From: Nitrospirota bacterium
Lineage (GTDB): Bacteria > Nitrospirota > Thermodesulfovibrionia > Thermodesulfovibrionales > Dissulfurispiraceae
DNA length: 32,722 bases
Assembly: GCA_004321915.1 (NCBI GenBank)
Contig: SCQE01000017.1
Coordinates: 1 to 32,722 of the forward strand
Reading direction: 5' to 3'
Part shown: piece by piece, positions 1-32,722 of the stretch
Layout of the letters: each line of letters begins with the position of its first letter
Numbering within the stretch: position 1 is the first letter of the stretch
Program-made: the position numbers and the translations under genes
Notes under the pieces: generated by a model
Told to the model about the DNA's origin: nothing
What the model saw: only the letters and a program-made list of their open reading frames with translations
The model's database searches: none

Positions 1-116
1 CCCATGCTCAGGCTCGTCAATCCCGATGAGGAAACCACTGACGGGAGAGCCGTATGCGGGAAATCCGCCTGTACGGTTCGGAGGGAGGGGAGGCGAAAGC
101 CTTTCCTACCCCCTAT
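1..116 (+). mobile_element. 3' end of a group II intron (domains V and VI)
   Basis: Bases 47-79 fold as a textbook group II domain V. The outer stem GAGCCGTA pairs with TACGGTTC (one G-T pair), the AGC catalytic triad lies at 48-50, a short bulge follows, and an inner GCGG/CCGC stem is capped by a GAAA-type loop. Bases 82-114 form domain VI: GGGGAGGC pairs with GCCTTTCC around a GAAA loop, and an unpaired A at 108 suits the branch-point adenosine 8 bases before a 3' end at about 116 (ending TAT). The intron body and any reverse transcriptase/maturase lie left of the window. The exact 3' splice site is inferred from the branch-point distance. Confidence 0.85.
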
Positions 117-152
117 CAAACATTGAGTTTCTGGACAGACTCTAATTAAGAC

Positions 153-1151
153 TCATCCCCAGTAGTAAGCGTTGTTTTTTTTGTAGTACTCATAAGTGTT
201 CTTTATCCCTTCGGATAGATCGATGACAGGCTTCCATCCGGTGGCTTCATGAATTTTTGATATATCGGTGATGTGGTCTCCTGTTTCGACATTAATATAA
301 TTATGCGGCCATGGGACGTATTCGACACCGCCGTCTCCTACAGTCGCCACAATGGTTTCGGCCATATCTTTGAATTTTGTCCCTATGCCGCTGCCGACAT
401 TAAAAACCTTGCCGTGGCATGTGCTATTCGCCGACGCTTGTATGAAAGCTTCGGCAAGGTCATCCACATATATGTAGTCGCGTATCTGGCCGCCGTCTCC
501 AAAAACCTTAAGTGTGCGGCTCTCCATGGCCTGTCTGATGAACCAGTTGATCATCGAGTATTTGTTATGCCGCATCTGCGAGCGCGGACCGTAAGGATTG
601 GCTATCCTGAACGCAACAAAGCGTATGCCATGCACATCATGGTAAAAGAAATAGGTGTTTTCCGCCGCTGTCTTGTTAAGGGCATAGGGCGTTCTGGGGC
701 GAAGCGGATGTTTCTCGTCCACAGGCAGATACTCTATTCTGCCGAATTGCAGACGCGAGCCTGCATGCAAAATGACCGCATCAGGGTTGTGCTTGCGTAG
801 GCATTCTAGCACTGTCAGGTGGCCGATATAGTTTATGTCAGCGTCGAGATAAGGATTGTCCATGCTGTCATTATGGCTCACCTGACCGGCAAGGTTGAAT
901 ATGATATCTTTGTTCTTTACGAGCATCTTGATCGACTCTTTGTCCCGTATATCGCTTATGTTTATAGTGACCTTGTCTTTGATAGGCTCTATGTTGAATA
1001 GATTTGCGCCGTAAGGCTCTATGCAGGAATCCACAAGCGTCACATTTGCCCCGTAATTCACCAGCTTTATCGCTATTGTGCTGCCGATCATGCCGAGGCC
1101 GCCGGTTATGAGGACTTTCTTATCTTTGAATTCCGATGAAAGGTCTTTCAT
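153..1151 (-). CDS. NAD-dependent sugar-nucleotide epimerase/dehydratase
   Basis: This 332-residue protein is an extended short-chain dehydrogenase of the kind that epimerises or dehydrates NDP-sugars for cell-surface glycans. The N-terminal Rossmann fold carries GGLGMIG (17-23) for NAD binding, and the catalytic Tyr-x3-Lys is YALNK (Y156, K160). Length is normal for the family. Substrate specificity (for example UDP-glucose 4-epimerase against GDP- or CDP-sugar enzymes) cannot be read from the sequence. Its ATG overlaps the stop of the upstream glycosyltransferase by 4 bases, so the two are translationally coupled and probably act in one glycan pathway. The group II intron ends about 36 bases beyond its stop codon. 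Confidence 0.9.
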   Translation of the reverse strand: MKDLSSEFKDKKVLITGGLGMIGSTIAIKLVNYGANVTLVDSCIEPYGANLFNIEPIKDKVTINISDIRDKESIKMLVKNKDIIFNLAGQVSHNDSMDNPYLDADINYIGHLTVLECLRKHNPDAVILHAGSRLQFGRIEYLPVDEKHPLRPRTPYALNKTAAENTYFFYHDVHGIRFVAFRIANPYGPRSQMRHNKYSMINWFIRQAMESRTLKVFGDGGQIRDYIYVDDLAEAFIQASANSTCHGKVFNVGSGIGTKFKDMAETIVATVGDGGVEYVPWPHNYINVETGDHITDISKIHEATGWKPVIDLSEGIKNTYEYYKKNNAYYWG

Positions 1152-2110
1152 GATTGTTCTTCATCGAGCCCGATTTTTGTCCTGATGACATACTTCGGCC
1201 TCTGCTTGACCTCATCATATATACGGGCGATATATTCTCCTATTATTCCCAACGCTATCAACTGTACGCCCGAGAAGAAGAGTATGGAGAGAGATAGGGA
1301 TGTCCAGCCCGGCACATTAAACATCTTGTCCGTCAGTTTCAGGTAAAGGACCCTTGCGCCTTCGGCAAAACTGAGCATGGCTATGAAAATCCCTATGAAT
1401 GTCACATATTTCAGAGGGCGGTACGAGAAGGAGAATATGCCGTTAAGCGCAAGCGCGAAATACTTTCTCAGATTGTATCCTGAATTGTCTGCGAAGCGTC
1501 CCTCCCTTTCATACTCGACACCTGTCTGTTTGAATCCCGACCATGCCCTCATGCCTCTGAGATAACGGTTGTTTTCCGGCATCGATAGCAGGACCTCGAC
1601 GACCCTTCTTGTCATGACGCAGAAATCTCCGGCGTCCCTCGGGATATCAATGTCAACAAGCTTTCCAGATATGCGGTAAAACATGCTGTACAGCATGCGG
1701 AGAGGGAGCGATCTTTTCCTTTTCTTTCTAATGCCGAAAACCACATCGAAACCTTCTTTTGTTTTTGCTATGAATTGGTTTAGGATTTCGGGCGGGTCTT
1801 CAAGGTCGTCGTCTATGATCGCGATAAGCCGGCCTGCTGCGTGATTAAGGCCTGCGGTAATGGCAGCCTGATGGCCGAAGTTCCTAGAAAATTCTATAAC
1901 CTTTATACGTCCGTCTTTTTGGGAAAGCGAGCCTATAACATCGAGCGAGTTGTCTCGGCAGCCGTCGAGAACAGCGATGATTTCAAAGGATTCCACGCTG
2001 CCTTCAAGTGCGCCGACTAAACGCTTGTGCAGTTCAGGGAATATGCGTGCGGAGTTGTAAACCGGCACTACAACGGAAAGTTCCGGCGCTTTTTTAGCGG
2101 AAGCAAGCAT
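1148..2110 (-). CDS. GT2 glycosyltransferase, polyprenyl-phosphate type (DPM1/GtrB/ArnC-like)
   Basis: This 320-residue protein has an N-terminal GT-A domain (about 10-220) starting LSVVVPVYNS, with the acidic metal/sugar-nucleotide motif IIDDDLEDPP (D100-D102). Two C-terminal membrane helices follow (about 232-255 and 270-295), then a basic tail with EYIARIYDEVKQRP, typical of the GtrB/ArnC/DPM family. Such enzymes move a sugar from an NDP-sugar to undecaprenyl phosphate at the inner face of the membrane. It is the first gene of a minus-strand pair and shares a 4-base overlap with the downstream epimerase gene, which may supply its donor sugar. The donor itself is not identifiable. Confidence 0.9.
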   Translation of the reverse strand: MLASAKKAPELSVVVPVYNSARIFPELHKRLVGALEGSVESFEIIAVLDGCRDNSLDVIGSLSQKDGRIKVIEFSRNFGHQAAITAGLNHAAGRLIAIIDDDLEDPPEILNQFIAKTKEGFDVVFGIRKKRKRSLPLRMLYSMFYRISGKLVDIDIPRDAGDFCVMTRRVVEVLLSMPENNRYLRGMRAWSGFKQTGVEYEREGRFADNSGYNLRKYFALALNGIFSFSYRPLKYVTFIGIFIAMLSFAEGARVLYLKLTDKMFNVPGWTSLSLSILFFSGVQLIALGIIGEYIARIYDEVKQRPKYVIRTKIGLDEEQS

Positions 2111-2268
2111 TATGGAAGTATATTAACCGATTGAATTCAAAGTCAATACGTATAAATATCGGGGAGTAAATTCGAGGCGGCGTTCTAAACAACGATTGTA
2201 AAAACAAAATGTTTTAATCTTAAATCCGATTTTGTTATTATATTTATTTGGGGTCTGCTTTTATTCTT

Positions 2269-2400
2269 GCATACCATAACAGGGGAGTGACTTACGCATG
2301 GCCCGGTAAAAAACAGGAATCGCTGGAGGATTTCACTAAGGCCTGCGGGATGGGCTTTAAAACAGCCTGAGACAGTCTTGAACCGGTCAAAAAATACGCT
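2269..2400 (+). pseudogene. decayed TPR/Sel1-like repeat fragment
   Basis: One forward frame starting at 2269 reads AYHNRGVTYA, a short linker, then ESLEDFTKACGMGFKTA. This fits the first two helices of a tetratricopeptide or Sel1-like repeat (AYxNRGxxY...ALxDFxKAC). The frame hits TGA at 2368-2370 exactly where such repeats usually continue with Cys-Asp, and the reading continues DSLEPVKKYA into the next gene. There is no start codon or ribosome binding site, so this is most simply a remnant of a deleted TPR gene. Similarity is judged by eye only. Confidence 0.5.
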
Positions 2401-2402
2401 TT

Positions 2403-3452
2403 ATGCGAATACCGAAACTTTTCAATAACAGATTTCTTCAAAAAACCATACTGGTCAATGTGGTGTTAGTGCCCCTTGTAATTGCGTTTTTTTCAGGCTG
2501 GTTCGGTCATAAATATTGGCATACGCATTATGACAGAGATAATACCCGCCAAGTCAGATCGGGCGGCTTTTTCTTTATAAATCCGCTCCTTGAGTGCGAG
2601 CTTGCAAAGGACACTATCGAAGAGGAAGAGAAATTGCCCTCCAAAGATAAAATCATAGAACTCATAAAAAACAAAACAAAGGATTATAAGCTGGCCCATG
2701 TGTCCGTATATTTCAGGGACCTCAATAACGGGCCGTGGTTAGGTATAAACGAGGACGAGAAATTTGCGCCGGCAAGCCTGCTGAAAGTGCCTTTGATGAT
2801 ATCATGGTTGAAGGAGGCGGAAAAAAATCAGCAATTGCTGTCAACTAAGATCGAATACACCAAGAGCGGCGATGATTACAACGATATGCTCACCATCATA
2901 CCGTCAAGGACAATTACGCTAGGCAATAAGTATTCCGTAGATGAGTTGATCCGTTCGATGATAGTCTACTCGGACAATAATGCCAATACCTTGCTGTTTA
3001 AAAATACAGACCAGAGGCTGCTGAAGGATGCTTATCGCATTCTTGGAGTGGATATTCCTTCGGCCGATAGGCCTGCCGATTATCTGTCGGTCAAATCATA
3101 CGCCTCTTTTTTCAGGATACTGTTTAACGCGTCGTACCTTAACAGGGAAATGTCCGAAAAGGCGCTGAAGATCCTTAGTGAAACGGAATTTTCGGATGGG
3201 ATCGTGGCCGGAGTGCCCCCGGGTATCGTCGTTGCTCATAAATTCGGAGAGCGCGTAGCCGGGGCCAACAACGAAATTAAACAGCTCCATGACTGCGGAA
3301 TCGTTTATTATCCTAACGAGCCTTATCTGCTCTGCGTAATGACGAGAGGGGATGATTTCAGGTTCCTCGATGACATCATCAGAGATGTTTCACAGCTTGT
3401 TTTTAAAGAGATGGACGCTCATCAAAAAGGGCTGAGTATCGGACATAAATAG
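2403..3452 (+). CDS. membrane-anchored serine hydrolase, class A beta-lactamase fold
   Basis: This 349-residue protein has an N-terminal signal anchor (about 15-33, LVNVVLVPLVIAFF), so the catalytic domain should face the periplasm. The serine-active motifs are in order: S125-x-x-K128 (SLLK), S190-D-N192 (SDN, in YSDNNANTL) and a KTG-like K280-F-G. This fits the beta-lactamase-related family that also contains peptidoglycan-acting enzymes. An obvious class A general-base Glu after the SDN motif is not apparent, so a peptidase or transpeptidase-like role is as likely as antibiotic hydrolysis. The ATG at 2403 lacks a clear Shine-Dalgarno. The gene stands alone just after the TPR remnant. Confidence 0.8.
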   Translation: MRIPKLFNNRFLQKTILVNVVLVPLVIAFFSGWFGHKYWHTHYDRDNTRQVRSGGFFFINPLLECELAKDTIEEEEKLPSKDKIIELIKNKTKDYKLAHVSVYFRDLNNGPWLGINEDEKFAPASLLKVPLMISWLKEAEKNQQLLSTKIEYTKSGDDYNDMLTIIPSRTITLGNKYSVDELIRSMIVYSDNNANTLLFKNTDQRLLKDAYRILGVDIPSADRPADYLSVKSYASFFRILFNASYLNREMSEKALKILSETEFSDGIVAGVPPGIVVAHKFGERVAGANNEIKQLHDCGIVYYPNEPYLLCVMTRGDDFRFLDDIIRDVSQLVFKEMDAHQKGLSIGHK

Positions 3453-3502
3453 CCGATAATATAAATTTGAAAAAATACGAATAGCTGATATATTGTATTC
3501 CC

Positions 3503-4060
3503 ATGAATTATAAAAACGAATTAATAAGCATTATCAAAAGCCGCTCCTACCAGTGCAGCGAAGAACCTGTCTATAAACTTGCATCGGGAGGTGTCAGCAA
3601 GTTTTATTTCAACATGAAGAAGACCACCATGTCGCCTGACGGAATGTCTATCATAGGCAAACTTGTATTCGAAAAGATCAAAGAGCTCGGCTTGTCGCCC
3701 GACGGTATCGGAGGATTGACTCTGGGCGCCGACCCGATAGCCTATGCGGTTGCAAAGCACTCATACGACATGAAGGCCCCCGTTCAGGCTTTTGTTATCA
3801 GAAAGGAGCCTAAAGGGCACGGTTTGAGGCTTCCTGTAGAGGGGAATGTCGAGCAGGGAAACCATGTGGTGATAATCGACGATGTTGTTACTACCGGAGG
3901 TTCTACTATCAAGGCCATAAACGCGGCGCGTGATTTCGGTCTTATAGTCGATGCGGTCATTGTTCTTGTGGACAGGTGCGAGCAGAACGGACGGCAGAAT
4001 ATAGAGGCCTTGGGCTGCCCGGTCCATGACATTTTAAACATAAAAGATTTCCTTTTGTAA
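3503..4060 (+). CDS. pyrE: orotate phosphoribosyltransferase
   Basis: This 185-residue protein matches bacterial OPRTase in length and motifs. The PRPP-binding signature is VVIIDDVVTTGGST (122-135), and the flexible catalytic loop carries RKEPKGHG (100-107). It catalyses orotate plus PRPP to OMP plus PPi in de novo pyrimidine synthesis in the cytoplasm. No other pyr gene is nearby; it begins 50 bases after the hydrolase and ends about 80 bases before the SRPBCC gene. The first ATG fits the normal N-terminus of the family. Confidence 0.92.
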   Translation: MNYKNELISIIKSRSYQCSEEPVYKLASGGVSKFYFNMKKTTMSPDGMSIIGKLVFEKIKELGLSPDGIGGLTLGADPIAYAVAKHSYDMKAPVQAFVIRKEPKGHGLRLPVEGNVEQGNHVVIIDDVVTTGGSTIKAINAARDFGLIVDAVIVLVDRCEQNGRQNIEALGCPVHDILNIKDFLL

Positions 4061-4106
4061 TTTTTTTCTTCCGCCGTCCTTTTATCAAAAAGCCCTGTCC
4101 GTTATG

Positions 4107-4133
4107 TGCTATAATTTAATAAAAATCAAGGAG
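4107..4133 (+). promoter_or_regulatory. extended -10 promoter and Shine-Dalgarno of the SRPBCC gene
   Basis: TG at 4107-4108, one base, then TATAAT (4110-4115) forms an extended -10 element. No good -35 hexamer is seen. AAGGAG at 4128-4133 lies 6 bases before the ATG at 4140 and decides that start over an in-frame ATG 36 bases upstream, which overlaps the -10 element. Confidence 0.45.
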
Positions 4134-4139
4134 CGGAGC

Positions 4140-4583
4140 ATGGCAACCATATCAAAGAAAATCTTTATCAAGTCTCCTGTCGAGAAGGTTTTTAAATTCG
4201 TAGTGGCCCCCGAAAACTGGACCAAGTACGTTACGAGCCTCACCGATATCAGGGATGTTTCGTCCGATAAGGTTGAAGAGGGAACGACCTTTAAATGGGA
4301 ATACCGCATGATGGGCATGAAGTTCAACGGTAAAGGCATGGTCACGGAGAATGTTAAGAACAAGAGTTTCGGACTTAAAATGGAGGGACATTTTCCGATA
4401 GTCGAGAAGTATGGTTTTGCAAAGGTGGATGAAGGCACAGAGCTTTCGTTCGAGATAGAATACGGCGTTCCCGGCAAACTGCTCGGCTCTTTTGCCAACA
4501 AGGTTGTAATAGAAAAGCTGAATAAAAAAGAGGCGGCATACGTTCTTGCAAGAGTAAAGACGCTTTGCGAGGAGCTTTCATAG
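4140..4583 (+). CDS. SRPBCC (START/polyketide-cyclase-like) family protein
   Basis: This small cytoplasmic protein of 147 residues starts MATISKKIFIKSPVEKVFKFV, the usual beta-strand plus helix entry of the SRPBCC helix-grip fold. It continues with alternating strands (TFKWEYRMMG, SFGLKMEGHF, TELSFEIEYG) and a long C-terminal helix. These proteins bind hydrophobic ligands in a deep cavity; no ligand can be named. An ATG 36 bases upstream would add 12 residues not expected for the fold, so the ATG at 4140 behind AAGGAG is chosen. The downstream radical SAM gene starts 10 bases after its stop, so the two are probably co-transcribed. Confidence 0.75.
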   Translation: MATISKKIFIKSPVEKVFKFVVAPENWTKYVTSLTDIRDVSSDKVEEGTTFKWEYRMMGMKFNGKGMVTENVKNKSFGLKMEGHFPIVEKYGFAKVDEGTELSFEIEYGVPGKLLGSFANKVVIEKLNKKEAAYVLARVKTLCEELS

Positions 4584-4593
4584 CAGCAGCCTG

Positions 4594-5916
4594 ATGAAGT
4601 TACTTCTCGTCTCACCTCCTTTTGGAGCAAAGGGGCAGAGTTCCAAGGGTTTGCCCATCGCCCCTCCAGTGCTTGAATACCTTGCCGGGTTGACCGGTCA
4701 GGTCAGAACCGATGTCGAAATAGAGCTTGTTGACGCCAACAAAGAGCATTTTGTTCCTGAAGAAGTTGACGCCGACCTGATAGGTTTTACCGTGCTCACA
4801 CCGCAGGCCCCGTGGGTTTACAGGATGTCCAAAAGGTTAAGGGCTGCCGGCAAAAAGGTCCTGCTCGGGGGAATTCATGTAAGCGCTCTGCCGGATGAGG
4901 CCTCAGCCCATGCGGACGCAGTCGTATCCGGAGAAGTTGAAGATATATGGAAGGACATTCTCGGAGACGCTGAGAACGGCGTGCTTAAACCCTTCTATAG
5001 GGGCGCATTTCCCGATCTTAAGGGGCTGCCCAAGCCGGTCACGAATCTCTGGAAGACAAATTATGTTTACGGATATTTTCAGACATCGAGGGGATGTCCG
5101 CACCGGTGCACCTTCTGTTCCGTTCATAAATTTTTCGGGGGGAAGGTGCGTGTCAGACCGATAGATGAGGTGGTCGCCGAAGTCGCAGCGAGCAAATGGC
5201 GTCTTTTCTGGGGAATAGACGACAATATATGGGGGATAAACATAAACCACACTATTGATCTATACCGTGAGATGGGTAAATCGGTCAGGGGAAAGTGGTG
5301 GTTCGGCTCGGCCGATCTGGTGTCCGTGGAGCACCCGAGGTCTGACGAACTGTTGAGCAATGCCCGAAAAGCGGGCCTGACAGCTGTTTTGTTGGGTTGG
5401 GAGTCGAACAATCTTCAGAGTCTCGACGAGTATAAAGCCACCTCAAAGCAGGGCAGGCAAAGGCGTGACGCTATAAAGAAGATCAGGGCGCACGGAATAG
5501 AGGTCATGCTTTTCATCATGGTGGGCGGAAGGCAGGACAGGCGCGATGATTTCGAGGGCATAGCAAGGCTTTGCGACGAGCTTAAAGTGTCGGCCCATCC
5601 TGTTATGACCACCCCTTTTCCGGGCACCGAGCTTTATGAGCAGTACAGGGAACATCTTGTCCCCGGACTGGACTGGGACAGTTTTGACGGCAACCACGCG
5701 GTATTTGAACATCCCACAATGACGCCTTTGGAGAGGGAACATTTGCTGGTCGATCTAAGAACTAGGCTCTTCAGCATACCGCAGATACTTACGAGGATGT
5801 CGCAGATTTCTTTTAAAGGCTTTCCTATGAGCCATATAACCTCATGGATGGTCCAGTATCCGCAGGGCAGGGCGTTCAAACAGTACGCTAAGGAAAAAGG
5901 CATCGGAAAACTGTAA
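4594..5916 (+). CDS. B12-binding-domain radical SAM protein
   Basis: This 440-residue protein has an N-terminal cobalamin-binding-type Rossmann domain (about 1-125; LIGFTVLTP and LLGGIHVSALPDEA). A radical SAM domain follows with the 4Fe-4S motif C168-x3-C172-x2-C175 (RGCPHRCTFC). This architecture is that of class B radical SAM methylases and related enzymes (BchE-like, PF02310 plus PF04055). The C-terminal third (SHITSWMVQYPQG, FKQYAKEKG) is of a type often found in such proteins. The substrate is unknown; lipid, hopanoid or cofactor modification is possible. It ends only 4 bases from the stop of the convergent downstream gene. Confidence 0.88.
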   Translation: MKLLLVSPPFGAKGQSSKGLPIAPPVLEYLAGLTGQVRTDVEIELVDANKEHFVPEEVDADLIGFTVLTPQAPWVYRMSKRLRAAGKKVLLGGIHVSALPDEASAHADAVVSGEVEDIWKDILGDAENGVLKPFYRGAFPDLKGLPKPVTNLWKTNYVYGYFQTSRGCPHRCTFCSVHKFFGGKVRVRPIDEVVAEVAASKWRLFWGIDDNIWGININHTIDLYREMGKSVRGKWWFGSADLVSVEHPRSDELLSNARKAGLTAVLLGWESNNLQSLDEYKATSKQGRQRRDAIKKIRAHGIEVMLFIMVGGRQDRRDDFEGIARLCDELKVSAHPVMTTPFPGTELYEQYREHLVPGLDWDSFDGNHAVFEHPTMTPLEREHLLVDLRTRLFSIPQILTRMSQISFKGFPMSHITSWMVQYPQGRAFKQYAKEKGIGKL

Positions 5917-5920
5917 GTCA

Positions 5921-7696
5921 CTAAGGCGAGGAAGAAACTATTTTTGCGTACAGCTCCTGCGCCTGTTTGTTTCCGGGCATTATTTTTAACAGTTCAGATG
6001 TTTCTTTCATGGCTTCCTGCCTCATCCCCATCCTGAAGTAAGCGAGCGCTGCATTGTAGCGGGCCGATATGAAGCCCGGATTGAGTCTTGCCGCTGTTTT
6101 GAAATACTCCAAGGCTATATCGGTTTTATTTTTGTCCCCGTATACCGCGCCTAGGTTGTTGTACGCCTCGGCAAAGGAAGGCATAAGGCTTATTGCCTTT
6201 TCATACTGCTCTATCGCTTCGGAGAACATTTTTTTTGTGTAGTAGCTGTAACCTAAGTTGTTATAAGCTTCCGCATAGTCCGGTTTTAGCGACAACGCGG
6301 TCCTGTAAAGTACTATCGCGCGGTCGGGCTGTCCTTTCTTATTGCATGCGAACCCGAGATTGTTATAGACCCGGGCCTTGTCTGTTGTTTTTTTTGCGGT
6401 ATCTTCCCATAAGGTCAGCTCATCCGCCCATATGTCGTTTCTCTGGTATGTGAGGATGCACAGAACTATTGTGACAATTGCCAAAAAGGCCGCGACATAA
6501 CTGTTTCTCAAACAAAATTTGTCTTTCATAAAAAACAGCAGCGAAACTGCCGAGACGATAAAACCGAAAGAGGGCAGGTATGTCCTGTGTTCGAATATCA
6601 TGTCCTGCGTTGGGATCATGCTCGATTCTACTGAGAGCGCAGCAAAGAACCACAGCAGGCCGAAAGAGGCAATCCTCAAGTGGCGGTCGTTTGTTTTTAA
6701 CGGGAGAATAGATGCAGTTCCTATAAGTGCGGCAATAGCTATGAACGAAAGAAATACATCCGGATTCAAGAACGATGTATAGACCGGATAATTGTAGTCG
6801 AGGTTCTGGTTGACAGGCAGCATTAGCAGCCTCAGATACGTGATGACAACCCTGAACTGCGTGAACAGGTAGTCTGAGCGGGGCATGTCGCTCTTTGCCC
6901 TTGTCGCATCGTTAAGTATGGCTGCTATGTCTGCATGCTTGGATATGACAAAAAGCGATGCAGGTATGATTATAAGCGTGAGGAGTATAGGCAGAAGATG
7001 CTTGATCCTTTTTTTTGCGTCCCCTTCGAAGAACATAAATTCAAAAAGGGTAAGCATCGGCGGCAGGGTAAAGACTATCTCTTTTGTCTTCATTCCCAAT
7101 ATGGCCGATGTTATAGCCGCAGCATACCAGATTTTTTTTTCTGTCAGCCTGAACTTTGCATAGCCGATGAACGACAGCAAATAAAACATTGCGGCAAGCG
7201 ATGTAAACCGTTGGGTTATGTATGTGACCGATTCTGTTTGTACAGGATGGCTTACGAATATGAGGGCAGCGGCCAAAGGAAGCAAAAGCCGTTCGTATTC
7301 GGAACTGTTTCCGGTGCGGGGTGTTTTGAGGACAAGCGAAGTAAGAAGATATGCGAGCAGCGCGTTGATCAGATGTATCGCTATATTTGCGGCGTGATAT
7401 CCTGAGACATCGAGACCGTGCAATTCGTAATTCAGGGCAAATGTCAGGTCTCCTATGTATCTCATTACAAGGGTATGGTATCCGAAAATGTTTTCGAAAT
7501 CTTTCGCTTTTGAGGGCCCCCAAAAATATGACAGGTCTTTTATGACCGGATTTTTGACTATATAGTACTCATCGTCGAAATAAAAGGGGCTGTAGAAGGT
7601 GTTGGAGTATATAATAAGCCCGATACCTATGATGAGCAGAGCAGGCAGCATACTGCGAAGAATGGTCCGGCGCTCTAACATCCTGAAATTTAGCAT
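5921..7696 (-). CDS. multi-pass membrane glycosyltransferase-like protein with C-terminal TPRs
   Basis: This 591-residue protein starts with a membrane helix (about 14-32), followed by FDDEYYIVKNPVI, the acidic luminal-loop signature of TMTC/PMT-type GT-C proteins. About nine more hydrophobic segments follow. The C-terminal 170 residues are tetratricopeptide repeats (RVYNNLGFACNKKG, AEAYNNLGYSYYTKK, AEAYNNLGAVYGDKN, ISARYNAALAYFRMG). It resembles bacterial TMTC-like proteins proposed to glycosylate exported proteins with polyprenyl-linked sugars; that activity is inferred. The gene is divergent from the radical SAM/glycosyltransferase set that starts at 7826. Confidence 0.8.
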   Translation of the reverse strand: MLNFRMLERRTILRSMLPALLIIGIGLIIYSNTFYSPFYFDDEYYIVKNPVIKDLSYFWGPSKAKDFENIFGYHTLVMRYIGDLTFALNYELHGLDVSGYHAANIAIHLINALLAYLLTSLVLKTPRTGNSSEYERLLLPLAAALIFVSHPVQTESVTYITQRFTSLAAMFYLLSFIGYAKFRLTEKKIWYAAAITSAILGMKTKEIVFTLPPMLTLFEFMFFEGDAKKRIKHLLPILLTLIIIPASLFVISKHADIAAILNDATRAKSDMPRSDYLFTQFRVVITYLRLLMLPVNQNLDYNYPVYTSFLNPDVFLSFIAIAALIGTASILPLKTNDRHLRIASFGLLWFFAALSVESSMIPTQDMIFEHRTYLPSFGFIVSAVSLLFFMKDKFCLRNSYVAAFLAIVTIVLCILTYQRNDIWADELTLWEDTAKKTTDKARVYNNLGFACNKKGQPDRAIVLYRTALSLKPDYAEAYNNLGYSYYTKKMFSEAIEQYEKAISLMPSFAEAYNNLGAVYGDKNKTDIALEYFKTAARLNPGFISARYNAALAYFRMGMRQEAMKETSELLKIMPGNKQAQELYAKIVSSSP

Positions 7697-7778
7697 TTTG
7701 GAGCAAGGCCTTTCAATTCGTAGCGCATTGGTCCAATCATCGATCGGGATGGATAGTAAATACCTGTGGGAGCTTTAT

Positions 7779-7808
7779 TTGACATGGTTTTTTGATTTAT
7801 GTGATTAT
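7779..7808 (+). promoter_or_regulatory. candidate sigma-70 promoter for the radical SAM/GT operon
   Basis: A perfect -35 hexamer TTGACA (7779-7784) is followed after 17-18 bases by TGATTA/GATTAT (7802-7808). Transcription would start about a dozen bases before the ATG at 7826, which has no Shine-Dalgarno, so the mRNA could be near-leaderless. The poor -10 lowers certainty. Confidence 0.5.
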
Positions 7809-7825
7809 AAAATTTGGGTTTTATT

Positions 7826-8896
7826 ATGCCTGATAAATTTCGCATAGACAGTCATAAACTTATTTTTCATCCTAAAAGGGTTGCCGATTGGTTATCGGGT
7901 AATGACATTTATCCGCTTTACGTCGAGATTTCGCCTTCGGGATCATGTAATCACCGCTGTACTTTTTGCGCCCTCGATTATATGGAATACAAGCCCCGGT
8001 TTCTCGATTCTGCAGTGCTCAAGGAGCGTCTCTCTGAAATGGGGAGGCTCGGGGTAAAGAGTGTGATGTACGGCGGGGAGGGAGAGCCGCTGCTGCACAG
8101 GGACATCGGCGATATAATAGTCCACACTAAAAAATCGGGTATTGACGTAGGTATAACCACAAACGGGACTTTTCTGACAAAAAGTCTTTCCGAAAAAATA
8201 CTCGCCCACACTTCTTGGATAAAGGTCAGCCTTAACGCAGGGTCCCCGGAGACCTACTCAAAGGTGCATAGGACAAAGGCTGATGATTTCAACCGTGTGT
8301 TTAAAAATCTTTCCGATGCGGTTGCGGTGAATAAAGAGCTTGGCGCTAAATGCACCATAGGCGTACAGTCCATTCTTCTGCCCGAAAATGCCGGAGAAAT
8401 GGCAGCCTTGGCGGAGAAGGCCAAGCAGACAGGTCTAAGGTATCTTGTGGTCAAGCCGTATTCCCAGCATTTAAAGAGCCGCACTCAGGCTTACCGGGAT
8501 TTCGATTATTCGGCGTTTATCGATTTGAACGAAGAATTAAAGCGGTTCAATGACGATACTTTCAGCGTGATATTCCGTCAGCATACCATGAAAAAAATGA
8601 AAAGGACCGAAAGGGGTTACGAGCGGTGCCTTGCGCTTCCCTTCTGGTCGTATATCGATTCTGCGGGCAATTTAGTGGGCTGCAGCGCCTATCTTGGAGA
8701 TGAGGCGTTTGTTTACGGCAACATATACAACGAGACATTCGAGGCGATGTGGAAGGGCGAGAAACGCAGGAAATGCCTTGAAATGACGTCAGGTTCGATA
8801 GACCCCGAAAATTGCAGGATGAACTGCAGGATGGATGAGATAAACCTGTATCTTTGGGAATTGACCCATCCGGCAGACCATGTGAATTTTATTTAA
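7826..8896 (+). CDS. radical SAM/SPASM domain protein, paralogue 1
   Basis: This 356-residue protein has the radical SAM cluster at C41-x3-C45-x2-C48 (GSCNHRCTFC) and GGEGEP at 83-88 for SAM binding. The Cys-rich C-terminal half, with C-x-A then a C-x3-C near the end, suits a SPASM-type auxiliary cluster domain. It begins FRIDSHKLIFHPKRVADWL and ends NFI, features shared with the paralogue at 9683-10789. The ATG at 7826 is preferred to a TTG four codons upstream; neither has a Shine-Dalgarno. Its stop overlaps the next ATG by one base (TAATG). Genes of this type often sit among surface-glycan genes; the substrate is unknown. Confidence 0.85.
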   Translation: MPDKFRIDSHKLIFHPKRVADWLSGNDIYPLYVEISPSGSCNHRCTFCALDYMEYKPRFLDSAVLKERLSEMGRLGVKSVMYGGEGEPLLHRDIGDIIVHTKKSGIDVGITTNGTFLTKSLSEKILAHTSWIKVSLNAGSPETYSKVHRTKADDFNRVFKNLSDAVAVNKELGAKCTIGVQSILLPENAGEMAALAEKAKQTGLRYLVVKPYSQHLKSRTQAYRDFDYSAFIDLNEELKRFNDDTFSVIFRQHTMKKMKRTERGYERCLALPFWSYIDSAGNLVGCSAYLGDEAFVYGNIYNETFEAMWKGEKRRKCLEMTSGSIDPENCRMNCRMDEINLYLWELTHPADHVNFI

Positions 8897-9678
8897 TGAA
8901 AGGTATGGACTCGGACAATATTTATAAAGTAAGCGTTGTTATGCCCTCTTTGAATGAGCAGGCCAATCTTGAGCTTGCGGTCAAGAATGTCATCACTGCC
9001 TATGAAAGCTTGAATATAAAAGGCCAGATAGTAATCGTAAATGACGGAAGTTCCGACAGCACAGGCAGCATAGCCGAAAGTCTTGCGAAGCAGTATTCTT
9101 TTGTAAAAGTGCTGCACCACGAAACCCCGCAGGGCATCGGCGGCTCTTTCTGGGACGGCGCTTTGTCTTCAGACGGAGAGGCTGTCATAATGGTACCGGG
9201 TGACGGCGAGAACGACGCTGCAGAAATATTGAGGTACATGGATTTGATGGAGCATGTGGATGTTATCGTGCCGTACGTATTTAATAAATCTGTGCGTTCA
9301 ACCAAGCGGAGAATACTTTCCCGGCTTTATCGCGGGATCATCAATGTATCTTTCGGCATGTCTCTTAACTATATGAACGGTACGGTCGTGTATCGCAAGG
9401 CGGTCTTCGAAAATATAGAACTCCGGAGCAAGGGATTTTTTTACCAGACAGAGCTTCTTATAAAATGCATACGCGCCGGCTATCTTTACGCCGAAGTGCC
9501 GTATGCCCTCAAAGTACGCGCGGAAGGCGTGTCCAAGGCAGTAAGTCTGAAGTCGCTTAAAAATGTTATTAAGGCTTATATATCGACCTTCTGTTCGGCT
9601 TATTTCTGCGGGGGCGGGAAAGGTGAGATATCTCCGGCAACGGTGACCTATAAAAGATTTAGGGCGCTTGAGGGATAA
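8896..9678 (+). CDS. GT2 family glycosyltransferase (DPM1-like, soluble)
   Basis: About 260 residues with a GT-A fold. VSVVMPSLNEQ and IVIVNDGSSDSTGSI form the nucleotide-binding core, VPGDGEND provides the acidic DxD-like motif, and RGIINVSFGMSLNYMNGTVVYRK resembles the acceptor region of DPM1-type enzymes. No C-terminal membrane helix is seen, unlike the GT2 enzyme at 1148-2110. The start is the ATG overlapping the preceding stop. A TTG 14 codons upstream is also in frame but lies inside the previous gene. It sits between two paralogous radical SAM genes, so its product or carrier may be their substrate (inference). Confidence 0.85.
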   Translation: MKGMDSDNIYKVSVVMPSLNEQANLELAVKNVITAYESLNIKGQIVIVNDGSSDSTGSIAESLAKQYSFVKVLHHETPQGIGGSFWDGALSSDGEAVIMVPGDGENDAAEILRYMDLMEHVDVIVPYVFNKSVRSTKRRILSRLYRGIINVSFGMSLNYMNGTVVYRKAVFENIELRSKGFFYQTELLIKCIRAGYLYAEVPYALKVRAEGVSKAVSLKSLKNVIKAYISTFCSAYFCGGGKGEISPATVTYKRFRALEG

Positions 9679-9682
9679 CATA

Positions 9683-10789
9683 ATGGAAGAAAAGATAATA
9701 CTCGACGGACACAAACTGCTTTGGCACAAAGACAGGGTCGAGGCCTTGCTGCGGGGTGAGCGGGTTGCGCCTATAACGATCGACTGTGCGCTGACCCGGG
9801 CCTGTAGTTACCGCTGCGTCTACTGCTACGGACAGCTTCAGGCAAATGACGAAAAACGTATGACCAAGGATGTCATTTACCGTTTTCTGGACGACGCTGC
9901 GGAGATCGGCGTAAAGGCCATAAGCTTTGTGAGTGACGGCGAAAGCACCTGTTCGCCGCATCTGTATGACGCGATTCTAAGGGGCAAGGCGAACGGTCTC
10001 GATATGGCCCTCGGCACAAACGGATTTCTTTTGAAGGACGAAAGGCTCGACGATATACTGCCTGCATTGACATACCTCCGGTTCAATATTTCCGCCGCCA
10101 CGGCCGAGCGCTATGCGCAGATACACGGCTGTCCCCCGCAATGTTTCGAAAAGATAGTGAATACGATCAAACAGGCAGTCGCGATAAAAAAACGCAGGGG
10201 ATTGAGCGTGACCTTAGGTTTGCAGATGGTGCTGCTTCCCGAGTTTGCTGACCAGATAATTCCGCTTGCGAAATTAGGCAAGGAACTCGGCGTGGATTAC
10301 TTGGTGATCAAACATTGCAGCGATGACGAGAATTCGAGCTTGGGAGTGGATTATTCGAAATATTTCGGGCTTATAGATACACTGAAACAGGCCGAGGCCA
10401 TGTCGGACGGCTCTTACATTGTTCGCGCCAAATGGTCGAAGATACTGAGCGGAGGCAAGCGCTGCTATTCGCAATGTTACGGCCCGCCTTTGATAATGCA
10501 GTTTTCCGGGTCAGGTCTTGTTGCGCCGTGCGGCATGCTTTTCAACGACAAGTATAAGAGATATCATATCGGCAATATTGCAGATACCTCTTTCAAAGAA
10601 CTCTGGAAAGGCGAGCGTTACTGGGAAGTGATAAACCTTATAGCGTCCGAGAAGTTCGACGCAAAGACGATGTGCGGTTCTCTCTGTCTGCAGCATAAAG
10701 TGAACGAGTTTCTATGGGGGCTTAAGAAGGGAGAGGCTGCGCTTGATACGGAAACCGGAGAGCCGCCCATGCATTGTAATTTTATTTAG
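9683..10789 (+). CDS. radical SAM/SPASM domain protein, paralogue 2
   Basis: This 368-residue protein places the radical SAM cysteines at C41, C45 and C48 (ACSYRCVYC), identical positions to the paralogue at 7826-8896. It shares the HKLxxHxxRV opening and the C-terminal NFI. A SPASM-like C-terminal region contains CYSQCYGPP, APCGM and a terminal CGSLC. Its start is the ATG at 9683, with GAGG about 9 bases upstream inside the previous gene, against a TTG five codons earlier. It forms a tight operon with the GT2 gene and the downstream membrane protein. The substrate is unknown. Confidence 0.85.
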   Translation: MEEKIILDGHKLLWHKDRVEALLRGERVAPITIDCALTRACSYRCVYCYGQLQANDEKRMTKDVIYRFLDDAAEIGVKAISFVSDGESTCSPHLYDAILRGKANGLDMALGTNGFLLKDERLDDILPALTYLRFNISAATAERYAQIHGCPPQCFEKIVNTIKQAVAIKKRRGLSVTLGLQMVLLPEFADQIIPLAKLGKELGVDYLVIKHCSDDENSSLGVDYSKYFGLIDTLKQAEAMSDGSYIVRAKWSKILSGGKRCYSQCYGPPLIMQFSGSGLVAPCGMLFNDKYKRYHIGNIADTSFKELWKGERYWEVINLIASEKFDAKTMCGSLCLQHKVNEFLWGLKKGEAALDTETGEPPMHCNFI

Positions 10790-10801
10790 TTTTTTCGGAC
10801 T

Positions 10802-12646
10802 ATGACCATAAACGGACCGGTTTTAAAGATTAAAACGTTTTTACAAGGCATGCGTGTGACTCACGCTGCTTTGGCGGTGTTACTCTTATGTCTTATGCTT
10901 TTTCTAGCGGTAAGGGCTTCGGATGAGTACCGCTGGAGCGACTGGGGGTTCGGCGACGCCCAGACTATGCTTTCCTTAAGGCAATGGGACGAGGAAGGCT
11001 GGTTCAATAATTATTTCCTCTTCATACCTCAAGGATACGCAAAGGTGGTCAAGCTTTTCGACGATCCTGAATTGCGCCATCATGCTCACGGCACCTGTCC
11101 GGGAAGCGCTCCGGGCGTTGGGCCGAGACTGTGGTATACCCACTATCCCGCAGGCTATCTTGTTCCTTACGCGGTATTGTTCAAGATAGGGCTCGACGAC
11201 ATATTCCATGCGCGCATGCTTTCTATCGTTTTCTCCATTGCAGCTCTTGTCTTGATGTTTATCGTATTTTCAAGAATAGCGTCGCCTCAGGCCGCATTCT
11301 TTGCCGTATTGTTTTACGCTATATCGCCTGTGTTTTTGGGCTATGCCGACAGTATAGCCAACCAGCCCCTTGACGATATGATACGGTTCGGATTTATGCT
11401 GCTGACGGTAATGGCTTTCGAGACTGACGATAAGGCAAAGGCCAAAAAATTGCTGATAATTGCGTGGTTGAGCGAGTTTGCCTTGTCACTGTCCTCATTC
11501 GATTCCGTATTTTTTATCTACACATGGCTTGTCGGATGGGACATACTTGTTAACCGTAAATTCAGATGGAAGCTGTACCTGATTTTTTCACTAGCCCCGA
11601 TACTCGCGCATTCGCTTCAGCTTTTGCAAAACATATGGTATTTCGGCATCGAGACCGCGATTCAGGACATCAAGGTAACGTTCATGCAAAAGAGCGGCGG
11701 TGTCGAAACCTACGGCGGGCCGGGCCAAAGCAGGTTCGATCTGGTCTTTACCACGGTCTTGATGGTATTTAACAGCGTCTTCAGCCCTTCCGAATGGATT
11801 GCAGGCGTTCTGATCGTATTTCTTTTGTATGTTTTTATGCTGAGAGGCCGCGAAGACAAAAGCCTTCCGTCTTTTGCAATACTCTGTCTGCTCTTTCTGT
11901 GCGGTCTTGCATATATCTTTGTGCTGCCTCACGGAGCGCGGATGCCGTATCAGGGCAGGCAGATGGCGCCGTTTGTCGCGATGCTGATAGGCGGTTTTAC
12001 ATGGTCTGCCGCCGGATCTTTCGTTGCTGCATTGTACGGCGACAAGGATGAAACCGTATCCGCTTTATCTTCAGTCCGGAAATATGCGCTGCCTGCATAT
12101 CTATTGTTGTCTTGTGTCATATTGATTGTCTTCTGGTACCGTCTGCTTCTTCATGACAGATATCCTGTTTACAAGATACCCGAATCTCAGCCGAATGAAA
12201 TGATTGTGCAGAACAAGCAAAGGCTTGGAAACCTTATGGCTGGATACCGTTTGAGGGGGGACCTGCTCTTGGCCAAGGAATTGAAGAAGATGCCGACCAG
12301 ATACGAGCCGGTATATTTCGATCTGGGCGGGTTCTCTTCGTATTGGGACCCGAACTATGTGCCCGGGTACCCTCAGATAAACCCTATAATCGAATTCTAT
12401 GCAGGCAGCAGGCCGGTTTTGTGCTTCAATTACCCTGAAGGGATCGTCAACGACATAATATACCTGTTACAGAAAAGTCCCCATAGGTTCTCGCCGGTCC
12501 TTGTTTCGAGGGACCTCAGGGCGCTCGAAACAACGGTTTCGGAGCTCGGGCAGAGAGGGGCGCTTATTGCGATGCCGCCGCAGCCGCTTTTCATTGTAGA
12601 CCGGTATGTTGCGGATTTGAGCGATTTTCTCAGGTGGATGAGGTAA
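10802..12646 (+). CDS. GT-C type multi-pass membrane protein (ArnT/PMT-like)
   Basis: This 614-residue integral membrane protein has a first helix at about 20-37. A periplasmic loop with WGFGDAQTML and LWYTHYPAGYLVPYAV then places acidic and His-Tyr-Pro residues as in GT39/GT83 enzymes that take sugars from polyprenyl phosphate. About ten hydrophobic segments run to about residue 445, followed by a C-terminal extracytoplasmic domain of about 160 residues. It begins 12 bases after the radical SAM gene and is the last member of the operon, which fits glycan transfer at the outer face of the membrane. The activity is inferred from fold and context. Confidence 0.7.
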   Translation: MTINGPVLKIKTFLQGMRVTHAALAVLLLCLMLFLAVRASDEYRWSDWGFGDAQTMLSLRQWDEEGWFNNYFLFIPQGYAKVVKLFDDPELRHHAHGTCPGSAPGVGPRLWYTHYPAGYLVPYAVLFKIGLDDIFHARMLSIVFSIAALVLMFIVFSRIASPQAAFFAVLFYAISPVFLGYADSIANQPLDDMIRFGFMLLTVMAFETDDKAKAKKLLIIAWLSEFALSLSSFDSVFFIYTWLVGWDILVNRKFRWKLYLIFSLAPILAHSLQLLQNIWYFGIETAIQDIKVTFMQKSGGVETYGGPGQSRFDLVFTTVLMVFNSVFSPSEWIAGVLIVFLLYVFMLRGREDKSLPSFAILCLLFLCGLAYIFVLPHGARMPYQGRQMAPFVAMLIGGFTWSAAGSFVAALYGDKDETVSALSSVRKYALPAYLLLSCVILIVFWYRLLLHDRYPVYKIPESQPNEMIVQNKQRLGNLMAGYRLRGDLLLAKELKKMPTRYEPVYFDLGGFSSYWDPNYVPGYPQINPIIEFYAGSRPVLCFNYPEGIVNDIIYLLQKSPHRFSPVLVSRDLRALETTVSELGQRGALIAMPPQPLFIVDRYVADLSDFLRWMR

Positions 12647-12680
12647 CCTTTTATCTATAGGCCTTTGGGAGGTGCGGACT

Positions 12681-13094
12681 ATGTTTAAATGGACTCCGTC
12701 TTTGTCTGTAGGGGTTGAAGTTATTGACCGGCAGCATCAGGAACTTTTTATGTTGTTCGAAGACCTCTCAAAGGACCTTCAGGAAGAGAAGGGCGACGTT
12801 CATGTAGGCAGGGCGATAGGCTTTCTGGAAGATTATGTGAGAAAGCATTTTACTCTCGAAGAAAAATATATGCGTGTACTGGAATATCCCGATTATAATT
12901 CCCACAGGATGCAACACGAAGAATTCATAGAGAGTTTTAATGCCCTCAAGGTCCATTTTGAAAAACGGGACATGTCTTTGCTGGCCTCAGGCATCACAGG
13001 GGTCATTTATCACTGGCTCGTAAACCATGTGTCTAAGACCGACAAGGCCATGGGCGAATTCCTGAAGGACAAGATAGACAATTATTACGAATGA
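12681..13094 (+). CDS. bacteriohemerythrin
   Basis: This 137-residue protein carries all seven di-iron ligands of the hemerythrin family at standard spacing: H19, H56, E60, H75, H79, H116 and D121 (motifs DRQHQ, HFTLE, HRMQH, HxxxxD). It binds O2 reversibly at a non-heme di-iron site and may deliver, store or sense oxygen. GGGAGG at 12667-12672 sits 8 bases before the ATG at 12681 and fixes the start; a GTG at 12672 lies inside that site. It is followed by a chemotaxis receptor, suggesting a link to oxygen-guided behaviour, though a separate promoter lies between them. Confidence 0.93.
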   Translation: MFKWTPSLSVGVEVIDRQHQELFMLFEDLSKDLQEEKGDVHVGRAIGFLEDYVRKHFTLEEKYMRVLEYPDYNSHRMQHEEFIESFNALKVHFEKRDMSLLASGITGVIYHWLVNHVSKTDKAMGEFLKDKIDNYYE

Positions 13095-13209
13095 GAAGGT
13101 TTTCCTGATGTCCTTTCTGTAAAGCCCCTGCCCTATAGGTATCCGGCGAAAGTCAACGGGTTGAGTCCGACGCAAGCAGGCCGAAAATGCGCTGGAGGAA
13201 ACTAACTCA

Positions 13210-13237
13210 TTGCTGTCCAGCCTATCATAGGTATAAT
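13210..13237 (+). promoter_or_regulatory. candidate sigma-70 promoter of the chemotaxis receptor gene
   Basis: TTGCTG (13210-13215), a 16-base spacer and a consensus TATAAT (13232-13237) lie about 45 bases before the receptor ATG at 13281. A GGAGG Shine-Dalgarno follows near 13268. The promoter lies downstream of the paired segments at 13127-13180, so those would not be part of its leader. Confidence 0.55.
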
Positions 13238-13280
13238 ATTAATCATAAGCGCTTGTGAGAGGTTAAAGGAGGGAGGAACA

Positions 13281-14924
13281 ATGGGGCTTAAAGGGATGAA
13301 AATAGGCAAGAGGTTGGGGTTAGGTTTCGGGGTCGTAATTTTTCTGGTTTTTGTTGTAGGAGCTATAGGGCATTGGGGCCTGCATTCGGTTTCGAGCGCG
13401 GCAGGCGGCATTATTAAAAAAGACGTTGAAATGTTGGAACATGCCGATGACATTAAGTCCAGCCTGCTTAACCTGCGGAGATATGAAAAAGATTTGTTTA
13501 TCAATATCGCATCAAAAGAGAAACAAGATGGGTATCTGAAAAAGTGGAAGAAAGAGTACGAAGAGTTCGCAGCGCAGGTCAAAGCGCTCGAAAAAGTGGT
13601 GAGCGAACCAAAAGACAAAGAGGCTGTTCAATTGTTCCAGAAGCAGATAGAGGTTTACGGTTCCGGGTTCAATAAAGTGCTGGGTCTAATCAACGACGGC
13701 AAGGTCAAGACCACCCAAGAGGCCAATGCAGCCATAGGTGAATTCAAGGACTCTACCCACAAACTTGAAAAAGAGGCAGAGGAACTTGCCGCCCGCGCTG
13801 TCAAGAAAATGGATTCTTCGGCAGAGTTTATACAGGGACTAGAGAAACGCATCGTACTGACAATGGCGGTTTTGGTGGGCGTTGCCGCGTGTATGGGATT
13901 GGTTTTTGGCGTGTTTATAGTAAAGAGCATTCTTAATCAACTCGGCGGAGAGCCTGCGGAGGTCGTCAGGATAGCCGAGGCTGTTGCAAACGGTGACCTG
14001 ACTATGAAAATCGACACGAAGGCGCAAGATGAGACGAGTGCGCTCGCTTCCGTGAAGAGAATGGTCAAAAATCTTCGCAAAACCATAGAGACTATGAGCG
14101 CTACAAGCAATAACGTTGCCGGCAGCTCGGAGGAATTGTCCGCAACTGTGCAGCAGATGTCGGGCAGGGTTTCCGAGCAATCGACTAGGGCGACACAGAT
14201 AGCTGCGGCAACCACAGAAATGTCCCATACAGTGATCGATATAGCCAGAAACGCCTCGGAAATCGCTTCTTCGGCCAATAATACATTGAAAGTGGCGGAA
14301 GAAGGCTCCAAGGTGGTGAATAACACAGTGAACGAGGTGCAGGCAATATCGAACACGGTGACCGAATCGGCACAGCTCATAACTTCACTGGGAGAACGCT
14401 CAAAACAGATAGGAGACGTTGTTACGGTCATAAAAGACATAGCGGACCAGACGAACCTTCTTGCGTTAAACGCTGCTATCGAAGCTGCAAGGGCAGGGGA
14501 GCAGGGCAGGGGGTTTGCGGTAGTCGCGGATGAGGTGAGGAAACTCGCCGAGAGGACTGCAAAGGCAACGACAGAGATAGGCGATATGATCAACTCAATT
14601 CAGGGAGAAACTGACAAGGCCGTATCCGCAATGGAAGAGAGCTTAAAGAGGGTCGAATCCGGCGTAGCTTATTCAAACAAGGCCGGAGACGGTTTACAGA
14701 GGATAGTATCGAGCGTGCATACGCTTCAGGGGATGGTCGAGCAAATAGCGGCCGCTACGAATGAAATGTCGACGGTTTCGGATGGGATAGGGAGCGATTT
14801 GGAAACAGTGTCGACTGTTTCTCAAGAGACGACTGACAGCGCCAACGGTATAGCGCAGGCGTCGAACGATCTCGCAAGACTTGCCGTGCAATTGAAAGAA
14901 GAGGTAAGTAAATTTAAGCTGTAA
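13281..14924 (+). CDS. methyl-accepting chemotaxis protein
   Basis: This 547-residue receptor has a first membrane helix at about 12-30 and a periplasmic four-helix-type sensor at about 35-185. The second membrane helix is at about 190-212, a HAMP domain at about 213-265, and the long coiled-coil signalling domain runs to the C-terminus. The conserved hairpin tip for CheA/CheW contact is present: [19 protein letters not shown] then [17 protein letters not shown]. It senses an unidentified ligand and controls the flagellar motor through CheA. No che genes are in the window, so this is an orphan receptor next to a hemerythrin. A strong GGAGGGAGG precedes the ATG. Confidence 0.93.
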
Positions 14925-14990
14925 GACCGAGTAAAGATCAAGCGCTCTTTAAAACTGCGATAGTGCAATCGGTTTGCGTCCCCGCATGTA

Positions 14991-15019
14991 TTGCCACCGG
15001 TGAAATAGCAAGGTATAAT
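14991..15019 (+). promoter_or_regulatory. strong sigma-70 promoter of the kinase/AAA+/radical SAM operon
   Basis: TTGCCA (14991-14996), an exact 17-base spacer, then consensus TATAAT (15014-15019). The predicted start is about 40 bases before the ATG at 15065, and GGGGGA (15049-15054) acts as Shine-Dalgarno. This is the best promoter match in the window and probably drives the whole six-gene operon to 22445. Confidence 0.7.
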
Positions 15020-15064
15020 TATTACGAAACTTGTATCGGCCGCACATCGGGGGACTGAAAAGTT

Positions 15065-16387
15065 ATGAGCAGCGTGGTTGTGACGGATGTTGATCAAGGG
15101 ACGGTTTTGGCTGATCTCGGTAGGCTGATGGGGCAGGCTTTGCTCGGCATAGGAATGGGCGTTGCTTGGGGAATATACCTCTGTTTCGACAAATCCGCTG
15201 AAACCAAGGAGAAAGACAAGCTCAAGTCCGAACTGAACAACACGCTTTACAATTTAAGGAAAGAGCTCGACGACGTTGACGCCGCCGCAGGAAAACAACT
15301 CGAACGGGACATGGACGTTGCCGGGAAACTGGCGGCTGAAATAAAGGCGGCCCTAGATCAGGACAGGAAAGAGGATATAAAGAATGTCTTGGGAGCGCTC
15401 AACGCAAAGATAACGGATTTAAGAAAAAAGATCGAACTGGCAAAACTTTCCCAAAAGGAAGACCTGCTTTTACAGGAATATAAACCTGCAGTCCCTCTGA
15501 TGGACGATTCCCAAACAAGGTTGGGTGCCCCCGGCACTGAGACGGAAGATACGCTTGCGCCTCAGCGTCCCGCCGAAGTCTCAAATTCTAATAATTCCAT
15601 CCGTACCGAAATACTCAGATTCCACGCGCTAACAAAGGCCTACGACGAAGACGTTTACAGGGAACTCCTGCCGCTCGTGGATAGCGTGAAAGGCGAGACT
15701 TACGCTCAAAGGTTGTCTGTTGTAAAGGACAATATTAAATTGAGGTATGGAAAGCTTAAAGAAGCTGCGGCGGAGACGATAGCATACAGGAATGTGCTGA
15801 ACGGACTGATTGAGACGCTCAGGCAGCATCCCGGTTCAGGGAAACTGGCAGGCGACATCCAAATGCTCATCGCCAGAAAAAATATAACCCGCGAAGAGTA
15901 TGAAACCATACTGTCATGCGCCGCTGAACTTGCGGCCCGGGAAGTGACCGTCCTTGAGATAAAGAACAGACTTGAGGCCTTGGGTTATCACGTAGCTGTC
16001 GGGGATGACATTGCCGGGAAGATAGAAAATGGCGAGGTCGTATATCTGTCCACTAAATGGGACGGCTATAAGATCATGTTAAGGCTCGACCCGGACGGCA
16101 AGCTGACTACGAGAATGGTCCGTATGGTGGATACCGAGGACGAAAAGAAGAACATCACCTCGTATCAGAAGCAGAAAGACATCGATACGGCAAAACAATG
16201 GTGTAAGGACTATAAAGGGTTTATCGAAAAGCTGAGGGAGGTAGGGCTGACCGCTGACGTGAAATTCATCAAGGAGCCTGAGGAGGAGGGGGTAGCCTGC
16301 ATAGTCAGTGCCGGCGCTGCTCAGGCACGGGCAAAGGCGGCGGCCATTAACGGTTCCGGCGCTGAAGCGTCAATGAAGCAGTCCTGA
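15065..16387 (+). CDS. coiled-coil protein of unknown function, first gene of phospho-signalling operon
   Basis: This 440-residue protein is not recognised as a named family. Residues about 17-40 (LGRLMGQALLGIGMGVAWGIYL) form a hydrophobic, Gly-rich segment that may insert in the membrane. Residues about 50-125 are charged coiled coil (LKSELNNTLYNLRKELDDVDAA), followed by a Pro/Ser/Thr-rich linker near 140-180 and a helical middle. A compact alpha/beta C-terminal domain (LEALGYHVAVGDD, STKWDGYKIMLRLDPDGKL) ends the protein. Its stop overlaps the kinase ATG by one base (TGATG), so it is coupled to the kinase. It may be a membrane-bound scaffold or the main kinase substrate; this is inference. 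Confidence 0.75.
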   Translation: MSSVVVTDVDQGTVLADLGRLMGQALLGIGMGVAWGIYLCFDKSAETKEKDKLKSELNNTLYNLRKELDDVDAAAGKQLERDMDVAGKLAAEIKAALDQDRKEDIKNVLGALNAKITDLRKKIELAKLSQKEDLLLQEYKPAVPLMDDSQTRLGAPGTETEDTLAPQRPAEVSNSNNSIRTEILRFHALTKAYDEDVYRELLPLVDSVKGETYAQRLSVVKDNIKLRYGKLKEAAAETIAYRNVLNGLIETLRQHPGSGKLAGDIQMLIARKNITREEYETILSCAAELAAREVTVLEIKNRLEALGYHVAVGDDIAGKIENGEVVYLSTKWDGYKIMLRLDPDGKLTTRMVRMVDTEDEKKNITSYQKQKDIDTAKQWCKDYKGFIEKLREVGLTADVKFIKEPEEEGVACIVSAGAAQARAKAAAINGSGAEASMKQS

Positions 16388-18792
16388 TGATCGGCACATC
16401 CGATAACGGTAAGACCATCGTCGAGGGTACCGAAAAGACCGTTCGGGAAAAATCCGATAGGGCAATTTCCGAAACCGGCAGAACTGTAATCGAAAACGAA
16501 CGCACCGTTGTAGAGAGGTCTAGGCACGAAACAAGAGACCTTCGTCTAAAGGCTTTTAGGGGCCGGAGCGTTATAGAGGAATATCCTGCAGCCGGCGGAG
16601 AAGCGGACATCTATCTCATAGACGACAACGGCAAAAAGAATATTCTTAAGCTTTACAGGTACGGAATGAATCCCCCCGGAGAAATCCTGAAAAAAGCGAA
16701 GCAGCTGAGCGATCTCTCTCCGGAACATATTATCAGAATAGATGAATGCGGGCTCGATGAAAAGACGCAGAGATGGTTTGAGCTTATGGAGTACGCGGCC
16801 CACGGGTCTTTAAAGGACTTCGTAAAGGGCAAGCCCGACGAAAAAACCGTGCGTACGATAATAGGCGAGATACTTGAAGGCCTGAAGGTCATTCATGACA
16901 ACAACATCCTCCATCTGGACCTGAAACCCTCGAACATACTTGTAAGGAACCCCGACCCGCTTGACCTTGTTTTTGCCGACTTCGGCATATCCTCGATGCT
17001 CGATCCGGAACTGTCGAGGAAGATGACGACCGTAAAAGGCACCCCGCTTTACTGGTCTTCTGAGGCCTTTACAGGGGTGGTGGGCAAAGAGGCTGATTAC
17101 TGGTCTCTCGGTATTATAATCCTTGAATTTCTTATGGGCAGACACCCGTTCAGCGGCATCGACACTAAAGTGATAATGTTCACGCTCGCAACCAAGGGGG
17201 TGAGCATTCCGGAGGACATACCGGTTGATTTTTTTAATCTCACAAGAGGTCTGCTTACCAGAGACCCTCATGCCAGATGGGGATACAACGAGGTAAAGAG
17301 ATGGCTTGACGGAGACAGGAACGTGCCTGTTTATTATGTGCCTGAAGTGCGGACAGGCAAGAAATTCCGCCTGCCTTATAAATTCCGTGAAAGGGACTTT
17401 TATTCCTTCGAGGACCTTGTCGGCTCGTTTCTTGAAAGCGAAGAGGCGTGGCGCGATGCCAAAGAGCATCTCTACAACGAATACATAGCAAAGTGGCTTG
17501 AGAGGATGGAGGACTACGATACGGCCGTAAGGACGATAAACGCCAGGAAAGAGGCGAAAGACGACATGGATCTGGTTGTAATGACGCTCGCCTGCGGCCT
17601 CAACAAGGAACTGCCTTTTATCCTCTACGGTAAATTGATATCGGCCAAGAACCTGTCGATCTACATAGGTAAGGCGCTGAGAAAAGAGAACACGCCTGCG
17701 GAACTTGCGCTCGTCGAAAAACTGATCAACGGCAAGCTGCGCGGCTATTTTGAGCAATACCTGAAACTGACGACCAGAAAAGATAATGAATTGCTCGCAA
17801 TACTCAAGGCCATAGAGAGCAGGTCGCCCCGGATATATGTTCAGGAAAAAAAATACGAGGGCGCGCTTAAGCTGCTCGACCTGTTCGTCAATCCCGACAG
17901 TTACATGCTGCCCCATGCTTTCTGGGACGACCTTTACCTCCAGCCTGAGCTTCTTGCTTTAAACCCGGACGCCTTTTTTTCAAAAGATAGGTACTCGGAG
18001 ATATTGAGCGATTATGTGATCTCGGGGCCTTTGAAGGAAAATATCGGGAAATGCCTGACATCCGGGCATACAGCCGAGTATATAAAAACAGCTGGGCTTC
18101 TTACCCGGCTGATAGAGATAAACCATATCATAAGCCGTGATGAACTGCGCCGTCTGGAAGAGGAATACCTTATACCGGAAACGCTCAGGGGCGATATCCT
18201 TGACGGCGGGCCGTCGGAATATTCGGGTTCCATTTTTGCGTTCAGGGAACTGCAGAGGGCGGAGCTTCTGATCAAAAAGAGCGATTTCGATAATTATGCC
18301 GAGAAATATTACGGTATCCTTGAGAATATGCTGCATATCTCCAAGGCCAATACAGGCGTGAAAAACAGTGCGGCCAATCGTGCGCAAGGATCGCTTGCAG
18401 ACAGGCTCTGCATGTTGTCGAAGGAAGAATATACCAAGATATCCTTATACATAAAAAACAGGGTGGATTTGAAAATTCGGCCGATGATGAACAAGATAAA
18501 GGACAGGCTTATTAAAGAACACCCGCCGGACCTCATGTACATGGTCAGGTACATAGACGCCCTGAAGTCCGGAGAAATAAAGTGGGACGTCATGGACAAA
18601 GAGATATTAAACGAAGTGTACGCAAAACTCTTCGGTCTTGCGGACGAAGATGCTCCCATCACAGAGGCGCCGGTCATCGGTTTTTTGCTTAAATCCCTTT
18701 TGGGTGACAGAATAGAAGAGACCCCGTTCGGGGACACTTTGAGAATGAAGTATGAAACCAGATTTGACGACGTCCTTCAGGGGCGATGGTAA
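16387..18792 (+). CDS. Ser/Thr protein kinase with repeated N-terminal Thr motifs and large C-terminal domain
   Basis: This 801-residue protein has a eukaryotic-type (Hanks) kinase domain at about 60-330. It has a Gly-rich loop AAGGEAD (68-74), ATP-anchoring K88, catalytic loop HLDLKPSN (H176, D178, N183), D198-FG, and an activation segment TTVKGTPLYWSSEAF. Residues 9-43 carry five related pentads at 7-8 residue spacing: KTIVE, KTVRE, RAISE, RTVIE, RTVVE. These are likely phosphorylation or FHA-docking sites. Residues about 340-395 (SFEDLVGSFLESEEAW...EYIAKWLERM) look like a separate small helical module, and the remaining 400 residues are helical and unrecognised. No membrane helix is seen, so the kinase is cytoplasmic. 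Confidence 0.92.
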   Translation: MIGTSDNGKTIVEGTEKTVREKSDRAISETGRTVIENERTVVERSRHETRDLRLKAFRGRSVIEEYPAAGGEADIYLIDDNGKKNILKLYRYGMNPPGEILKKAKQLSDLSPEHIIRIDECGLDEKTQRWFELMEYAAHGSLKDFVKGKPDEKTVRTIIGEILEGLKVIHDNNILHLDLKPSNILVRNPDPLDLVFADFGISSMLDPELSRKMTTVKGTPLYWSSEAFTGVVGKEADYWSLGIIILEFLMGRHPFSGIDTKVIMFTLATKGVSIPEDIPVDFFNLTRGLLTRDPHARWGYNEVKRWLDGDRNVPVYYVPEVRTGKKFRLPYKFRERDFYSFEDLVGSFLESEEAWRDAKEHLYNEYIAKWLERMEDYDTAVRTINARKEAKDDMDLVVMTLACGLNKELPFILYGKLISAKNLSIYIGKALRKENTPAELALVEKLINGKLRGYFEQYLKLTTRKDNELLAILKAIESRSPRIYVQEKKYEGALKLLDLFVNPDSYMLPHAFWDDLYLQPELLALNPDAFFSKDRYSEILSDYVISGPLKENIGKCLTSGHTAEYIKTAGLLTRLIEINHIISRDELRRLEEEYLIPETLRGDILDGGPSEYSGSIFAFRELQRAELLIKKSDFDNYAEKYYGILENMLHISKANTGVKNSAANRAQGSLADRLCMLSKEEYTKISLYIKNRVDLKIRPMMNKIKDRLIKEHPPDLMYMVRYIDALKSGEIKWDVMDKEILNEVYAKLFGLADEDAPITEAPVIGFLLKSLLGDRIEETPFGDTLRMKYETRFDDVLQGRW

Positions 18793-18850
18793 AAAAAGAC
18801 CGGCGAGGAGGGAGAATGGCTTTTACCGGAAATATGACGGGGGATCACGA

Positions 18851-20662
18851 ATGGACCGGAATATAGTCCCTAAGTGGGCCAGAGAGATAGTGAGGTTTAT
18901 GTCTATAAAGCCCCAGTTCATGCTGTGGGGCAACGTATATGACGTCTACCCCATGGAGTTGGGCGGAAGCGTAATCACGTTCAAAATGATTGATTACCTG
19001 AGGAGGATGCTTACCGAAAACGGTTACGGTATGGTGGTTGCCTACGAGCCGCTATACGGGTTCACGCTGCTTGAAGGGGACCCCGACGCTTTTAAGTCGA
19101 TTACAGGAGAGTCCCCCGGCAAGGACAAGACCTTTGCCTGCACGGTAGGCAAGGCCGTGGAAATGATCGAGAGGCTGGTGGAAAACGAGCGGGAATACTG
19201 TTCTGTGGTCCTGAACTTCTCCTCCCGCATTCCGGACATAGCCGGCAACGACATCAACGAATTTTATTTCAGGATGTTCAGGCTTGCACAGACCGCTGTG
19301 CCGAGGATGACTGGTAACGACAGCGCCCCGAAATTCAATTTGGCTGTCTGGATAATGGACAAGGAAAACGATGTGCCTGCGTGGTATACGCTGGACAACC
19401 CCAAGATAAAAAATCTGGCGGTGCCTAAGCCCGATTATCCGGTACGCAAGACGATCGTCGAAAACCTTTCAAAAAATATCGATAAATTCAACGAACTGGA
19501 TGAGGCCAAGAGGCAGGAAGGCATATCCATATTCGTCGATCAGACCAACGGACTGCACGGTACCGAGATAGTCTCTATCGTCGCCCTTGCAAAGAGGGAG
19601 GGGGTGCCCTTCGGCGAGATAGCAGAGGCGATAAGGATGTACAAGCTCGGCATAGTCGAAAACCCGTGGTCGAAGATAGATATGGGCAAGATCGGCGATG
19701 CAGGGCCGCTGCTGTCAAAAAGGGTAATGGGTCAGGACCTTGCGATAAACAAGGCCTCGGACATAATAAAGAGGTCTGTATTTAATCTTTCGGGTTCTCA
19801 GTATTCTAAGTTTTCACAGAGACCAAAGGGCGTGCTCTTTTTTGCCGGGCCGACCGGCGTAGGCAAGACTGAACTCGCAAAGGCAGTTACGGAGCTGCTC
19901 TTCGGTTCAGAGACCAGTTACATACGTTTTGACATGAGCGAGTTCGCACATGAACACGCAGACCAGAGGCTCGTGGGCGCGCCTCCCGGATATGTCGGAT
20001 ACGACGTCGGCGGACAGCTCACCAATTCCATAAAGCAGGACCCTTTTTCCGTTGTGCTGTTCGATGAAATAGAAAAAGCGCATCCCAAGATACTGGATGT
20101 GTTTCTCCAGATACTGGACGACGGAAGACTTACTTCCGGCAGGGGGGAGACCGCATATTTTTCGGAGAGCCTGATCGTATTTACCAGCAACCTCGGCATA
20201 TACGAGGTGACGCCCGATGGCCGGAAAATACAGAAAGTGGGCCCGGACATGTCGTACGAGGACATAAACAAAAGCATACTCGGGTCGATCGAAGACTTCT
20301 TCAAGTACAAAATAGGCAGACCCGAAATACTGAACAGGATCGGCGACAATATCGTTGTATTCGATTTCATCAGGCCCGCCGTGGCCTATCGCATACTCGA
20401 CAAGATGCTCAGGAATGTCATATACAAGATCGAAGACACGCATAAGGTAGGTATCGATATAAGCGAAGGCGCCTTGGCCAAACTCAGGGAGGCGTGTTGT
20501 TCGGACCTAGGAATGGGCGGAAGGGGCGTAGGCAATAAACTCGAAGACGTTTTCATCAACCCCCTGTCTAGGGCGCTCTTTGAGGACCGTTCGAAAGGTC
20601 GTGATAGACTGACGATAACCGATGTGCTGAAAAAAGATACAATATGGGAACTCGTGCTATAG
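18851..20662 (+). CDS. ClpB/ClpA-like AAA+ ATPase with degenerate N-terminal ATPase domain
   Basis: A 603-residue protein from the ATG at 18851, chosen because GGGGGA lies 6 bases upstream; an in-frame ATG at 18752 would extend it into the kinase gene. Residues 290-600 are a Clp-type second AAA+ domain: Walker A GPTGVGKT (333-340), pore loop GYVGY (380-384), Walker B VVLFDEIEKAH (401-411), sensor 1 TSN (445-447), and an arginine finger in EILNRIG. Residues 1-270 look like a decayed first AAA+ domain with no Walker A; LWGNVYDVYP occupies that place. No ClpP-docking IGF/L loop is seen, so it probably remodels proteins rather than feeding a protease. It overlaps the radical SAM gene by 19 bases. 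Confidence 0.9.
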   Translation: MDRNIVPKWAREIVRFMSIKPQFMLWGNVYDVYPMELGGSVITFKMIDYLRRMLTENGYGMVVAYEPLYGFTLLEGDPDAFKSITGESPGKDKTFACTVGKAVEMIERLVENEREYCSVVLNFSSRIPDIAGNDINEFYFRMFRLAQTAVPRMTGNDSAPKFNLAVWIMDKENDVPAWYTLDNPKIKNLAVPKPDYPVRKTIVENLSKNIDKFNELDEAKRQEGISIFVDQTNGLHGTEIVSIVALAKREGVPFGEIAEAIRMYKLGIVENPWSKIDMGKIGDAGPLLSKRVMGQDLAINKASDIIKRSVFNLSGSQYSKFSQRPKGVLFFAGPTGVGKTELAKAVTELLFGSETSYIRFDMSEFAHEHADQRLVGAPPGYVGYDVGGQLTNSIKQDPFSVVLFDEIEKAHPKILDVFLQILDDGRLTSGRGETAYFSESLIVFTSNLGIYEVTPDGRKIQKVGPDMSYEDINKSILGSIEDFFKYKIGRPEILNRIGDNIVVFDFIRPAVAYRILDKMLRNVIYKIEDTHKVGIDISEGALAKLREACCSDLGMGGRGVGNKLEDVFINPLSRALFEDRSKGRDRLTITDVLKKDTIWELVL

Positions 20663-21258
20663 AGGATATCCACATAGGACTTGTCCACTATCCTGTCTTG
20701 TCGCTCGGGGCCGGCAGGAGAGTGGGGATATGGTTTCAGGGCTGCAATATCAGATGCAAGGGCTGCATCTCTCAATACACATGGGAGGTCAACGATACCT
20801 GCAAGACTACCGTAGGCAGACTGCTGGCCGACATAGCAGGCTATAAGTGTGCCGCACCTGACGGCATAACCATCTCCGGCGGTGAACCTTTTGACCAGCC
20901 CGCAGCTCTTTATTCACTCTTGTCGGGTATAAGAGAACACGGCTTTAATGACATCATGGTTTACAGCGGATATGAATATGATTATCTGAAGGAAAACTAC
21001 CCTGATATTCTGGCGCTGATAGACGTTCTGATAGACGGCTGCTTTGTAGAGGGTCTGACCACGTCCTATTCTTGGAAAGGGTCGGAAAACCAGAGGATGA
21101 TCGTCCTTGCAAAAGATGACGCGTTAATACAAAGATATCGCGAGTACGGACAAAACGCCGACCGGCGGTTACAGATAATCGAGAAAACGGGTTCTGTTTA
21201 TATTGTAGGCATTCCGCTGCAGAGCGATTCGGAGGAGATAAAAAATGTCCTTGGTTAA
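20644..21258 (+). CDS. NrdG/PflA-like radical SAM activating enzyme
   Basis: This 204-residue protein has a single 4Fe-4S motif C34-x3-C38-x2-C41 (QGCNIRCKGC) and the SAM-binding SGGEPFDQP (78-86). The WFQGCN start and short length are those of the activases that make glycyl radicals on anaerobic ribonucleotide reductase or pyruvate formate-lyase. No glycyl-radical enzyme is encoded in the window, and the gene is locked by overlaps between the AAA+ gene (19 bases) and the FHA gene (14 bases). A specialised role inside this phospho-signalling operon, rather than housekeeping NrdG activity, is therefore likely (inference). Confidence 0.88.
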   Translation: MGTRAIEDIHIGLVHYPVLSLGAGRRVGIWFQGCNIRCKGCISQYTWEVNDTCKTTVGRLLADIAGYKCAAPDGITISGGEPFDQPAALYSLLSGIREHGFNDIMVYSGYEYDYLKENYPDILALIDVLIDGCFVEGLTTSYSWKGSENQRMIVLAKDDALIQRYREYGQNADRRLQIIEKTGSVYIVGIPLQSDSEEIKNVLG

Positions 21259-21691
21259 GATATGCCCCACCTGCAAGACAAGAAACGAGCCCTCGGAGAT
21301 GATGTGCGGGATGTGCCTCGGCGACATTTCCGGAGTCAGTCCTGTGGACAATGAGCAGCCCCCGGTTTCAATGGCCGAAGACAGGACAATCGTTCAAAGG
21401 GGCGGTATCGTTCTGAAGCTGTCGGGCGGCGGAGACATACCTGTATGCGATGGGGACATAGTAGGGCGCGAGGCTGTCGGCAAAGAGATCCTGCAGCCTT
21501 ATAAGACCATATCCAGAAGGCATGTCCGTTTCACCTTCGAAAACGGCGGATGGCTTATAGAAGACCTGAATTCCACCAACGGAACATACCTTAACGGCAA
21601 CAGGCTTGCGGCAAATGCCAAGACCCCTGTAGCGCACAATCAGAAACTCTCTCTGTCGTCCGCCTGTGAAATCGTCATAGAGCGGAAATGA
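21245..21691 (+). CDS. zinc-ribbon plus FHA domain protein
   Basis: This 148-residue protein has an N-terminal zinc ribbon (C7-x2-C10 and C21-x2-C24). A linker carries RTIVQ (47-51), which closely matches the pentads at the start of the neighbouring kinase. A complete FHA domain follows (about 55-145) with G74-R75, S90-x2-H93 (ISRRH) and DLNSTNGTYLNG (108-119). FHA domains bind phosphothreonine. A short Thr-containing tail before an FHA domain recalls GarA/OdhI-type regulators, where phosphorylation of the tail closes the FHA site. It should read the kinase signal. Its start lies inside the radical SAM gene, and the PP2C gene follows after about 16 bases. Confidence 0.93.
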   Translation: MSLVKICPTCKTRNEPSEMMCGMCLGDISGVSPVDNEQPPVSMAEDRTIVQRGGIVLKLSGGGDIPVCDGDIVGREAVGKEILQPYKTISRRHVRFTFENGGWLIEDLNSTNGTYLNGNRLAANAKTPVAHNQKLSLSSACEIVIERK

Positions 21692-21707
21692 GTCGAGGGC
21701 ATTGACA

Positions 21708-22445
21708 TTGCGATCATCCGGAATGACCGACAGGGGCGTCAAACGCCGGACCAATCAGGACAGTATCTTTATGGACGACGATCTCGGCCTGTATATCGTG
21801 GCCGACGGCATGGGAGGACATGATAGCGGAGAAGTGGCCAGCAGTATGGCTGTAAGCGGAACAGCTTCGTTTCTGAAAAGTTGTTTTCATAGGATGTCCG
21901 GCTCGCCTGAGGATGAAACAAGGGTCATCGATTGCCTGCAAGATGCTGTCTCGACCGTAAACAGGCGGATATACGACGAATGGCGGAAAGGTCCCGGCGG
22001 ACTGATGGGGACGACCATATCGCTGTTGCTTTTAATGTCGGGCCGGGCATACACCGCACATGTCGGCGACAGCAGGATATACAGGGTGCGGGACGCTAAA
22101 CTTGAAAAACTTACCAAAGACCACAATCAGGCGCAGGCGATGGCTGACGCGGGACGGATCAGCCCTGAAGAGGCGGAAAACCATAAGTTGAGCCATGTCC
22201 TCACAAGGTCCGTAGGCTCCGATGAGACAGTCACGTCCGATGTCGCATTTTATGAAGTCAGAAAAGGCGATATGTTCCTCCTCTCATCCGACGGCATGTT
22301 CAGGGTGATGAATGCTTCCGAGGTGGAGGAGGCGCTAAAGGCCGGTTTATCGCCGGACAAGGCATGCAGGCTGCTTATGGACCGGACTATAGAGAGGGGC
22401 GCGCCCGACAATGTATCCATAATCCTTGTGGAATGCGGGCTATAA
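21708..22445 (+). CDS. PP2C-family Ser/Thr protein phosphatase
   Basis: About 245 residues with the metal-dependent PP2C motifs in order: RTNQDS, VADGMGGHDSGEVAS (metal-binding Asp), TAHVGDSRIYRV, KDHNQ, LLSSDG and PDNVSIIL. It should reverse phosphorylation by the operon kinase. No ATG fits well. TTG at 21708 lies 8 bases after GAGGG (21695-21699) and keeps the first beta strand (RSSGMTDRG), so it is preferred over TTG at 21702 and ATG at 21723. It is the last gene of the operon. Confidence 0.92.
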   Translation: MRSSGMTDRGVKRRTNQDSIFMDDDLGLYIVADGMGGHDSGEVASSMAVSGTASFLKSCFHRMSGSPEDETRVIDCLQDAVSTVNRRIYDEWRKGPGGLMGTTISLLLLMSGRAYTAHVGDSRIYRVRDAKLEKLTKDHNQAQAMADAGRISPEEAENHKLSHVLTRSVGSDETVTSDVAFYEVRKGDMFLLSSDGMFRVMNASEVEEALKAGLSPDKACRLLMDRTIERGAPDNVSIILVECGL

Positions 22446-22512
22446 TAAGAAACGGATCTGGGGAGGCGCACGTTTGACGGGATCCATGCAGGCAAGGCTA
22501 GGATAAACAACG

Positions 22513-22541
22513 TTCTTATTCGAGCTGAGTGAGAGTATAAT
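22513..22541 (+). promoter_or_regulatory. candidate promoter of the toxin-antitoxin pair
   Basis: TTCTTA (22513-22518), a 17-base spacer and consensus TATAAT (22536-22541) precede the antitoxin ATG at 22619. The -35 is weak. The 75-base leader ends in GGAGGG about 10 bases before the ATG. Confidence 0.45.
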
Positions 22542-22618
22542 AAAAGAATAGCGCTAAAGAAAAGGGGACGGTAAACGCCGGAACAAAGTGGTATTTAGGA
22601 TGAAGGGAGGGAATTAAA

Positions 22619-22825
22619 ATGAACACGCTGGAAATCAAGAAAATGAGCAGAGTTGAGCGCCTGCAAGCCATGGAGTCGCTCTGGAATTCGCTTATGGATG
22701 AGGAATGCGAAATGGAATCCCCTGAATGGCATCGTGATGTTCTGGAAGAGAGGAAAAGAAAGATCGAAAACGGTGAGGCGGAATTTATTTCCCTTGAAAA
22801 GTTAAGGGCGAGCCGCAAGCCGTGA
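22619..22825 (+). CDS. antitoxin, putative addiction-module component family
   Basis: This 68-residue acidic protein has LQAMESLWNSLMDEE followed by SPEWHRDVLEERKRKIENGEAEFI. This is the pattern of the short antitoxins paired with ParE/RelE toxins (TIGR02574-type: ERLxLxExLWxSL...P.WHxxVLxER). It should bind and neutralise the adjacent toxin and probably represses the pair. GGAGGG upstream supports the ATG. Its stop overlaps the toxin GTG start (GTGA), the usual coupling in such modules. Confidence 0.87.
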   Translation: MNTLEIKKMSRVERLQAMESLWNSLMDEECEMESPEWHRDVLEERKRKIENGEAEFISLEKLRASRKP

Positions 22826-23130
22826 AAGTCGGGTCTGTAGTTGTATCGAAAGAGGTCATTGACGACCTGAACAGCGGAAAAACCTTTTATGACCGGAAAG
22901 AAGCCGGTGTTGGCGATTACTTTTGGGACAGCCTGCTTGCCGATCTCGAATCCCTGATAATCTACGCAGGCATTCACAGTAAGCAGTTTGGTCTCTATCG
23001 GATGCTTGCCAATCGATTTCCTTACGCAGTTTATTACGAAATTGTAGATGACGTTGCTTATGTTGTCGCTGTTTTGCCGATGCGACGTAACCCTGATTGG
23101 ATCAAGAGAAAATTGCAAGTAAGGAGCTAA
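22822..23130 (+). CDS. ParE/RelE-family toxin
   Basis: This 102-residue protein starts at GTG in the GTGA overlap. It shows the ParE/RelE fold pattern: an N-terminal strand VVVSKEVIDDL, two helices (AGVGDYFWDSLLADLESL), then FGLYRMLANRFPYAVYYEIVDDVAYVVAVLPMRRNPDW. The final strand with the R-R-x-P segment is typical of ParE, which poisons gyrase, but RelE-like mRNA cleavage cannot be excluded. Its family usually pairs with exactly this antitoxin type. It ends about 100 bases before the convergent permease gene. Confidence 0.88.
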   Translation: MKVGSVVVSKEVIDDLNSGKTFYDRKEAGVGDYFWDSLLADLESLIIYAGIHSKQFGLYRMLANRFPYAVYYEIVDDVAYVVAVLPMRRNPDWIKRKLQVRS

Positions 23131-23231
23131 CCGGTTGTTTATAGGATAAAGACAATGGAATTTTTTTTCGTCATTTGCAAAACATAGGGATACTGTCAAG
23201 TCTTTTCTGTAAAATCTATTACGAACGGGTT

Positions 23232-24032
23232 TTACCTGAACGTACGGGTAAAAGACATCACGGCCATCAGTATAAAGACCGCGACAAGGACGTAATGCAG
23301 GACAGGGCGGCAAATGATATGCGCGAGCCTCACGCCGAGCTGGCCTCCAATGAGCACAGCCGGTACCGCAAAGACAACTATACTGTATATCCGTGTAAGA
23401 TCGAGCTGTGCAGCCTGTTTGAAATAAAAGACATTGAAGAGCGAAGCGGCAAACGCGGTCAGCGCGATCATAAAGACGGTCGTTCCCGTAGCATAGGTTG
23501 CAGGGAACCTGTTTTTTATCAGCAGGTAGTAGTTGTTGGTTTCGCCTAACCCGAACCCGATTACGCCTGTAAAAAAGCCGCCTATCCCGCTCAACAGATA
23601 GCCTGCAGACTTGTTTTCAATATGCAGCGAGTCCGGAGCAGTTTCCTGAATAGAGAGACGGGCCCTCTCGAAATTCCTGTAGGCCAGAAACAGGCACCCA
23701 ATTCCTATTGCCGCAGCTATTGCCGTAGGAGAGAGGGTTTTCGATATATATGCTCCGGCAAGTCCGAAAGGGACGGCTACGACGAGGAAGGGGAGGGCGT
23801 ATCTGAAAAGTATTTTGCCTCTTCTTGCATAGCCGTAAACACCGGAACCGAAGCCGAAGACCTCGATGAATATGCCGCAGGCCACTGCTACGGCAGGGTC
23901 TACCCCGTAGAGAAGAAGGAGCGCAGGCCCCCAGAAGGCTGCGCCGTCTATCCCTGTCAGCATGGCGAGGGTGGAGATGGCTATCCCAAGGGGAAAAATA
24001 CCCCAGTATGTTTGAAAGTCGATTGGGGGCAT
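23232..24032 (-). CDS. TauE/SafE family membrane permease
   Basis: This 266-residue protein has about eight hydrophobic segments and internal repeat symmetry: LTGIDGAAFWGPALLLLYGVDPAVAVACG in the first half, GIGGFFTGVIGFGLGETNNYYLL in the second. This is the signature of TauE/SafE sulfite, sulfoacetate or related anion exporters. The substrate cannot be assigned. It is the last gene of the minus-strand signalling operon, about 20 bases after the response regulator. Its ATG at 24032 is the only convincing start. Confidence 0.85.
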   Translation of the reverse strand: MPPIDFQTYWGIFPLGIAISTLAMLTGIDGAAFWGPALLLLYGVDPAVAVACGIFIEVFGFGSGVYGYARRGKILFRYALPFLVVAVPFGLAGAYISKTLSPTAIAAAIGIGCLFLAYRNFERARLSIQETAPDSLHIENKSAGYLLSGIGGFFTGVIGFGLGETNNYYLLIKNRFPATYATGTTVFMIALTAFAASLFNVFYFKQAAQLDLTRIYSIVVFAVPAVLIGGQLGVRLAHIICRPVLHYVLVAVFILMAVMSFTRTFR

Positions 24033-24051
24033 GCTTAGTGTTTTAAGGCTT

Positions 24052-24465
24052 TCAAAAGCTCTTTTCCTCGAAATCCGGACTGACGTTTTGGATTTTCTTG
24101 AGGAGCACGTCTATTGTGATCGGTTTGACTATGTAATCGCTTACTCCGTACTGTTTCGCCTGTAAAACATGTTCGGCGTCTTTGAAGCCCGTTATCATTA
24201 TGAACGGGGTTTTGCTCAGGTGCGGGTGCTGCCGCATCCAGCGCAGGATGTCGCCGCCGCTCATGCCGGGGATGTCCCAATCGCATAGTACTACGTTATA
24301 CCGCAGTGTTTCGAGTATGATTCTGGCGTCGTTGCCTTCAGCCGCCTCATCCACCTGACAATAGGGGAAGCATCTTGTCAGCGCCGATTTAATGAACCTG
24401 CGTGTGGACGTGTCGTCCTCGACCAGAAGAATGTTCAGTTTAGGGGGATCACTGTTCGAGTTCAA
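24052..24465 (-). CDS. single-domain response regulator (CheY-like)
   Basis: A receiver domain with LNILLVEDD (acidic pocket), the phosphoacceptor Asp in VVLCDWDIPGMSG, Thr in MITGF and Lys in YIVKPI. No output domain is present, so it acts by protein contact or as a phosphate sink for the upstream histidine kinase. The domain begins near 24435. A TTG at 24465 with AGGGG about 10 bases upstream gives a normal N-terminus; an ATG at 24507 would add 14 Arg/Lys-rich residues and overlap the diguanylate cyclase gene by 59 bases. Either start overlaps that gene. Confidence 0.88.
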   Translation of the reverse strand: MNSNSDPPKLNILLVEDDTSTRRFIKSALTRCFPYCQVDEAAEGNDARIILETLRYNVVLCDWDIPGMSGGDILRWMRQHPHLSKTPFIMITGFKDAEHVLQAKQYGVSDYIVKPITIDVLLKKIQNVSPDFEEKSF

Positions 24466-25729
24466 CCCTGTTTTTCCCCTTTTCCTTGGCCTTGTAAAGC
24501 GCCTCATCAGCCCTTTTGATAAGGGCTCCGGGATGGTCGTCTTCCCTGAACTGGGACACCCCGAAACTGGATGTGACGCTGCCTATCCCGTCGAAATCAG
24601 AACCTTCGATCGCCTCCCTGAGACGTTCAGCCGCTTCATTTGCTGCGGACAGGTTCGTTTCCGGAGCGATGACGACAAACTCTTCTCCGCCCCACCTGAC
24701 CAGTATGTCCACGTTCCGGATCGTTGCTGAAACAATGCATGCCAGCCGTTTCAGCGCCTCGTCCCCGGCTAGGTGGCCGAAGTTGTCGTTGATCTTTTTG
24801 AAGTTGTCGATATCGAACAATATGAGCGAGAGGGGTGTTTTGTAGCGTTTTGCGCGCTGCATTTCGGTCTCGATGATGTTATTGAACGCCATCCTGTTGT
24901 ATGCCTGTGTCAGAGTATCGGTGTCGGACAGTTTTTTCAGACGTGAATTGAGGTCTATCAACTCGGTAACGTCATTTCCGATATAAATGAATTCAACCAC
25001 CTTGTCGTCCGCGTCGAGGATCGGAAGGGCCGTGAGATCGATAAAGCAGCTCGTATCGTCTTTTCTGCGGTGTTCTATTATTCCCTTCCAGATATTGTTG
25101 GACTCGAGATTGGAACGCATATCCCGCAGCATGATTTCCTGTTTATCGTGTTTGATGACAAAAAGATATTCTTTACCGGTCAGTTCCGCGCAGGTAAAAC
25201 CGGATATTCCGCAGAACGCGTCGTTTGCGTATGTTATCCGCCACCCGGTGTCTGTCTTGCAGAGTATGCTGCTGACATCGACCGCTCTTTTGTATTCTTC
25301 GAGCAGCTTGTTTTTCTGGCGCAGTTCTTCGGTCCTGCGTATGGTTTCCGCAAACTCGACTAGGGTCTCCGTAAGCAGGGACTGGTCGATAGGCTTCAGC
25401 ACATAACGGTCTATGCCTATTTCTATGGATTTAAGAAAAAATGCGGTATCGTCGTGGGCAGTGGTCACAATCACAGGCGTGAGCTTGTTGATCTCTTTGA
25501 TGGCCCTTGTCATATCCAGACCGTCCATTCGGGGCATTTTTATGTCGGTGATCACGATGTCCGGATTATGGCGCTTGAAGATTTCGAGCCCTTCCACGCC
25601 GTCTTCGGCGAGATAGATGGTCCTTACCTCGCGTTTCAGCATCCGGGCGGTCTTTTCCCGGGCAGCAGGCTCGTCCTCGACATAAAGCACGGAGATGTCC
25701 ATTTTTTTGTATCTGTCCTGTTCCGTCAT
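24449..25729 (-). CDS. response regulator with REC-PAS-GGDEF domains (diguanylate cyclase)
   Basis: This 426-residue protein has a REC domain at about 10-130 (VLYVEDEPAA; phosphoacceptor Asp in DIVITDIKMPRMDG; VLKPI), a PAS domain at about 145-260 and a GGDEF domain at about 265-426. The active site is GGEEF, and an RxxD product-inhibition site (RNVD) sits five residues before it, so it should make c-di-GMP with feedback control. Its start overlaps the histidine kinase stop by 4 bases, making it the likely phosphotransfer partner. A PAS domain between REC and GGDEF allows a second input. Confidence 0.93.
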   Translation of the reverse strand: MTEQDRYKKMDISVLYVEDEPAAREKTARMLKREVRTIYLAEDGVEGLEIFKRHNPDIVITDIKMPRMDGLDMTRAIKEINKLTPVIVTTAHDDTAFFLKSIEIGIDRYVLKPIDQSLLTETLVEFAETIRRTEELRQKNKLLEEYKRAVDVSSILCKTDTGWRITYANDAFCGISGFTCAELTGKEYLFVIKHDKQEIMLRDMRSNLESNNIWKGIIEHRRKDDTSCFIDLTALPILDADDKVVEFIYIGNDVTELIDLNSRLKKLSDTDTLTQAYNRMAFNNIIETEMQRAKRYKTPLSLILFDIDNFKKINDNFGHLAGDEALKRLACIVSATIRNVDILVRWGGEEFVVIAPETNLSAANEAAERLREAIEGSDFDGIGSVTSSFGVSQFREDDHPGALIKRADEALYKAKEKGKNRVELEQ

Positions 25730-28662
25730 ACCTCTATCCTGAATTCTATTCCGTCTTTCAAGGCGCGAGCCGACAGTCGTCCGCCCATATTTTTTTCTAT
25801 TATGGTCTTGGCTATGTACAAGCCTATGCCAGTGCCTTTTCCTTGTTCTTTGGTTGTGAAGTACGGATCGAATATTTTATCAATTATCCCTTCTTTTATC
25901 CCACCTGCGTTGTCAAAGACCGTTACCACCGAGCGGCCGTTCTCGAAGATGAGCCTTATATCTATGCGTGGGGCTTGGGGTTTTTGTTCAAGTAGGGCGT
26001 CTTTTGCGTTGTTCAGTATGGTAAGGAGCGCCTGCGAATATTCGTTCGGGAAACCCTCGATATCTTCGTCGTGCGCTGCGTCCAGATTTACGGCGATATT
26101 ATGGTTTCTGAAACTCGCCTCCACAAAAGAGATCGTCTTGCGTATGTTCCGGAGCGGGCTGAATAGTTCCTTCTCCTTGTTCGGCGTGAAGAAATTCCTG
26201 AAGTCGTCGATGGTCTGCGACATGAGTTTGACGAGCCCCATGCCTTCCTCGACGCTCTTTGCGAGATATGTTTCGTCGAGTTCCCCGTATTTTTGGGCAT
26301 GGCGCAGGTCTTGGATCATCAGTCCGAGGGTGTTGAGCGGTTGACGCCACTGGTGCGCTATGTTGCCTATCATCTCTCCCATTGCGGCCTGCCGGCTCTG
26401 GATTATCATCATCTGTCCCTGCTCGATATTTTTTATTACTTCTTCTGCCACCCGATCTTCGAGTGTCCGGTTGAATTCGGCCAGCTCGGCCTGCTTCTGC
26501 CTGAGTTCCTTTTCTATCTGCACACGGCCGGTAATGTCACGGCCGTAAAGGTTGACATCATTGCTGCTGCCGAGCGGAGTTAGTATGACCGAAAATACGC
26601 GGCCGTCGCACTCTACGTCTATCTCGCGGGTCACCTGTCTGCTTAACACGTCCGAGACCATGTTTCGCCACCCTTCGGGCAGCGGTTCGCCTTCCCTGCA
26701 TCCCCATAGTTTGAGAATGGGACTGGATGCCGCATTGGCGTAAATGAGTGTGCCTGATTTACTGACCCTGAGCACCGGCGAGGGGTTTTCGGCCGGGAAC
26801 CTCGCCACGGATTTGATGTTATCCTCTATACGTTTTTGCTCGGTAATGTCCGTGAATACGCCGAGCAGTCCGACGATTTTTCCATGCGAGTCTTTTATCG
26901 CGTCTGCGCGGAGGCGTGTGCTGAAGACCCGCCCTGTTTTTGCGACCATATCGCATTCTCCGGTCCACGGGTGTCCCTGAAGCACAGAGGTGAAGACTTC
27001 GGCTGCGACTTCAGGCGACTTGAAGGTCGATTCGGGCCCGCCCGCTGCATTTAGTTCCTCTACGGTGTATTCGAAAAGGTCCGAGAAGGCCCTGTTCTGG
27101 AATATATGGCGCTTATCCAGATCGGCCATGGCCACCGCATCGCTGCTGCTGTCTATTGCGTAGCGTATCTTCATCAATTCATTTTCGGCGAGGTGCCGCT
27201 CTGTGATGTCGTTTGACATAAGGACAAAACCTACCAGTTCCCCGCTTTTGTCCCAGATGCCTGATACCCGTGATTCAAGGAAGCGGAAGCCTTCGTCTGT
27301 CCTGACTTTTACATTATAGATATACAGGTTTTCGCGTTTTACGATCTCGATGGCCTTTTCGAAGCGTGAATGCTCGACTTTTTCCTTAGTATGTATCTCC
27401 ATGACTGTTTTACCTATGACCTCATCGGCGGTATATCCGAAGAGCCTCGCGGCAACGGGGTTGTAGTACTTGATGACAAAATTGATGTCTGTGGCCGCTA
27501 TGGCAAGAGGTGAGGAGTGCAGTATGTTGTCGAGGTAAACGGTTTTTTCCCGGAGCATCATTTCAGCCTGTTCTTTAAGCAGTTCTCTTGCCCCGCCGAT
27601 TTCATAAATGAAATTATGGAATTGCTCCTCCAGTATTTTCAGTTCGTCTCCCCTGCCGTGTGTCATGGGTTTCGCGCCGAATTTCTTCTCGCAGGCAGAG
27701 GCTATTTCAAGAGTCATTTTACTTATTTTGCGGGTTATACGGACAGTGATAAAGGTAAGGCATATGATAATGGCAAGGGCTGTGGCTGCCCGCTGTATCC
27801 TATCTTTATGTCGGAGCGACGCGCCAAGGCCTTCGTATTCTTTTTTAGACATAAGGGTCAGAAACCGGAGCGTAAGGCCGGATTGTTCCCGGTCAGGAAG
27901 GGGGCCTCCGGTCATTATGTAGTTCTTTTCAAGCTCCTTAGTGGAAACTCCCGGAGGTATTTCGCCCGGTCTGCTGCTGGCGATAAGCAGTTGAGAATCT
28001 GCTGTTGCCAATGCGGTCACGATGTCAGAGGGATTGCCTTCTAATACGCCCGGAAAGTCGCTGTTTATAGGCACGGCAAACACGAGGTGAGCGAGTTTTG
28101 TTCCTTTCGGACTTCTGATGGATTCAGAAACGATAATAAACGGCTTATTGTCGATATTGGCGATAAGGCGCTGCGATGCGTTGGTTTCATGAAGCGAAAG
28201 CAGCGCCTGCGGGACCGGCCCCTGTGAATTATTGTATATCTCGCGGGCTGTCCCGGAGCTGTTGGTGAGGACAGCATATGTTATAGGGGCAAGGTTACGA
28301 ATGGGCGATGCGGCAGGGAGCCATACAGGCAGCTTATTGTGTTCCAATGTGCGTGGTGAAGGCGGCTTGGCAAAGGCCGGTGTCGTCAGATAGGCCAAGA
28401 AACTTTTATGTGAAACCGCAATCTTCAGCGCTTCATGATATTCAGCAACGTGATTGTCAAATCGGGTGCGGGCCTGCCTGTCCTGCAATAGAAGCCTTTC
28501 GGTCATGAACGCTTCGAACATCCGTTTTTGGCGTGAGGAGTGCAGATAGTCGAAAACCCACCATACCGCCATTCCAACCATGACCGAGATCACGGCCATC
28601 TTGTATGTAAGCGGAATTGACTCCGCAATCCTTTTAAGCCTGTCGACTCTCACTTTATACAA
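25726..28662 (-). CDS. membrane sensor histidine kinase with three PAS domains
   Basis: This protein is about 975 residues. Membrane helix 1 is at about 20-38, a periplasmic sensor at about 40-285 and membrane helix 2 at about 290-310. Three PAS domains follow (about 380-495, 500-615, 620-720), then a coiled coil. The phosphoacceptor region contains GNIAHQWRQPLN, and the HATPase_c domain has N-box NNAKDAL and G-boxes FDNAGGI and GKGTGIGLYIAK. The signal is unknown; multiple PAS domains suggest redox or ligand sensing. No ATG opens the frame: TTG at 28662 gives the longest form and GTG at 28653 is an alternative; neither has a clear Shine-Dalgarno. It heads a four-gene operon. Confidence 0.92.
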   Translation of the reverse strand: MYKVRVDRLKRIAESIPLTYKMAVISVMVGMAVWWVFDYLHSSRQKRMFEAFMTERLLLQDRQARTRFDNHVAEYHEALKIAVSHKSFLAYLTTPAFAKPPSPRTLEHNKLPVWLPAASPIRNLAPITYAVLTNSSGTAREIYNNSQGPVPQALLSLHETNASQRLIANIDNKPFIIVSESIRSPKGTKLAHLVFAVPINSDFPGVLEGNPSDIVTALATADSQLLIASSRPGEIPPGVSTKELEKNYIMTGGPLPDREQSGLTLRFLTLMSKKEYEGLGASLRHKDRIQRAATALAIIICLTFITVRITRKISKMTLEIASACEKKFGAKPMTHGRGDELKILEEQFHNFIYEIGGARELLKEQAEMMLREKTVYLDNILHSSPLAIAATDINFVIKYYNPVAARLFGYTADEVIGKTVMEIHTKEKVEHSRFEKAIEIVKRENLYIYNVKVRTDEGFRFLESRVSGIWDKSGELVGFVLMSNDITERHLAENELMKIRYAIDSSSDAVAMADLDKRHIFQNRAFSDLFEYTVEELNAAGGPESTFKSPEVAAEVFTSVLQGHPWTGECDMVAKTGRVFSTRLRADAIKDSHGKIVGLLGVFTDITEQKRIEDNIKSVARFPAENPSPVLRVSKSGTLIYANAASSPILKLWGCREGEPLPEGWRNMVSDVLSRQVTREIDVECDGRVFSVILTPLGSSNDVNLYGRDITGRVQIEKELRQKQAELAEFNRTLEDRVAEEVIKNIEQGQMMIIQSRQAAMGEMIGNIAHQWRQPLNTLGLMIQDLRHAQKYGELDETYLAKSVEEGMGLVKLMSQTIDDFRNFFTPNKEKELFSPLRNIRKTISFVEASFRNHNIAVNLDAAHDEDIEGFPNEYSQALLTILNNAKDALLEQKPQAPRIDIRLIFENGRSVVTVFDNAGGIKEGIIDKIFDPYFTTKEQGKGTGIGLYIAKTIIEKNMGGRLSARALKDGIEFRIEV

Positions 28663-28805
28663 ATGTTAGTACATTTAAGGCCTGATTTCAACATTCTTGT
28701 TCTGGAATTCGTAGAAAGTAGAAATCTCGCCGACCGCCAACGGAAGGCGGGGCTGTCGTTCTTTAAAGAGTAGCATCGGGGGTGCATACATCTCGCATTG
28801 AGGCA

Positions 28806-28828
28806 GTCGCAATCCCTTTTTTATCAGG
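28806..28828. repeat. isolated half CRISPR repeat
   Basis: Twenty-three bases identical to the first 23 of the 36-base CRISPR repeat; the last 13 (TCTTCTTTAGTTC) are replaced by unrelated sequence. It lies 465 bases left of the first full repeat, with the four-helix-bundle gene between. The stretch 28663-28805 holds no gene that can be supported; it contains a CCGCC/GGCGG hairpin near 28733-28750. Confidence 0.85.
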
Positions 28829-28856
28829 CCGGGCTTCGCCAGTCAAGAGTGTTCAG

Positions 28857-29240
28857 TCAACAGTCAGAAGAACTATCCAGTTTTTTAATCAGTGAGGAAA
28901 GCATCGCCCTAACTTCATGATAACCACTTTCAATATTTGCATGTTCTTCTTGCTTGATAAAACCTAACTCAAAACTCAGCAAAAGCCAGTAGTCTGTTTC
29001 AGTTGCTTCTCGTCTCGCAATTGTCAGGGAGTTTTGAAATACTTTCCCTTTGTTGCCGCCATAACCCTCAGCGATATTTGCTGCTATAGATGTGCTTGAC
29101 CGCAAAAGTTGTTTCCTTATAATTATTGCCTCATCATTGCGTGGATATTTAGCACAAACCGCGATAACTGATTTTGCCAATGCATGCGCCTTTTGCCAAA
29201 CAATCAAGTCCCTATAACTTCCAATGTTTTTTGACCCCAT
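28857..29240 (-). CDS. four-helix-bundle protein (S23 / IVP-type)
   Basis: This 127-residue protein has the family hallmark YRDLIVWQKAHALAKSV, then RSSTSIAANIAEGYG and a C-terminal helix pair. Relatives are encoded in the intervening sequences of some 23S rRNAs and in many intergenic, mobile-looking positions; the function is unknown. AGGAG 10 bases upstream supports the ATG at 29240. GTCAGAAG at 28863-28870 and inverted copies CTTCTGAC at 29257-29264 and 29271-29278 flank it, a pattern often seen around this family. It lies between a half and a full CRISPR repeat, so it probably inserted in the array end. Confidence 0.88.
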   Translation of the reverse strand: MGSKNIGSYRDLIVWQKAHALAKSVIAVCAKYPRNDEAIIIRKQLLRSSTSIAANIAEGYGGNKGKVFQNSLTIARREATETDYWLLLSFELGFIKQEEHANIESGYHEVRAMLSSLIKKLDSSSDC

Positions 29241-29293
29241 GCTTTTTCACTCCTGACTTCTGACTTGTATCTTCTGACCCCGCCAATGGCGGC

Positions 29294-32200
29294 GTCGCAA
29301 TCCCTTTTTTATCAGGTCTTCTTTAGTTCATTACTGGAAAGCCTAAAGAGCGTGGTCATACTTGTCGCAATCCCTTTTTTATCAGGTCTTCTTTAGTTCG
29401 CCTCAAGCAAAATACCCTTAGCGGTATTTTTAAGTCGCAATCCCTTTTTTATCAGGTCTTCTTTAGTTCCGAGATACTGAGCAAGATCACCACTGCCCGT
29501 GCAGGTCGCAATCCCTTTTTTATCAGGTCTTCTTTAGTTCCTGAAAGCGCAAGGGCACAAAATCACACAAGGTCGCAATCCCTTTTTTATCAGGTCTTCT
29601 TTAGTTCATCTTCGGGGCGCAAATCTTGGGGACGCAAATCTTGTCGCAATCCCTTTTTTATCAGGTCTTCTTTAGTTCTGAAAGTGGATGGAGGAACCCT
29701 CTACATGGAAGGTCGCAATCCCTTTTTTATCAGGTCTTCTTTAGTTCTGAAAGTGGATGGAGGAACCCTCTACATGGAAGGTCGCAATCCCTTTTTTATC
29801 AGGTCTTCTTTAGTTCAATGTCCGACCACAAAGATACCTGTGAGGACGGGAGTCGCAATCCCTTTTTTATCAGGTCTTCTTTAGTTCGAAAAAGAACTTT
29901 GGGATGAGAAATCATCCCAAGTCGCAATCCCTTTTTTATCAGGTCTTCTTTAGTTCGGTAAGGGAACTGAAGATAGATAAGGGAACCCTTGTCGCAATCC
30001 CTTTTTTATCAGGTCTTCTTTAGTTCCTCACTAAAAAAAGGATATGGGATGTAAATTTCCGTCGCAATCCCTTTTTTATCAGGTCTTCTTTAGTTCAGCT
30101 CTGCCGCATATACATCGGCTCCGCAATCCATGGGTCGCAATCCCTTTTTTATCAGGTCTTCTTTAGTTCCCCCAGCCCATCATGGGACGGCGTAATTGTT
30201 CGTCGCAATCCCTTTTTTATCAGGTCTTCTTTAGTTCGACGTGTGAAGGTAGGTTCACCTGTTGTGATTGGGTCGCAATCCCTTTTTTATCAGGTCTTCT
30301 TTAGTTCTGGGTAGAAAGTAATTCGTATGCTTCCGAATCAGAGTCGCAATCCCTTTTTTATCAGGTCTTCTTTAGTTCGGGAACCCTCTACATGGAAGGG
30401 AAAAACTCCAGGAGTCGCAATCCCTTTTTTATCAGGTCTTCTTTAGTTCATAGCTAAATTAGCATAGCTAACAATAAGCAGTCGCAATCCCTTTTTTATC
30501 AGGTCTTCTTTAGTTCAGCAAGACTGTGGACTCGGGGGCGCTGTTTGTCGCAATCCCTTTTTTATCAGGTCTTCTTTAGTTCTCAGGGCAACATACCGGA
30601 ATAAATATCCCGGGTTCTGTCGCAATCCCTTTTTTATCAGGTCTTCTTTAGTTCGAAAAAAAGAGTCGCTAACAAGATTGCAAAAAGGGGTCGCAATCCC
30701 TTTTTTATCAGGTCTTCTTTAGTTCCTCCCTGAGTATTGGGAAGCGGTCGGCAGACTCGGTCGCAATCCCTTTTTTATCAGGTCTTCTTTAGTTCAAAAA
30801 ACGATGAAAGCCTGCTACGATGCAGGCAGGGTCGCAATCCCTTTTTTATCAGGTCTTCTTTAGTTCTTTCTAATCATGAGGTATTAGGTTCGATTCCTGT
30901 CGCAATCCCTTTTTTATCAGGTCTTCTTTAGTTCGAAGTAAAAAAAGAAAAGGAAATTTGGGAAGAGGTCGCAATCCCTTTTTTATCAGGTCTTCTTTAG
31001 TTCTTTTCGGGGGACGAATTGGGGAATTTTTATAAACTGTCGCAATCCCTTTTTTATCAGGTCTTCTTTAGTTCTGTACGGGATTTACACATGCACAAGA
31101 TAATAAAAGTCGCAATCCCTTTTTTATCAGGTCTTCTTTAGTTCAATTCGTGTTACCCTGCAAAGGGTAACCACCGTCTCGTCGCAATCCCTTTTTTATC
31201 AGGTCTTCTTTAGTTCAGGGATTGGGACGTGCAACGTGTTGCACAAGTGTCGCAATCCCTTTTTTATCAGGTCTTCTTTAGTTCCGTTTCGGGTCACAGG
31301 TTCTACATTTTGTCAGAGAGTCGCAATCCCTTTTTTATCAGGTCTTCTTTAGTTCGAACTAGGAAGTTTCTATAAACTCAGATAAAAGTCGCAATCCCTT
31401 TTTTATCAGGTCTTCTTTAGTTCCCTTATCAGAAATTATGGCCGGTAACTTGACAGTGTCGCAATCCCTTTTTTATCAGGTCTTCTTTAGTTCGAAAGGA
31501 GTTTCCAAGAACACTCCCAGGATTTTCGTCGCAATCCCTTTTTTATCAGGTCTTCTTTAGTTCAAAAGAGTTTGCAAGAACACTCCCGGGATTTTCGTCG
31601 CAATCCCTTTTTTATCAGGTCTTCTTTAGTTCATTAGGTTCTGTGAATGTCCTTAGAAAAGTTGGGTCGCAATCCCTTTTTTATCAGGTCTTCTTTAGTT
31701 CTTTTCAGGGGAGTTGGGATATTTTTATAAACTCAGAGTCGCAATCCCTTTTTTATCAGGTCTTCTTTAGTTCTTGGGACGTGCAACGTGTTGCACAAGT
31801 GTGCAACGTCGCAATCCCTTTTTTATCAGGTCTTCTTTAGTTCGCATTATATGCGCTTGCTTGGTGAACTAAAGAGTCGCAATCCCTTTTTTATCAGGTC
31901 TTCTTTAGTTCCAAGCTGTAACCCAAATATCCAAAGATAATTTTCGTCGCAATCCCTTTTTTATCAGGTCTTCTTTAGTTCCCCGAGATTATTCGTGTTA
32001 CCCTGCAAAGGGTAAGTCGCAATCCCTTTTTTATCAGGTCTTCTTTAGTTCTAATTCATTTGGTGAAGCATGGTGGAATGATGGGTCGCAATCCCTTTTT
32101 TATCAGGTCTTCTTTAGTTCGGCAGGGCGCAAGGGCGGTAGTGTTTCTTCTTCCTCGTCGCAATCCCTTTTTTATCAGGTCTTCTTTAGTTCCGAGGTCG

Positions 32201-32606
32201 AGGGATACGTTAATCGTACGGAAACAGTCGCAATCCCTTTTTTATCAGGTCTTCTTTAGTTCCCAGATGGTGAAGCATGGTGGAATGATGGAGGTCGCAA
32301 TCCCTTTTTTATCAGGTCTTCTTTAGTTCTGCTGAGAAAATCGAGGTGACAGAATGATAGGTGTCGCAATCCCTTTTTTATCAGGTCTTCTTTAGTTCTT
32401 TACGTTGTCGGAGATAATGGCCGGTAACTTGACTGTCGCAATCCCTTTTTTATCAGGTCTTCTTTAGTTCGGTAACAACCCCCGCAGGGGGTGAAACATT
32501 TAAAGTCGCAATCCCTTTTTTATCAGGTCTTCTTTAGTTCTTGAGCAGGACAAAAATATCGGTTAACCGATAAAGTCGCAATCCCTTTTTTATCAGGTCT
32601 TCTTTA
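29294..32606 (-). CRISPR. CRISPR array, 48 repeats and 47 spacers
   Basis: A 36-base repeat begins GTCGCAATCCC, has a T-rich centre and ends CTTCTTTAGTTC on the plus strand. It recurs 47 times without a mismatch I could see, plus a terminal copy (from 32575) whose last four bases differ. Spacers are 30-37 bases. Read on the minus strand, the repeat starts GAACTAAAG and ends AAAGGGATTGCGAC, resembling the GGGATTGAAAC-type 3' ends of many type III and I repeats whose last 8 bases form the crRNA 5' handle; hence the minus call. Against it, the altered terminal repeat at the right looks like a trailer end. The type is uncertain because no cas gene is visible. Confidence 0.97.
29643..29780. repeat. 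tandemly duplicated repeat-spacer unit in the array
   Basis: Spacers at 29679-29711 and 29748-29780 are identical (33 bases, starting TGAAAGTGGATGG), so the 69-base repeat-spacer unit occurs twice in tandem. The simplest cause is slippage or unequal recombination between repeats. Confidence 0.95.
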
Positions 32607-32632
32607 CTCGACAGTGCAAAGTTCTCATAGAG

Positions 32633-32638
32633 ATTATA
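32633..32638 (-). promoter_or_regulatory. consensus -10 element pointing into the array
   Basis: TATAAT on the minus strand, between the stop of the edge gene and the right-hand terminal repeat, placed to start transcription into the array in the minus direction. No matching -35 is seen 16-18 bases upstream, so support is partial. Confidence 0.35.
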
Positions 32639-32640
32639 GA

Positions 32641-32722
32641 CTATTTTTGTTTGCGTAGGCGAGCGATGGCGAGGGAAAGTTCGACCCAGTCATCGGTAAG
32701 TTTTTTGAATGTCTGATAGTTT
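32641..32722 (-). CDS. C-terminal fragment of an unidentified gene, cut by the window edge
   Basis: An open minus-strand frame enters from the right edge and ends at TAG (32643-32641). Its last 26 residues include YQTFKKLTDDWVELSLA and end ARLRKQK. The amphipathic helical pattern looks protein-like. It ends 35 bases from the CRISPR array and would run toward it, the usual place for a cas gene, but 26 residues are too few to identify a family. Confidence 0.4.
   Translation of the reverse strand, partial: NYQTFKKLTDDWVELSLAIARLRKQK

Follow-up and report, generated by a model that had tools for sequence, protein, structure and literature searches.

In the threonine phosphorylation pathway of type VI secretion (PpkA, PppA, Fha and ClpV), a kinase, a PP2C phosphatase and an FHA protein control a Clp-family ATPase. 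Other described systems share single elements with the locus analysed here: Hhe/PDC-S37, an anti-phage DUF4011-SF1 helicase-nuclease; Mokosh, with the helicase MkoA and MkoC; Dodola, whose DolB is a ClpB-like anti-phage protein; and TerY-P, in which a TerY vWA protein is combined with a kinase and a PP2C phosphatase. In the FtsH ternary system (vWA-MoxR subsystem 3 of Kaur et al. 2020), AAA domains are accompanied by a radical SAM protein which 'likely modifies a peptide-effector' (PMC7159879). We describe an operon of six genes within a 32,722-nucleotide stretch of a Nitrospirota genome (the window), and propose, at a probability of about one half, that these genes could encode one undescribed phosphorylation-gated protein-remodelling machine, whose role would most likely be directed against invaders (phage or plasmid). 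No named system in Pfam, NCBIfam or PADLOC matched the set, in agreement with an earlier note on this DNA, which knew of none built on the pair of Clp protein and activase, and no paper describing it was found in an open-access library.

The earlier note had read the six genes at 15065-22445 as one unit behind a strong promoter. All six open reading frames were found and the domains of all but CC confirmed by Pfam and NCBIfam (Table 1), the promoter is the top-scoring match of the region, and the arrangement supports one operon-like unit. The overlaps of 1, 19 and 14 bases that had been counted are correct, and so is the gap of 58 bases between KIN and CLP, counted from position 18851, where the conserved part of CLP begins (Met34). 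The last gap had been given as 16 bases, but FHA and PPM lie 10 bases apart if PPM starts at its TTG codon, and further apart with later starts.

Table 1. Promoter and genes of the operon, in window coordinates.
Feature	Position	Strand	Basis
Sigma-70-like promoter, TTGCCA-17-TATAAT	14991..15019	+	consensus matches 11/12
CC, 440-aa coiled-coil protein	15065..16387	+	ORF
KIN, Ser/Thr kinase, 801 aa	16387..18792	+	ORF + Pfam
CLP, Clp/ClpB-type AAA+ unfoldase, probable start 18851	18752..20662	+	ORF + Pfam/NCBIfam
ACT, NrdG-like radical SAM protein	20644..21258	+	ORF + Pfam/NCBIfam
FHA, four-Cys Zn ribbon + FHA domain	21245..21691	+	ORF + Pfam
PPM, Stp1-type PP2C phosphatase, TTG start	21702..22445	+	ORF + Pfam/NCBIfam

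The surroundings of the operon in the window include genes for a hemerythrin-like protein, a chemoreceptor and response regulators. This neighbourhood is no defence island, and the sole hint of one is a type II toxin-antitoxin pair directly downstream (22619-23127), in which the gene for a 68-aa Unstab_antitox protein (PF09720, 7.6e-14) overlaps that of a ParE-like toxin (PF05016, 8.7e-4). Positions 45-114, at the left end of the window, match a group II intron domain (RF00029) with 57 bits. Three further radical SAM genes, one with a B12-binding domain and two with SPASM domains, are interleaved with glycosyltransferase and TPR genes at 4594-10786 and may form a cluster of their own for modification or glycosylation.

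CLP matches AAA_2 in Pfam (1.1e-44). Its D2 carries Walker A (GPTGVGKT), Walker B (LFDEIEK) and a pore loop (GYVGY), and in an alignment of 17 relatives the D2 Walker A and B motifs, the GYVG pore loop, sensor 1 and the RPEILNR box are fully or almost fully kept; in the same alignment no P-loop occurs within the first 300 residues. The AlphaFold2 model (pLDDT 81.6) matches ClpC, ClpB and ClpA with both AAA domains covered (Foldseek 1.6e-31), and the comparison with ClpC gave a VIA Z of 28.0 over 505 residues with an rmsd of 6.4, or 3.1 for the second domain alone. Because the model matches Clp proteins across both domains and the P-loop is absent, the first domain is a D1 that has lost its Walker A motif. 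CLP thus resembles two-domain ClpB/ClpC, with a degenerate D1 (about residues 37-300) and, by its motifs, an active D2. It has the Clp arrangement of two AAA domains, the D2 Walker motifs and the Tyr pore loop, and lacks both the pair of active ATPase domains and the Clp N-domain, the Pfam scan having found no Clp_N. That it would be a Clp-type ATPase without a ClpP-docking loop, as had been suggested, agrees with the alignment, where no conserved IG[FL] loop could be found by eye. The host genome encodes other Clp ATPases besides CLP.

ACT matches Fer4_12 (4.9e-30) and carries both features of the radical SAM superfamily: in 20 diverse sequences the CxxxCxxC cluster motif (C34, C38 and C41) is invariant, and in the SAM-binding GGE the two glycines are invariant and the glutamate nearly so. 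A further motif, GSxNQ, is invariant or nearly so in the same sequences.

Of the signalling proteins, KIN matches Pkinase (1.9e-33), its catalytic residues K88, D178, N183 and DFG (198-200) are invariant in an alignment of relatives, and a conserved extension (about residues 310-550) follows the kinase domain. The FHA domain (3.9e-14) is joined to a four-Cys ribbon and has the canonical phosphothreonine-binding residues GR, SRxH and N, and PPM matches the Stp1-type PP2C phosphatases (3.3e-62). The intact catalytic and reader residues support the complete kinase, phosphatase and FHA circuit proposed in the earlier note. Within their N-terminal 60 residues, KIN proteins are enriched in T[IV] motifs (24, against 7.7 +/- 2.5 in shuffled sequences, with 0 of 2000 shuffles reaching 24), and such an N-terminal array would fit autophosphorylation sites for FHA docking. 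CC has a conserved C-terminal domain (LGYxV ... WC-x-D) and belongs to no family in Pfam, NCBIfam, PADLOC or PHROG; its AlphaFold2 model (pLDDT 64.7) gave no trustworthy match in the PDB. Profile comparison found this C-terminal domain to be homologous to that of the CC proteins of Rhizobium, Aristaeella and Desulfobacteraceae (hhalign E 5e-15; every control, whether shuffled, reversed or unrelated, stayed above 0.3), so that CC is, to judge from the profiles, related to the MSGPK-type coiled-coil proteins of the sister systems described below. We propose that it is a scaffold or adaptor.

The check suggested by the earlier note, conserved co-occurrence across genomes, gave a positive answer. 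A tblastn comparison of the six window proteins with 16 loci encoding a CLP relative found the set in the order KIN-CC-CLP-ACT-FHA-PPM on Synergistaceae contigs (about a dozen Synergistaceae loci), CC-CLP-ACT-KIN-FHA-PPM on a Desulfobacteraceae contig and CLP-ACT-FHA on a Gracilibacteria contig. Some of the Synergistaceae loci have two KIN-type kinases in tandem (L013, 3408-8396; L020, 292-5369), and the C-terminal half of several Synergistaceae kinases contains hydrophobic segments that probably span the membrane and have no counterpart in the window KIN. Within the host's order, the survey of 176 genomes found CLP in 7 and each of CC, KIN and ACT in 8 (one of the CC cases being marginal), the genomes being nearly identical for the four genes. 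Pairwise Fisher tests for the presence of CC, KIN, CLP and ACT gave 5e-9 to 9e-12 in these 176 genomes, and, for the pairs with CLP counted by genus, 2e-7 to 3e-8, values that overstate independence and are too optimistic because the sample holds several related genomes of one genus. Two of the mismatches come from less complete assemblies: G325 is 56% complete, and the edge of a contig coincides with the start of ACT in G326. The window's family and a second family with the set (f6) are separate lineages, and among those listed CLP is found neither in the other member of the host's genus nor in the rest of its family. We conclude that CC, KIN, CLP and ACT are co-inherited, and that recurrence of the set across phyla together with co-inheritance within the order is more than chance.

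Linkage is looser than co-inheritance. One relative (G323, L057) has CC-KIN-CLP-ACT-FHA in the same order as the window, and four others (G099, G154, G238 and G244) have all five of these genes split across several contigs or loci, so that homologues are scattered in relatives, an observation that the earlier note would have counted against a single system, in the physical sense and not by gene presence. PPM lies outside the clusters of the host's relatives and is the least constant member of the set. As to whether the AAA+ protein and the activase always travel together, they do in most loci, and ACT is missing beside CLP in five (L007, L009, L011, L014 and L019). From these five loci, and from the absence of PP2C from the relatives' clusters, it follows that neither ACT nor PP2C is strictly needed. 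On plasmids, the window kinase was specific: at E<=1e-25 it had matches in only 8 of 72,556 records, each of which encodes CLP and ACT as well. Phage records held no relative spanning most of CLP, and the matches listed for E. coli genomes were nothing beyond ordinary Clp genes.

Beyond loci with the full set, the CLP-ACT pair is a recurring core, and three groups of sister systems are built on it. In Rhizobium and Caballeronia (group i), CLP and ACT are followed by a fusion protein of 2,100 residues, which joins a KIN-family kinase to DUF4011, an SF1 helicase and an MTES_1575 nuclease domain, and then by an MSGPK coiled-coil protein; the Rhizobium fusion matches PADLOC PDC-S37 (1e-139), Hhe (8e-65) and MkoA (2e-46). 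In Aristaeella (group ii), the gene of a PDC-S37/Hhe-like protein (1107 and 474 bits) overlaps KIN, after which come an MSGPK coiled coil, FHA, ACT, CLP, PP2C, a DUF6273 protein and a second kinase. Plasmids of Moellerella, Photobacterium, Leisingera, Polaromonas and Acinetobacter (group iii) carry an SF1 helicase, a PIN protein, a protein of 370-380 residues, CLP and ACT, in that order. Their helicase is MkoA-like where tested (7e-102 against MkoA in Moellerella), and some of these operons adjoin integrases or plasmid genes. In the CLP tree, group iii stands apart from all kinase-bearing loci, and group i lies beside the clade of the window and Synergistaceae. The 'hyp' protein of the gammaproteobacterial operons was also compared with the window CC; the match was weak (hhalign E 0.32 for the whole protein, 0.0032 for a local C-terminal alignment), and homology to CC is only suggestive.

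Several of these loci and their surroundings deserve mention in their own right. The compact five-gene plasmid operon of MkoA-like helicase, PIN_4, hypothetical protein, CLP and ACT (L028, L029, L040, L041 and L081) looks like an unnamed candidate defence system itself, and on the Acinetobacter plasmid (L081, 12712-14694) it is directly followed by a second pair of AAA ATPase and radical SAM protein. A relative has, at L072 (G238:C39, 3219-14741), a second ACT-like protein, after which come a double AAA ATPase, Hsp70 and a coiled-coil protein; genes for a PP2C phosphatase and a kinase-FHA-RDD membrane protein run divergently from these, and the whole resembles a sister system with Hsp70 as its basis; in Calothrix, an ACT-like protein also occurs with Hsp70 and a double AAA ATPase. 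On plasmids of Paenibacillus and Arthrobacter relatives (L036, L038 and L035), operons combine an AAA ATPase, Ycf46-like by eye, with a DUF1257-like protein, a DUF2997 protein and an ACT-like radical SAM protein; DUF1257 and DUF2997 resemble the C-terminal domain of CC by eye only, and we do not claim homology. Short and probably truncated helicase genes accompany an MSGPK coiled-coil protein near transposases in Microvirga (L079, 10085-16095) and Roseomonas (L080, 988-3692), the Microvirga helicase adjoining a type I restriction endonuclease and a SIR2 protein.

How might the products of the six genes work together? A stimulus would activate KIN, which would autophosphorylate its N-terminal T[IV] array and probably also phosphorylate CC. 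The Zn-ribbon/FHA protein could then bind the phosphothreonines and dock the CC scaffold and the CLP ring, and CLP, through its live D2 and Tyr pore loop, would thread or unfold a target. ACT may perform radical chemistry on the protein thus exposed, rather than on a classical glycyl-radical enzyme, and PP2C would reset the switch. In the window, the machine would take a form dominated by signalling, with either no nuclease at all or one encoded elsewhere. The anti-invader reading is preferred because CLP and ACT, often with the same kinase and CC, are fused or adjacent to Hhe- and Mokosh-related helicase-nucleases elsewhere; the mobile contexts and the patchy presence (7 of 176 genomes) also favour it. 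The earlier note had considered a stress-response or defence machine plausible, and this fusion and adjacency lend indirect support to the second option. More tentatively, the loci might belong to an undescribed superfamily of prokaryotic machines whose core consists of three proteins (a Clp ring that is half inactive, a radical SAM protein of NrdG type and an MSGPK-type coiled-coil adaptor), driven by either a kinase/FHA/PP2C switch or helicase-nuclease/PIN effectors, in which proteins threaded by the unfoldase undergo radical modification. To our knowledge, radical modification coupled to unfoldase threading is known nowhere else. If true, these proposals would bring into bacterial conflict or stress biology an unfoldase that is controlled by phosphorylation and has a radical enzyme of its own, and would connect helicase-nucleases of the Hhe and Mokosh kind through one common regulatory core.

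The machine is probably a defence or a stress device, and an anti-invader role is the more likely of the two. A housekeeping role in stress or proteostasis, in which a kinase-controlled disaggregase would act on damaged proteins, ACT would repair or tag them and the links to defence helicases would be later recruitments, is nonetheless a serious, if less likely, contender. It would account for a CLP that is ClpB/ClpC-like throughout, for the lack of a nuclease in the window operon, for the association of ACT-like proteins with Hsp70 and double AAA ATPases (L072 and Calothrix) or with AAA ATPase and DUF1257/DUF2997 in sister loci, and for the chromosomal splitting of the genes in several relatives. 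Several observations weigh against defence: neither a nuclease nor any other evident killing effector is encoded in the window operon, its surroundings are not those of a defence system, the genes lie on several contigs in family f6, as would seldom be expected of a mobile cassette for defence, and Hsp70 and AAA chaperones are partners in sister loci such as L072. However, the presence of the set is rare and patchy, unlike that of housekeeping chaperones, the host already has other Clp ATPases, and the association with SF1 helicase-nucleases is repeated on plasmids.

The remaining explanations are far less probable. It is very unlikely that ACT is the organism's NrdG or another glycyl-radical activase, in the operon by chance. 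NrdG, which has the same radical SAM core and CxxxCxxC motif, is its best named family (1.3e-29), and ACT is the only NrdG-like match in the genome; yet it scores 103 bits against a cut-off of 126, has an extra C-terminal region with GSxNQ and is tied to CLP across phyla. Moreover, the glycyl-radical domain (PF01228) and NrdD (PF13597) are absent from the host genome, which is 99.6% complete, with controls positive; glycyl-radical activation was rejected for this lack of a partner, and the earlier description of an activase with no visible partner holds genome-wide. What, then, is the substrate of a radical SAM activase in a genome that encodes no glycyl-radical enzyme? Still less probable is a type VI secretion PpkA-PppA-Fha-ClpV regulon or its degenerate remnant, which would share with the window a kinase, PP2C, FHA and a Clp-family ATPase, the TssH/ClpV model matching CLP at 2.6e-58. 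At 198 bits, however, CLP lies far under the ClpV cut-off of 885 and scores higher with the ClpB model, its D1 is not an active one, and its conserved partners are a radical SAM protein and CC; the sheath gene VipB/TssC (PF05943) is absent from the host genome, and in five relatives that carry the set no match reached the cut-off, with a positive E. coli control, and the regulon was rejected on this ground. Least probable of all is that two or three modules with nothing in common lie side by side by chance. The splitting of the genes in some relatives and the inconstancy of PP2C would agree with it, but the genome sets of four genes are near-identical, the set recurs in several phyla, and the same kinase family is fused to a helicase beside CLP-ACT. 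Co-inheritance refutes a chance neighbourhood for CC, KIN, CLP and ACT, a refutation that does not extend to PP2C.

Read as a phosphorylation-gated machine, the window set can be placed among the known systems as follows. Hhe/PDC-S37 occurs in sister loci, fused to a KIN-family kinase or adjacent to it and beside CLP, ACT and CC; as modelled, Hhe has no CLP, ACT, CC, FHA or PP2C, and AAA_11/AAA_12, DUF4011 and MTES_1575 are absent from the six window proteins. Mokosh resembles the CLP-ACT operons of gamma-, beta- and alphaproteobacterial plasmids, which likewise start with an SF1 helicase and have the PIN protein, the CC-like protein, CLP and ACT in addition; in the window there is neither an MkoA with its SF1 helicase nor MkoC, and KIN covers only the kinase portion of MkoA (13-275 of 1112, 1e-20). 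CLP matches DolB of Dodola (2.8e-16) and PADLOC PDC-M37B (9.6e-28) in the AAA core only, and their partners differ from the window set. TerY-P is set apart by its vWA protein, as none of the six proteins has a vWA domain. The nearest published idea is the FtsH ternary system with its radical SAM partner (PMC7159879), in which, as predicted for CLP, the N-terminal AAA domain is inactive and the second active in one protein; it differs in having an FtsH-type AAA and in needing vWA and MoxR, whereas in the window set the ATPase is of Clp type and is accompanied by kinase, FHA and PP2C, none of the six proteins is a vWA or MoxR component, and the AAA protein has ClpB as its best match. By analogy, the window set would function most like a phospho-controlled AAA+ conflict system.

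Follow-up and report, generated by a model that had tools for sequence, protein, structure and literature searches.

The CRISPR array at the end of a Nitrospirota contig raises the question of why its related spacers all read in one direction. The window that we analysed, 32,722 nucleotides, is the entire contig C34 of a 3.6-Mb draft genome, and its array holds 47 spacers of 30-37 nt between copies of the repeat GTCGCAATCCCTTTTTTATCAGGTCTTCTTTAGTTC (Table 1). A sequence-only reading of this DNA had proposed repeated one-strand sampling of a few loci, either RNA-derived (RT-Cas1-like) or strongly strand-biased, from diverging relatives of one invader, and had looked to an RT-Cas1 fusion gene beyond the right edge. 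Elsewhere in the window, a gene cluster at 16387-22445 encodes a protein kinase, a Clp-like AAA ATPase, a radical SAM/4Fe-4S protein, an FHA protein and a PP2C phosphatase. The first full repeat is preceded, 488 nt to its left, by a 23-nt fragment of the CRISPR repeat (28806-28828), and between the two (28857-29240) is a gene for a 23S rRNA intervening-sequence protein of the four-helix-bundle family, placed as though inserted into the old end of the array.

Identifying the locus that owns the array required crossing the insertion sequence at the contig end. This element is multi-copy: we counted 20 genomic occurrences of its 16-nt end, most of them some 100 bases away from where a contig stops. 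The opposite end of the element is on contig C29, where the remainder of the repeat follows it, and joining the flanks of C34 and C29, with the TTCTTTA duplication around the element, restores an exact 36-nt repeat. We infer that the two contigs carry a single type III-A array of 64 spacers, 17 of them on C29. Past these spacers, C29 encodes in order the leader, cas2, a diverged cas1 (275 aa), cas1 (320 aa), an AbiEii-like gene, a CARF-nuclease, csm5, csm4, csm3, csm2, the parts of Cas10, a Csm6-type CARF protein and, at the contig end, cas6. The complete Csm1-5 set (Cas10/Csm1, Csm2, Csm3, Csm4 and Csm5) is thus present in order, by NCBIfam and PADLOC matches, and Cas10 has a GGDD motif at residue 408 of its 612-aa palm part and an HD motif in a separate 247-aa frame. 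By this gene content the locus is classed as type III-A; it is not the type I locus with a strict PAM that the earlier reading had named as the contrary case. The Cas10 split (L041 1720-4340, on C29) may be a natural fission or a frameshift.

The join across the insertion sequence also places the leader beside the cas genes in the expected orientation, and the window is the older, leader-distal part of the array. What lies past the right edge is therefore a leader with the cas2, diverged cas1 and conventional cas1 of a III-A locus, and not an RT-Cas1 fusion; neither of these local cas1 genes contains a reverse transcriptase (RT) domain. The diverged Cas1 (L041 12405-14169, on C29) lacks about 40 central residues and mostly retains the Glu, His and Asp residues. 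It matches the PADLOC family PDLC01185 ('Cas1, diverged variant, second in the loci'), and such genes stand in tandem with cas1, with the same repeat family, across Nitrospirota (L085-L088, L101-L116, L141-L162). The 3' end of the repeat (...GGGATTGCGAC, reverse complement) and the leader and cas side on C29 both put crRNA transcription on the minus strand of the window. The window strand is therefore the mRNA-sense strand, and the crRNAs would be antisense to phage mRNA.

We compared all spacers with one another without gaps (local score of at least 13, with shuffled spacers as control), leaving out adjacent exact duplicates as separate acquisitions. Each shared string listed by the sequence-only reading was recovered where it had been placed. 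There were 17 direct pairs, for 0.05 expected by shuffling, and two inverted pairs, each arising from the self-complementary palindrome GTGCAACGTGTTGCAC. The claim that shared strings all read in the same direction thus holds in 11 spacer families (about 14 independent comparisons), in which palindromes are the only source of opposite matches. The interval to which the reading assigned these families, 31004-32434, does bear them, but it covers only the right part: families also occur in the left half and past the contig edge. Contig C29 added the families 32471/C29_904, 30726/C29_1180/C29_1040, 31217/C29_267 and C29_197/C29_622, and, at the protein level, the link 32193/C29_693. Within families, start points are offset from one another by 1 to 14 nt and share neither a common edge nor a fixed PAM edge, and these staggered homologous families agree with the proposed repeated sampling of diverging relatives of the same invaders.

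Table 1. Array features in the window, with positions, strand and family relations.
Feature	Position	Strand	Details
Type III-A CRISPR array, leader-distal part	29294..32606	-	47 exact 36-nt repeats and a 48th cut at 32 nt
Adjacent exact duplicate spacers 29679/29748	29679..29780	-	family with 30379; joined sense peptide KVDGGTLYMEGKNSR
Spacer overlapping 29679/29748	30379..30413	-	19-nt overlap, stagger 13
LPEYWEAV-family spacer	30726..30759	-	with C29_1180 and C29_1040; synonymous with C29_1180 in the window-strand frame
Member of trio with TATAAACT core common to all three	31004..31038	-	with 31356-31387 and 31702-31737; sense peptide ELGxFYK(LR)
Spacer, family with 31982-32015	31145..31180	-	25 nt shared; hairpin GTTACCC..GGGTAAC
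Spacer, family with 31774-31807 and C29_267	31217..31248	-	27 nt shared with 31774; self-complementary GTGCAACGTGTTGCAC
Spacer, family with 32399-32434	31424..31457	-	17 nt exact (ATGGCCGGTAACTTGAC) in a 32-nt alignment with 6 differences; sense peptide LSEIMAGNLT the same despite differences
Spacer, family with 31564-31596	31494..31527	-	near-identical (3 differences in 33); sense peptide KEF[P/A]RTLPGF
Spacer, family with 32263-32293	32052..32084	-	24 nt shared; (N)SFGEAWWND; homologous gene on coding strand in 19 viral contigs
Spacer encoding EVEGYVNRTET	32193..32226	-	related to C29_693 (DIEGYVNRT)
Spacer across start site, sense orientation	32330..32362	-	GAGGTGACAGAATG
Spacer, family with C29_904 (PAGGETFK)	32471..32504	-	hairpin ACCCCCGCAGGGGGT
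Repeat interrupted by insertion sequence	32575..32606	.	7-bp target duplication TTCTTTA
Insertion sequence end (CTCGACAGTGCAAAGT...); contig stops here	32607..32722	.	

The strand composition of the spacers points the same way. Among the 63 distinct spacers of the whole array, purine excess falls on the window strand in 50 and on the other in 9 (p=5e-8). Scored with a 3-mer model built from phage genes, the whole III-A array has a sense fraction of 1.00 (0.91-1.00), a composition-based value that varies with the reference genes chosen, and its two halves, in the window and on C29, agree. The same genome holds a type I-C array of about 100 spacers (L043 9660-16345, on C143), for which the purine count is 46:45 and the sense fraction 0.52 (0.34-0.70). 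The two arrays have common targets, spacer 32541 being related to the I-C spacers IC019 and IC041 in both orientations. A PAM-like common edge is absent from the III-A families, in which offsets vary; the I-C family IC061/078/081 has offset 0.

Coding patterns give a second view of orientation. Read in the sense frame of the window strand, most substitutions within families are silent or conservative: the LSEIMAGNLT peptide is constant over 6 nucleotide differences (31424/32399), LPEYWEAV is constant over 2, and EVEGYVNRT/DIEGYVNRT is a conservative change despite 9. For 31494/31564, 32471/C29_904, 31217/C29_267 and C29_197/C29_622, the codon test does not clearly separate sense from antisense. 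Shine-Dalgarno and ATG start sites occur in the sense orientation in 6 spacers here and in 10 in relatives, against 0 and 1 in antisense. We considered start sites as a hot spot of acquisition and rejected this, as their excess over shuffles is modest and we estimate that sense orientation together with small phage genes would produce roughly as much. A preference for purine-rich or PAM-marked DNA, rather than for the sense strand, could be read from the purine content of the spacers, which is higher (0.584) than that of the reference phage genes (0.529). It is a most improbable account of the bias, given that the overlaps are staggered with no common edge, that most sense-frame peptides are better conserved than antisense ones, and that start sites appear in sense only.

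Among 2.9 million viral contigs, scans for shared patterns and for codon-degenerate ones found no exact protospacer. The 32052/32263 family corresponds to part of a small phage protein (HHNxFGEAWWNDG); 19 viral contigs have it, in each case on the coding strand, and its gene was found by homology, with a nearest match of 29/33 nt. Matches to 31424 and C29_693 lie 134 nt apart in capsid-like reading frames, which is only suggestive, as these contigs were pre-selected by pattern. Further pieces of six viral records yielded nothing else that stood clearly above the shuffled controls. The mRNA-sense protospacer positions anticipated by the sequence-only reading are thus supported by composition, codon patterns and one homologous gene, and on this basis, rather than on exact protospacers, the crRNAs are predicted to be antisense to phage transcripts.

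The pattern extends to other genomes. Nitrospirota relatives also encode the diverged Cas1, as do a few other genomes, and the repeats of adjoining arrays mostly end in GGGATTGCGAC. In related III-A arrays, 330 further spacers have a purine count of 240:78 and a sense fraction of 0.98 (0.92-1.00), and no reverse transcriptase was found near these arrays in the fetched regions. In a set of 22 arrays that includes the present one, we counted 26 overlap families, comprising 33 same-strand pairs, and 3 inverted pairs, each of them palindromic; with the families taken as independent, 26 one-strand families out of 26 would imply a sense fraction of at least about 0.94 (95% bound). Arrays with a related repeat ending in GGGATTAAGAC have a sense fraction of 0.999 (0.895-0.999, n=86), and an RT-Cas1-linked array of a relative in the same phylum (G009) one of 1.00 (0.79-1.00, n=54). 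As arrays with and without a linked RT are alike, RT linkage makes no visible difference. A type III set from Thermus gave 28:15 and a sense fraction of 0.53 (0.31-0.75), but the method is weak there, the Thermus host genes having no purine signal.

The genome does encode an RT-Cas1 fusion, outside the locus that owns the array, on contig C116 (L042 8583-12095). This 1170-aa protein has the RT motif YADD and a Cas1 domain with its acidic and histidine residues; its N-terminal ~390 residues match no Pfam family and no Cas6. The fusion looks intact, and this, with the equally one-stranded RT-Cas1-associated array of G009, leaves some room for its acting in trans on the III-A array, turning phage mRNA into spacers. 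We regard this as very unlikely: the gene is on a separate contig, the 15 kb read there contains no CRISPR array, no neighbouring gene was recognised as cas2, the III-A array has a cas1 and cas2 of its own, and the bias is the same in relatives whose fetched region lacks an RT. The RT-Cas1 of the Marinomonas type III-B system, moreover, acquires spacers in either orientation, with moderate bias only (PMC5576922). That system resembles ours in its type III effector, in transcription-dependent targeting and in the presence of an RT-Cas1 gene in the genome, and differs in the Cas1 linked to the array, which here has no RT. Hence, of the two processes offered by the sequence-only reading, strong one-strand bias stands, and RNA-derived or RT-Cas1-like acquisition is not needed to explain it, because the locus cas1 has no RT, relatives with no linked RT are alike, and the Marinomonas RT-Cas1 inserts either way.

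The premise that a single orientation signifies RNA-derived acquisition fails for a type III effector, for which antisense crRNAs alone are useful. We think it probable that spacers entered the array from related phages by PAM-less acquisition and that selection then favoured the RNA-targeting orientation. The Cas1-Cas2 module by the leader would capture, with no PAM and in the course of many encounters, pieces of related phages. The Csm/Cas10 effector would act only when the crRNA pairs with a transcript, survivors would be cells whose spacers give antisense-oriented, useful crRNAs, and the array would become almost wholly one-stranded. Conserved phage genes resampled in diverged relatives would yield the staggered homologous families. 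The sequences and their orientation, coding sense, locus type, control array and replication in relatives are direct observations; that orientation is a product of selection at the interference stage, and not of acquisition bias, is what we infer. Several findings weigh against this account: no exact protospacer turned up in the viral contigs with the patterns tried, so that strand calls depend on composition, codon patterns and one homologous gene; the bias is nearly total, its lower bound of ~0.91-0.94 being above the 65% average published for type III; passenger spacers in the useless direction, expected to remain under pure selection, are hardly seen; and the Thermus set, for which the method is weak, showed no clear bias.

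The near-completeness of the bias counts for orientation being set at acquisition by a DNA-based process, either an asymmetric integrase of Cas1 and the diverged Cas1 (Cas1') or transcription-coupled capture, as does the fact that many Nitrospirota loci pair the diverged Cas1 with Cas1 and the same family of repeats. This is nonetheless unlikely, as there is no known mechanism by which a DNA integrase would read the transcribed strand, and in Thermus strand bias arises by selection, with no RT, which is sufficient by itself (PMC7515739). A locus in which Cas1' was not detected (L159/L192) leans the same way, although its 12 spacers give little power. Quite unlikely, too, is a general form of this idea, in which these Nitrospirota III-A systems would, without reverse transcription, insert spacers almost solely in the RNA-targeting direction at acquisition, using an integrase of Cas1 and Cas1' or picking fragments up at transcribed sites with structure. 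Hairpins (stem of at least 6) occur in a fraction of 0.19 of the spacers here, 0.17 in relatives and 0.13 in the I-C array. Their frequency is 3 to 4 times that of shuffles in III-A spacers, and the I-C array is enriched too; random host-gene windows show no excess, phage windows little or none, and Thermus type III spacers little (0.11 vs 0.08). They are commoner in resampled families (~8.5/26) than in singletons (45/329; one-sided p=0.009 in a post hoc test). As the I-C array shares the enrichment, we rejected it as a mark of RNA acquisition.

Selection for the RNA-targeting orientation, our preferred explanation, fits what is known of type III systems. They prefer the coding strand, 65% on average, which lets the crRNA pair with mRNA, and a PAM is rare among those with their own cas1-cas2 (PMC8482600, Vink et al. 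2021); the locus shares both traits and differs in degree, with an estimated 0.91-1.00. The type III-A system of Thermus thermophilus is similar in its Csm1-5, GGDD Cas10, CARF effectors, Cas6 and own cas1-cas2, in a repeat ending in GGGATTGCGAC and in spacers antisense to phage transcripts. Unlike it, the system described here has a second, diverged cas1, a near-complete bias in the standing array and a Cas10 split into HD and palm frames. One-strand bias is therefore already known for type III; here it is unusually complete, without need of a reverse transcriptase.

These arrays bear on the process that fills type III loci with usefully oriented spacers, which could be selection, acquisition from RNA or some sorting step not yet known. 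One genome pairs a III-A array near 100% with an I-C array at 50%, and its relatives extend the III-A pattern over hundreds of spacers with no linked RT, with one RT-Cas1 array for comparison. They also carry a warning: one-strand spacers are not by themselves evidence for RNA-derived acquisition.
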